From Sorex araneus (Eukaryota > Chordata > Mammalia > Eulipotyphla > Soricidae): a stretch of 64,000 nucleotides of DNA. This document shows positions 1 through 64,000 of this stretch, in pieces (position 1 is the first letter of the stretch; each line of letters begins with the position of its first letter). Both the position numbers and the translations under genes were made by a program. The DNA is taken from the NCBI RefSeq assembly GCF_027595985.1, contig NC_073313.1:87855453-87919452 (forward strand), read 5' to 3'. The notes below the pieces were generated by a model. That model worked only from the letters and a program-made list of their open reading frames with translations, did no database searches and had not been told where the DNA came from.

Positions 1-829
1 GTAAAAAAAGAAAAAAAAGACACCCTAAGCATATTTAAAGGCGCTATCTCACAAAGGCAAATCTAGCTGGGTGTTTGTCTGCCTTTGTGAAGCTGAAAAT
101 GATTGAACTTGTTGAATTTTGCCTTAAGCCTTCTGGCTGGGAATGATGAACATGAAAAGCCTGATAAGAGTTTTTTATGGGGGAGGCCTTCATTGAAGTC
201 ACTGGCACACTCTAAAACCGGCCTTTTGCTCAAAGTGTGTTGTTTCCCTGAAAACAGCAAAATGTGCTGCCCTCTATTAAATGAAGAACTTCTGGGAAGA
301 ATAATTTTTCTTTCCATGATTGGGAATGTGTTTGTTCTGTCGCTTATTTTCTCATACTATCTCACACTGTCTCCTTACAAAATTTCATCAAACATTTGTA
401 AGCTAACGAAAAGTGGATGCTGAGTTTGTGTTCAGAATCAGGGTACAGAATAAAGCTAGGACATAGTGTTTTTATTGAATTAAAAATAATTGGTCTCTGT
501 TGCAAATATTGTCCAATATCAAAGAGGCATTTTTATAAGCAAGTGTACGAATAATTTAGTTTGGATAGGGATATGTTGGGGTTTTAGGATCCTTTTTAGG
601 AGAATGACATGAAATGCAGGAAAGAAAGGTAAGGGTGTGTGTCTGTAAAAAAGAGAGAGGAAGAAGAAAGAGAGTGAGAGAGAGAGGGAGACAGAGAAAG
701 AGAGAGGATTGAGAATTTGATCCATCACCATCAAGCTCCAAACATGTCTTAATCTTAACTACTCTACAACAACTGCACAAAATTTATTACTGAAAATGTC
801 GCTTTGATGGTTTTCAGGGGAGCGGATGG
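1..829. other. Unique AT-rich DNA with a short purine tract
   Basis: No gene or repeat is recognised. A GA-rich simple tract lies at about 650-712. Short open frames here have no family resemblance. Confidence 0.5.
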
Positions 830-958
830 GTGGATTGATGATAGGTGGTGGGATGGGACAGAAATTTTGGTGGTGGTAATGGTGAAAATTACACACATAT
901 ACAGGTGTGAGACTAACTCCTTGAAATTCCATAATATAATAAACTAATGATCAGCTAA
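830..958 (+). mobile_element. Old L1 3' end
   Basis: The segment has the wording of an old shrew L1 3' untranslated region (GGTGGGATGGG, TTTTGGTGGTGG, then CCATAATATAATAAAC). A sister copy lies at 28710-28850. It is short and diverged, with no coding part. Confidence 0.55.
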
Positions 959-974
959 TAAAAATAGAACTTTA

Positions 975-1144
975 GGGGCTGGAACAATAGCACAGCGGGT
1001 AGGGCATTTGCCTTGCACACGGCTGACCCGGGTTTGATTCCCAACATCCCATATGGTCCCCTGAGCACCACCAGGGATAATTCCTGAGTGCAGAGCCAGG
1101 AGTAACCCCTGTGTATCACCAGGTGTGATCCAAAAAGAAAAAAC
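975..1144 (+). mobile_element. SINE type A (tRNA-like head, poly(A) tail)
   Basis: The head GGGGCTGGAACAATAGCAC and box B GGGTTTGATTCC are followed by the type A body (CATATGGTCCCCTGAGCACC) and an A-rich tail. A perfect 14-bp TSD, AAAATAGAACTTTA, sits at 961-974 and 1145-1158. The perfect TSD suggests a fairly young insertion, probably made by L1 machinery. Confidence 0.93.
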
Positions 1145-1159
1145 AAAATAGAACTTTAA

Positions 1160-2269
1160 AAGATCAATTTTATGTGTTACCCTAATCCTGTTAAGAAACT
1201 CTTTCATAGACATTAATTGTGGCCTTGATTTCATTAAGGCACTTAAGCCAAATCTTGCGTATCCTTGTATTATTACAACCACACGTTTCCATGTAGTTTT
1301 CAAAATAAGAATGAGATCTTGATGGTGTTTGCAACTCCCAGTGAGCACTGGCAACCAAGTTTCATAGTATTACAACTAAGTGTATGTGAACCAGGGTCTT
1401 TAAAACAATAGTGGAATACAAAGAAAGGGAAAGAATATGGGTAGGAGAACCTAGTGGGAGTCTAAAAGAGAGAGAAAGGAAAGAAAGACATATTTTTCCT
1501 TAGTCCAAATAACCATATCATAGAGAAAAATAGCATCTTCATCAGATGAACTAGGTTGACAGTATTTTCTACATACTTGTTCTGTTTCTTGTCTCGTTTC
1601 CACAGTAGTTACTCTTTGCTACGTGCTCCACCGTCCTATTTGATTTCCTGACTCTGGTGTCTAGTGCAAGGATAATCCAATGGCAAAATTGTTAAAGCTA
1701 ATATTTTTGTTCTTCTTCGCATTCTTCACTCCCACCTGCTGTCTTCTTTCTTTTGTTTCTTAAGTGTACCAGCCCTTCCTCCATTTTCTATTCCTCCATA
1801 CTTCCTGACATGTTCCCCAACCCCCTATAACTTCCTTCTATCACACTTTTATCAAACTGCTCTAGAAGAGGCATGGGCAAATAACTGATGCATTTCAGAG
1901 GCCCATGCGATGTTCAGTTAGATAAACTATACACTATAAGTGCACATTTAGTCATCTGTTAGCTGGAGGCGAGCTTTGGGGCTAGGGGTAAAGTGTAACA
2001 TTTTAGTTCCTTCCTATTTTTTTCTGATATCAAATGATAATTAGTGATAGTTTTCTATGTTCTCTCACCAGACTCAGATTTGTATTTCCCAAACAAAAGC
2101 CTGGACAGCAGTAACCTCTGAACAAATATCTGTGCCTGAAAGAATGATGGGGCTGGAGATCCTTTCCTAGACCTCCTTTCACTCACAATGGTAGTTCTGC
2201 CTACTTAGAAGTGAGGGCCTAAACATAAGAAGAGTATTAAGCTGTCCAGAGCATTGCCTAGGCTCTAGT
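1160..2269. other. Unique sequence, nothing recognised
   Basis: AT-rich DNA with no open frame of interest and no recognisable repeat. Confidence 0.45.
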
Positions 2270-2473
2270 CCATTGTTTCTTAACTTCCTTTCCCCACTAT
2301 GACCCAGTTCGGATCTGTTTCCTTCCTGTGAACTCCTGTCCTTCCATTTGCCATGCTAGTCTCCTACCTTGAGGTTGCATTTAAGTGATTTTCACCTTTG
2401 ACCCCCTCAGAATATTGTAGGGGCCTATAGGGACTCTACAGGAGGTCAAGTGGCCCCTGGTTAAGAAACACTG
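2270..2473. mobile_element. Short hAT-like DNA transposon remnant
   Basis: About 200 bp bounded by imperfect inverted ends: CATTGTTTCTTAAC at the left, and GGTTAAGAAACACTG at the right, which reads CAGTGTTTCTTAACC on the other strand. Ends of the CAGnGnTTCTnAACC type are typical of mammalian hAT (Charlie/MER) elements. I cannot find a convincing 8-bp TSD, and there is no coding capacity. Confidence 0.5.
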
Positions 2474-2730
2474 CTTATTGTCAGGGATCAGTGAAAAACA
2501 CTTCTTTTCTGAGTGAGCATTATTTCAAAATATAAGATGCAACTGATTTCTCCTCCAATAATAGTTTAAAAATGAGCCTAAGCAAGCTTTCCCTTCCTCT
2601 AAGGAGATTTAAAGTCAACTTTCAAACTGCTTTAATCAGCCGTTGTTAATTTGAAATCTAACTGACTTAATTCACTCCGTTTTTCACAGGCTAGTAGGAT
2701 ATCAGAGATAACAATGTAAGAAATAATATC

Positions 2731-2905
2731 AGGAGCTGAAGCGATAGCACAGCGAGTAGGGTGTTTGCCTTGCACGCGGCCTACCCGGGTTCGATCCCGG
2801 GCATCCCATATGGTCCCCCAAGCACTGCCAGAAGCAATTCCTGAGTGCAAAGCCAGGAGTAACTCCTGAGCATCGCTGGGTGTGACCAAAAAATAAAAAA
2901 AAAAT
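2731..2905 (+). mobile_element. SINE type A
   Basis: The head AGCGATAGCACAGCGAGTAGG and box B GGGTTCGATCCC lead into the type A body and a long A-rich tail. No clear TSD. The sequence is close to the other young copies. Confidence 0.9.
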
Positions 2906-2984
2906 GTCAGTTTTCTTTCTGAATTTTATTTGCATGGAGTCTGATTACTTAAAATTTAAAATAAAATTGATACTCTATTGTATA

Positions 2985-3762
2985 AATACTATTAGTAATG
3001 GCTTATCATGCACATAATTTCAATACCCACCCATCACTGGTGTACCCACCCAATACCCACCCATCCCTCTCTCAAGGACTCCAATGCCCCTCCCTTTTAA
3101 TCCCCTCTCCTCTGATTCAACTGTGTGGATCTTTCTCTCATTATTTTGCTCACAGAAGCTGATGCCACATTTGCCCCTTTTTACCACCTTGCTCTGTATC
3201 TTAAGCCTCAAATATGAGAGATGACATACTGTATCTATTCCTTTCTGGCTGACTTCACTCAGCATGATGTCCTCTAGTTCCATTCATCTTGCTGCTAATT
3301 ACATGATTTTGTTCTTGGTTAGAGCTGCATAGTATTCTTTTTGTTTGAGGGCCACACCCAGCAATGTTCAAGGGTTATTCCTGACTCTGCAGTCAACAAT
3401 TACTTCTGGAGGTGCTTTGGAGATCATATGTGATATCACGAATTGAACCTAGGATGGCTGCATGCAAGGTAAGTACCCTACCTGCTACACTATCACTCCA
3501 GTCCCAGAACTGAGTAGGATTCATTTATGTATATATGCCATAACTTCTTGATCTATTTATCTGTAGTTGGGCATTTGGGTAGTCTCCATATCTTGGCTAT
3601 TGTACTAAGTATGATCATGAACAGAGTTGTGGATGGATATATCCTTATATCCTTTCAAGTTAATGATTTTATGTTTGAGGAATAGATGCCAAGAAATGGT
3701 ATTGCTGAGTTGTATGGAAGTACTATTCTTATTTTTGGGGGATAGATCTCCATATTGCTTTC
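2985..3762 (-). mobile_element. Old L1, 3' part (left piece)
   Basis: Antisense L1 3' untranslated region and the end of ORF2. The plus strand reads CTGACTTCACTCAGCATGAT, the complement of the conserved ORF2 C-terminal region. It stops where an LTR begins at about 3763, and the same L1 resumes at about 5766. The parallel intact copy at 29195-30185 shows the expected order. A SINE at 3338-3505 is inserted in it. Confidence 0.75.
3338..3505 (-). mobile_element. Old SINE, type A related, antisense
   Basis: Begins GAGGGCCACACCCAGCAATG and ends in the complement of the head (CTGCTACACTATCACTCCAG). It is clearly more diverged than the other copies and lies inside the old L1. Confidence 0.8.
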
Positions 3763-4025
3763 TGTTGGATATCAACCCTAAGTGCTTTAGGTTTTATCAG
3801 TGAATTGCCCCTTTCCTCCTCCCAGAGAAGCTTACCATGCCCTTGCTAACATCCTTAATTTAGCCAAAGTCTATCTTCAACCTCCCCTTTGTGTTGGATA
3901 TTAACCCTAAGTGCTTTAGGCTTATTCAGTGAATTGTTTTCTTTCCTCCACGTATAGGAATTTATATTACCCTTGCTAGCATCCCTAATTTAGTTAAAGT
4001 TTATTTATAATTTTTCCCTTGCATT
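3763..4025 (+). repeat. Tandem duplication of the LTR start (2 x about 130 bp)
   Basis: TGTTGGATAT(C/T)AACCCTAAGTG recurs at 3763 and 3892, followed in both copies by similar text through CTTGCTA(A/G)CATCC. The two units are roughly 80-85% alike by eye. Confidence 0.8.
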
Positions 4026-4164
4026 GTCACAGTGCCCCATGTTAAATCTCGAATGCTTGTAAAACAAAAACTTTCTGGTAATTCTGAACTGGTAATTGAT
4101 ACTGCTTTGTATTTGAAGTGCTGTATATTTGTACTTGCTTTTCTGTTTCCCCTATAGCCTTTTT

Positions 4165-4631
4165 TAAATAAATTTATTTATTTTTAATTAATGAACCACC
4201 GTGAGGGTACAGTTACGGATTTATACACATCTGTGCTTATGCTTCCCCCATACAAAGTTCGGGAACCCATCCCTTCACCAGTGCCCATACTCCACCACCA
4301 GTAAACCCAGCATCCCTCCCATCCTCCCCAATCCCATCTCCCCCCACCCCACCCTGTCACTGTGGCAGGGCATTCCCTTCTGTTCTCTCCCTCTAATTAG
4401 CTATTGTGGTTTGCAATAAAGGTGTTGAGTGGCCACTGTGCTCAGTCTCTAGCCCTCATTCAGCCCGCAACTCCCTTCTCCCACATGGCCTTCGACTACA
4501 TTATAGTTGGTGATCCCTTCTCTGAGTTGCCCTTTCCCCAGAATGTGAGGCCAGCCTCCTAGCCATGGAGTCAACCTCCTGGTAGTTGTTTCTACAATTC
4601 TTGGGTGTTAGTCTCCCACTCTGTTATTCTA
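4165..4631 (-). mobile_element. Young L1 3' end, antisense
   Basis: 5'-truncated L1 that contains only 3' untranslated sequence, with its A-rich tail read as T/A-rich at the left. A 16-bp TSD, CCCCTATAGCCTTTTT, lies at 4149-4164 and 4632-4647. The copy is almost identical to 11637-12042, which points to recent activity of this L1 subfamily. Confidence 0.93.
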
Positions 4632-5482
4632 CCCCTATAGCCTTTTTATATGTTATCATAGAGCAATGTTCTTTGGTTAAACACAGAAAGACCATTAATG
4701 CTGTGCTCCTAATATTTGGGAGTTGATTGACTCTGAAATATATCTGCCCCTGGGCATAATTACTTGATCATAACTACTTGACTCAGGCTTCAGTTTCTGT
4801 AGTTCCGGACACCCCAAAGGGGAGGTCCCGCCGTGGGACTGGGATGGACCTGGGGCGAGTGGCAAAACTACCCGGCAGCAAAATGGGACATTCTAGAAAG
4901 CATAAATGCATAGTTTTTATGCAAACTGTTACAACTTTAGAGACAGGACCCCCCCCACCCGGGGAAGGACTAGCTGACCTGGCCTGAGGACTTAGTCTGG
5001 GATTTACGGTAAAAGACTTGCTTGCACTCAGAGCCCAGACAACCAAGTGTTTAAAGCCTTGTTTGCTCTCAGCCCAGAGAACTAAGTGTTGGATCTTTGT
5101 CTCTTACTGTGTTTATCCAAACAACTGCTAGTATCAATAACTTAATACAATTAGAGGGAAACATAAAAGCAACGCAGTTGTCTCTGGGAAACAGAGTGTC
5201 TCCTTGAGTTGATCTCCCTAAAAGAATTTCCTCTGCCAAATATTTATCTATGTCAATGACCATCACACCTGTGCTTACCTCAACCCCCATTCAGATGTTC
5301 TATAAGTATGCTAGCAACTCTGCAATAAAGGGGCCATTTTCACCATCTGACTGTGGTCCCCAGTCTCCCCGTCTCCCCGTCTCTCTGTGTCTCTGTTGGG
5401 GGGCCCTGGGGAGGTGGGGAGGCGGGGAGGCAGCTCAGGGCTACCGAACGCACACAGGTGTCCAGTAGCAGCAGCAGCCATG

Positions 5483-5765
5483 AGAGGATCTTCATCTTTT
5501 CTTTTTTGTTTAAACAGCTTTTCATTGAAGCCATGTGACCTCTTATACTTTAGCCCACTGATGTACCTAAAGCAGCACACATATGTTTGGCTTTAACATA
5601 CTTGCTTGTATTTTCTTATGTACATGCTCTAAGGGCCCCAGAATGAAATCTACAATCTTTACATACTTCCCTCTTATCGTGATGGAAAGATACTTGCTGC
5701 TTGGGTGGGTGTTTGAATACTATTTGTAATGAACTATTGTGACTACTTTATGAAAATAAAATGTG
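5483..5765. other. Unassigned insert between LTR and old L1
   Basis: About 280 bp that belongs to neither the LTR as I delimit it nor the interrupted L1. It may be retroviral internal sequence or another insertion. Confidence 0.4.
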
Positions 5766-6410
5766 TAAAAATCGCAAATAAGACTGAATCAGGTGACATT
5801 CCCACTAAGAATGGTGGATGAGAGTTCCTTTTTCACCACAACCCTACTAACAATGGATATTTCCAGATTTTTGATATGTATTGTTCTCACAGGCACAAAC
5901 AATGATATCCCATTGTTTTGATTTACATTTTTCTAATCATGAGTGACAGTGAACACATTTTTCTATACCTGTTGACCATCCGTATGTCTTCTTTGGGGAT
6001 GGGTCTGTTCATTTCCTCACTGTATTTATAGATAGGGTTATTGGATTTTTTGTTGTTGAATTTTGTAAGTGTTCTATATATGAATAACAACACTTTATCA
6101 GATGTATTGTGTGCAAACATTTTCTCCTATTCAGTAAGTTGTCTTTTTATTAGAGCTTGAGTTTCTTGCACTCTGAGGAAGCATTTTTTAATTTGATGTA
6201 GTCCCATTTGTTTATTTTAATTTGTGTTATCTTTGTCACTGTGGTGATATCATTGACGATTCCTGTTTCTTTCAGTCCCAAAATCTTTGATACACACACA
6301 TACTCACACACACACAGAGACACACAAACATACAGAGTCTTCAGGCACACCATTCCCAAATCCATAATTCTTCTCTGGGTCTCTAATTTATGAAGCATAG
6401 ATTGTCTGCT
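5766..6410 (-). mobile_element. Old L1, ORF2 region (right piece)
   Basis: Antisense L1 ORF2 remnant, matched by the same order of phrases at 29760-30120, for example ACCCTACTAACAATGG, TTGTTTTGATTTACATTT and TATGTCTTCTTTGGGGATG. It is degraded by stops. A CA-rich stretch (about 6290-6330) lies inside it. Confidence 0.75.
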
Positions 6411-6424
6411 GCTAAAAATTTATC

Positions 6425-6743
6425 CCCATATATTCCTCCTCATTTTTGCTTAATTTCTAGGCCATTTGGGAGATGCCACAGGTTGATCACTAAGAAAAAT
6501 CTTGGTTCTGGCCTCTCTGGCTCCTGATCAGGCTACTTAATGGCCATGATCCCAGAGACTCAGAAACAAATCTCGGAACCCAGTGCTTTTTGGCAGAAAT
6601 CCCTGCAGATTTAATTATTAAAATTTCAGAATTTCAACAACATATGCTATTCATAATCGGCAATAGAAAGGAAATTGTCTAATGTTGCCTTTTTGGCAGA
6701 TCTGAGTGTGGGCGTAAAATATCAAATAATGATGGTGGGTCTG
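6425..6743 (+). mobile_element. L1-tailed element, 5' piece (interrupted)
   Basis: Shares text with the complete copy at 44698-45562 (CCAGAGA..CACAAACAAATCT, ATATGCTATTCATAA, GTCTAATGTT). It is interrupted at 6744 by a 5'-inverted L1 and resumes at 8109. Confidence 0.7.
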
Positions 6744-8090
6744 CTCAATTTTTAATTTTTTGAGAATCATCCATATTGTTTTCCAAAAGGGCTGAACCAG
6801 TCAGTATTCCCACCAGCAGTGAAGGAGAGTCCCTTTCTCTCCACAGCCACGCCAACACCGGTTGCTTTTGTTCTTTTGAATATGGGCCAGTCTCTGTGGT
6901 GTGAAATGATATCTCATTGTTGTTTTAATCTGCACCTCCCTGATGATTAGTGACATAGAGCATTTTCTCATGTTAGCCATTCAGACTTCTTCTTTGAGAA
7001 AATTTCTGTTCATTTCCATCCCCCATTTTTTGATGGGGTTGGAAGTTTTCTTCTTGTAGAGTTCAACCAGTGCCTTGTATATCCTTGATATCAACCCCTT
7101 ATCAGATGGATATTGGGTGAATATCCATTCCCTGTAGACTGTCTTTGTATTTTGGTCATTGTTTCTTTTGATGTGCAGAAGCTTCTGAGTTCAAGGTAGT
7201 CCCATTTGTTTATCTCTATTTTTACTTGTTTGGCCAGTGGCACGTCATCTTTGAAAATACCTTTAGCTTCAATGTTGTGGAGGATTTTGCCAACCTTGTC
7301 TTCCATGTACCTTATTTGACCCAGCAATACCACTCCTGGGAATATATCCTGGAGAGGCAAAAAAGGTATAGTAGAAATGACATCTGCATTTGTATGTTCA
7401 TTGCAGCACTGTTTACAATAGCCAAAATCTGTAAAAATCAGAGTGCCCCCAAACAGGTTACTGGTTAAAGAAACTTTGGCACATCTACACAATGGAATAC
7501 TATGCAGCTGTTAGAAAAGATGAAGTCATGAAATTTGCATATAAGTGGATCAACATGGAAAGTATCATGTAAAGTGAAATGAGTCAGAAAGAGAGAGACA
7601 GACATGGAAAGATCACACTCATCTGTGGAATATAAAATAACATAGTGGGAGACTAACACCCAAGAGTTATAGAGATAAGGACCAGGAGGTCTGCCCCACA
7701 GCTTGGAAACTGGCCTCACATGCTGGGGGAAAAGGCAGCTCAGATAGAGAAAGGAACACCAAGTAGAGGATGTTGGGAGGACCCATTTGGGTTGGAAGAT
7801 GCGAACTAAAAGTAGACTATAGACTGAACATGATGGCCACTCAATACCTCTATTGCAAACTACAACACCGAAAAGGAGAGAGAACAAAAGGGAATGCCCT
7901 GCTGCAGAGGCAGGGTGGGGTGGTGGGGGATGGGGTGGGGGTGATGAGAGGTATACTGGGATCATTGGTGGAAGAGAATGGACACTGGTGGAGGGATGGG
8001 TAAACAATCACTGTATGAGTGAAATGCAAACACAAAAGTTCATAAGTTTGTAACTGTACATCACAGCGATTCTCTAATAAAAAATTAAAA
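6744..8090 (+). mobile_element. L1 insertion with 5' inversion (twin priming)
   Basis: Two L1 segments in opposite orientation lie between one pair of TSDs (AAATAATGATGGTGGGTCTG at 6724-6743; the same with three bases missing at 8092-8108). 6744 to about 7311 is antisense ORF2. About 7312-8090 is sense ORF2 C-terminus (LTQQYHSWEYI, then TMEYYAAVRKDEVMKFAYKW with minor breaks) plus 3' untranslated region and A-rich tail. This is the classical structure left by twin priming during L1 integration. Both coding parts contain disabling changes. Confidence 0.9.
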
Positions 8091-8108
8091 AAAATAATGG
8101 TGGGTCTG

Positions 8109-8335
8109 GTGTCAAAATATTGAATGTAATCAAAGTAGAGAGAGAGTAATGTGGAAACCATCTGTCACACAGATAGGGGGATGGTGTGGTATGGGGATAT
8201 ACTGGGGATTTTGGTGGTGGAAAATGTGCATTGTTGAAGGGATGGGTGTTTCATCATTGTATGACCGAGACTTAAACCCAAAAGCTTTGTAACTGGTCTC
8301 ACAGTGATTCAATAAATAAATATATAAAAAAGAAA
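8109..8335 (+). mobile_element. L1-tailed element, 3' piece
   Basis: Continuation of 6425-6743 after the inserted L1. It has the same AGTAGAGAGAGAGTAATGTGG, TTGGTGGTGGAAAATGTGCA and AAAGCTTTGTAACTG text as 45365-45540, ending in an A-rich tail. Confidence 0.8.
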
Positions 8336-9016
8336 GATAATTCTTGGTTATAGACTTGATCTTAAACTCCAAGAGAGGCACGTAAATAAAGTGTCTGTTA
8401 CTATGAGAAGTTTCCTTTATTCTTAAAGCATTGTTTTCAGATAATGATCTGTAAGAAAATTTAGTAATTCATCATAGTCTTTCTTTCATTCATTTATTCA
8501 CAGCTTCCAGATACTGATTTGGGAATCCAGGTTACTATGGAGTACCTAGTAGAGTCCTTCAAGTTCCTTTAAGTTCCCAAGTTTATCTGTTAATTCACAT
8601 CTGTTTTGGCAGAAAAGTTTGAAAAGTACCCAATACATGAATTCCCTCTAAAATAGGCATGCTAGTTTCAAGTTATTCCATAAGGGAAACAAATGACTGG
8701 CAGAGAAAAATTTATATGTAATACCCTTTCCTCTCTATATATCATAATTATTAAAATACTTTATAGTTATAAAAATAATAACAAGTATGGTGTAGAAAGT
8801 ATAGAAATAAAATAGTTTTTAATTCTACTGCTTATAGACAAACACTTTTAATATAGGTCCACATCTCTTACCTGATTACTCCAATCAATTGTACTTAAGA
8901 ACCTAGACAGTTTCAGATTTTGTGAAGTACTGGATTTTCACTGTGTTCCAAATTTTGTGATGTCCCCAGTAGAGTGTGAGACAGTGTTTCATAACTATAC
9001 TAATATTTCTGCAGAC
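8336..9016. other. Unique AT-rich sequence
   Basis: No gene or recognised repeat. Confidence 0.45.
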
Positions 9017-9032
9017 AAATGTAACTTATTCA

Positions 9033-9202
9033 GGGGCCGGAGTGATAGCACAGCGGGTAGGGTGTTTGCCTTGCACGCGGCAGACCCGGGTTCAATCCCC
9101 GGCATCCCATATGGTCCCCCAAGTACTGCCAGGAGTAATTCCTGAGTGCAAAGCCAGGAGTAACCCCTGAGCATCACTGAGTGTGAACCAAAAAGCAAAA
9201 AA
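9033..9202 (+). mobile_element. SINE type A
   Basis: Complete copy from GGGGCCGGAGTGATAGCACA to the A tail. The TSD AAATGTAA(C/A)TTATTCA lies at 9017-9032 and 9203-9218, 15 of 16 bases matching. Confidence 0.94.
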
Positions 9203-9218
9203 AAATGTAAATTATTCA

Positions 9219-11050
9219 ACCCAAGAAGGGTTTAGTCTATAAAAAACCTTGTAATTATTCATTGTCAGATATTGATAGATGAACTACAAATATCTTTCCA
9301 ATTCATCTTTTTGTATTTATGAATTGATATAAAGTATTATACACTTGTATTTCAGTATACTATTTAGACAATGCATAAGTATTTATTTGTGAAAAGCATA
9401 ACAAGATCAGATTTTTGCTCTTCTACTTAATAAGGGCATGTCTCAAGGATTGGCTTCTGTGTCTTCAAAAGGTCCCTGATAATAAGAAAATGTTGATGGG
9501 ATTTGTTTGTATTCACCTTAGTTTTAGAGCTATGGATTATTTTGCCCATAGAGACTGATTCCACATTCATTCACTTGTATATGTCAACCCCTGCTGGGAT
9601 GACCCTATATTTGATCTTAAATTCTGCTCTCAATTCTCTTTGGCTTAAAGGCCAGTTCATGGCAGCCTGCCCATGTTCTCCATGCAAACAAATCCCACCC
9701 TTCCCATGGTTTTGCTCTTGCAAATCTGTTTTGGCACTGACATTTCACAGTGACCCTGCCCTGTTCTATTTGGTCAAGTTAAGACAAGCATGACCTGAAA
9801 AATGGTTGAGAAAAAAAAATAAGGTTAAGTGCATGCAGTATCCTTTCAAATAAAGAGATGGCTTGAAAGGTAACTGTCAGAAATTAAGCAAGTATATAAC
9901 TGAACACTGTGAATCATTGATTCCTAACTTCATGGCTGCCTGTCTGTGCCTCTTATTTTCTTTATGATTTAGATTTTAAAATTCTACCAGAAAATGAGTA
10001 TTTTGCAGAAACAAATGTCAAATCCTTCTTTCATGCAAAACTGAGACAAGAAATTTGGTGAAATGATAACTAATGGATTACAAATATTGAAAACCTGTAA
10101 TTACCTATAACAAACAATATTTTGTGCTTCTTTTTCTCTGATGCAAATCTGTTGCCGTACTTTTTCTTGTTCAATGCAGTATTTGAGGCCAATATTGCTT
10201 TTCAGTTATTTGTCTCAAGCAAGAGTTGCTCCTGACAATAAGAATGAGACCACATTTTGGTTATTATGCTTTTCTGTCCTTGTAAGCTCCAAGTGCCTAT
10301 ATACTAAGCTGAGATTTGAAAAATTTCAAATGGAAATGTTATTAGAAAGCAGTAGATATGTAGTTAATAAAATATGTATGATTACAATTATCGCAGGACT
10401 TGTGTAATATTGATGGAACTCAACTAATTTCAATAATAAATAAAGGTTTAATTTAAAATATGTATTTCAGGAATAGTGGGTTATTTAATCTTTTTTTTTT
10501 GCAAATGTGGCATAAGTTAATTTCTTACTGGAAATTTGGTGAATTTAATGTCCTGTGATTTATTTTTTTTAATCTCTCCTCCATCTTTTGTAGCACTTTT
10601 CTTTGTGCTGGTCTGGAGTTCAGTATTCTAGAATGTTTTAGGATTAGAGAAAGTCTAATAGGTTTTGAGGCATCCTGGCATAGTTCAATGGACAACTGTC
10701 GATTTCCTGTGGTTTATTTTAATTGTCATTGTAATCTACTTTCCAGAAATTTGGGATAATAAAGTAGCTGTTGGCACCATTCTTGAAGAATCTGAATGTT
10801 TAGTTTAGACATGGTAGATATTAGGAAATAAATTTATGAGGATTGAAATTGCTTGTGTAGTTGCTAGAGATTGCAGATTGGTTGAGCATTTTTTGAATGC
10901 CAAGAAAATGACAGATTATACAGACCATTAATACTGAATAGTGGAAGGTCATAAAGAAACAACTGGAAATTGTAATGCAGTAAAAATCTCATCTCCTTGA
11001 ATATAATATTATTATATTGTTTCTTTTAATCTCAACTACTTGTCTTGCTG
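9219..11050. other. Unique AT-rich sequence
   Basis: 1.8 kb without recognisable repeats. The longest open frames (9503-9793 and 10141-10407, plus strand) start at arbitrary ATGs and show no domain. I regard them as chance. Confidence 0.5.
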
Positions 11051-11062
11051 AAAGTTGATCCA

Positions 11063-11231
11063 GGGGCCATAGCAATAGTACAGTGGGTAGGGCATTTGCC
11101 TTGAACGTGAACAAAACTGGTTTAATACCTGACATCCCATATAGTCCCCTAAGCACCACCAGGAATAATTCTTGAGTGCAGAGCCATGAGTAGTCTCTGA
11201 ACATTGCCAGATGTGGCTCCAAAACAAATAA
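11063..11231 (+). mobile_element. SINE type A, diverged
   Basis: GGGGCCATAGCAATAGTACAG head, type A body and A-rich tail. The TSD AAAGTTGATC lies at 11051-11060 and 11232-11241. Confidence 0.9.
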
Positions 11232-11636
11232 AAAGTTGATCAAACTTAATACAAAATTATAATATATTATTTTGTCCTTGTTTCCAAATGTCTTTTCCTG
11301 AACACTTTTTTTTCTCTTAAATCTTTTCTGAATAGAGACCTGGTTGCCCATTTTAGAAATAAGAAAACTAAGTCATAGAAAGTATAAATAATGTACTTAA
11401 AATCAAATATGGAACTAGAAGCTTGCAAAGTTGGTATATATTAATTTATATTAATAATTTATATCAAATTAATTTATATTAAATTCATTTGTTACAAAAA
11501 CAGAATATAAAAGTGGATCATTAGGCATGTAATATAAAATGCCATAAAGGAAGAGAGAAGAAATAATTTTAATGAATTAGTTAAAACTTATCTTCAAATT
11601 TATTTACCCTGTATGGACTATTTTCTTTTTTTTTTT

Positions 11637-12042
11637 AATAAATTTATTTATTTTTAATTAATGAATCACCATGAGGGTACAGTTGCGGATTTATACACAT
11701 CTGTGCTTATGCTTCCCCCATACAAAGTTCGGGAACCCATCCCTTCACCAGTGCCCATATTCCACCACCAGTAAACTCAGCATCCCTCCCATCCTCCCCA
11801 ATCCCATCTCCCCCCCACCCCACCCTGTCACTGTGGCAGGGCATTCCCTTCTGTTCTCTCCCTCTAATTAGCTATTGTGGTTTGCAATAAAGGTGTTGAG
11901 TGGCCACTGTGCTCAGTCTCTAGCCCTCATTCAGCCCGCAACTCCCTTCTCCCACATGGCCTTCGACTACATTATAGTTGGTGATCCCTTCTCTGAGTTG
12001 CCCTTTCCCCAGAATGTGAGGCCAGCCTCCTAGCCATGGAGT
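11637..12042 (-). mobile_element. Young L1 3' end, antisense
   Basis: 3' untranslated L1 sequence that differs from 4165-4580 at only a handful of positions by eye. It ends abruptly after GCCATGGAGTCA, its 5' truncation point. I could not fix a TSD. Confidence 0.9.
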
Positions 12043-12049
12043 CATGTGA

Positions 12050-13200
12050 AGCTAAGACTTGAACTGACTCCAAAGAGAATATAGACAACTTGGTAAGAGT
12101 CATCTCTATGCTGAGGAAATAAATTAAAATCAGGTAAAAGACTTAGTTGTTAGACCTCCATACCAAGGAAAGATAGGTAAAATACTTTATGGTATTGTAT
12201 GCACTGGTGTCTTTTGGGATTCACTTTCATCAGCAAAGAGAACAGAAGTAATAAATAATAAAAATTACATCAAACTGAAAATCTGCATGGCCAAAGAAAC
12301 CATCACTAGGACAATAGGACATCTTACTGAATGGGAGAAGATATTCGCATGCCACACGTATGACAAAAGGCTAATATCCAAGATTTATGAAGCACATCAA
12401 TCATAAAATTCAACAACTGAAAACCAACCAATTAACAAATAGGAAGAAAAATCTGAGCAATATTTCCTCAAAGAAGACATATAGGTGGCCTACAGATAAA
12501 TGAAAAGTGCTCATCATCACTGATTATTAGAAAAGTGCAAATCAAAACTGCAATGAGGATGACCTATTGTAAGAAGGCCAGAGGAGAAAAAAAGTTCAGG
12601 CAGGCAAATGAAGAAATATAAATGTTCATTAACTTCTGGAAAGAATGTAAACTCATTCAGCCTTTACGGAAAACAATAAGGACAATTCCCAAAAATGTAA
12701 AAATGTAGTATCATATGATCCAGTAATTTCACTCTTAATGTCCAAAGAATGAAAAAGTGGGACCAAGAGAGATATGATACAGGGATCATGGGAGAGATGA
12801 TCATGAACACAGAAATATATTTATTTATATATGTATACATATACACAGACAATAGAACACTATTCAGGTATTCTTATATAAAAATGTAATCTTGCTTTTG
12901 TTACAACATAGGTGGAACTGGAGCGTGTTATGCTAAGTGAGATAAATCAGAAGGAGAAAAACAATTATGGGATGAGCTCATTAATTTTAGGTATATTGTG
13001 TAAAGAAGGGAAGACAATGGTCAACTAAAGCAAACAGATTGAAACCAGAATTAACATTACTAAGGGTAGGAGGAGTGGGCTGAAAGGGTCCAATGGAGTG
13101 GGGTGGAGGGGTATTGACACTGTATTGGTGGGCATGGTATGGTAGCATTGTACCTGTAAAACACACCAACATTTACACTATGTAAAATAATGTTGCTTCA
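12050..13200 (+). mobile_element. Ancient L1, ORF2 3' part and untranslated region
   Basis: Diverged sense L1. Recognisable phrases include ATGGCCAAAGAAACCATCA, AAAAGGCTAATATCCAAGAT, TTAGAAAAGTGCAAATCAAA, GATCCAGTAATTTCACT and GGTGGAACTGGAGCGTGTTATGC. Frames are broken throughout. These are conserved ORF2 C-terminal landmarks of old mammalian L1 subfamilies. Confidence 0.8.
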
Positions 13201-13417
13201 AAAATTATTTTCGAGAATTACCCTCCTAACAGCTAGTCATATCCAGATATGGGGTAAAAAATTTCTGTCTTATAACCAGACTAAATACCTTAAACAGGTG
13301 CTGGGGGAATCATTATTCTGCCCACTCATTTTTTAAAAAATTTGAAGCCTATAGTTTATAACACTGGTAATGATGGGCATTTTTTGCATACAATAATCCA
13401 ACATTGTACCCTCCACA

Positions 13418-13619
13418 GACTGGAGGGATAGCACAGAGGGTAGTGCATTTTCCTTGCACGTGGCCGAACCAGGTTTGATTCCTCCATCTCTCTTGGAGAG
13501 CCTGGCAAGCTACCGTGGCGTATTTGATATGCCAAAAACAGTAACAACAAATCTCACAATAGAGATGTTACTGCTGCCCGCTCGAGGAAATCGATGAACA
13601 ATGGGATGACAATGCTACA
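13418..13619 (+). mobile_element. SINE type B (RTE-tailed), internally shortened
   Basis: tRNA-like head, type B body missing about 40 bp in its middle, and the RTE-like 3' tail GCCCGCTCGAGGAAATCGAT. The TSD TACCCTCCACA lies at 13407-13417 and 13620-13630. There is no poly(A) tail. Confidence 0.92.
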
Positions 13620-13755
13620 TACCCTCCACAAGAGTGTGTGCTTCCCTCCACCCTAATCTCGATTCCTCCAATATAGTCCCCAAACCTCCTTGGTCTTAGT
13701 AAACTTAGTTCTGTAAACCAGTTTTCAGTTTCTGTTGTCTTTGACGATTTTCCAC

Positions 13756-13758
13756 TAT

Positions 13759-13797
<39 letters not shown>

Positions 13798-13799
13798 TA
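13756..13799. repeat. (TTTA)n microsatellite
   Basis: About 11 near-perfect ATTT units, joined to the A-rich end of the antisense SINE that follows. Confidence 0.95.
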
Positions 13800-13943
13800 C
13801 TTTGGGATCCACACCCGGTGTGTGTCAGGAATTTCTCTTGGCTCTACACTCAGAAATCACTCCTGCTGTGCTCAGGGGATCATGTGGGCTGCAACGGATT
13901 GAACCCAGGTTGGCCACATGCAAGGCAAATGGCCCACTCTTAG
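13800..13943 (-). mobile_element. Old SINE type A, head missing
   Basis: Antisense body from TTTGGGATCCACACCCGGTG through TTGAACCCAGG (box B complement). The 5' head is absent. Confidence 0.8.
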
Positions 13944-14146
13944 TTCATCATTTTAAGAGCAAAAGTGCAAAGGTTACAAACAGCATTTAGAGAGTAGAGA
14001 GGATAGGCAAGTTTATGGACAGTCCTTTCATTTGGCTTATTTTCCATGTTGTCTGGGGATTGTCTAAAAGGGTAGATTGTGTTAAAATACCACTTTAGGT
14101 TCTCTGGGAAGGCAGACGTCTTATAAAAACATTAAGGCATATATGG

Positions 14147-14325
14147 TGGGTTTTTTTTTTACTTTTCGAGTTGCACCAAGCGATGCACAGGTGTTACTCC
14201 TGGCTCTGCACTCAGGAATTACTCCTTGTGGTGCTCAGGGGACCATATGGAATACTGGGAACTGAACCCAGGTTGGCCATGTGCAAGGCAAACACCCTAC
14301 CCGCTGTGCTATCTCTCCACCCCTC
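14147..14325 (-). mobile_element. SINE type A, antisense
   Basis: T-rich tail, full body, and head complement CCGCTGTGCTATCTCTCCAC. Imperfect TSD ATTAaGgCATATATGG at 14131-14146 and 14326-14340. Its head faces the head of the next SINE at 14360. Confidence 0.9.
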
Positions 14326-14359
14326 ATTAGACATATATGGAAAGCATATCTAAATTGAG

Positions 14360-14606
14360 GACTGGAGTGATAGCACAGTGGGTATGGCGTTTGCCTTGCA
14401 TGTGGCCAACCCGGGTTCCATTCCTCCATCCCTCTCGGAGAGCCCAGCAAGCTACCGAGAGTATCCTGCCCACACGGCAGAGCCTGGCGAGCTACCCATG
14501 GTGCATTTGATATGCCAAAAAGAGTAACAAGTCTCACAATGGAGACGTTACTGGTGCTCGCTCGAGCAAATCGATGAGTGACAGGATGACAGTGCTACAG
14601 TGCTAC
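14360..14606 (+). mobile_element. SINE type B
   Basis: Full-length copy: head, CCCTCTCGGAGAGCCCAGC body, and tail ending GACAGTGCTACAGTGCTA. The TSD CTAA(A/G)TTGAG lies at 14350-14359 and 14607-14616. Confidence 0.93.
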
Positions 14607-15025
14607 CTAAGTTGAGATCTTTTAATTCCTTAAATCACTCAAAGATTTCTTACATCTCTGACATCAGACCTCCTCAGTTGTTGTAATACTGGTTCTAGCA
14701 GTATCTGTAAACTTTTTGAGCCTTATTTTGCTCAATTTCAAAATATAGGTAGGAGCACAGAAAATTAGATGGGGAAGTTGTGTAAAAGCCCACTAAGTTA
14801 ATTGATTGAAAGCAGTATGCAGAGGCTCCACTAGTGAGGTAGGCAGGTAGACAGGGAAAGGTCCTTGGCAATGAAAGTCAGGTCAACAAAACTTCTGGGA
14901 GGAAAATTCTAAGGCTGATCCACCCTGTGGATACAGAGAACAAAGAACTGATAAGACCTTAAGCAGTGGACCCTGAGGAGATTGGACCCCTCCCCATGAA
15001 TGAAATTCCTCGAATACCCTAACTT

Positions 15026-15659
15026 TGGGAAAATAGGAAATCTGGGTGGAAGAGGCCCAGTCCCGATCTGAGCAGGCTTGAAGGTCTCAGCCCCGGGTCC
15101 CACACACCTGGATTCCTCTGCGGGTACCTTCATGCGTGAGGCTCATCCGAACACGTGGAGAGGGGCCTTGAACATGTCTGTGGCTAGGCTCCGGAGGTCT
15201 TCAGCTGCAGGAGCTCTACTAGGGGTAGGGAGGGAAGCTGGAGCCCACCCACTCCGAGGGGAAAGACAGCCAGGCGTGCGGGCAAGAGATGGTCACACCC
15301 AGGGACTGTCCTTGGCGCTGTGTAATCCCACCAACGGCCAACATCCAGAGACTTAAAACAAAGCTCCTGGAAGAGAGTGACGCAGAGAGTCTCTTGCCTG
15401 TGTGCCTGGCTGTCTTCCTCAGGGCCCTTTGGAGGGGATGGGCTCCAGCTTCCCTCCCCGCCCCGAGCAGAGCTCCCTCGGCCGAAGACCTCCGGAGCCT
15501 AGCCACAGCCATGCTCAAGGCCCCTCTCCACACGTTTGGATAATCCTCACGCATGAAGGTATCGGCAGAGGAACCCAGGTGTGTGTGACCCAGGGCTGAG
15601 ACCTCCAAGCCTGCTCGATCGGGACTGGTCCTCTTCCGCCCAGATTTCTCATTTTCCAG
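15026..15659. repeat. Inverted repeat, arms 15026-15289 and 15391-15659
   Basis: The arms are about 265 bp each and roughly 85-88% complementary by eye, around a loop of about 100 bp. The loop sequence (15291-15373, GGTCACACCC to CCTGGAAG) recurs directly after the second arm at 15669-15751, giving the order A-B-inverted A-B. Confidence 0.88.
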
Positions 15660-16039
15660 TAGCTAGGCGGTCACACCCGGGGACTGCCCCCGGTGCCGTG
15701 TAATCCCACCAATGGCCAACATCCAGAGACTTAAAACCAAGCTCCCAGAAGCTTGAAGCTACTCTGCGGCCACCCAACATCTTATAGCCTACTTCTCCCT
15801 CTGGGAGAACCTGGCAAACTACCGAGAGTTTCCTGCCCACATGGGAGGGCCGCGCAAACTCCCCATGGTGTATTCATATGCCAAAACCAGTAAAAATGCT
15901 GGGTCTCATTCCCCTTACCCTGAAAGAGCCACCAATGTGGCATCCTTGGGAAGGATGAGTAAAGAGAGGCTTCTAAAATCTCAGGGCTAGGACGAATGGA
16001 GATGTTACTGAGACCGCTTGAGAAATTGGACGATCAACG

Positions 16040-16040
<1 letters not shown>

Positions 16041-16083
<43 letters not shown>
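16041..16083. repeat. (GAT)n microsatellite, about 14 units
   Basis: Perfect GAT repeat forming the 3' terminus of the RTE-derived element. A simple-repeat end is usual for RTE-clade elements. Confidence 0.97.
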
Positions 16084-16084
<1 letters not shown>

Positions 16085-16719
16085 CCCTAACTTCAGTGAT
16101 TCAGCCCAGAGAAGACTCCAGAATGTTCCAAACCAAGACAACCCAAGAAGAGGCAATAAAACCCAGCCCAAAAGCCCATTCAAAGCTCTCTTCACCCTTG
16201 CAGAAGCCCACGTTCTCTCTTGAGCGTGTTACTCTCTCTCTCTCTCCCTCTTTCTCTCTTTCTCCCTCTCTCTCTTTCATTCTCTCCCCCTCCACACCTT
16301 CAAATACCCTCCAAATAAAATCTGTTTTACTTAACTGCTTGTCTACTCCTGAAATTCTTTCCTTCAAGTGAGACAAGAACCTCAAAAACCCTGGGAAAGG
16401 CCTGGGACTGGTTTCTCCTTTCCTGCAAAAAGCAAATCCTCGCTCCAGCCTGAGTTCATGGCTTCCCGAGAAATCAGGTGGCAAGGATCAACCCCTGTGC
16501 CAAGAAGTCCAAGTGGACTTCAGGTATGACCTGATGGCCACTTTGCGGGACTGGCGGGGCTCAGGCCCATGCCAAGCAGGGGTTCATCACAGACTTTACC
16601 AGTCCTAGTCTTCCCAGCAGGTCCCGGGTCACAGAGGCAGAGTAGGAGAAAGTGACTGTCTTTGCCTCCTCCCGACTCACGTGAGCCACCTGTGGGGTCC
16701 ACTGACATCACTAGCACCT

Positions 16720-16960
16720 AAAAGATCAGCAAGTCCTTGGACAATGACTTTAGTAACACTATTATATAAAGCAATATAAAGTAAATTGCTTTGTCCTGGT
16801 AAAGGCTGGGTGTGGATGAGTGAGTAACTCGGGACGTTGGTGGAAGAAAGGTCATATTGGTGGTGGGATTGATGTTGGAATATTGAATACCTAAATCTAC
16901 TCTATTATGAATAAATCATGATATCTAAATAAAGTTTCAAACATTTAAAAATATATAGGT
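16720..16960 (+). mobile_element. Old L1 3' end
   Basis: Text shared with 23800-23907 plus 24728-24870 (AGCAATATAAAGTAA, TTGGTGGAAGAAAGGTCA, TGGTGGGATTGATGTTGG), ending in AATAAAGTTT and an A-rich stretch. Confidence 0.7.
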
Positions 16961-18245
16961 AAATACCTAAAGGATTTGGGAAAGATTGAATGTCCATAGT
17001 TCTGTAATATTAATAATGTCAAAAGTATTTGGGGGAGTGTTCGCTTATTTCCAAGGAGCCAACCAATGAGATCATTGACATTTCCTGTGACATCCACTTG
17101 AGTTCCTTTATTTATCCAATTTTTAATGTTACCTCCTCTGGGTTTGTGGTTCTAGGGCTCCTATCTTAATATGTCACTTCTGTCCCAGAAAAGATGATGA
17201 ACATTTTCACTAAATATACTCAGGTGAAAACAGGTTCCATCAAGTGCAGTAATATGCATTGAGAAGAAAATTGATTAACCAAAGAAGACTTTAATTGACT
17301 TGTCCCTGTGAGTCTGTCATTTTAATTATTAGGTTTTTATTGCTAGCGAATCAGTTAATGGCACCGAGAAAACAACTGCTGTTGTCAGAGAGTAAATAAT
17401 GGTGTAGTCATTCTACTGTGAAGGTTATTTTTGTATCACATTTCATTGTGCTAGCCTGCCTGATTTATGACTGCTACTGACTGACCCTGGCTCTGGCCCC
17501 GATCTACTCACACAGTAATTTTGTCAGTCCTTATAAAAAAAAAAACTCTACCAAAGTATTTATGGGAGTCCCCAGGGGTTATCATACACGAGCTCTGAAT
17601 TAGCCAGTCCACCACCACTGCCGTTGATACTGTGCACCAGAACAGATGCTGCTACTACTTCCGTCCCAGGCTGCTCTGCCTTGCTGATTGTCCTGCCTAT
17701 CCAAGCTCTCAATATTTATAGAACAATGAGACCTTGACAGTCAACTTCAAAGTCACAAGGGGTATAGCTTTCTCCTTCCTGCATTATATTCCTATAGGGA
17801 AATCTCAAAACATGATTATTTGGGTCCTGCTGTATTATAAATTTACTTTAAGTTACAGTCCTTATATCCCAGAGAACACAGTTTAAGTAGTTAGGCTAAA
17901 ATCTATCTTATAATTGGAAACTTTGCTTGCCCCTTAATCTAAATTTGACTCTTCTACTTCTCTTTGTAATTTTGTGGACTCTTTCTCATAAGTCCTACTC
18001 CGTGCTCAGAAAACTGTCTTTAGCTGGGATCTCCACACATTCAAGAGAAATCCAAGAAGTGTTTTGGCTGTTGTCATTTATATATACATGTTTAGATTAA
18101 GTTTTATTGATTTGCCCTTAGATTATAATACTGTGTAAGTTCAGGAATTTAAATTTCCAGCTCAAAATGTGTATTCACCTCACTGAAACCACTGACAAAG
18201 TTCTAGTGCTATTCACACTATCAAAAAGACTCCCTCTATGCTTTC
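16961..18245. other. Unique sequence, no gene seen
   Basis: No repeat recognised. 17200-17480 has an AT-rich composition with several TAATTA/TAATTG-type words. Whether it is conserved cannot be judged from one sequence. Confidence 0.45.
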
Positions 18246-21200
18246 ATACTACCTTTCTTTAACTTCCCTCCAGATAACAATCATATTTTTTCAGAGTATA
18301 ATAGCTACTTTTCCTTTGTTTTGTTAGTTTATATGCTTTATTTATTTATATTCCACACGTGACAAATAATACAATAATTGTCTTTTATTTTGTTCCTTTG
18401 TATAATCACCTCAAATTTTATACAATTTGTTGCAAATAGCAATATTTCATCTTTTAAAAGCAATTAATAGTACTCCATTCACCAATAGATGACTAAATAG
18501 CATGTTTACCCAGTCATCCACTGATGGGCATTTAAGGTTTTACATATCTTGAAATAGTGAACATAAGGGTGCATATATCTTTACAAATTTGTGTATTAAT
18601 ATTCCTTTGATGATGTCCCTGAGCGTTACTGATGGATAATATGGTATGTCTATTGTTTTGAGTACTTTCCATATCTTATCCACAGAGGTTACAAACTTTT
18701 CTATAGAGGTCCCAATTTACATTCTCATCAACAATGTACCAGAGTTGATTCTATTCTATATATACAGGCTATTTTAATGGGTCCAATATCTCATTGTGGT
18801 TTGGCTTTCATTTCCTTACTAAGTGAGGTTGAGCATTTTTACATGCTAATAAGTTACTGTATGTCTTATTTGAATAAGAATCTTTGCAGACTTCTGCACA
18901 TATTAAAAAAAACATGTTTGGTCATCAAATTCTATGAGTTATATATTTGATCACTTTTCAGGCATGTATGTGATGTGAAAATAACTTTATCCATTCAATA
19001 ACCATCTTTTTGTGATTTTTCTACTTTTCTGATTTATGGTTAATTTATAATACTATAGAATTTCAGTGGTATAACTAACTTCTCTGTAAATGTATAGGAG
19101 TGATATCACTCAACAGCAAAGTTCCAATGACATCATAAGTGTTTTAGTTTGTTGTAGTCGCATTTATTTTCTTTTGCTTTTGTTTCTCTTGTAGTTGGGG
19201 TCAAGTCACCACTGTAGTAAATATCAAAAGTGCCTTGTCTATGTTTTATTATTCTAATTTATGGTTTAAGAATTTCTGTGCGAAAATTTATAGTATATTT
19301 TTGTGTATGTTTTAAATCATTATTTATTTTTAGTTTTGCATGTGATTGCTCAGGTTTTCTAACACCACTTGTTGGAAAATTAGCTTTCTTTCGTCCATTG
19401 TATCGTCCTGGAGCTTCTGTCATAAATTAACTGGCTGTGTGTGTGGGGGGGTTATTTCTGGGCTCTCAATTCTATTCCATTGAGCTGACTTTAGTGCTTT
19501 TTTCCTTTTTTCAAATTTTAGTGTCATACTGTTTGGATTACTATTACTTTAAAGTATAGTTTGGAGTTTAGGAATACAATGACTTCATTTTCTTCTTTTT
19601 TTTTCTCCTCATAACTGCTTTAGCTATTTATATTTTTTGTGGTTCCATACACATTTACGAAGGTTTATTCTAGTTCCTGAAGTATGTCATTGACTTTTGA
19701 TAGGAATTTTTATTGGACTTGTAATGCTTTTATGAGTAGACTTTTAATAATATTTATTCTTCCATCCCATTAAAAATGATATTGTTGCATTTTCCATTTG
19801 TGTATTATTTTATTTCTTACAACAATATATCTTTTTTGGAAGAGACTTGTGCACACCTGGAGTTGCTCAGGGGCTACTCCTGGCTCTGTGATCATGGCTT
19901 GTTTCTGATGGGTTCCCTAGTGAATTCCACCAACACTTCAAAGTTTAAAAAAAACTTCAAAAAGGGGGGTTTCATAGAAGGAATGTAAAGATTGTTCAAT
20001 ATATGCCAATCTGATAATCTAAAATGCCATATTATTTCTGATTTTGTTGTTGCTGTTGTTGGAATCTTTAAGGGTTCACTATTTGTATTATCATGTCATT
20101 GCTAAGTAATAATAGGTTAACTTCTTTTTGGATTTAAATTCCTCTGATTTTCTTTTCTTGTATGTTGAATCAGTCATGACTGATTGCTGAAGTGAGAATG
20201 TTCAAAGCTGTACTGAAAATGAGTGGAGAGAGTGGCCATTGTTGCCTGTGCTTGATCACATAAGAAGACTTTCAGTTTTGTGTCATTCAGTGTAATATTA
20301 GCTCTGGGTTTGTTGTACATGGTCATTACTATCATGATGAACATTGTTTTACCCCTATTCTGTTGAGGGTTTTATAATGACTGGATTTTAAATTAGTAAA
20401 AGACTTTCTCGACATCTATGGATACATCATAAGATTTTTATTTTCCCTTTTATTGAATTTTTTTTGGGGGAGGAAGATTTTTAAATATTGCCTCAATTTC
20501 GTTACTCATGATGGTCTACTCAGGTTTCCCATTTCCTCATGATTCAGACTTATGAAGTTATATGAATCTTTTCTTCTTTTTTTCTTTTTAAAGAAGTTTT
20601 CTGATTCTAAAAGCATATCAATTTCTTCTGAGTTCTCCAACTTAGTGGCATAAAGGTGTTCAGAGTACCTCTTATAATTTTTATTTCTTTAGTGCCAGTT
20701 GTCTTTTCTCCCCTTTCACTTCTGATCCAATTCATTTGGGCTTTCTCTCTCTTTTCCTTCATTAGTCTAGGTTTGTCATTCTTGTTTAATCTTTTAAAAT
20801 AAAGCAGTTCTTGGTTTTATTTACAATCTGAATACTTGATTTCTGTAATACTGATTTCTACTCCAATTTTCTTATTTGCTTCCTTTTCCTTACCTTGGGA
20901 TTAATTTTTTGTTCTTTTCCTACTTTCTTTAGCTGTGAAGTTAGATCATTGATTTTGAGATTATGAACTTCCTCATTAGAACTTATTCTTCTGTGCCCAT
21001 ACTTTGTGCCTGGTTTTAAAATGTCTATTCAGGGACTTTGCCCAATTTATTTATTTATTTGTTTGTTTGTTTGTTTGTTTATTTATTTGGGGTTTAAGTC
21101 CACATCCCGCTGTGCTCAGGACTTACTCCTGGCTCTGTGATCAAGGATCCCTCCTGGCAAAACTCTGGGAAAACTATGGGATGCTGGGGATCAAACCTGG

Positions 21201-21690
21201 GTTGGCCATGTACAAGACAAGTGCCCTAGAGTACTACCACTCTACCCTATATTTTGTGTCTTTATTGTTATTCATTTCAAATAATCTTTTAAATTTCTTT
21301 TTTGGTTTGCTTTTTGCATGTTTACTTAAATGTCCATAATTCAGTTTCCAAATGTTAAAGATTTTTCTGATTTTCTTTTTATAATTATTTTTATGGCACT
21401 GTTTTCTGAAAAGATGCTTGATATAATTTTTAATTTTATGATTTTATAAACACTTGGAATGTTCCCCCAACATATGGTCTGTTCTGGATAATTTTCTATA
21501 CTCATTAGAAAAGATTGAGTAATGAGCTTTTCTTTGGAGGTGCATGTTGACAGTTCTATACATTTGTATTAATTCCAGTTATTCCAATTTCTTATGTAAA
21601 GCTCTTTTGTTGATGATGTTCTGTCTAGCTTATCTACCCAATTATGAGAGTGAGGTGTTAAGATCTGCCACTACTATTGTGTAGTAGTGT
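18246..21690 (-). mobile_element. Ancient L1 ORF2 region, antisense
   Basis: Long, strongly decayed antisense L1. The order of landmarks on the plus strand follows the L1 antisense map from the 3' side: ATTCACCAATAGATGACTAA, TACATTCTCATCAACAATG, TCTCATTGTGGTTTGGCTTT, TTCTAGTTCCTGAAGTATG, AGAGAGTGGCCATTGTTGCC, TTCTCGACATCTATGGATAC and finally TTATGAGAGTGAGGTGTTAA. No open frame survives. It is interrupted by SINE remnants at about 19855-19925 and 21088-21245. Confidence 0.78.
21041..21245 (-). mobile_element. Ancient SINE, antisense, with TTTA/TTTG tail
   Basis: A (TTTA)n(TTTG)n stretch leads into CCACATCCCGCTGTGCTCAG, CTCCTGGCTCTGTGATCAAG, GATCAAACCTGGGTTGGCCA and a degraded head complement. 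It belongs to an older relative of the type A SINE. Confidence 0.75.
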
Positions 21691-21697
21691 GAGACCT

Positions 21698-22290
<593 letters not shown>

Positions 22291-22491
22291 CCTGCTATAC
22301 TATCACTCTGACTCTATCAAACTACTCATTTTTGGCTTACAAAATTTCTCCTGAAAAATCTCTTGATAATCTATTAATAATCTATGGTAATTCCCTTGTG
22401 GGTATGTTTTTTTGTTGTTGTTGTCGTTCTATGTTGAACACTATCCTAGGACTCATAAAATCTTATTTCAACATAAATGAAGGTATCAAAA

Positions 22492-23219
22492 TGATTTGGG
22501 CAGGTAGGTAGGAAAGGGTCCCCATGGCAATGGAATTGCTAGGAAGTAATAAAACTAATAGCCCCAAAGCTGCAAACAGCTCACCTTGTGGACATAGGAA
22601 CTAAGACCTGGTAAGACTTTACCTAACTCCATCAGACCCAGAGACGGCTGGACCTCTCTGAGAGAAGCTCTAGGAGGAACAAAGTCCAGGAGCAAAATCA
22701 AAGAAGACTGTCAACAGTCCCAACTCTACCCCTTTGGCAACCACCCTACGTAGAATCCCAACATGGGACAGCATGGAGAAAACCTTATAAAAGCCAAAAG
22801 CCAACATGAACAAAATAAGGTTGTCCATATGTTGCCCAAGTCTGTGTGCTGCTTTTGTCCATGTGGCAAGCACATATAGGACCAGAGCCTTGTGCTACCT
22901 GGCATCTCCCTGTTGAGATGTGTAGTGGGCTGCTTGTTCTGCCTTTAGAAATCCGCATTCTCTCTTGAGTGTGTTACTATCTCTTCCTTTCTCTCCCTCC
23001 TTCCCTTCCTCAAAAAAACTCCAAATAAAATGTTTTTATTTCACTATTAATCTCCTCCTGAAATTCTTTTCTGTGAGGAAGACAATGACCCAAAAAGCCT
23101 GCATAAGGCCTAGAACTGATTGTTATCAGTCCTAGCCGGGGTGGCAGAGGTGGATCAGGAAAAGTGGTTGTCTCTCTCCTCTTTGCTTCACATAAGTCAA
23201 CTGTAGGGGCCCATAGACT
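22492..23219 (+). mobile_element. Solo LTR, family 1 copy 2
   Basis: 728 bp flanked by a perfect 6-bp TSD TCAAAA (22486-22491 and 23220-23225). It starts TGATTTGGGCAGGTAGG and ends GGGGCCCATAGACT. It carries a promoter-side CCTTATAAAAGCC (possible TATA box), a CT-rich stretch, the poly(A) signal CCAAATAAAATG and a conserved U5. It is the only copy of the three without a nested insertion, so it is the best reference for the family. Confidence 0.87.
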
Positions 23220-23225
23220 TCAAAA

Positions 23226-23799
23226 GTAAGTCAGTTTTGAGGAATTGAAACAGTTAAAGAACATGGCCCTTGGCTTGACTTTAGTTTTGGTGCTTTAGAG
23301 TTGTCTTCACTAACTAATTGTTCAAATGTAAAGTGTGGCCTAGAAAAAAAAGAAAAAAAAATCTATTCTTTCTGCTTTCCACCAGATTCATGCTCTTAAT
23401 GTCATTTGGAAATGTAAGGAAGGATTTCTATATCATTCCTCATGATTGTTTAGAATGTCATAGCTTGTAGAACATGAAAAAAGTATATGATTATGGCTGC
23501 TTTTATATTTTGATTCATAAGATTAATTTATGGGACTTTATGGTGAAAAAGAGATTTCTTGCTATTGCATATTTACCATGCCAGGAAACTCATTTTATTC
23601 ATATCATTTATTTTGATTTAGTTCTAATATCAGTTCTTTAATCACCATTTTGTAAATCTGAGAATTTAAAATATGGGTACTTAAATTAATAGAAGTTTTA
23701 TTCACATTTGAATTAAAAGTTTGCATTTTTTATAATGCTGCACAGCTACCATTTAACTTTGACTTGTTTTGGGTCATTCTGTTCAACCAGCACCTAACA
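23226..23799. other. Unique AT-rich sequence
   Basis: Nothing recognised. Confidence 0.45.
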
Positions 23800-24870
23800 G
23801 TTCAGTAAATCCTTAGTCAAGACCTTTAATGACACCATTGTTAGATATGTGTTGTACCAAGCAATATAAAGTAAGTTATTTTGTGTTGGCTAAGAAAGCA
23901 GGGTTGTATTTGACCCAGCAATACCACTGCTGGGAATATATCCCAGAAAAGCCAAAAAGTATAGTCGAAGTGACATATGCACTTATATGTTCACCGCAGC
24001 ACTGTTTACAATAGCCAGAATCTGGAAAAAACCCGAGTGCCCTAGAACAGATGACTGGTTGAAGAAACTCTGGTACATCTATACAATGGAATACTATGCA
24101 GCTGTTAGAAAAAATGAGGGCATGACATTTGCATATAAGTGGATCAACATGGAAAGTATCATGCTAAGTGAAATGAGTCAGAAAGAGAGAGACAGACATA
24201 GAAAGATTACACTCATCTGTGGAATATAGAATAATAGACAATAAGACTAACGCCCAAGAATAGTAGAAATAAGTACCAGGAGATTGTTTCCATGGCTTGG
24301 AGGCTGGTCTCTCATTCTGGGTAACTCAGGGAAGGGACCACCAAGTAAAATGTGGTTGGAGGTCATGTGGGGGAAGGGTGATGCGGGCCGAATACAGACT
24401 AGAGACTGAACACAATGGCCACTCAACACCTTTATTGCAAACCACAACACCTAATCAGAGAGAGAGAACAAAAGGGAATTCCCTGCCATAGTGGCAGGGT
24501 GGGGTGCGGGGAGACGGGACTGGGGATGGGGGGAGGGATGTTGGGTTTACTGGTGGTGGAGAATGGGCACTGGTGAAGGGATGGGTTATCGAACTTTGTA
24601 TGGGGGAAACATGAGCACAAAGATGTATGGATCTGTAACTGTACCCTCACGATGACTCTCTAATTAAAAATAAACTAATAAAAAAATTAAAAAAAATAAA
24701 AAAATAAAAAAAAGAAAGCAGGGTTGTGGGGTGGGTGAGGAACTGAGGACATTGGTGGACGAAAGGTCACACTGGTGGTGGGATTGATGTTGTTGGAACA
24801 CTGAATATTTGAAACAGCTGTATTATGAACAACTTTGTAAATCACGGTGTTGAATTAAAGTTTAAAAAAC
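23800..24870 (+). mobile_element. Old L1 3' end, split by a younger L1
   Basis: 23800-23907 and 24728-24870 join into one old L1 3' end resembling 16720-16960. The gap is the L1 insertion 23908-24711 with its TSD. Confidence 0.78.
23908..24711 (+). mobile_element. Young L1 3' end with ORF2 C-terminus
   Basis: 5'-truncated L1 of 804 bp with TSD AAGAAAGCAGGGTTGT (23892-23907 and 24712-24727). The coding part ends EYYAAVRKNEGMTFAYKW...RHRKITLICGI and a stop, the usual L1 ORF2 C-terminus. The 3' untranslated region carries a G-rich tract (24497-24560) and ends in an A-rich tail. The coding remnant keeps its frame from about 23987 to the stop, so this copy is recent. Confidence 0.95.
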
Positions 24871-25154
24871 GTCTTGACCTGAGTACCATTTTTTGGGGGA
24901 TCTATGGTTTGTACACATACCTGAACAAATAAAATACTAATTAATAGTTAAATATCTAATATATTGCTTTCTAAATAATATATTTAGATATATTTTTAAA
25001 TATATTATTTAGATATATTTGTCTGCTAATTAATAGAAATGTCCCTCAGAGAAGTGGGAATTCATGCTTGAAGATAACCATTTATGGTTATTTATGGATG
25101 AAAACAAAGTAGGCGGTTGCTCTCACACCACCTGAAATTAAAATGCCCATATTT
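24871..25154. other. Unique AT-rich DNA with a short AT palindrome
   Basis: 24972-25020 reads nearly as an inverted repeat of TAAATAATATATTTAGATAT. No gene seen. Confidence 0.5.
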
Positions 25155-25155
25155 G

Positions 25156-25324
25156 GGGCTGAAGAGATAGTAGAGCAGGTAAGGTGTTTGCCTTGCATGT
25201 GGCTTACCTGAATTCATTACTCAGAACTGCATAAAGTCCCAGAACACCACCAAGAGTGATCCCTGAGTACAGAACCAAGACTAAGCCCTGACCAGCACCA
25301 TATGTGCCCCCTGCCAAAAAAAAG
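25156..25324 (+). mobile_element. Old SINE type A
   Basis: Diverged head (GGGGCTGAAGAGATAGTAGA), recognisable body (CCCTGAGTACAGAACCAAGA) and A-rich tail. No TSD recognised. Confidence 0.8.
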
Positions 25325-25329
25325 AAGGT

Positions 25330-26224
25330 ATCCTATGCAGTTTTCTTAGAGAAAAATTGGATGATTTACCTAGGGCTACAATGTTAGACTTTTGCAGCAA
25401 AAGTTGTCTCAATACTTGATGGTATCTCACCTGTTTGGATTTTGGTATTAGAGCTTGATATTTGAGGCATTTTAAAGACAATTTAGTGGAATGAGGACTA
25501 CTTACTCTGGATAAAAGCAACAAGAATAACCTTGTCTTAATAAAGGTCAGTGGCATCTCCAGATTTTTCTCTGAAGACAGTAAGACTCCAGAGGTCACCC
25601 GGTAGTTATTTTAATTATTTACATTCTTCTCAAAAGAGATACTTGTATCCTGTACTGGCTGAACATAATGATTGAACAAGTCCTGCGAATTGGCATAGGG
25701 ATCAATTCTTTTCCACAAGTATGTCGACTAAGGTACTAAAGCAGGGACACTTTCTTTATTGCTATCAGTGCTGTGTCCTTTCTTATCAGTCTCAGCAAAT
25801 AAAATAAAGGATTTGTATCACTGTCTAATTCACCACTGCTAGGAGTGACTTGCTTAAGCTTATAGAGTAAATTTATTGCTCAGTAAGGCAATGTTAGGGC
25901 TCCAGAGGTCCTACTTTGTGGTCTTTCTTTTATGTCACAATGTCTTATTGTGTGGATTAAAACATTAACATTAAGGTAAGTGTTATGGTCTTCAGAAGAC
26001 AGTTGGTTTTTATATACATGGGTGTACTTACTATATGTGTGCCTATGTATGTGTGGGTTAATGCATAGAACAACGATTAACATATACATTAGTGTATTTC
26101 AGCTTTCATTGTTATAATTAGTGATATTTAGTAGACAGCACATTTGAGCACCTTGACAATCAGTAGCCCACTTTTTTTCATTATCAAAATTTATACAATT
26201 CTCTTGCATCATTTAAATTCTTTT
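25330..26224. other. Unique sequence
   Basis: A minus-strand open frame at 25281-25598 overlaps the SINE tail and has no recognisable domain. Nothing else seen. Confidence 0.45.
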
Positions 26225-26239
26225 AAAAAAATTCTTTTA

Positions 26240-26402
26240 GGACTGAAGCAATAGTACAGCGGGTAGGGCATTTGGCTTGCACACAGCTGACCTGGGTTCA
26301 ATTCCCAGCATCCCATATGGTCCCCTGAGCACCGTCAGGAGTAATTCCTAAGCACAGAGCCGGAAGTAACCCCTGTGCATCACTGGATGTGACCAGAAAA
26401 CC
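26240..26402 (+). mobile_element. SINE type A inserted at an L1 tail
   Basis: Complete SINE with TSD AAAAAAATTCTTTTA (26225-26239, repeated near 26404-26418). It lies beside the A-rich end of the antisense L1 that follows. Confidence 0.9.
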
Positions 26403-26410
26403 AAAAAAAA

Positions 26411-26866
26411 TTCTTTTAAAGTTAATTTCTATTTTTTTAAAATCACCTTGAGATACAGTTACAAAGCTTTCATGATTGAGTTTCAGTCATACAATCATCG
26501 AACACCCATCCCTCCACCAGTGTACATTTTCTATCATCAGTGCCACAAATGTCTCCAGTATCCCTCCACCACCCCACCCCACCCAATTCCTGCCTCTATG
26601 GCAGGCATTTTCCTTTTAATCCTCTCTCTACTTTTGGCCAGTATGGTTTGCAATACAGATACTAAGGCTCTCATGTTTAGTCTTTTGTCTACTTTCAGCA
26701 CACATCTCCCATCCTGAGCATCCTTTCAACCATCATTGACTTAGTGATTCCTTCTCTATCCCAATGCCTTCTTCCCCAGCAAATCGGGAAATACTCCTGA
26801 CCCTTGTCTCTACTGCCCTTGGGTGTTAGACTCATACTATGTAATTTTATATTCCACAAACATAAT
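26411..26866 (-). mobile_element. L1 3' untranslated region, antisense
   Basis: CACCTTGAGATACAGTTACA, CATCCCTCCACCAGTG and TCAGCACACATCTCCCATCC give the L1 3' end read backwards. It stops at the end of ORF2 (ATTTTATATTCCACA). Confidence 0.85.
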
Positions 26867-28560
26867 TTAAATTCTTATAGTATTTTTCATTGTTGTTGTT
26901 ATTATAGTTCACAGGTGAACTAATGGGTTTAGAAAAGTTTAATGGGTGGGCCAAGGGCACATAAAACCAGTGACGGAGCTGAGAACTGATCCAAGCCAGT
27001 GGTCATACTCCTACTTCAGGGCCTCGTGCAAAGCTGCAGAAGTGGCATCATGGTAAGCACAAGACCTCAACACAGAGCAAGTTAGAGTTACACCTGTAAG
27101 CAGAGTCATAGAGGAGAGACTTTGTACATAACTAGCAGATGTCTACAAATCAGAACTCAAAATAGTGACACATAAAATCGATTTTGCCTTTCTACTACTT
27201 CTGTAAGGACCAGCCATGCTAGTGAGAGTATATTTCATCTCAAGTCCTTCTCCACTTGTGTTCAAGAAATGCTATTTAATTAGAATAAAACTGACAGAAA
27301 TAATGAATTCATATTAAATTGAGAAACTGAGTTTTGTCATGAGAAGAAATAGAAGAGTGTATTTGAGAAACAAGCAGGAGCAAAGGAAAGAACGAAAGAA
27401 CATGAGAGAGGGGAGGGAGAGAAGCATGAAAGCTTTTTATAGGCAAGAGATAAACATATAAAATATAGAGGTAAAAAGCAGGCAGTTGTGTGAGAACAAA
27501 AGAATATTCTGTTGCTCCTTACACTGCTTGCTGCCTAGAATCTTCAATCGCAGCTTCTACTAAATAATAATGTGGGCTCTCTTTGCTTCCAGCTCAAAGA
27601 GAATGACAAAGTAGCAAAACACTCAAAGTTACAGTACATCCACAGATAAATGTTAATGATATAGAATACCACCCACCCACCCAGTAAACCTACATTGGCA
27701 ACCTCTCCTAGAGAAGCACATTGATGGAGAATATAATGAATAAGAAGGAAAAACTGTTGAGTTAAGATGGGGAAGGCATATTTCTTTGGCTCCCTAAAGG
27801 AGTGTTTTGATCTTCACTGCTGTCTGTAGTGTTGTTTTACAGCAGAAAGTTTGAGACTAGTTACTTTGGTATATTAATTCTCAATACAGCATGCTATCTT
27901 AGATGTAAAACTCACACATCAGATATGATTTATATATGAATTCCTAACATCTTCTGTAAATTTGAAACATTAAAGTTTGGGCGTGAATGCTGCCCATTTT
28001 CAGGAAGAAATAAAATAGTCAAATGGAAATAAAGTTTTTGCAAAACACAACATAGCAAACCTGATGTTATTCTTATAAATGGCTATAGAAATTTCTATTT
28101 AACATTTAGTATACAAAAATTAGGTAGTTATGATCAGCAAGAATCAACTTTGGTTTTCTAAGAAGTCACATAATGCAGACTTAACTGCTTATTTATTTGT
28201 TTAGTTGAGTGATGACTCGGGAGGAATGTATAACTCCAGAGAGCGTATAGTATAGTATAAAGGTGATTGTTATCCAAGCATTTAGTAAGTTTTCAAAGTT
28301 GGGAGCCACTGTGATAACAAAACATGGGAGAATTGGTAATATTATTGTAAAATGAATTGACTTAACACCATCAAGAATATTTCATTTAGTTTCAGACAAC
28401 ACCTTAACACCTTTTGTAAACTGAAACCCATTAAAAGTATTATAACCACAAGGAACTGTTGAGGGAAATGATTTTTCACGATCTCAGAGAAGACAGAAAA
28501 GTCAATCACAAATGAATGTTGTAAAAGAATTATATATATATATATACATATAGATATAAA
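26867..28560. other. Unique sequence
   Basis: 1.7 kb with no recognised gene or repeat. (AT)n lies at 28529-28547. Confidence 0.45.
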
Positions 28561-28561
28561 T

Positions 28562-28640
28562 GGAGATATGGAGATCAAGTCAAGGTAGGCCACATGCAAG
28601 ATAAACATGTTGCCCAGTGTACTCTCTATCTGGCCCAGGA
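28562..28640 (-). mobile_element. SINE head fragment
   Basis: GGAGATCAAGTCAAGGTAGGCC...TGTACTCTCTATCTGGCCC is a decayed head complement of an old SINE. The rest is missing. Confidence 0.5.
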
Positions 28641-28709
28641 ATTGTTATTGTTCACCCTATATCCACAGATGAGAATTAGAACCAAGAAGATGAAGTAAAT
28701 GAGTAAAGA

Positions 28710-28860
28710 GGACTTTCTGGTGGTGAATGGCACTGGAAGTTTGGTGATGACAATGATACACATACAGAGGTGTGGAGGTAAACCCTTCAAATTTCATAAT
28801 GTAAACTCATGCCAAGTCAATGAAAAATAAAAAGTTAAAAATTTAAAAAATTTAAAAAAG
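28710..28860 (+). mobile_element. Old L1 3' end
   Basis: Same text as 830-958 (TTGGTGATGACAATGATACA, then TTCATAATGTAAACTC) with an A-rich end. Confidence 0.6.
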
Positions 28861-29007
28861 GAAAAGTAAACATTTCAAAAACAAAGGAAAGAAGTGCTTT
28901 CTTGTAATTTGGGAACTCCAAGCTATTTCCATGCTGAGAAGATGTGGGCTACAAGAAGTTGGTGAGGAGAGTGTGGAAAGCCCTGTCGCTGTTCAAGACT
29001 CTTGATG

Positions 29008-29110
29008 AGGGATGGGCATTTGACCACTGTATAACTGAAATGCAAGTATGAAAGTTTGTAAGTCTGTAACTGTACCTCATGGTGATTCACTAATAAAATT
29101 TTTTTTAAAA
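29008..29110 (+). mobile_element. Very short L1 tail insertion (103 bp)
   Basis: Only the last bases of the L1 3' untranslated region plus the A-rich tail (GTAACTGTACCTCATGGTGA). Perfect TSD AAGACTCTTGATG at 28995-29007 and 29111-29123. Confidence 0.92.
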
Positions 29111-29194
29111 AAGACTCTTGATGGCACACTACAGGAACCTATTTTTTAAAAATGAGTAAATTTTAAGAACATATCTTTTGGGGGCTTATAATAT

Positions 29195-30136
29195 TAATAA
29201 TGGGTTTCTCATGGACATAATTCCAACACCACAGCCATCACCAGTGTACCCTTCTCCCCCACCCGATGACACCAGCCTCTCCCTCTCTGCTGCCCCCCAA
29301 CTCAATTGCGTGTGCTAATTCCCCTGTTATGTTGCCTTTGGAACTTAATTGTTACCTCACTGTTTATTGTTCAGTCTCACATATGAGAAGTACTTCTGTA
29401 GCCATTCCTTTCATTATGACTGACTTCACTCAGCATAATATCCTCTAGTTCTATTCATGTGTTTCAAATTGTATGATTTTGCTTTTCTTAGACCTAAATA
29501 GTATTTCATTGTGTATATATATCAGATATATATACTAATAGTATTTCATTATATATATATATATATACATATATTGAACCTCTTGATCCATACATCTGTA
29601 ATTGGGCATGTGGGTTATTTCCTTTTTATTATTGTACTAAGTGCAACAATGAATATAAGTGCATATATATCCTTTCAAATTAATGTTTTTGTATTTGGAG
29701 GATAGTTGTCAAGAAGTGGTATTGCTGGATCCTATTTTTTGGGTCAATCTCCATATTGCTTTCCCTAGAAGTTGAACTAGCTGGTCTTCCTATTAACAGT
29801 GGATGGGGGTTCTTTTCTCACCATAATCTTGCCAACACCGGCTATTTTCATACCTTTATGATATGTACCAATCTCACAGATATGAGATGGTATCTTATTG
29901 TTTTGATTTTCATTTCTCTAATTACGAATGATGAGTACATTTTCATATCCTGTTGGCCATTGTATGTCTTCTTTGGGGAAGCATCTTTTCATCTCCTCAC
30001 CCCATTTATGTATGAGGTCATTGAAATTTTTGTTGGTAAGTATAGTGAGTGCCTTATAGATCTTGGATTTCAACCCTTTATAAGATGAATTGTGTGTAAA
30101 TATTTTCTCCAATTCAGTAGGATGCTGTTATTATTA

Positions 30137-30171
<35 letters not shown>

Positions 30172-30185
30172 TGTTAGAGCTTGAG
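29195..30185 (-). mobile_element. Old L1, 3' untranslated region and ORF2 end, antisense
   Basis: Continuous counterpart of the split copy at 2985-6410: CACCAGTGTACCCTTCTCCC, CTGACTTCACTCAGCATAAT, CTCCATATTGCTTTCCCTAG, TATGTCTTCTTTGGGGAAGC. Frames are broken. It contains (AT)n at 29533-29571 and ends in (TTA)n at 30127-30171. Confidence 0.82.
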
Positions 30186-30189
30186 TAGA

Positions 30190-30722
30190 TTTTATCACCT
30201 AACAAGAAAGTGTCATCAGGGCAGGCTGATTTGAGTCCATTGATATTATTAAGCTCATACACTCAGTTGTTTGGCCCTGTTTATCTTTGGTTTCCTTCAT
30301 TCAAATTCAGTCTTTCTCAGTATGGTGAAGAGAAGATTTCTCAAGAATGTCCTGGGAGGAAACTGATTCTAAATGAACTGATACGGCTAGACAGAGAAAG
30401 AGAATGGTTGTCTGTGTGCATGTGTGTGTGCGCGTGTGTGCATGAGCGTGCGAGCGCACGTACGTACACATGCATATGTGTGTTTGGTTTAAGAAGAGAG
30501 TGGAAGAACTGGTTAGACATAACAAAGAAGCACTGGGCATTGAATAGGATTGATTTACTGAAGATCCTTCCTAGCTTGGGATTTAAATATTGATAGTCTG
30601 ACAAAATTTCAGCAATAAATGTAGAACATTAGGTCTTCTATGGCTCATCAAATAAGGTATTTTCTCTATTCATGCCCATTTATTCTTTGTGACCTTCCCC
30701 TTCCTCAAACGCTTGCCCTGCT
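30190..30722. other. Unique sequence with a GT/GC-rich simple stretch
   Basis: About 30415-30482 alternates purine and pyrimidine (TGTGTGTGCGCGTGTGTGCA), a possible Z-DNA former. Open frames on both strands here are shadows of that stretch. Confidence 0.5.
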
Positions 30723-30734
30723 CAACATTTCCAT

Positions 30735-30977
30735 CACTGTCACTGCCATGCCGTTGCTCATCGATTTGTTCAAGCGGGCACCAGTAATGTCTCTCATTGT
30801 GAGACTTATTGTTACTGTTTTGGGCATATCCAATATGCACGGGTAGCTTACCAGGCTCTGCCGCGCGGGCTCAATACTCTCGGTAGCTTGTCGGGCTCTC
30901 TGAAAGGGGCGGAGGAATCGAACTTGGGTCAGCCATGTGAAAGGCGAATGCCTAACTGCTGTGCTATCTCTCCAGCC
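30735..30977 (-). mobile_element. SINE type B, subfamily B2, antisense
   Basis: Full copy. Perfect TSD CAACATTTCCAT at 30723-30734 and 30978-30989. B2 markers are a head reading GTGAAAGGCGAATGCCTAAC and GAGGAATCGAAC next to GGGGCGG. Confidence 0.94.
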
Positions 30978-30989
30978 CAACATTTCCAT

Positions 30990-31328
30990 AAAGATAATTA
31001 TTATACTCTAACCATATCTTACAATACATCTGTTATAGTGGTACTAGACTATGCTGATCTGTACCTTCTTTTGACAGCTATATCATTCTTCACAATTAAA
31101 TATATATTTCCTCAAAGTTAAGACTATAAGTTAGACTTATAAATTTTAAGTACATTTCTTGAGAGCAGGGGCTAAGAATCATCTTTTTTTACTCCTCCTG
31201 GGTCTTGCATTAGTTGAAGATATTATATGGATTTCTTAATGAAATATATAGACTGATGTAATTTATTTATTTAAAAAAAATTATTGATTGAAATTCTGTG
31301 GTTTACACTTCTATTAATAATGGTCTCT
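30990..31328. other. Unique AT-rich sequence
   Basis: Nothing recognised. Confidence 0.45.
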
Positions 31329-31342
31329 CATATATATAATTT

Positions 31343-31520
31343 CTTTTTTTTTTTGCTTTTTGGGTCACACCAGGTGGTGCTCAGGGGCTACTCCTGGCTC
31401 ATGCACTCAGGAATTACCACTGGCGGTACTCAGGGGGCCATATGGGATGCTGGGAATCAAACCCGAGTCGACCGCGTGTAAGGCAAACGCCCTACTCGCT
31501 GTGCTATTGTTCCAGCCCCA
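31343..31520 (-). mobile_element. SINE type A, antisense
   Basis: T tail and GCTTTTTGGGTCACACCAGG to CGCTGTGCTATTGTTCCAGC. Imperfect TSD: CATATATATAATTT at 31329-31342 versus CACATACATAATTT at 31521-31534. Confidence 0.9.
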
Positions 31521-31617
31521 CACATACATAATTTTAACACCATATTCATGATTGATGGTCGTTTTTATAAATTCCCAAAACTTTACCCTGCACTACTATG
31601 TCTAAAATATCTGCCAT

Positions 31618-31864
31618 GCAATAGCACAGCGGGTAGGGCATTTTCCTTGCATGTGGCCAACCCGGGTTTGATTCCTCCATCCCTCTCGGAGGGCCCGGCA
31701 AGCTACTGAAAGTATCCCACCCATACGGCAGAGCCTGGCAAGCTACCCGTGGCATATTCGATATGCCAAAAACAGCAACAAGTCTCACAATGGAGACGTA
31801 CTGGTGCCCGCTTGAGCAAATACATGAACAATGGGATGACAGTGCTACAGTGACAGTGCTACAA
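31618..31864 (+). mobile_element. SINE type B, first bases missing
   Basis: Starts within the head (CAATAGCACAGCGGGTAGGG). Complete body and RTE-like tail with the repeat GACAGTGCTACAGTGACAGT. Confidence 0.9.
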
Positions 31865-32024
31865 GTAATAAAGAATTAGATGGTAAAGAGCATTGACTTT
31901 GGAGGACCTCTGAGGAAAGAAGTGACTACTGAAAGATGACATTTTGACCCAGGGCTACAAGCAGTGTCCCATGTTCATGCTGCTAAGCTGGTTTCCTTTT
32001 TTTTTTTATTCTCTAGAAATGGGT

Positions 32025-32433
32025 GGGCTGCAGCGATAGCGCAGTGGCTAGGACGTTTGCCTTGCACGCAGCTGACCCAGGTTCGATTCCTCCAGCTCTC
32101 TTGGAGAGCCTGGCAAGCTACCGAGAGTATCTCGCCTGCATGGCAGAGTCTGGCAAGCTACCCGTGGCATATTCCAATGACTGACTGCCATTCCGTTGCT
32201 CATGGATTTATTCGAGCGGGCACCAGTAACGTCTCTCATTGTGAGACTCATTGTTACTGTTTTTGGCATATCCAATACGCCATGGGTAGCTTGCCAGGCT
32301 CTGCCGTGTGGGTGCGATACTCTCGGTAGCTTGCAGGGCTCTCGGAGAGGGGCGGAGGAATCGAACACGGGTCGGCTGTGTGAAAGGTGAACACCCTACC
32401 ACTGTGATATCGCTCCAGCCCAGACAGTGACAG
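32025..32433. mobile_element. Inverted pair of type B SINEs within one TSD
   Basis: 32025 to about 32174 is the first 150 bp of a sense type B SINE. About 32180-32421 is a complete antisense B2 copy. 32422-32433 (AGACAGTGACAG) looks like the 3' tail of the first. TAGAAATGG flanks the whole block at 32014-32022 and 32434-32442. The shared parts can form a hairpin stem of about 140 bp. Either the second SINE landed in the first with loss of its tail region, or the pair integrated as one event. Confidence 0.85.
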
Positions 32434-32444
32434 TAGAAATGGAT

Positions 32445-33894
32445 AAGTTTTTCAGGTTCAGGCGTTCATTAGTTCACTTATTATAGAACATTTTTATAAA
32501 TCACCAATATTATTCCTATCCTTGTTTTAGATAAGGGTGGGAGTAAACAAAATACCCCATTCTCAGGGATCTTCTAGGATATAATTATAATAGAGCATTA
32601 TGCTATTCAAGGTCTGGGTTGGATAGAATAAGCACATTCTACAGTTATCACCTCCATGGTATATAGATATAAAACATGAGCCAAATTAAAGGAATATTGA
32701 GTAGTCTGAAAAATAAAGTTTAGGAGTAGAAGTGTAGGACTGAAATCAGAATTCAAAGTGTCACTGGATTGGTGATAGGTAAGTTTTTTTCCCCCTTGAA
32801 ATCCTCTGACTAGGATAACAGAAACCTGGAGTGGTCAGTGGTCATCATAGACAGATAAGGGATGGAGTGCCATGTGTTACCTTCTAAGTCTAACTCAAAA
32901 CAGAAAAGGAAAATCCAAAGAGTTTAGTGGTCTTCAATTTTTCCCTTTTCCTTTTCTTTCTTTTCTTATACCTTAGTGCTTAAGCTATCCTGTAGCAATA
33001 ACGACAAAAGCTGCTTATTAGAGCCTGCAGGTGCTAAAACTATGAGGGTAGGGAATCTCCCTCTCTCTTAATTGAAGCTGTTATTCAAAAAGTATTGGGT
33101 CAACTCCCATTGCTTCTCATCTCTATGTTCACCTCCCTTGGCTCTAAAAAGGTGCATAGCAGAGAAGGATTATTTTATTAGCTATCAAAAAAGACAAGTC
33201 TCAGGAAATAAGGAATAAAGAACTGAGGAGATCACAAAGGGAGAGCTCAGGAAAGTGACCTTATAAAGTTGTTTATGAACTCCAGAGTTCACCCCTGAGA
33301 AAACATGTGTGGATTAGATCTTATTTAGCAGAGCTAAGACTTTGAAAGTGGAACAAATAGACACTACCCAGGTCCCAGACTATCCACTGAGAAGTGGACA
33401 TGTGGATAGTGCTAAAAAGGCCTTGAAAATGAAACAGCTTTTGGAGCCACAACCAAAAAAGGTGGATCAGAATTTGTTCCTAAATTGAATAAGACCAACT
33501 GCCTACTAAAACAAAGACATAAACAGCAGCATTCTTTACAGTATTTAAACAAGTTCAAAAATATGAAACAAAATTTGCAAAATGTTTAGGATACAAACTA
33601 AAATTATTAGGCATATGAAGATTCAGAAATATTTCAACTTGAGAAAAAAATGATAAACATTGTTTCGAGTGACAGATACTGGAATTGTATGAACATATTT
33701 TAAAATACCTATTATTGAAATGTACAGAGTAAGAGCAAAATTCTTGAAAATAATTTAAAAAGGAAACCTAAATGAAACAATAAAACATATAAAATCAACA
33801 AATTAAAATATAAGAACTGGAAGTATAACCAAAACTGACCAAAATCATTGAATGTACCCAAGAGTAGTAATGTGGTCAGGGTAATTTAATGGAC
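32445..33894. other. Unique sequence
   Basis: 1.45 kb with no recognised gene or repeat. Confidence 0.45.
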
Positions 33895-33908
33895 TTAGTT
33901 ACACTTCA

Positions 33909-34156
33909 GGGGCTGGAGCAATAGCACAGTGGGTAGGACATTTGCCTTGCACACGGCCAATCCGGGTTCGATTCCTCCATCCCTCTCGGAGAGGCCGGCA
34001 AGCTACCGAGAGTATTCTGCCCGCACGGCGGAGCCTGGCAAGCTACCTGTGGCATATTTGATATACCAAAAACAGTAACAAGTCTCACAATGGAGACGTT
34101 ACTGGTGCCTGCTCGAGCAACTTGATGAACAACGGGATGACAGTGCTGCAGTGCTA
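33909..34156 (+). mobile_element. SINE type B
   Basis: Full-length copy with TSD TAGTTA(C/T)ACTTCA at 33896-33908 and 34157-34169. It ends directly before a (TTTC)n tract. Confidence 0.94.
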
Positions 34157-34173
34157 TAGTTATACTTCAGATG

Positions 34174-34348
<175 letters not shown>

Positions 34349-34680
34349 ATTGATTCACTGTGAGGTACAGTAACAAAATTTTCATGTTTGAGCTTTGATC
34401 ATACAGTCATCAAACACCCATCAAACACCAGTGCATGTTTTCCACCACCAAAATCCCCAGTAATCTCACCTGCCCCATTCCACACCTCTCCCTGCCAGTG
34501 TGGCATACAATTTGCACAATACTCTCTTTCTCTACTTTAGTTACCTTCGATATTTCCAGACAAGTCCCACCACCTGCCGAAAAGGTAATGCAAGACAATG
34601 TGTCTTATACTACTTGCTATGGATACAATATAATGTTGCACAGCCACAAGAGTGACTATGTACTCTAGGAATTCTAAAAT
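34349..34680 (-). mobile_element. Old L1 3' untranslated region, antisense
   Basis: TTGATTCACTGTGAGGTACAG, TCATACAGTCATCAAACACC and TTCCACCACCAAAATCCCCA. Decayed and truncated. Confidence 0.75.
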
Positions 34681-34689
34681 TTTAATAAT

Positions 34690-35258
34690 TAGGGTCTGAA
34701 GAGATCACTACAGCAAGTTGCTGGGGTCTGAGATTCTTTTGTGTGTCTCTGGATCATGGCCTGTGGGAGCTTAAGTAGACAGTGGCCGGATGTGGCATTA
34801 TCTCAGAGTCCAATCGAGGTGGGGGGAAGGAGAAGGGCCCACTCCTCCCCTGTCCTGTGAGGTCTTGAGTTTGCCGCCTCTGCCACTTGTACTTGGAACT
34901 TGTTGCCGATTTCTAGAAAATGGTGGCTGCCAGGGCTCCTAGAGGGCAGGTGGAGGGATGGCACCTACCCTCGTCTGGAGTAGCCCAGCGGAAATGGCCT
35001 ATTGCAAAGTCCAGGGCCATTGAGATTCGTTTGACTATCTCAGATGCTTTCTAAGGAGAAATGGAAGCAAATTAAGCAAAGAAAAGTTGTATTATTCATC
35101 TATTATAAACAGACTACTATGAGTTACTCATAACAAAACATAGTTCTTAAAAAAATGTACATTATCTCAAACAATATCCAAAAGTCAGTAAGCTGGGTCT
35201 AACTTAGCTGAGAGAGTCTGGCTCTGTCTTTCATAGTAAAACTCCCAGGAGGAATATT
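34690..35258. other. Unassigned, partly GC-rich segment
   Basis: 34735-35030 is more GC-rich than its surroundings and contains no open frame of note. It could be an old LTR or another decayed element, but I cannot assign it. Confidence 0.4.
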
Positions 35259-35269
35259 GAGGTGGAACT

Positions 35270-35610
35270 GTAGCAGTGTAGCACCTAGAGCTGACTGAGT
35301 TCTTGTATACATGGTATTAATCAACACCTGAAGTCTGAGGAGCTTAGGTAGAGATAAAAACAGTGATTCCACCGTATCACTGTCATCCCATTGCTCATTG
35401 ATTTCCTCAAGTGGGCACCAGTAAAATCTTCATTGTGAGACTTGTTACTGTTTTTGCCATATGGAATATGCCACGGGTAGCTTGCCAGACTCTGCCATGC
35501 GGGCGGGATACTCTCAGTAGCTTGCCAGGCTCTCCTAAAGGGACAGAGGAATCAAACCCGGGTCGTACATGTGCAAGGAAAACGTCATACCTGCTGTGCT
35601 ACTTGAGCCC
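35270..35610 (-). mobile_element. Extended type B SINE with extra 3' segment, copy 1
   Basis: On the minus strand a type B SINE (from about 35610 down to 35377) is followed by about 95 bp not found in other SINEs, then by GTGCTACACTGCTAC, which resembles the usual type B end. The whole is flanked by GAG(G/A)TGGAACT at 35259-35269 and 35611-35621. The same extension occurs at 44143-44240. Confidence 0.85.
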
Positions 35611-35883
35611 GAGATGGAACTTGGATTAGAAAATTGATTAACAACTTTACTCATACGCTTGCTGACAGGCCTCAATTTCTTGGAGGCTGTTGTTTTCCTG
35701 AAGGCTCCAGTTTCGTGCCATGTGCTCCTGTGCTTAGGAGGACATGAACCAGAGCATGGCAGCTAGACTTCCAAAGGAAGAGAGAAAGCCAAGATGGAGG
35801 ACACAGTCTTTTTGATAACCTAATTTCAGAAGTTTAATACCATTACTATATTATCTTTCATTCGTTAGAAATGAGTCACTAAG

Positions 35884-36985
35884 GGAAAGAAATGAACAGA
35901 TGCTTCCTTTAAAAAAAAAGGAACATAAGCCAATAGACATATGGAAAAAAATGCACTCTGTCACTTATCATCTGGAAAATTCAAATCAAAACAACAAAAC
36001 AAAATATCTTCTCTCACCAGTAATACTGGCACACATCAAAAAGAACAAAAACAACCAGAGCTGGTGTGGTCATGGGGAAAAAAAGAACCCTCATTTATTG
36101 CTGTTGACTATGACAGCTGGTCCCACCTACTTGGAAAACAATATGGACACTTCTTGTAAAGCTACGAATTGAGCTTTCATACCATCCAGCAATTTTCCTT
36201 CTCAGCATGTACCCCAATGTCTCTAAAACACTATTTTGAAAAGACATTTGCACTCCTATGTACACATTTGCAATCCATTTCCAATAGGTCGCTGTCACTG
36301 TCATCCCATTGCTCATCGATTTGTTTGAGCGGGCACCAGTAACGTCTCTCATTGAGAGACTTATTGTTACTGTTTTTGGCATATCCAATATGCATGGGTA
36401 GCTTGCCAGGCTCTGCGGCGCGGGCTCGATACTCTCGGTAGCTTTCCGGGCTCTCCGAGAGGGGCAGAGAAATCAAACTCGGGTTGGCCGCGTGAAAGGC
36501 GAACGCCCAACCGCTGTGCTATCAATCCAATAGGTAAGATCTGCAAACAATCTGAATCTGAGTGTTGAAGAACTGGGTAAATAAGCTTTGGTATATATAC
36601 ATGCAGTGGTATACTATTCTCCTATAAAGAAAAAGGAAATGAAAGTTGTCCTTAGTTGGATGGAAATGGAGGGTATCATGCTGAGTGAAGTCCATCAGAA
36701 GATGCATAATGATCTCTCTCATATGCGGGATATAAAAATAAAACATAATCTGGGAGTGACAAATGGTCAAAGGCAGCAGAACTTTAGAATTGGCCTACAG
36801 AACTAAGCTTACCAAAGGCCGGGGAAGATGGTGGTTAGGAGGAAGCTCTGAGACAGTGGTGGAAGAAAGGACACTCTGGTGGAGGGTGTGGAATTGAAAA
36901 GTGGAATGCATGAAACCCTATCATTAACAGTATTGCAAATACTGCTTTAAAAATTGCTCCCCCCAAAAAAAAGGGAAAGAAAAAA
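35884..36985 (+). mobile_element. Old L1 3' end with ORF2 remnant, carrying a SINE
   Basis: TSD AGAAATGAGTCACTAAG at 35867-35883 and 36986-37002. The first part encodes a decayed ORF2 C-terminal region (MEKNALCHLSSGKFKSKQQN in one frame; WCGHGEKK and TYLENNMD in another). After the SINE come the ORF2 end (MEMEGIMLSEVHQK) and the 3' untranslated region. Frames are shifted. Confidence 0.88.
36290..36526 (-). mobile_element. SINE type B2 nested in the L1, antisense
   Basis: Complete copy with TSD TCCAATAGGT at 36280-36289 and 36527-36536. The B2 head complement GTGAAAGGCGAACGCCCAAC is well preserved. Confidence 0.94.
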
Positions 36986-37002
36986 AGAAATGAGTCACTA
37001 AG

Positions 37003-37590
37003 CTCAGGTCATACTGCTAGTGTGAAATAAGACTTTCCGTGCACTGGTAGGTCCTTGAGAATTGTATGAAAGATTTGCATACAAAACTTGGAAAACTCCA
37101 GTCTTGACTTTCAAGTCAGTTTATCGTACAGATAATGTAGATGGGTCCAGATCCCTTCCCAGATGTCCAAGTCTCTCTTTAACCTGTCAGTAATGACCAG
37201 GCCCTATCCCTGATGCTGCCTGGTTCTGTGAATGACTTCCTTGTCTCCCACTTGGTCTACTCGCTTCCCATGAACAATGGCCAGGTCCTGTCCCTGCATC
37301 ACTATCTCTATCCTGTGTAGGCTCTGGTCATATGTGTGTGTGTGAGATCCCTGTGCTTTGTACCCCAGCAGTTTCTGTCATACTGTCCTGGTTTTCCTAG
37401 TCTCCTGCCATGGCCATGAGCACATGGGGAAGACTCCTGTGCTCAGCATCTTATTACTTCCCGGGCATCTGAGCCCTGCCTGTATTCTGCCCCAGTCTGG
37501 CCCTGACTGGCCCACCTCTATTGTGCCCTGTGTCTGGGAGCACACCACTTCTGATCACGGAGACCCAGGGAGATTAAAATAAGTCCAGAG
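37003..37590. other. Unique sequence, CT/CCTG-rich
   Basis: No recognisable gene. A short plus-strand open frame at 37358-37582 has no domain. Confidence 0.45.
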
Positions 37591-37596
37591 ATCATG

Positions 37597-37700
37597 TGCT
37601 CAGAGAGAGACAGAGAGAGAGACAGAGAGAGACAGAGACAGAGAGAGATAGAGAGATAGAGACACAGAGACACAGAGAGAGAGTTCAGAAAGAGAGAGTC
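37597..37700. repeat. (GA)n/(GACA)n purine-rich tract
   Basis: GAGAGACAGAGAGAGACAGA and variants over about 100 bp. Confidence 0.93.
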
Positions 37701-37872
37701 ATGTGAGTGGGGGCTTCCTTTGTCTGCTGCCAAATCCCATCCCAGCCATCCCGTTATCTATTCTGATTGGCTTCCTATTCCATGGGCAGAGATTTAAAGT
37801 GACCTGGTGCTCCAAAACTCAGTTCCTGCTGTATCAGTACTCAAGAGAAGGGAAATTAAACTTCAACTCCTT

Positions 37873-38245
37873 TTTAAAAAAAATTTATTGAATCACTGAG
37901 AGATAGTTACAAGCTTTCATGTTTGGGTTACAATCACGCAATGATCAAACACCCATCCCTCCACCAGTGAACATTCTCCACCACCAATATCTCCAGTATA
38001 CCCCCCTTTCCCACCCCCCCTGCCTCCATGGCAGACAATATCCCCCATACTCTCTACTTTAGGGCACTATGACTTGCCACACAGACACTGAGAGGTCATC
38101 ATGTTTGGTCCGTTATCTACTTTCGGCACACATCTACCATCCCGACTGATTCCTCCAGTCACCATTTTCTTAGTGATCCCTTCTCTAGTCCATCTGCCTT
38201 CTCCCCTCCACTCACGAAGCAAGCTTCCAGCTAACTTCATCTCTT
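37873..38245 (-). mobile_element. L1 3' untranslated region, antisense
   Basis: TTGAATCACTGAGAGATAGT, CATCCCTCCACCAGTGAACA and TTCGGCACACATCTACCATC. Moderately diverged. Confidence 0.85.
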
Positions 38246-38317
38246 AAAGTTGAGGATTATCAGAATTTGAAGACATTTTATTTATTAATCTATATATCTA
38301 TTTCTTTATTTATTTTG

Positions 38318-38480
38318 CATTCTGGGGCCACATCTAGCTGTGCTCAGAGCCTATGCAAGGCTTTGTGCTCACAGATCACTCAGGTGGTGCTGAGTGGTGG
38401 AATAGGTATTTTGCAGTATGGGATCAAACCAAGTTAAACCACTTGCAAGAAAAATCTCTTAAATCCTGTACTAAATCTCT
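38318..38480 (-). mobile_element. Ancient SINE, antisense
   Basis: TCTGGGGCCACATCTAGCTG, CTCACAGATCACTCAGGTGG and GGGATCAAACCAAG. It belongs to the older layer, with the head almost lost. Confidence 0.65.
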
Positions 38481-39327
38481 AGTTCTAAGTACATTTTTAA
38501 ATTCACCATTATGGGGCATATTATTCTAGGTGGGGAGTCAGATATACAGTAGTACTAAAACAAGGAGAAAATTTTAAAAATGGTAATTGGCCTGTTTCTA
38601 TCTCTACAGTTTCTCATGTTTATTATTAAGCAGTATTTACTGTGAAGGTTCTCTGAACAAATATTCTAAAACAACAGTCCATGGACCAGTGCTGCTCTGT
38701 CGGTGTGCAAAGGTGTAAAATAACCGGTCATAACTGCTAGTCCATGAAATGGTATGAAGTACAGGTGCAGGTCTGCTCATGTAAAGAGGTTAAAAAATGC
38801 AAGGGTCAATAACTCTCATACAATTAATTGTCTTAGTCCTCTGAAGGTAGCAGGACCAGGTCAGTATGCTCAAACTAAGAGGTGAGCAAAATATTAGCCC
38901 TAATGGTATTTAGTTTCAGGGCCTTTGAACAAGTGGGAGCATAAAAAAATATTTTCACTTACAGGGATGTCTTTACAGAAATGCAGAAGGTATCCTGGAG
39001 CCTTAATTGTAGTCCAATTATTCCCATTCTGCTACCATCTTCATCTTTCTAAATCACTATAAGACTGTTCACCTACATCTACTTGGAAAAATTGAGTTTG
39101 TTCCAATGAGATTGATATGTCTGAGGAAAATTTGAGCATGACATGAATTTTTTTTTGTTTGCTTGAGAATGATTCTTTCATCAAGAAACACTAGGTGAAT
39201 ACAGAAAATTGCACCCAGCTGAAACTATACAGTAATAGTGCACAGACATCAAACATCTACCATTCATTAACATTTGGAATTAGAATTTTCCTTTTGTTTC
39301 AGGTAATACTCTTTTCATTGCTTCACA
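38481..39327. other. Unique AT-rich sequence
   Basis: About 38670-38760 (CAGTCCATGGACCAGTGCTG...AACTGCTAGTCCATGAAATG) faintly resembles an old DNA-transposon remnant. Otherwise nothing seen. Confidence 0.4.
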
Positions 39328-39366
39328 AAAATTTATATTCTACAGTACCTACATGCATCACTTGTA

Positions 39367-39606
39367 TCACTTGTCATACTGTTGATTATCGATTTGCTGG
39401 AGCGGGCTCCATTCCTCCCTCTCGCATGCTAGTGTAGCCCAATGGTATCTGCTCACTCCAGGAACACAAAGAGCCTCAAACCATTCATTCAGGATTTTGA
39501 CGAAAAAGTCTGTCCATCTCATAGGTGGGTGGTCACTCAGTCTTTTCATGTCCTGTGTAATCCAATTGGTAACATCTCTAGTCCAGGGGTCATCTCTAAA
39601 ACGCAT
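39367..39606 (-). pseudogene. RTE C-terminal region (broken ORF)
   Basis: 79 codons with the conserved RTE C-terminal wording: MRFRDDPWTRDVTNWI, DHPPMRWTDFFVK and RYHWATLACEREEW. It continues the protein across a frameshift at about 39606. The family stop and 3' tail follow. The 3' tail (CCCGCTCCAGCAAATCGAT on the minus strand, about 39388-39406) is shared with type B SINEs. Confidence 0.9.
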
Positions 39607-40214
39607 TACGTGTCCCGCCCATCTGATTTTTGATGCCTTGGCAAACGAGACAGTGTCCCTGATTCTTGATCATTGAAGGAGGTCAGAACTCCAGATTCCT
39701 TCTCTCCCTTGAGTGAAACGTGGTACCCCAAGCATAGCTCTTTCCATTCCTCTTTGGGAGAACCGAATAGCATTCTCATCCTGTTTTCATAGACCCAGGT
39801 CTCTGAGGCATATGTTAGTGCAGGAAGAACGGTGGAGTCAAAAAGATGTGCCCTGAGCTGGAGATTCTTCGTCCTCTTAACCACTTCTTCGACGCTCTTG
39901 AAGGCATTACATGCTGCTCTCTTCCTTCTGCGCAGTTCTCGTGCCAAGTTCCTCATGTTGAGTTCTCGACCCAGGTACACATAGCTGTTGCATTCGGAGA
40001 TGATTGTTCCGTTAAGAGCGAATGGAACGTCAGGGACTAGTTTGTTTTTCATGAACGTTGTTTTGGTGAGATTCAGCTGAAGTCTGACCTTTCCACACTC
40101 GCTGTCGAAGTCGGCCAGCATTTGTGCCACTTGGCTAATGTTTGGTGTTATTAGAACGATGTCATCATCGAAGCAGAGGTGGTGTAGATGCTGACCATCT
40201 ATCTTCACTCCCAT
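39606..40214 (-). pseudogene. RTE reverse transcriptase palm and thumb (broken ORF)
   Basis: 202 open codons starting MGVKIDGQHLHHLCFDDDIV. The palm motif reads F-D-D-D where RTE and other non-LTR enzymes normally have F-A-D-D, one substitution beside the two catalytic Asp residues. Further on are LQLNLTKTTFM, YVYLGRELNM, RRRKRAACNAFKS and LPALTYASETWVYENRM. After about residue 150 a short deletion and a frameshift garble the end. The following C-terminal piece is in another frame (39606-39367). Confidence 0.92.
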
Positions 40215-41613
40215 TCCTTCCCATTCCAGTCATCGCATGCCGTTCTTGAGGGTGGCACTAAAGAGTCTCGGTAAAAATGGTATCACCCTGCCGAACCCCT
40301 CTCTTTACGTCAGTGATCACTTCCTTGTAGAATGGTGAGATCCTGATGATGAATCTGTAATACAGCTCATGGAGGATCTTGATGTACTAAATTTGAATGC
40401 CCTGTTTGGCTAGGGCTTCAATGACTGCTTCAATCTCAACAGAATCAAAGGCCTTATTTAAATCGATGAAAATTATACAGAGCAGCATTTTGAACTCTCG
40501 CGAAACTTCAATGAGCTTGGTCACCATGTATATATGGTTGATTGTGCTGAATCCTTTTCAGAACCCAGCTTGCTCACATGGTTATCTAGTGTTCTTCCTA
40601 TTCTCTTCAGGATGACTCGAGTGAACAACTTGTAGACGACGGACAACAGGCAGATTGGGTGATAGTTGCCGATGTCGTGGATGTCTCCCTTCAACAGTAC
40701 AGTCCTGCTGTTTTTCCATCAGGACGGAACCTTGCATTCAGACAGGTAGCGTGTGAAGAGCTGAGCCAGTGTATTGATGAGTACTGGAGGCAGATTCTTC
40801 AGGTGATCGGATCTGACCTTGTCTGGCCTGGGTGCTGTACACGTCTTTACCTACAAAATAACATGTTGGATTTCAGAAGGGAGGACATTGGGAATGACAT
40901 ATCATCCATCCTGCGGAATTTGGTATGTGGCTAGGTGGACATGGCTGTCGAAGAGATCCGAATAGAAATTGTAAATAATCCTCTCCATTGCCCTTCTGGA
41001 AGATGTAATAGATCCATCAGGATGTTGGAGGGCAGTCATCTTGGTCTTGTAGTTGGCGAAGGACAGGCGAGCATTGCAAATACTTTTCCTAGCTTCTGTT
41101 ACATTGGCCACACTGCTACTCTTCTCTCTTTGAGGACTTCCTTAATCGCTTCTCTGCACAGCTTTGGAATCCCAGATGTTAGCTTGTGGTTGCCTAAGGC
41201 TCATGCCAAACCACGTTGACGAATGAGCTCGAGAGTTTCTGAAGACAGGTGTCTATATGTGGTTTTCTCACTTTCGGCATTCTTAGCACAGTCAGGAGGT
41301 GCTGAACCAGTAGATTGTATTCCTCATCGATGTTGTCAACGATGGCATCTTCTCACGTTGCCGCAATAGTGCCTAAGAGCTCCCAGTTGGTGGTCATTCT
41401 GGGAGTTCTCTTCTTAAACTTAAACTTTGCAGACCGTTCTCCCCGCTATGTGAAGTAGAATTTTGCATGAAGGAGATGGTGGCCCAATCCAGTTTGGAAT
41501 TTTGGGACAACAGTGACATTGGTCAGGCAAAACCTTCGATTGAATATGATATGGTCAATGTCATTGCGGAACTGTCCACCGGGAGACTCCCATGTTCATG
41601 TCCAACATTTAGA
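40215..41613 (-). pseudogene. RTE linker and N-terminal reverse transcriptase (decayed)
   Basis: No long frame survives, but the family order can be followed: an end-of-nuclease piece, then a recognisable 70-codon stretch at 41111-40902 (MANVTEARKSICNAR, RRAMERIIYNFYSDLFDSHV), then KPDKVRSDHLKNLPPVLINT-like text and LCIIFIDLNKAFDSVEIEAV (the first RT Asp region) at about 40480-40430. GVRQGDTI at about 40280 is followed by a one-base shift, and a stop lies at about 40235. Confidence 0.85.
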
Positions 41614-42273
41614 TTAGGCCTTCTGGAACTGTGAGTTACCATGGATAGCCTTGGTCGACATGATGAACTCAGACAGTCTCTCAACCTTTTTGTTCCATTC
41701 TAGGCCATGGGTCCCAATGTGGAGTTCTTCAGGCAACCTTCTTGGTCCTATCTTGGCATTAAAATCACCAACAATGATCTTGTAGAAGGTGTGGTCTTCT
41801 TTATACAACTTCTCCAGCTCCATGTAGAAATTCTCAATTTCTCCTCCATCATAGTTGGATGTTGGTGTGTAGACGATGAAGATAGAAACTGCCGGCAGTG
41901 AGCCACATCTATACAAGCGTAATCGTCTGATTAGGTTTGTTAGGCATTCAAATGAATCAATGCTCATGGCCAAGTTCATGTTGACAAGGACACCAACACC
42001 AACACCACTGTCACCTCTGTTGTTGCATGTTCCGAGGAACAGTTCTTCTCCAGTGTCAAAAATGGCATAATGTGATAGATGCCTTCTCATTTCAGTCAGA
42101 CCAATGACGTCGTACTTGATCTTCTGTGCTTGCACCATCAGGTCTTCGATGGATGCTTCCGATGCCAGCATATGTGCGTTGAAAGTACAGACAGTCATTT
42201 TAGTTCTTTGTTTTGGCAGTCTAGTTTGTCCCCGAGATTTTATCAGCCTCTCCTTGCTCATCCTTCTTAACAC
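41614..42273 (-). pseudogene. RTE endonuclease domain (broken ORF, N-terminal part)
   Basis: An open stretch of 219 codons. Endonuclease motifs in order: MTVCTFNAH near residue 26, VIGLTEMRRHL (the Glu ligand) near residue 56, VYTPTSNYDG near residue 134, and VGDFNAKIG (Asp and Asn of the active site) near residue 167. It then continues to HGLEWNKKVERLSEFI and a stop after NSQFQK. Past the stop the frame reads on to PKFQTG-LGHH-LLHA at about 41510, where the family has the catalytic S-D-H motif. Here the Asp is replaced by Gly and the Ser by Leu, so the nuclease site is lost. In the intact family this domain nicks target DNA to start reverse transcription. Confidence 0.92.
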
Positions 42274-42806
42274 TCCCGTACGGGGGGCTCTTTCAGTCTT
42301 AGGCCGATTAAGCCCATTGTTGTCACTGTTTTTGGCATATCAAATATGCCATGGGTGGCTTGCCAGGCTCTGCCGTGTGGTTGGGGTACTCTCGGTAGAT
42401 TGCCGGGCTCTCCGAGAGGGATGGAGGCTTTTAGGGCGCCCTCCAATTGCCCTAATAGGTTTTCCCATGATTCACACCATATTTGAACCTCATCAAATAT
42501 GGTGTGGAAATTATTGAAAATGGGTATTAAGTGTCTTATGGTGTGTACAGAAAGCGGCCAGGAGCGTGGCAGTGGCTGGGTAGTGGAGGTTAGCTGGTGA
42601 GGTGTTTATCTGGCACCGGTAGGGTGGGGTGTCTGGGTTTGATCCTTGGGGCACTGGAGATTGGAGGAGGCAGGCAGAGGATCTTGTTTCTGGGTCCTGT
42701 TGAGCCTGGAGTCCAAGGTCGCAAAGTTCTGCTTTACCTGGTTCTGTGGGGCTTCACTTATGTGTGAGGTTTGACCCGAGTGTCCGGAAAGCTGGCTGGA
42801 GTGTGG
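42274..42806 (-). other. RTE 5' region, partly shared with the type B SINE body
   Basis: Minus strand: about 380 bp of sequence unique in this window, then 42427-42316, which matches the type B SINE middle (CCATCCCTCTCGGAGAGCCC, then CACGGCAGAGCCTGGCAAGC and GATATGCCAAAAACAGTGAC), then the coding start region. The TSD outside 42806 shows that this region belongs to the element. A GGGTTTGATCC word at about 42635 on the plus strand resembles a tRNA box B, but in the opposite orientation to the element. Confidence 0.8.
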
Positions 42807-43023
42807 AAAATTTATATTCTACAGTGTCTACATCCATAAACTAGCTTTACTTTTGCTTAAGGTAAAGTATTAAATTTGTTGTAGCCTGTCTGTATTTCTT
42901 AATAATTTACTTGTATAAAACTGTGCTGGTATAAACTAACTTTAGTTTTGTTCAAGGCAAAGTGTTAAGTTTGTTGTAGTATGTCTGTATTTTTTAATAA
43001 TTAACTTGTATATAACTGTGCTG

Positions 43024-43205
43024 GGACCAGGGAGATGGCTCAAAGGAATAAAGTGCATGCTTTGCATGTTGAGGCCTTGAGTTTGATCTCTAGCAATGCA
43101 AGCTTGTCCTACAGCACTGCTTTGTGCAGCCCTGGAGGCCCCTAGCATCACCACACCTGAGTAATGCTGCATTACACCTAACCAGAAGGCTACAAATCTG
43201 GACCA
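43024..43205 (+). mobile_element. Older tRNA-derived SINE of different head
   Basis: ACCAGGGAGATGGCTCAAAG, CATGCTTTGCATG and GAGTTTGATCTCTAGCAATG have tRNA-like box A/B spacing. The body differs from types A and B. Probably an older insectivore SINE; family not identified. Confidence 0.6.
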
Positions 43206-44140
43206 AGAATAGTGGGAGTGGCATAACAAATCAAACTGTACTTCCTTTCATTTTTTTACATATTTATTGTTGTTACTCTAACCCCATTTCCCCCATTAGC
43301 CATGTGCTTTTATTTAGAATTTGCTACATCGAATGACTCTGTGTGTCATGCTATAGTAGAACTGATTATATATTATATATTTATTTTTACTTTCTTATGA
43401 GAGTGATTTTGAATGGACTTGGCAAGCAATGAAAATCAAGTTAGCAAAGACTTGAAAAGGAAGAGAAGCAGTATAGTATAAAGGAGATATTATATTATGT
43501 TATATCTTTGGTGGAAGATATTATATCTTTGATGGAAGACCATTCATAGACACTATCTAAAGATTCCTCTGGTGGATTTTCTAAAAGTTATTTTTATTCT
43601 GGCTTCTGGGTTTTCTGCTCTTCTGACCTTGGATCTTTTTTCACAGCAAGGTACTGTTTCTCTGGAGTATATGATAGTGAAGGGCTAGGAATAGACTGTC
43701 AAAAAATTTGGACTTTCTTCTCTTGATTCTCTGACCTTGAGCAAGGCTAATAGTTTCTGCCAATTGCATTTCCCTTCTGAGATCAAACCTGTAAGACATG
43801 CAGGGACTGTTGACTGTGGATCTGTGACATCTAATCCTGAGGTGATCATAGTCAAATTCCATACTGGTCTGGGACATTTATAATACTAGCCCTCCTCTCC
43901 TATGACTGGGACATTTGACTCCATGGGAAGAGGCCCAGTTAGCCTAATTAATTTATCTTTCTCTTTTTTTTCACAGTTCATTCTCTTATCACTTTCATCT
44001 TTAGGAATGATATGCCACATAATGGTTTGATATTTGGGCTCTGGGTCTACCACTTAATGGTTCTGTGACCTTCAGCTACTTCTTGCTTCCTTATCTTTAA
44101 AACTGATATTATAACAGCACCTACCTTTTTGGCTTTAAAA
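43206..44140. other. Unique sequence
   Basis: No gene or repeat recognised. Contains a short direct repeat ATATTATATCTTTG(G/A)TGGAAG at 43498-43540. Confidence 0.45.
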
Positions 44141-44142
44141 AG

Positions 44143-44475
44143 CATCTAGAGCTGAGTGAGTTCTTTGTATACATGGTATTAATCAACACCAGAAGTCTGA
44201 GGAGCTTAGGTAGAGATAAAAACAAAGTGATTCCACCATATCACTGTCATCCTGTTGCTCATTGATTTGCTCGAGTGGGCACCAGTCACGACTTCATTGT
44301 AAGACTTGTTACTGTTTTTGGCATATTAATATGCCACGGGTAGCTTGCCAGGCTCTGCTGTGCGGGTGAGATACTCTCAGTAGCTTGCTGGGTTCTCTGA
44401 GATAGGCAGAAGAATCGAACCCAGGTCAGCCGTGTGAAAGGCAAATGTCCTATCCGCTGTGCTATCACTCCAAGC
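44143..44475 (-). mobile_element. Extended type B SINE, copy 2
   Basis: The same SINE plus about 95-bp extension as 35270-35610, roughly 93% alike by eye over the extension, including the shared shortening near ACTTCATTGT(A/G)AGACTTG. I see no clear TSD. Confidence 0.85.
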
Positions 44476-44697
44476 CAAAGTGATTTCATGTTATTGAATT
44501 CTATCAGTGGAGGAAATAAGTTGTATTTATCTACAATTCTTTAGGATTCAGCTATTGAATTTAAAAGGTGCAATTGTGATTATAGTTTCTACTTATGAAA
44601 TAGGCATTGACCCATTTCTTTTACTAAATACTGTTCTTGCCTTTAAACAAGGCTCAGTAATGTTTCTCTATATCTTTGCATTAATAATGAACACATA

Positions 44698-45562
44698 TCC
44701 TTTCCTCTCCCACCCCATGAAGCCCTGAGATGCCGTGCATGAATGCCACCCCTCCCACTCGCTACTTATTAAGTTCCTTAATGGCTATGACCCCAGAGAT
44801 GCACAAACAAATCTTGCAACTGAGTGGCTCTTGGTAAAAATCTCTCCAGACCTAATTATTAAAATTTTAGAATTCCAAGTTTGTGTGGCTGCTCTTGTGG
44901 CCATGTGACATCATATGCTATTCATAACCAGCAATAGAAAACTGTTGGTATACAACATTCCATAATCTCAGGCCTAGCTAGGCCTGGATGTAAACATCGT
45001 TTTCTGTTATTGTTACTGTTACTTTAACTGACTTTCTTGCTGTTTCCGTTGGCTAAGTTAATTTGCATATTTGGCCTATGTGGCTGAATATCATTGGTTA
45101 GTACATCAACCTACTAAATAAAAAGTGGTTGAACAGGCTGCTTTCCAGCAGGCCACAACACAAAAACCTCCGGAGACAGTCATGTGATCCTCCCCCAAAA
45201 TGTATATTTCTTTTGCAAGTGAAATGCCTTGGACTGTCAAGTAAAACTGCAACATTGTTGCAACAGAAAACAAGTTGTCTAATGTTACCTTTTCGGCAGG
45301 TTTGAGTGTTGGAGAAAAATTCCAAATAATGATGATAGGACTGGTGTCTAAATATTGAATGTGATCAAAGTAGAGAGAGAGTAATGTGGAAATTATCTGT
45401 CACAGAGGCAGAGGTAGGGGTGGATCAGGGGTTTACTGTGTATTTGGTGGTGGAAAATGTGCACTGGTGAAGGTATGGGTGTTTGTTCCTTGTACAGCCG
45501 AGATTCAAACACGAAAGCTTTGTAACTGTTCTCACAGTGATACAATGAATAAATTTAAAAAA
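44698..45562 (+). mobile_element. L1-tailed non-coding element
   Basis: 865 bp with a perfect 16-bp TSD TAATAATGAACACATA (44682-44697 and 45563-45578). The last 250 bp match the 3' untranslated region of one L1 subfamily (compare 52225-52560). The first 600 bp contain no ORF2 sequence but share text with 6425-6743. It looks like an L1-mobilised element without coding region, or an L1 subfamily with a long 3' region. Confidence 0.82.
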
Positions 45563-45578
45563 TAATAATGAACACATA

Positions 45579-46205
45579 GGTTATACATTCCTAACAAAAA
45601 TATACTTTATCTTGAAACACTAGCACATTAGATAAAATGTTAATTGGCCCTCCCCAGGGAGGAGTGGAGAGAATCTAGCTGTGCAAAGGCCAGAAATACT
45701 GTGAAATGTCCAACAATTCATAGGAAAGTCCTCCATAACAAATAATTCCCCTTCCTCAATGAGAAAAACACCGAGATTGAGGAACCTTGCTTTAATACAA
45801 TGCCTAAATGTGAGGAACTTTATAAGTTCTTCCTAAATATGTGTTGAATGACTAGGTAAAGTTTTGTGAAGACAGTAAAGTGATTTAGTGGCAAAGACAG
45901 GGTTTGACAGACAATGTTAGAGAGAATGAATTAAGCCTCGTGGTATTCAATGAAGTCACCACAACACAAAGACTAGTGTTTTCCAATCCAGGTATTCATT
46001 AAGGTCAATCTGTTCCTGGGATATACATTTTTAAGATATTTCAAACAGCATTCTATCAGAGTATTTTGAGTCTGCGCATCTTTATTATTCAATATTTTCA
46101 TTGAAAATATTGAAGAACCTAGGAATTGCAAAGGAACAGAGACCTGCAGCCACCGCGTCTGCATTGGCTGCATCGTGTTGATGTGCTACTGTTCTTTCTT
46201 TTTCT
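45579..46205. other. Unique sequence
   Basis: Nothing recognised. Confidence 0.45.
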
Positions 46206-46209
46206 TTTC

Positions 46210-46483
46210 TTTTTTTTAATGAATCACCATGAGATACAGTTGGAGACTTACAAATTTTCATGATTATGTTTTAGTCATACAATGATCGAGTACCCATCCC
46301 TCCACCAGTGCCCATTCTCCACCACCAATGTTTCCAGTGTCCCTCCCGCCACCCCCACCCCATCCTCCCCTCCCTGCCTCTGCGGCGGACACATTCCCTT
46401 TTACTCTCTCTCTCTCCTTTTGGGTGTTATGGTTTGTAATATAGGTACTAAGCGTCCATCATGTTTGGTCCATAGTCTACTTT
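46210..46483 (-). mobile_element. L1 3' untranslated region, left piece
   Basis: AATGAATCACCATGAGATAC to CATAGTCTACTTT. It resumes at about 47541 (ACTTTCAACACGCATCTCCC) after the LTR and runs to about 47705. Confidence 0.88.
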
Positions 46484-47540
46484 AGATGTAGGCTGGTAGA
46501 TAGGGAAAGGCCCTGGGCAATGAAAATTTAGATTTTACAGTGTCTCTGGGAAGGAGAATCTTAAGACTTGCAGATTCAAGAAAACAAAAGACCCTGGAGG
46601 AAACCATAGCAGACCCTGAGGATAATGGACCCCTCCCCAGGAAGTTCCCCAAAGAAGACCATCACCATTCCCAACCTCCCTGGTAACCTCCTTAGCAACA
46701 GACTTTTACCTGGGAAGAAATCCCACGTGGGGGCAGGTCACCTTGCCCAAAGGAAGGGCGTGCATATGCTGCCTGAGCCCATGTGCTGCTTGCGCCCACG
46801 TGGCTGAGCACATGAGGTGCCCGAGCACATGTGTCGCCCGCATCTCCCCTCTTGAGATGTGTACTTTCTTTCTTTCTTTTTTTTTTGATTGGAAAACCTG
46901 AATTACTTTATTTTATTTTTAAAAATAATTTATTTTTTAATTAGTGAGTCACAGTGAGGGTACAGTTACAGATTCACACATCTTCGTGCTTGTTTTTCCC
47001 TCATGCAATGTTCGAGAGCCCATCCCTCCAGCAGTGTCTATTCTCCACTACTTATGAACCCAGTATCCCTCCCACCCCCCTATCCCATCCCCCCCAACCC
47101 CACTCCGCCTCTGTGGCAGAGCATTCCAATTTGTTCTCTTTCCTTTTGGATGCTGTGGTTTGCAACAGGAGTATTTAGTGGCCATCATGTTTAGTCTTTA
47201 GTCTATTTTCAGCGTGCTTGAGATGTGTACATTCATGCTTTCGTGTCCAGTGCTAGGATGTGTGTAGAGCTCTCTCCACCCCTCCACCCTTGGAGAAGCT
47301 CACGTTCTCTCTTGCGAGCATTATTCTTACTATTCTCTCTCCCACTTTCCCTTCCTCCTTCCCTCAGAAACCTCTAAATAAAATCTGTTTACTTCACTGC
47401 TTGTCTACTCCTGAAATTCTTTTCCGCGAGTGAGACAAGAACCCAGTAACCCTGGGTCCCGGGTGGTAGAGACGGTTGGGGAGAAAGTGACCATCTTTCT
47501 CCCCGCTTTATGTAAGTCACCTGTGGGGCCCACCGACAGC
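46484..47540 (+). mobile_element. Solo LTR, family 1 copy 3, inside an L1 and carrying an L1
   Basis: Sits in the antisense L1 3' end with ACTTT on both sides (46479-46483 and 47541-47545). It starts GATGTAGGCTGGTAGATAGG and ends GTGGGGCCCACCGACAGC. The signal CTAAATAAAATCTG and U5 match copy 1 almost word for word. Removing the L1 insertion (352 bp) and one 14-bp TSD copy leaves about 0.7 kb. Confidence 0.85.
46865..47216 (-). mobile_element. L1 3' end nested in the LTR
   Basis: Antisense L1 tail and 3' untranslated region with perfect TSD CTTGAGATGTGTAC (46851-46864 and 47217-47230). Three levels of nesting can be read here: L1, LTR, L1. Confidence 0.94.
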
Positions 47541-47705
47541 ACTTTCAACACGCATCTCCCATCCCGAGCAAGCCCTCCAAATATTATTTACTTAGTCGTC
47601 CCTCTCTATCCCAGCTGTCTTTTCCTCCAGCATATGAGGCCAGCTTCTAAGCTGTGGAGCAATCCTCCTGGCCTTTATCTCTACTGTCCTTAGGTGTTTA
47701 CAATA
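47541..47705 (-). mobile_element. L1 3' untranslated region, right piece
   Basis: Continuation of 46210-46483: CATATGAGGCCAGCTTCTAA and TACTGTCCTTAGGTGTT. Confidence 0.82.
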
Positions 47706-48720
47706 GCCAGAATGTCCTTCATGCCTCTGTCAACAGTTTAGTGCCCTGAGACCACTGATGGCTGCCCAGGAGATACTAACGCTTGAACAGTCTGTGTGAG
47801 TTTGTTTGTGATTTAGTATGTTTGTCTGTCTCCTTAAATGTGTGTGTTTGTTTCATTCTCTGCCACAGATCACTACTGGATGGGGATCAAAAGTACCAGT
47901 CCAGTGGTGATGCAGACGTGGTAACCAGTGGTTTCTATGTTAGTCCATGATTCATTGGTTCTTCAATAGTTTCAAGAATGAAAATACTGAGTACTAAAGA
48001 CGCCCAAACTCAGAGTTGGAAAACAAAAGCTTATTGGAAAGTAGAAGAAATGGGAAAGGAACTCCCCTTGTGGGGAGGAATTTAGTATAGGACTAAGTTA
48101 ACTATGGCTCTTTGTGGGGCTTTCATAGGAAAACTGGGTCCTTTGTGCTACAGAGAATGCAGGGAAGCTAAAGATGTGGGTTTTCCTATAGAACCTTTTA
48201 AATGAAAATTGGACTATTTGCATTTCTTATCAATTTCAAGTGTTACAGAGGATGCAAGGAGCTAAAAGATCCTTGTTTAGCATTTGCCTTAAGTATTTCT
48301 CATTATCTTAAGTGAGTGAGTCTAAGCTCTGGGGCAGAATGTTAAGTTGGACAATTGTTAATTTCCTGTTTATGAGAAAGAATTCACAGGAATTCACAGG
48401 ACATTATAGGATGGGGCAGTCAAAACACAGGACTGCTCACAGCAGCTGGCAAGCATAAACAGAGGCTTCCTTTTTCAGTGGTCTTTAGACAATTTACAAC
48501 TTGCTGGTAGTTACCTCAGGGTGGTGTGTGTAGCATTCATGTAGGCATAATGTTAAATAAGGACAAACGGATGAATAAATAGGACTTTTGTTAGTGCTGG
48601 GTTAGCTGTCAACCTCTTTGAGACACAGAGTTCTCAGTCAACACCAATATCCTGTACCCTGTGGCATCTATATGGGCCCTGAAATTCCAGGAACTTAAGT
48701 TTGGCAGGGGTTAGAGAAGT
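47706..48720 (-). other. Possible old LTR, otherwise unassigned
   Basis: 47850-48060 contains AACTCAGAGTTGGAAAACAA and AGCTTATTGG, a wording seen in antisense ERVL-type LTRs. I cannot fix ends or a family. The remainder is unrecognised. Confidence 0.3.
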
Positions 48721-48724
48721 TTAG

Positions 48725-48880
48725 AGCCACACCTAGTGGTTCTTAGGGCTTTCTCCCGGACTCTGTGATCAGGGTTCACTCCTGATAGTGCTAGAGGATC
48801 ACATGGGGTGCCAGGTATCCAACGTAGGGCTGGCATCATGCCAGGCAAGTGCCCTGTTTATTGTCCTATTGCTCAGATCC
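48725..48880 (-). mobile_element. Ancient SINE, antisense
   Basis: AGAGCCACACCTAGTGGTTC, TCTGTGATCAGGGTTCACTC and CCTATTGCTCAGATCC. It belongs to the old SINE layer, like 60460-60623. Confidence 0.75.
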
Positions 48881-48884
48881 CAGA

Positions 48885-49719
48885 AATCCCAGGAACTTTA
48901 ATGGGTATTTTCACTTTGCTTTATCACTCTGCTCCTTGGCTAAACACTGTCATAAGGGGCTGAGCGTAGTGTCCTGAGGGGTCTTCTTGGGGTCTGGACT
49001 AGGAGTGCCCGGGCAACTTTAGACTGGTTCAGTGACCTGGGTTCTTGTTTACCTTGTAAAAGAAAAAGAGGTTTTAAAACAAAGAGTTAATATAGTAATG
49101 AAATAAAAGTTGAATTCTCCAGCTGAGTATGAATTACTTTAAAAAGCTACTATCAATTTCTAAATAATTCAATCACATGATTAAAATAATCTCCTAATAG
49201 CTCCTTAAGCAGTGATATGGACTGTGTTATATTTATTGCTAGCAAAGGAAAAAGTTATTTTCTCTAAATGTAGGATAGAAGCCCTTCAATGCTTCCGTTG
49301 GGTGTGTGAATAAAGTTAACTTTCTGTGTATAGACATTGTCTAGGAAGAAGAGATGGACTGAGTTGGCAGATATGGGAACTTAGCACTGGGAGACATCAT
49401 GTTAGGTGACTCCCCCACTTTTTAGATGTTTTCAAAACTGACGAATTTATGAAATCCTGACTTATACCATAAATTAGGTCTTCATTTCCATCTTATTTTT
49501 CTCATTTTACCCTGCTTGGTCCTCCTTACCTTCATTTATTTCTGCTGTGAATTGTCTAGAAAATTCAAGTCAAAGGAATGTAGGAGGAAGAGGGCATGGA
49601 TTTGTTTATAAAGGGTATTCTCATCTGCTTTGTTGGTGTACTTTAAGTTCCTAGATAACTGTCTATCATATACTAGGTAGGTAGTTTTGACTACGTGATT
49701 CTTCCCACCCATTAACATC
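48885..49719. other. Unique sequence
   Basis: Nothing recognised. Confidence 0.45.
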
Positions 49720-50085
49720 GAATATTTTTCCATTACCTGTGGTAGGTCCTTTTCTATTTATTTTTTAAGGGACCTATAACTCTATAGGTAAAGTCTTGCA
49801 CCTATTTTATTAAGTTGATTCTCAGGTACTTGATGTTTGGAGGCACTATTTTGACTGGGGTAGTCTCTTTGATCATTTTCTCTTCTGCATCACTCACTAT
49901 TTGCATACAGGAACAAAATGTGTTTTGATTTGTAGCCTGCTACTTTGCTGTATAGGTTGGCTGTTTCTAAAATAATCTTAGACAGATACTTAGAATCCTC
50001 TAACTACATTATCATGTCATATGCAAATAGTGATAGCTTGACTTCTTATTTTCCTGGTGGATCACTTGGATTGCAAAAATGCCCA
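49720..50085 (-). mobile_element. L1 ORF2 internal fragment, antisense
   Basis: TATTTTATTAAGTTGATTCTCAGGTACTTGATG and ATTATCATGTCATATGCAAA are standard antisense ORF2 landmarks. Isolated fragment. Confidence 0.72.
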
Positions 50086-50302
50086 TTTTGCGCAGACCAC
50101 AAGAAGGCAGAAGTAGAAGCAGGGTGATAAATTAAGATAGCAAAGCAGTCAACTTGGCAAGAAATAATAGTTGCTTAGCAAAAGAGATGAGATTTTGGAT
50201 ATATTTTGCAAGTAGAGGATAAAAGTTTACTGATGGATTTTTCCTAATCCATATAAGAGGATATAAGTTATACATAATGTATGTATAAGAGAACTATAAG
50301 GC

Positions 50303-50349
50303 TGCGTGCAAGGCAAAAACCCTACCCGCTGTGCTATCGCTCCGGCCCC
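50303..50349 (-). mobile_element. SINE head fragment
   Basis: CTGCGTGCAAGGCAAAAACC and GCTGTGCTATCGCTCCGGCC: an almost perfect head complement, cut off at the L1 tail that follows. Confidence 0.85.
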
Positions 50350-51605
50350 TATTCTTTTTTTTAATTTTAATTTTTTTATTAATGAATCACCGTGGGGGTA
50401 CAGATACAGGTTTATATATTCTCGTGCTTGTGTTTCAGTCATATACAGCTTGAGTATCTATCCCTCCACCAGTACCTGTTCTCCACTGATGACCCCATCA
50501 TCCCTCCCACCCCCCCCCATTGCCCTCCCCCCCCGCCTTATTGGCAGAGCATTCCCTCTGTTCCTTCTCTCCCTTTGGGCATTGTGGTTAGTAATGGAGG
50601 TCTTCAGTGGCCAATGTGTTTGGTCTATATTCTGCTCCGTGCACGCCTCTCCCATCCAGAACGGGTCCTCCCACCACATTTTTGCTTGGTATTCCCTTCT
50701 CTATCTGACCTGCCCTTTTCCCCAGCATGTGAGGCTGGTCTCCAAGCCATGGAGCAAATCTGGTACTTATTTCTGTTATTCTTGGGTGTTAGGCCTCCAT
50801 TCTGTAGTTTTATATTCCGCAGATGAGTGCAATTCTTCTATGTCTGTCTCTCTCTTTTTGACTCATTTCACTTAGCATAATACTTTCCATGTTGATCCAC
50901 CCGTATGCAAAGTTCATGACTTCATCTTTTCGGACAGCTACATAGTATTCCATTGTGTAGATGTACCAAAGTTTCTTTAGCCAGTCATCTGTTCTGGGCA
51001 TTTGGGTTTTTTCCAGATTTTGGCTATTGTAAATAGTGCTGTGATGAACATACATGTGCAGATATCATTTTGGCTATATCTTTTTGCCTCTCTGGAGTAT
51101 ATTCCCAGAAGTGGTATTGTTGGGTCAAATGGGAGCTCAATTTCTAATTTTTTGAGGAGCAACCATATTGTTTTCCAGAAGGGTTGAACCAGTCGGCATT
51201 CCCACCAGCAGTGTAGGAGGGTCCCTTTCTCCCCGCATCCTCTCCAACAGTGTTTGCTTTTGTTCTTTTGGATGTGTGACAATCTCTGTGGTGTTAGGTG
51301 GTATCTCATAGTTGTTTTGATCTGCATCTCCCTGATAATTAGTGATGATGAGCATTTTTTCATGTGCCTTTTGGCCATTTGTATTTCTTCCTTGAGAAAG
51401 TTTCTGTTCACTTCTTCGCCCCACTTTCTGATGGGGCTGGATGTTTTCTTCTTGTAGAGTTCAACCATTGCCTTATATACCCTTGATATCAACCCCTTAT
51501 CAGATGGGTATTGGGTGAACATCCTTTCCCATTCTGTAGATTGTCTTTGTATTTGGGTCACTGTGTCTTTTGCGGTGCAGAAGCTTCTTAGTTTAATATA
51601 GTTTA
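50350..51605 (-). mobile_element. Young L1, ORF2 C-terminal region and 3' end
   Basis: 3' tail at about 50350, 3' untranslated region to about 50810, then ORF2. One frame is open for 217 codons (51630-50977): [20 protein letters not shown], the Cys/His motif [18 protein letters not shown], and [14 protein letters not shown] single shift near 51000 moves to the frame ending SQKERDRHRRIALICGI. Its upstream portion lies inverted at 51606-52690, a second twin-priming case. In intact L1 the C-terminal Cys-rich domain of ORF2 is needed for RNA binding and mobility. Confidence 0.92.
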
Positions 51606-52690
51606 GACCTCGACCTGACACCATGCACAAATGTCAGATCAAAATGGATTAAAGACCTCAACTTCTTCACTGCTGGTGGGAATGCCGACTGGTTCAGCCC
51701 TTTTGGAAAACAATATGGACGATTCGCAAAAAATTAGAAATTGAACTTCCATTTGACCCAGCAATACCACTCCTGGGAATATATCCTGGAGAGGCAAAAC
51801 GGTATAGTAGAGATGGCATATGTATTTCTATGTTCATTGCAGCACTGTTTACAATAGCCAGAATCTGGAAAAAAACAGAGTGCCCCAAAACAGATGACTG
51901 GTTAAAGAAACTCTGGTACATCTACACAATGGAATACTATGTAGCTGTCAGAAAACATGAAGTCATGAAATTTGCATATAAGTGGATCAACATTGAAAGT
52001 ATCATGTTGAGTGAAATGAGTCAGAAAGAAAGAGACAGACATAGGAAGATTGCACTCATATGTGGAATATAATGTAACTGAGAAGTACAAGTTGGCAACG
52101 ATGCAACTTCTGGCAGATATCTCTCTGGACTTAGTTACTAAAATACTAAATTACAGAAACCCAAAACTGAGAGGCCGCTAAGTGTGGTCACTCGACCTCA
52201 TACCTCTTCATCCTCAGCAATGGAAAACAAATTATCTAATGCTTCCTTTTCAGCAGGTCTGACTTTAGGGGAGAGACTCTCCAAACAATAATAGTGAATT
52301 TTGTTGAAATATTGTATGCAATCAAAGTGAAAGTAAAGTGAAATTTATTAGTTACACAGGTGGGGGGGTTAAGGTGGAGGGGCTAGGGGTGTGGGGGGGT
52401 TAGGGGTGTGGGGGGGTGGGGTGGAGCTATACTGGGATTCTTGGTGGTGGAATATGAGCACTGGTGAAGGGATGGGTATTCGAGCATTGTATAACTGAGA
52501 TTTAAACCTGAAAACTTTGTAACTTTCCACATGGTGACTCAATAAAAAATTTAAAAAAAATTAAAAAAAAGACCTCAACATCAGACCACAATCCATAAGG
52601 TACATTGAAGACACGGTCGGTAAAATCCTCCACGATATTGATGCCAAAGGTATCTTCAAAGATGACATGGAACTAAGCAATCAAGTAATA
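51606..52690 (+). mobile_element. Inverted 5' part of the same L1, split by another L1
   Basis: 51606-51662 plus 52580-52690 read as ORF2 in the plus direction (ACACCATGCACAAATGTCAG, then GTACATTGAAGACACGGTC and GATATTGATGCCAAAGGTA). In a normal L1 this sequence lies just before the segment starting at 51605 on the minus strand. Confidence 0.85.
51663..52567 (+). mobile_element. L1 3' end nested in the inverted L1
   Basis: TSD AAAGACCTCAAC (51651-51662 and 52568-52579). It encodes the ORF2 C-terminus (FDPAIPLLGIYPGEAKRYS with minor breaks, then MFIAALFTIARIWKKTECPK and KERDRHRKIALICGI) and a 3' untranslated region of the subfamily also seen at 44698-45562. A very G-rich tract lies at 52361-52431. 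Confidence 0.93.
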
Positions 52691-53360
52691 TGATTTAAAA
52701 AAAAAAACCGTATGTGACATTGGGGTCCGGAAGCATCTCTGGTGTGTTGCTCCTGTTGCTCTCTTCTGAGAGCTTTGTTTTCGAGTTTCTGATTCACAGC
52801 CCTCAATGAGCTTACATATAAACTGCATCAGAGGCAGTTTGTGTGCATGACTGCCGGCTACTGGCAGCACAGGGAGTTAGGGGGAGGTTGTCCATTCCCG
52901 AATCTATGAGAAGTTTGGCTTTTGTTGACATTGAAATCTCCTGTTGTGCTCAGAAGCAATCACTTTCCTCAAAAAGGACACAAATGGACATAAGAGCTAC
53001 CTAGTTTTGATGACAATGGAATCCCATTGGTGACTTAGCTTAGTGTTGTGATTCAGTCTCTGTCATCTATATGTGAACAGATGGTTTGGGAATGCCACCT
53101 TCCTCTCTTCTCCAGTGGTCTGTGCTTGAAATATTGGATGTGGTATATTGAAGGAATGCTCAATTGTTTCTCTAACATTTCATTTTTTGGGAAAGTTTGA
53201 GTTATATGTAAGTCTGCCATTCAGTGGCATCATCAATTATATTCACACTTGTGCAATTATTCATTTCCAAAACGTTCTCAGTTTCTCAAATGAAAACTGT
53301 ACACTTTATGTTTTGTTTTATTGTTATTAATTTTTGCTGCGGTGTGTGTATGTGAAGAGA
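52691..53360. other. Unique sequence
   Basis: Nothing recognised. Confidence 0.45.
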
Positions 53361-53369
53361 AGAAGAGAG

Positions 53370-53527
53370 GGTTAGACCACACCTGTGGTGCTCTTGGGTT
53401 ACTCTGGCTCTGTACTCTGGTTGATCCTTTGAAGTGCTTGTAGGACCACGTAGAAGCCACAGATTCTAACCAGGCTTCAGTGGAATGCAAGACAAATGTC
53501 TTAGCCTCTGTAATATTTCTCTAGCCT
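53370..53527 (-). mobile_element. Ancient SINE, antisense
   Basis: TAGACCACACCTGTGGTGCT, CTCTGGCTCTGTACTCTGGT and TAATATTTCTCTAGCCTA. Highly diverged. Confidence 0.65.
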
Positions 53528-53599
53528 AGAAATTGTACACTTTAAACAATAGTTCATCATTTATTCTTCCCTCAAGCTCTCTGGTATTGTCCCTTCTGC

Positions 53600-54420
53600 T
53601 TTAATCTCTACTGAAATTTGACTACAGTAGGTATCTCATATAAGTAAATTCATGTACTATTTGTCTTTTTGTGATTGTTTATGCACTTAGCATAATGTCT
53701 TCAGAATTTATCCCGGTTGCAGCTTGTATCAATATTGCATTCCTTGTAAAATATGAACAATATTTCATTGTATCTCTATATGGGGTTTTTAAATCCATTT
53801 TCATAGATATTAGGAATGAAATTGTTATGATTATGAGCATAACTTATCTCTTTTAGTCCTTAATTTCAATTTTGTTGGAAGTTTATTAAAAATTTCTGGA
53901 TCATATGGTGATTTTGCTTTTGTGGGGCCTTCCGAGCAGATCTCATGAGATCTGGAGTTCCTCCTCAGTCAGCTGGGCTAGTGGTTCAATGCAATAATGC
54001 TTTGTCCTTATACTCAGGGGGATCATGTAGTGCCAGGTGTCAATTAGGATTTGCCACACCTCTTTGGCCCTGTTTTTCAAATAAATTGAAACACCCATCC
54101 TACTTTCCTGGCAGCTACATCATTTAACATTTGAATCAGCAACAGGGTTCCAGTTTCTCCATATTTTCTGTCCCGCTTGTTTTATATATATATATATATA
54201 TATATAATTCTCATATCTGTGAAGTTATATTTCATTATGATTTTAATTTGCATTTCCTTATCCTAATAAATAATGATGTTAAACACCTTTTCCCCTAAGC
54301 TTCCTGGACCTCTTTGAAGAAATGTTTCAATCCTTTTCACCATTTTAAAATTGGGATGTTCGTATTTTTAACCTTTTTACATTTGAGATCCTTTGTTCAA
54401 ATGAAAAAATTCAGGAAATA
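53600..54420 (-). mobile_element. Ancient L1, antisense, with decayed inserts
   Basis: CACTTAGCATAATGTCTTCA, TGCAGCTTGTATCAATATTG, TTTCCATATTTTCTG-like text and TTTTAATTTGCATTTCCTTA. (AT)n at 54182-54206. A possible SINE remnant at 53920-54075. Confidence 0.65.
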
Positions 54421-55890
54421 TCAATGCATAAAAGAGCAATTTTTTTAAGTTGAGTTGGGGAGGGGATAGAGCCAATATTCACTGCTCACTTTCATGGAAG
54501 CTCCCCAGAATTCTCCTTGATACCCTTAATGCTATTTGTTAGCTGTTTTAAAAAATAACAGCCTCTTGGAATTGAGAAAAGGATGCAGGGTTTAGAGTGT
54601 CTAAGGGGACATAGATATGCACAAAGACTCACCTTTATGTTTTACCAGTTCCAAATATTGACTATGACAAGAGAAATGTGGTGCTTTTTACAGGAGAATG
54701 TTAGTGTCATTTTGTCACTTAGTTCCCAAAGACACATATAGTATTGATCCTTCCATATATCAAGGGAAGCTCATAAATTATTGGAAAAATGTCAACAAAG
54801 GTGAAGAAAATGACACAAACACTTCCACACCCAGAGAAAGATACTATTTGCAAATTCATGTCCCTCAGTATCTGGAGAATCCTCAAAGGCAAAGTAATTT
54901 TTGATAGCAAATAAGCCTCTAATTGTATTATTATTTATCATAGTTGCTCTTTTCTGCTTAAGCCTTAAGAACTTGTTGCATCAGGAGAATTTATTTCATT
55001 ATTATTGAGGTAGCATGGTTACTATAGTGTAAATGTTTTTGTTTTTGGAGTACAAAGTTACTGTACCATTACCAAAGTGCAAAAACTATTCCACTACTCT
55101 CCCAAGATCTCCTCTAACCCACCCCATAGATTAGTAAGTATGTTTTTTAAGTTAGCATTTGCAAGACTGAAAAGGCGTTTTTCAGTGATTAAGTAAAGTT
55201 CTGAACATAGTTATATTATTTTGGAAGCTAATAGACCTCAGCCAAGTCCAAATCTTATATCCATTTTAAGGTCTTATTTCTGATTTGAGTGACAACCTCC
55301 CAATATTTTCATGTTATCTCTTACTCTTTTCCTGTTGGAATTCTCCATCCCTCATCATCTTGAGAAGCATACTTCCTTCCATACAGAGACCACTTCTGTT
55401 TGTGAGCAAATGGGAGGCCAATAGAAAGCAAAGTGTTTTCACTTGCTTTGAGTTTTGAACAATTGAGACATTCAGAGCAATCTGAAAATAGCAGTTGAAA
55501 GTATCTTTAATGTGGGTAAAAGCACTGGAGATGCAGGACAGAACATATATCTATAAGAAAGTGGTTTTCTAGTATTTTAGCTTTTATTTAGAGAGATTTT
55601 TACATTCACCTTCAACCACAACTGTGTTTCACCACTAAAGGACCCTCTTAAAGGGTCATGGCCCTCTCACTAGCTGAAATCAGAGCAGAACAAAACACAA
55701 AACACAATTCCTTTGTAACCAGTCAGGCAAAAAAGAAAGGGTAATAACAGAGATATGCAGTGTCTGTCCTAAGCTTGTCGAGGCAGGCAAGACATCTTCC
55801 AACCCTTCTTCTTCTCCACAGGTATATCACAGCACACATCAAAGAACATCTGAAGTGGCAGGAAGAGTATTCTATAATATTCCCCAAATT
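54421..55890. other. Unique sequence
   Basis: 1.5 kb with no recognised gene. Open frames at 54698-54910 on both strands lack domains. Confidence 0.45.
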
Positions 55891-55894
55891 TATT

Positions 55895-56105
55895 GCTTTA
55901 TTTTTGCCTTGAATAAAACTTTATTTAAACACCATGCCTTACAAACTATTCACAATACAGTTGTTTCAGGTATTCAATATTCCAACACCAGACCTAACAC
56001 CAAAGTGTCCCTTCATCTACCAATGTCCCCAGATCCACCCCACCCCCCACTCCCTGCAAGCCTGCTCCCTTAGCAGGCACAAAATAATTTCCTTTATATT
56101 GTTTG
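55895..56105 (-). mobile_element. L1-type 3' untranslated region, variant
   Basis: TTTATTTAAACACCATGCCT, TCAATATTCCAACACCAGAC and CAATGTCCCCAGATCCACCC parallel the antisense L1 3' ends elsewhere but are a distinct variant. Confidence 0.55.
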
Positions 56106-56112
56106 TTACAAG

Positions 56113-56268
56113 ACCTTTTTCCTTTTTGGGTCACACCAGGCGATGCACAGGGGTTACTCCTAGCTCTACTCTCAGGACTTAGGGAACCTTATGGGATGCT
56201 GGGAATCGAACCCGGGTAGGCTTCATGCAAGGCAAATGCCCTACCTGCTGTGTTATCACTCCAGCTCC
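56113..56268 (-). mobile_element. SINE type A, antisense
   Basis: CTTTTTGGGTCACACCAGGC to GCTGTGTTATCACTCCAGC, with a short internal deletion. Confidence 0.88.
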
Positions 56269-56511
56269 TACAATATCTTGTAATGATGTTCCTTAAGTCA
56301 CGGCCTAAGGATTTACTGAGCTGTTTGTTGTGAACTGGGCCTTCTGTATTTTCACTCATTGAGTTCAGTGGGCTTCTACTCAGCTTTCTCACCTAATTTT
56401 CTTGCTTCTATTGGGCGGTCAGCTCTGAAATTTGGAGGTGTTGTGCAGGCACGAGCTTTGGGAACTTTGGAGCTAGGATGATCAGCTTCCTATTATTTCT
56501 CTGGTGTCTTT

Positions 56512-56890
56512 CTGAGATCACTACTAAAGCTGGGCCATTTATCTGGCATTTGCCAGAACCAGATGTGGGTGCCAGGCCTTTGGTAGGGTGGGGACTTGGT
56601 CAATGCACATCTTACACTAAGATTCCAGCAACTTTGGCCTGGTGGCATAAGAGGATACCTGGAATAACTCAGCTGCTGCTGACATCTCTCCAAGATCTGA
56701 CGTGTAGTGGGACTGTTTCTCTGGCAGCAGCCTGAGCCAGATATAAGTGGGTAGAGTACTGGGCCTTGGCAGAGTGGGGACTCGGTCTGTCTCCATCCTC
56801 TGTAAGGCTCTAGAGATCTGGGGTCAGTGGTGGCTAGGCCTACCTGGAATAATTCAGCTGCTGGCATCTCTCTGAAATCAGTCCTCCAGA
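56512..56890. repeat. Two diverged tandem units of about 185 bp
   Basis: 56512-56702 and 56703-56890 share CCAGAACCAGAT/TGAGCCAGATAT, GGGCCTT...GG(T/C)AGAGTGGGGACT-type text, TACCTGGAATAA(C/T)TCAGCTGCTG and CATCTCTC. By inference this may be part of a retroelement 5' region with monomers. Confidence 0.6.
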
Positions 56891-57861
56891 CATCAACTTC
56901 GTTTTAAAAATTTAGTTAATTTAATTAATCACCATGAGACACACAGTTACAAAGTTGTTCTTCATGATTTGCTTTCAGTCATACAATGTTCCAACACCTG
57001 TCCCTTCATCAGTGTACATTTCCCTGCTCTCCCTAGATTCCCTCCCTATACCATCCCCCACAGCTTACCTCTGTGACAGACACTTTCCTTCACTCTTTCT
57101 CTATTTCCTTTTGGACATTGTTTTGCAATACAGGTACTGAAAGGTTATTATGTATATCTCTTTACCTTCTTTCAGCACTCAGTTCTTGTCCAGAGTGATC
57201 ATATCTAACTATCATTGCCATAGTGGTCTCTTCTCTCTGTAATAACTGTCCTCCCCACTTCCCACTTGTGGCAAGCTTCCAATCATGGACTTTCATTTCT
57301 ATTGTCCTTGGGTGTTAGTTTCATACTATGTTTTATATCCCACAAATGAGTGTAATCAGTGTATGTCTGTCCTTCTCCCTCTGACTCATTTTACTCAGCA
57401 TGATACTTTTCGTGTCCACCCATTTATACCAACCTTTAACTTTGAGCCTGTCTTTATCCTGACTCTTTAGATATGTCTCTTGTAGGCAGCAGAAATATGG
57501 GTTCAGTTTTCTGATCCTGCCAATCCGTATCTCTTGATTAGTGATTATAGGCCATTGATGTTGAGAATTTGAGATAAAGATATTTTTGCCATCATTTTGT
57601 AGGTGTTGTATATGTCTTGAATTTTTCCTTGTCTTTTCAAAAAGCTCCTTCAATGTTTCCTGCAAAACTGGTTCCAAAACTCTGAATTTCCTAAATTGTT
57701 CTTTATTCATGATGCTTGGTATCTTTCCTTCAAATCTTAATGGCCTAGCTGGAAAGAGTACACTTAATGAGGTGTTCATTTTCTTGAGTTTTTCTACTAT
57801 ATTCTGCCATTCTTTTTTGACTTTAAAGTCTAAATTTAATACATCTGATGTGAGTGGGGTT

Positions 57862-58044
57862 TTTTTGCCTTTTTGCCGGGGGGGGGAGGGTCAAACCCGG
57901 CGATGCTCAGGAGTTCCTCCTGGCTTTGCACTCAGGAATCACTCCTGGCAGTGCTCAGGGGACCATATGGGATGCTGGGAATTGAACCGGGGTCGGCCAC
58001 GTGCAAGGCAAATGCCCTACCCACTGTCCTATTGCTCCAGCCCC
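57862..58044 (-). mobile_element. SINE type A, antisense
   Basis: T-rich and G-rich tail end, TCAAACCCGGCGATGCTCAG, CCACTGTCCTATTGCTCCAG. TSD not resolved. Confidence 0.9.
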
Positions 58045-58251
58045 TTCTAAGAGTCTTATGGAAGTTCTTTCGTATGTAAGTTCCTTACTTGATCTTGCTG
58101 CATTCAGTATTCTGTCTCTGGTTTTTATCATTCTGATTACAATGTGTCTTGCAGTTTTTCATTTGGGTCTATTTTGATTGGGATGTTTTAGATTTCTTGA
58201 ATCTGGATTCATGCAATCCTCAACTCTGGGAAATTATGATCTATGATTTTC

Positions 58252-58425
58252 CTTTTTTTGCTCTTTTTGGGTTACACCCAGCGGTGCTCAGTGGTTACTC
58301 CTGGCTCTACACTCAGGAGTTACTCCTGGCAGTGCTCAGGGGACCATATGGGATGCCGTGAATTGAACCCAGGTCAGCTGAATGCAAGGCAAAGGCCCTA
58401 CCCGCTGTACTATAGCTCCAGTCCC
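58252..58425 (-). mobile_element. SINE type A, antisense
   Basis: Full copy with perfect TSD GATCTATGATTTTC at 58238-58251 and 58426-58439. Confidence 0.95.
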
Positions 58426-58784
58426 GATCTATGATTTTCTTAACTAGTGTTTCTTCATCAAATTCACATTCTTATTCCTTAGGAACTCCAGTGATTCTTA
58501 TATTGTTCCTCTTGAACTCACTACATAGTTCTCCAATGTGCTGTTCATTTTTTCTTTTTCCCCAGGCTTTCTTCCACCTTCTCTTTTCTGTTATTTTCTA
58601 GAGGTTTCCTGCATCTCATCTTGGAGCTCATTGATTCTTTTCCTCAGCTTTTGTTACTCTGATGCTGAGGACTTTCAAAGAGTCATTCATTTCACCTACC
58701 ATACTCTTAATTTATGTCATTCTCATTGTAGTTTCCTTATTTCTGCTTTCATACTTAACTTTATCTGTATCACTGTTTCTCTGG

Positions 58785-59021
58785 GGCTGGAGCGATAGCA
58801 TAGCGGTTGGGCTTTTGCCTTTCACGCAGCCAACCTGTGTTCGATTCCTCCGCCCATCTTGGAGATCCCGGTAAGCTACTGAGAGTATGGAGCCCACACG
58901 GCAGAACCTGGCAACCTACCCATGCATATTGGATATGCCAAAAACAGTAACAATAAGTCTCACAATGAGACACGTTACTGGTGCCCGCTCGAACAAATCG
59001 ATGAGCAACGGTATGACAGTG
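58785..59021 (+). mobile_element. SINE type B2
   Basis: Full copy with the B2 head (TAGCGGTTGGGCTTTTGCCT) and tail GAACAAATCGATGAGCAACG. Perfect TSD ACTGTTTCTCTG at 58773-58784 and 59022-59033. Confidence 0.95.
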
Positions 59022-59109
59022 ACTGTTTCTCTGAGGCCACTGAACATCCTCCTAATAGTGTCAATATAATCATTATCTGAGAAGCTACAGAAATTATTGA
59101 TACTAGTTT

Positions 59110-60455
59110 AGCCTTCCATAGCATTTATCATACAACTGAGCTTGATAGGCTTCTATAGATGGGTATTTATTGTGCTCCAAGGGTGAATCTCTACAGTTCA
59201 CCCCCTTGAAATTCACACTCTTCTCTGAGGAATTGAGTAGTCCTCTTTTCCTTCCTTGAAAGGCCTTCTCCAGTCCAGTGTTTTTTGCTGTTTCTGCTTT
59301 GTGATTTTGAGGTCTAATGTGGATTATGAAACTCAATGTCCCCCTGACCTAGTCTATTTTCTGGCTGTGGTTTTAGGCTCTATACATTCTTACCACCACC
59401 AGTTATTGAGAAGGCTTTTCTGTGGGAGAGGTGAACCAAACTAGAAATAAGATATTAATAGCATGAAGTCATAGGTACCAGCCAGTGCTATCTGCAAGCT
59501 TATGGGTTTGCTGCAGGAAGTATTAAGTGTTGCAGTCTGAGGTATGGTTAGTAGAGTTGCCATGTGACTAAAGGGTTCAGAGTACAAGTAAGTGGAAGTA
59601 TGGGCACAGGTTTTGGATGTGGACCTGGACGATGGAGCAAGCAGACGATGTGAGTTGTGGATACAGTTCTGCAAATATAGCAAAGGTTGGGTGAGAAGGC
59701 TTGATAAATTTAACATTCTTCTTTCACTGGAAATAGATTCCAAAGATGTATTACTAATAGGTAAACCCTTCTGAAACACGGACAGGATGTACTCAAAACT
59801 CTGAGAGCCTTTGTTGCATTCTGTCCTCCATTGCTCTGCCTTTGATTCTTTCTCCCCAATTTATTTTTCTTCTCCCTCATCCACTTGGAGTCATCTCTGT
59901 GAAGAAAGAAGGTAAGTAGTGTATGAGAGCAGTCCTGCTCCCACTTTGATAAGACTAACTCCCCTTCCCCCCGCCAAAGCAATCACTGGAGCTGCTAAAA
60001 GGCATTATTGATGATAGAACATCCAGAAGACTAATGTGTTCAAAAACTATTCTTATTTAAGTTCATAATATCAATATTATGCTATATCTGAGAATGAAAA
60101 TTCATACAGTATTCTATTTCCTTTTTCAAATGGCATGCAGTCTCAAGTCACTTGTCGAAGTTTATATAACAATATCAAAGACCAAAATTAAGATATTGCA
60201 ACAATAAAATGTCTTTAATTTGAATATAATCTTCCTGTATCACATTTCCAGCATAACACTAAAGTTCACATATTAAATTCTCTTGTACTTTTCAGTAAAA
60301 AAAATAAAAAAGAGAGAGAAAGTATAAATTCTTATAATTCAAAGCACATATAAAGTTCAAACTAAAGTTTCCTTTTCTTGGTGAAAGTTCAAAGGAATTT
60401 AAGACAAAAATACATCCTTCCTAGCTTATTCTGCTTAGTCTTTTTGTCTTTCTGT
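59110..60455. other. Unique sequence
   Basis: No gene recognised. Minus-strand open frames at 59441-59779 and 59710-59982 show no domain or codon pattern I can support. Confidence 0.45.
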
Positions 60456-60459
60456 TTTT

Positions 60460-60623
60460 GTTTTGGGACCACATCCAGCTGTGTTCAGGGCTTAATCCTG
60501 GCTCTGTGCTGAGAGTCATTTCTGGAGATGCTCAAGGGACTGACTGTATATAGTGCTGGGATCAAACCTGGGTCTGCCATATGCAAGGCAAGTGCCATTC
60601 CTGCTGTATTATCTCTCTGGCCC
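60460..60623 (-). mobile_element. Ancient SINE, antisense
   Basis: GGGACCACATCCAGCTGTGT, TCCTGGCTCTGTGCTGAGAG and GTATTATCTCTCTGGCCC. It belongs to the older SINE layer. Confidence 0.8.
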
Positions 60624-60971
60624 AATTTTACTGTCTTAAATAGAGATTTTTCAGTCTGTACAGGGTCATAGTTCTTCAGTATCTTTAGCCTATGCCATCT
60701 CTTTCTACAGTCAATGTGATCCCACTAAAGTTTTCATTAGTTTAATGCCAATTCTCCGATACTTCAAGTGTTAAAGTCATTAATAAAATTTACATGACAA
60801 CTGTATCACTGGCTCCATACATTCTTAGTTAAGAAACTATAGTTACTTTATGGCTTATGTTGATCCCTGTGTCCTAGAATTCACCCCCTGTGAAATCTTT
60901 ACCTTGTGTATGTAATGAACCTAGTATCTTACTTAATACAATAGAATATGTCAGAGTGTTGGAGTTTTCTG

Positions 60972-61155
60972 TTTTTTTGTTTGTTTGTTTTGCTTTTTGG
61001 GTTACACCTGTCAATGCTCAGGGGTTACTCCTGGCTCTGCACTCAGGAATTACTCCTGGAGGTGCTCAGGGGACCATATGGGATGCTGGGAATTGAACCT
61101 GGGCTGGCCACATGCAAGACAAATGCCCTCCCCACTGTGCTATCAAACCAGCCCC
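60972..61155 (-). mobile_element. SINE type A, antisense
   Basis: (TTTG)n/T tail, GCTTTTTGGGTTACACCTGT to CACTGTGCTATCAAACCAGC. Short flanking repeat TTGGAGTTT / CTGGAGTTT at about 60959 and 61155. Confidence 0.9.
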
Positions 61156-61164
61156 TGGAGTTTC

Positions 61165-62390
61165 GTTTTAATAATTTACTAGGTTACTAAAGATGTAGTT
61201 TTCATTTATGTAGCACTTTCCCTTCTTCAGTTCTTTTCACTTGCTTGAGTGGATGAATCCCACTGCCATGATGAGAGTTACCCGAGGAAGAAGCCCATTG
61301 GCTTGGGATGTGCCAGAAAAGGTTGAGGTCAGCAGCTCAAGTCTTTGAAATATTGATTTCTGCTAACAGCTGTGTGGATTAGCTTGAAAGTTGATCCTCC
61401 TTCAGTTATAATCATGAGGTGATTATAGCTCTGACTAATACTTTGACTACAGCCTGTGAAAAATCCTAAGACAGTATGTCCAGCTAAGCTACACATGATT
61501 TCTGACTATGGAAACTAACAGATAATAAGTAATTTTATTTTAAGTCACTAGATTTTGAGGTAATACACCATCAGATAACTAATACACAGATCAAGTCATA
61601 GTTCCCAAGAAACGTATGCCAGGAAAAATTATATTATCCATATATTATACTCAGAATTGTTAAAGACTACAGAAAAATCTCAGTATGATCTAAAGGAAAC
61701 CATGATAGACGGGAGAAAAATTCTCATTTTAGTCACCATGTGAACTTTAATTTTATCTGAAGAAAAATATCATTAGGAAATTAATTTTGGTCCTGTGTAT
61801 TTAAAGGCCTATTTTGTAGTTATAAAAACCAGATACTTGAACAGATATTAGTCTGTACACACTACCAAGTTCAAAATATCTTGTCTGCATATTGAAGCCC
61901 ATGCTCTGTAGCTATGAATTCTGGTTATACACAAAGACTCTCCTCATGTTATTTTAGTCTGCTAATCTAATTGTTGTCTCTATCCATGCCCCTGGTACTC
62001 CTGTCAGGTGTTTGAATAAGAGGAAGTTCTATGTATAATAGTGGCTTCACCTATTTTGGACCCAAAGACTGAAAATAGGAGAAATATTTTGTGTACAACA
62101 TAGAAATAACATTATTTATAATAGTATTTTGAGTATAAGTTCTAAAATCTAATATTAGAAAATAAAAATTATGCAGGTTTTTAAAATAATAAGAACCTGA
62201 GCAATAAAACAAAAATGGTAATAGAATATTTTAAGTTTTTGAAAAAGCAGTATTTGATTCAAGTAATGTTAGTGCTAAATCTACTGCTGCTTTTTTGCTA
62301 GAATATTTAATAATTGTGACCGCAGCATTATTTCAGAGAGACAAAAAGCACTGACATTCATTTGGTTTCCCTGTTTGGATTTTCTTCTAA
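61165..62390. other. Unique AT-rich sequence
   Basis: Nothing recognised. Confidence 0.45.
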
Positions 62391-62399
62391 CAGGGATGA

Positions 62400-63700
62400 A
62401 AAACATTTCTCATATAACTAGATAGTAGAAAATATCACCAAGAACTAAATAACTTTGCAACTGAAAGATGGATATTCTTTTTTCCAGTGATATACAAAAT
62501 TGACACACTGATTGTATTTTATGTTTGGATACCAGAATGGCATCAAAAGATAACTCAATCAGATTTTCATTTTCACACGAATCAAGTGTGCATGAGTTGA
62601 TCTCTTCCATGGAGGAATTATTAATCCAAAGGTCACCTTTATGAAGATCCTCATTTTCAGGGCAATAATAACAAATTTTGAACCAATGCTATTAAATGTT
62701 TACTTATTTTATTGGCTATGACTTTTCAATTGATATCAGTGGCAATAAAAATCTTGCAAAAGTGTTAATATTTCTATAATTTCATCTTATAATAACTAGC
62801 CCATAAATCCCAGTTCATTTTTGGATGTATCCATCTTATTTCACAGTATAAATATGTTTATGAAAATCTCCTGAAAAGAAATATTAAATTCACTAAAAAA
62901 GCTATATATATACATATATATATATCCAACATATATGCAAGCATGATCCAACAAAGGGTCTCCTAGGGCTGAGTTCTCTTTGATAAACTCTATTACTTTT
63001 CCCATCAGTTCAACAAGGCATAAAATGATTCTTTCTCTTGATAGCCAACTCCCTTTTGCACAAAGAAGGAGGGCATTTTTTACCCAGCATTTGGAATAAA
63101 CTAGATTTCATATTTGGACATGAATTATATTTATGATGTTCACCAAGTCACTCATCAAAATGTGTAGCTCCATAGAAATTTCTCTGCAGATAGATGCTTC
63201 TGGTCGATTTCACAGTGACTGGACACAATTTCTCTATGAGCAACATCCTTTGTTTTCGCAACTATACCTGAGTGATGTCCAGTCCTGTTCCCCAACCCAT
63301 CAAATACATCTTGAGTATATTATGGTGTATTTGTCCAAGTCTAAACTCTGCACTTTGGAGTGCTAAATAGTTCTGAACAAGTGGGCCATTCAGGTAAGTC
63401 TAGACAACAAAGGTCTTCCATAAGATCCTTATCATCATTATACCTCATGGGTCAAAGTAGACTCTCATTGTTACTTATGATAGTTGAATCATCAAGCTGA
63501 ATCACAAAACACTTCAAATTTTTCTTCCTGTCTACAACTTCTTCAATATATCTGTGGTCATGTCAACTATTTTCTAAAAGATATCAGAGAGCTCCAGTGT
63601 TTGAGCAGATTCAGGACACAAAATTTCCCAAGCAATTTCTAAGTTGTTAGGGTTTTCCTAACTTCTCACCAATAGGGAATTTTTTTAGTTTTTCACTTTA
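62400..63700 (-). pseudogene. hAT-derived (ZBED/GTF2IRD2-like) transposase-domain pseudogene
   Basis: Minus-strand translation, with stops and gaps, follows the domesticated hAT transposase proteins of vertebrates (ZBED5, GTF2IRD2, SCAND3 and FAM200 types). At about 63540-63470 it reads DRKKNLKCFVIQLDDSTIIS, where the family has a conserved LQLDEST motif. At about 63290-63190 it reads HHSGIVAKTKDVAHREIVSS followed by HCEIDQKHLSAEKF, the family HCxxHRE-type region. At 62990-62960 VELMGKVIEFIKENSAL-like text appears. At 62610-62410 MEEINSCTLDSCENENLIEL, then SFDAILVSKHK, resembles the C-terminal dimerisation region. At least six in-frame stops and a missing central part make it non-functional. 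No introns are visible, so a processed copy is possible; the part nearest the window end is cut by a SINE. The exact parent gene cannot be decided from this. Confidence 0.68.
62895..62928. repeat. (AT)n-rich microsatellite
   Basis: TATATATATACATATATATA inside the pseudogene region. It interrupts the decayed frame. Confidence 0.9.
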
Positions 63701-63710
63701 GATATTTAAG

Positions 63711-63962
63711 AGGACATGAGTGATAGCACAGCAGGAGGGGCATTTGCCTTGCACTTGGCCGACCCGGATTCGATTCCTTCATCCCTTTCTGAGAGTCTGG
63801 CAAGCTACCGAGAGTATCCCACCTGCACAGTAGAGCCTGGTAAGCTACCCATGGCGTATTCAATCTGCCAAAAGCAGTAACAACAAGTCTCACAATGGAG
63901 CCATTACCGATGCCCACTTGAGCAAATCGATGAATAACGGGATGACAGTGCTACAGTGCTAA
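63711..63962 (+). mobile_element. SINE type B
   Basis: Full copy with slightly changed head (AGTGATAGCACAGCAGGAGG), body, and tail GACAGTGCTACAGTGCTAA. TSD AGATATTTAA at 63700-63709 and 63963-63972. Confidence 0.93.
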
Positions 63963-64000
63963 AGATATTTAAAGAGCAACTAAATAAGATGTGCAGAAGA

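Follow-up and report, generated by a model that had tools for sequence, protein, structure and literature searches.

The type B SINE of the shrew Sorex araneus joins a tRNA-like head to two separate pieces of an RTE retrotransposon, one from inside its 5′ UTR and one from its 3′ end, and is best explained as a bipartite RTE-tailed SINE (Sor head, RTE 5′ UTR body, RTE 3′ tail) that is copied by the RTE in trans (probability roughly 0.9). Since the SINE links a tRNA-like promoter to both ends of the RTE, a parasite-type element, whose nearest kin beyond shrews are in parasitic nematodes, probably supplied the copying machinery for this mammalian repeat. The window, a stretch of 64,000 nucleotides (C12:87855453-87919452), was analysed together with searches of the whole genome (2.406 Gb, 65 contigs).

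The RTE copy of the window and its relatives

A near full-length, broken RTE copy contains both pieces found in the SINE and lies between repeats resembling target-site duplications:

39359..42806, minus strand: near full-length, broken RTE copy with 5′ UTR, endonuclease, reverse transcriptase and terminal repeat, and TSD-like repeats on both sides
42807..42837, minus strand: target-site repeat on the RTE 5′ side, 28/31 identical to 39328-39358
39328..39358, minus strand: target-site repeat on the RTE 3′ side, pairing with 42807..42837
42317..42427, minus strand: block of the RTE 5′ UTR equivalent to the type B body (SINE 65-175; 102/111 against the type B consensus, E 6e-43)
39357..39411, minus strand: RTE 3′ end (C-terminal end of the ORF plus terminal repeat) equivalent to the type B tail (SINE 197-249; 47/55, E 5e-12)

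The reading frames of this copy are interrupted by many stops. In the endonuclease piece, Exo_endo_phos scores above the curated Pfam cut-off, the reverse transcriptase is represented by two RVT_1 pieces (E 5e-6 and 8.5e-4, both below the Pfam cut-off), and the C-terminal piece matched no Pfam family. Frame 39669-39370 terminates within the 3′ piece common to RTE and SINE, which makes most of the SINE tail coding sequence from the end of the RTE ORF. About 12 bp near the 3′ end are missing from the window copy, letters being present there in 24/24 other aligned RTE copies; the shared 3′ part is therefore longer than first stated and covers ~68 bp (SINE ~183-250) across RTE copies, including the terminal GATACAAGTGATAC-type repeat. 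The first-pass annotation had already recognised both shared pieces, at 42316-42427 and 39352-39410; the limits of the former are corrected to 42427-42317, and the RTE itself ends at ~39359, where the target-site repeat starts. As regards an HDV-like ribozyme in the 5′ UTR, no Rfam ribozyme matched within 39300-42860 (sole match a lncRNA, E 3.2), although Rfam may lack a diverged form.

The 5′ UTR contains tandem, monomer-like repeats, part of it recurring upstream of its own start in four copies (L008, L055, L056 and L058), and a 5′ UTR query found second matches of this type at several places. These repeats recall the monomers of rodent L1. In six copies (L041, L042, L043, L050, L052 and L057) the 5′ part is inverted relative to the 3′ part, with the inversion starting at or near the element 5′ end, as twin priming would give.

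A search with the endonuclease piece found 572 similar proteins. Among the 120 listed, Sorex araneus ranks first (82% identity) and Sorex fumeus eighth (80%), these being the two most identical matches; apart from five unnamed entries, all others listed are from strongylid nematodes (Haemonchus, Necator, Ancylostoma, Angiostrongylus, Heligmosomoides and Nippostrongylus; 59-75%). With its nearest listed proteins in Sorex and strongylids, the window RTE is most likely the published RTE1_Sar, an assignment made via these protein relatives. For RTE1_Sar, horizontal transfer between strongylids and shrew has been reported, with a nematode origin thought likely and the direction unsettled (Dunemann and Wasmuth 2019, PMC6542046); neither SINE nor UTR occurs as a word in the main text of that article. 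The view of the first-pass annotation that the RTE was horizontally acquired agrees with the endonuclease matches and with this published case, the direction of transfer being one that we infer. Among viral contigs, neither a relative of the endonuclease piece nor a match to either of two DNA patterns was found.

Composition of type B and of its headless and internally deleted relatives

A type B model built from ten window copies recovered 25 full-length copies, 11 from the window and 14 from loci outside it (one locus match inside the window was dropped), and these gave a consensus of 250 bp. Head and block are both present in 12 window copies, which include the four named as type B by the first-pass annotation (the first four below):

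14359..14605, plus strand: type B SINE (E 2.9e-82)
33910..34157, plus strand: type B SINE; imperfect flanking repeat AGTTAyACTTCAG, read by eye
31618..31855, plus strand: type B SINE
63712..63961, plus strand: type B SINE; flanking repeat AGATATTTAA
58784..59026, plus strand: type B SINE; CCTCCGCC at the body start, flanking repeat ACTGTTTCTCTG
13418..13619, plus strand: type B SINE, internally deleted; flanking repeat TACCCTCCACA
30732..30978, minus strand: type B SINE; flanking repeat ATGGAAATGTTG
32172..32421, minus strand: type B SINE, abutting 32025-32176
32025..32176, plus strand: type B SINE without the 3′ part
35366..35603, minus strand: type B SINE
36284..36530, minus strand: type B SINE; flanking repeat ACCTATTG
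44230..44476, minus strand: type B SINE; flanking repeat AATCACTTTG

Aligned with the window RTE, the type B consensus matches in two separate, colinear blocks, the next matches having only E 4.4. This bears out the plan put forward in the first-pass annotation (tRNA-like head, RTE 5′ piece, RTE 3′ piece), for which such an alignment had been the proposed check. As in bipartite RTE-mobilised SINEs, the partner RTE supplies the body from its 5′ UTR and shares its 3′ end with the SINE, a tandem-repeat tail replacing poly(A). Between the two blocks lies a linker of 6-9 nt, GTCTCA(C), which is an inverted repeat of the following GAGAC and has no clear RTE source. Translation of two SINE tails gave WRRYWCLLEQLDEQRDD in one and, in one frame of the other, WRRYWCSLEQIDE, a stop and QDD. 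Tail letters of type B (e.g. GATGAGCAA for GAAGATCAA) differ from nearly all sampled RTE copies, the sample comprising copies other than the window copy and L065. L065, which also has an altered stretch near its 3′ end, is the only one of the 24 other RTE copies with the SINE letters GATGAGCAA, and is possibly nearer to the source subfamily of type B.

Over its first 66 bp, type B agrees with the type A (Sor-like) consensus at 65/66 positions, with homology ending at GATTCC. The type A consensus includes a published shrew SINE primer sequence (primer table, PMC8608897). Compared with the Sor SINE of shrews (named in PMC11240701), type B has the type A head, but its body differs, homology stopping after the 66-bp head, and the A-rich tail is absent. 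ARAGORN predicts a tRNA-like fold at 7-78 of the type B consensus, reaching partly into the body. The consensus head contains box A (TAGCACAGCGGG) and box B (GGTTCGATTCC), in keeping with the pol III promoter head, of tRNA, 5S or 7SL kind, expected in bipartite RTE-mobilised SINEs. The Rfam tRNA model matched at one window place only, 9039-9109, just above threshold (29.5 bits vs 29); it overlaps a SINE head and is the only Rfam match at the gathering threshold in the window.

Outside the SINE copies, the block recurs in the window in one RTE derivative, at 15796, among 13 further places in total (E ≤ 1e-3; the other 12 are the type B SINEs). When one window copy was used as query, 40/40 scored places (of 7123 first-look candidates) covered nearly all of the query, with 88-92% identity besides the query itself. 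Type B is abundant, as the first-pass annotation had stated in counting it among the most abundant SINEs, but ranks below type A: the 67 loci retrieved by RTE and derivative queries (225,545 bases) hold 75 type A matches and only 13 type B copies that have both head and block. Extrapolated to the genome, the latter density gives a rough figure of ~100,000 type B copies, as an order of magnitude.

Some elements have the RTE pieces joined as in type B without the tRNA head. L053 begins with RTE 5′ UTR, taken up close to the start of that UTR, and continues through the block into a join and a tail that are both of SINE type, with TGTCATTT after the tail and again ~10-15 bp upstream of the element. 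A query bridging the join spanned it at 4/40 scored places, L053 (the query) included; the other 36 matches end at query 282-289, the end of the block, as expected of RTE copies (judged as a group, not singly). The three further elements, L081, L082 and L083, all have the SINE-type join (with a small change in L082); L081 and L083 keep most of the RTE 5′ UTR and L082 only from its second half onwards. We lean towards reading these four as later chimeras, arisen through switches of template between RNAs of the RTE and of type B within the shared block, rather than as precursors of type B. Two type B tail variants occur among them (CAGTGA in L053 and L082, CAGTGCTACAG in L081 and L083), L082 shares the CCTCCGCCCC block variant with some SINE copies, and the single letter in the block diagnostic of RTE or SINE has the RTE state in L053 and L081 and the SINE state in L082 and L083. 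However, only four copies and this one letter, itself unfixed (RTE 12/15, SINE 15/17), are involved, and parallel old headless lineages would appear similar.

Internal deletion has also generated RTE derivatives of another kind, among them a family represented in the window:

15382..16085, plus strand: internally deleted, non-autonomous RTE derivative with ~410 bp of its own 5′ part, a block-homologous 5′ UTR piece, the RTE 3′ end and (GAT)n

This family (~660 bp) is abundant, 40/40 places being scored at ≥88%. Its block-homologous region is followed by ~90 bp more of RTE 5′ UTR and then by the RTE 3′ end, and its version of the block is diverged (84% against the SINE consensus over 102 bp; 73% against the window RTE over 192 bp). 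Similarity of its 5′ part to the window RTE 5′ UTR was not detected. The idea that the 410-bp head marks another autonomous RTE was dropped, as both places fetched (2/2, of 40 scored) are the same derivative. L040 and L058 are further internal-deletion RTE derivatives.

Tails, target sites and the place of the block in the RTE

A run of 8 A within 40 bp past the tail was found in 0/28 type B copies, in line with the poly(A)-less tails that the first-pass annotation had proposed to check; by a like test, 26/86 type A copies have an A-run and 60/86 do not. Target-site duplications are evident as an excess of exact flanking repeats of at least 8 bp (13/28 type B copies vs 3.8% of mispaired controls), with 15/28 copies falling below 8 bp (type B median 7, control mean 5.3). 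Non-CpG K2P distances to the consensus are 0.030-0.112 for type B (mean 0.077, n=27), 0.041-0.081 for the RTE 3′ piece (mean 0.057, n=20) and 0.038-0.095 for the RTE 5′ piece (mean 0.063, n=22), the RTE copies having been chosen by similarity to the window copy and being biased young, and 0.041-0.554 for type A (median 0.156, n=88). The overlapping ranges indicate one limited span common to type B and the RTE, with type A extending further back.

These data make it very improbable that type B is copied by L1 and that its RTE sequence is only hitch-hiking. Such a reading would suit the head, which type B shares with the A-tailed type A SINE, presumably copied by L1, and the 15/28 copies without a clear flanking repeat by the exact test; but type B tails lack A-runs and consist of RTE-type tandem repeats, and in divergence type B overlaps the RTE rather than showing the wide span of type A.

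The block itself is part of the RTE. A query of RTE 5′ UTR upstream of the block, with the block excluded, retrieved 19 loci besides the window, and in 15 of these (L041, L043-L051 and L054-L058) the RTE alignment passes through the block into the sequence beyond, including L045 and L049, which have a deletion within the block. In the remaining four, the alignment breaks inside the block at inversions (L042 and L052), the block is whole within a headless bipartite element (L053), or an internal deletion begins before the block (L040); flanks joined without the block were seen in none of the 19. Because the block is flanked by RTE in 15/19 loci and the flanks are never joined without it, it belongs to the RTE. 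The block query retrieved two further RTE copies, L004 and L008. Three of the 15 (L047, L051 and L054; C1:449.0-449.7 Mb) have a common block variant and nearly identical upstream flank and look like segmental duplicates of each other, and are therefore not independent.

RTE copies without the block had been named in the first-pass annotation as the sign of a SINE inserted in an RTE, and the contiguity of the block with both flanks in 15/19 loci, against 0/19 with joined flanks, speaks the other way. That homology runs from SINE to RTE, through a SINE fragment inserted in the window copy or in an RTE ancestor, is likewise very improbable, with only a few chances in a hundred: the block does begin at the very position where the SINE head stops, and type B copies are numerous, but no SINE head or SINE-type tail adjoins the block in the aligned RTE copies, the 15382-16085 derivative has a diverged block followed by further RTE 5′ UTR, and an insertion would not explain why the SINE tail is the RTE 3′ end. 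An insertion confined to the window copy is refuted by the other RTE copies with the block.

The block contains a 17-nt motif twice and holds a largely kept hairpin, the named structure pairing 89.5% of cells (a value reached by 21/500 shuffles; slid versions 24-39%). Folding z-scores are -2.74 for the single block sequence, -1.8 to -2.0 for consensus blocks (RNAalifold energy -0.63) and -2.46 for the whole SINE, and folding of the 3′ tail by itself is unremarkable (z -0.65). The covariation score of the block structure was reached by 67/500 shuffles and the number of pairs with two-sided changes by 439/500. Conserved RNA folding of the block is not claimed, since the covariation test gave no support and decay of paired CpG can mimic compensation.

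Proposed mobilisation, counterparts and significance

Preferring the bipartite, RTE-tailed origin of type B, we infer an order of events, mobilisation in trans by the RTE enzyme and a set of recognition signals. The 5′ 66 bp would be the tRNA-like pol III promoter of a resident Sor-type SINE, the body ~110 bp from inside the 5′ UTR of the RTE with nematode affinity, and the tail the last ~68 bp of the same RTE (ORF end plus terminal tandem repeat). Most probably, the Sor head was gained by an internally deleted, non-autonomous RTE RNA, either through template switching or through recombination, at a CC overlap. Pol III would transcribe type B from the Sor head, and the RTE reverse transcriptase would copy the RNA in trans, recognising the RTE 3′ end instead of poly(A); copying into the nicked target would then give target-site duplications and short tandem-repeat tails. 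The RTE would accordingly be the likely engine of type B, as the first-pass annotation had suggested. For SINEs that share a LINE tail, the LINE enzyme is held to recognise that tail (PMC3747384 and PMC7245038, in the text accessible to us).

The block stands behind at least three different 5′ parts in the genome: the RTE promoter region, the Sor tRNA head and the 410-bp head of the 15382-16085 family. A more speculative suggestion, which we regard as rather doubtful, is that the ~110-bp block is a modular domain of the RTE for head-swapping and recognition, the headless elements then being examples of switching at the RNA level within it. R2-type elements have a 5′ protein-binding RNA, and by analogy the block could act in a similar way; a recognition domain of this kind would account for the retention of a 5′ piece besides the 3′ tail in RTE SINEs.

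The plan of composition is already known from Bov-tA, the AviRTE SINEs and hagfish SINEs. Bov-tA also includes an RTE 5′ part, Bov-A2 is a headless relative, and the Bov-B RTE was horizontally acquired. Bov-tA and Bov-A2 of ruminants, listed with Bov-B in a table of PMC3747384, likewise combine a tRNA head with an RTE 3′ end, although RTE family and host differ from those of type B, which would have originated independently. The first-pass annotation rightly compared type B with Bov-tA and BovB, but birds provide the nearest precedent, in the form of the AviRTE SINEs (Suh et al. 2016; accessible text of PMC4844689). There, too, an RTE is shared through horizontal transfer between nematodes and a vertebrate, and the SINEs have a bipartite tail combining parts of the RTE 5′ and 3′ UTRs, in some cases together with a tRNA head. 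AviRTE is a different RTE, of filarial nematodes and birds, whereas the shrew case involves a mammal and a strongylid-type RTE; type B also differs in using a resident SINE head and in drawing most of its tail from the ORF end. Hagfish SINE1-1_EBu and its relatives (accessible text of PMC7245038) again have a bipartite RTE-derived 3′ part with differing heads, and internal-deletion RTE derivatives were proposed there as the first step; their heads are 7SL or other tRNA, the RTE is another one, and horizontal transfer is not claimed. RTE1_Sar as published (PMC6542046, in the text seen) is likewise a Sorex RTE with strongylid relatives.

No account of a SINE built from RTE1_Sar was found among the papers listed by full-text searching, a scope outside which Repbase and most subscription papers lie. 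No shrew pair appears in the accessible part of Table 1 of PMC3747384, nor is there any mention of shrew, Sorex or SAr in the text of that paper; no such SINE is described in the accessible text of PMC5322556, PMC7716205, PMC11544316, PMC4476161, PMC6009670, PMC13295347, PMC8384839, PMC12026660 or PMC3183009.

We rate two aspects of type B as of special interest, the nematode link and the finding that one head goes with an A-tail in type A and with an RTE tail in type B. Because both combinations are present within a single genome, they allow a direct test of how the tail influences the choice of partner. The headless and internally deleted relatives provide material on how RTE-tailed SINEs assemble. 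Type B is a mammalian case in which a horizontally transferred RTE shared with nematodes has also given rise to an abundant SINE, in parallel to the AviRTE of birds and nematodes. If the proposed model is true, type B is no older than the arrival of the RTE, and its insertions can therefore help to date the transfer within shrews.
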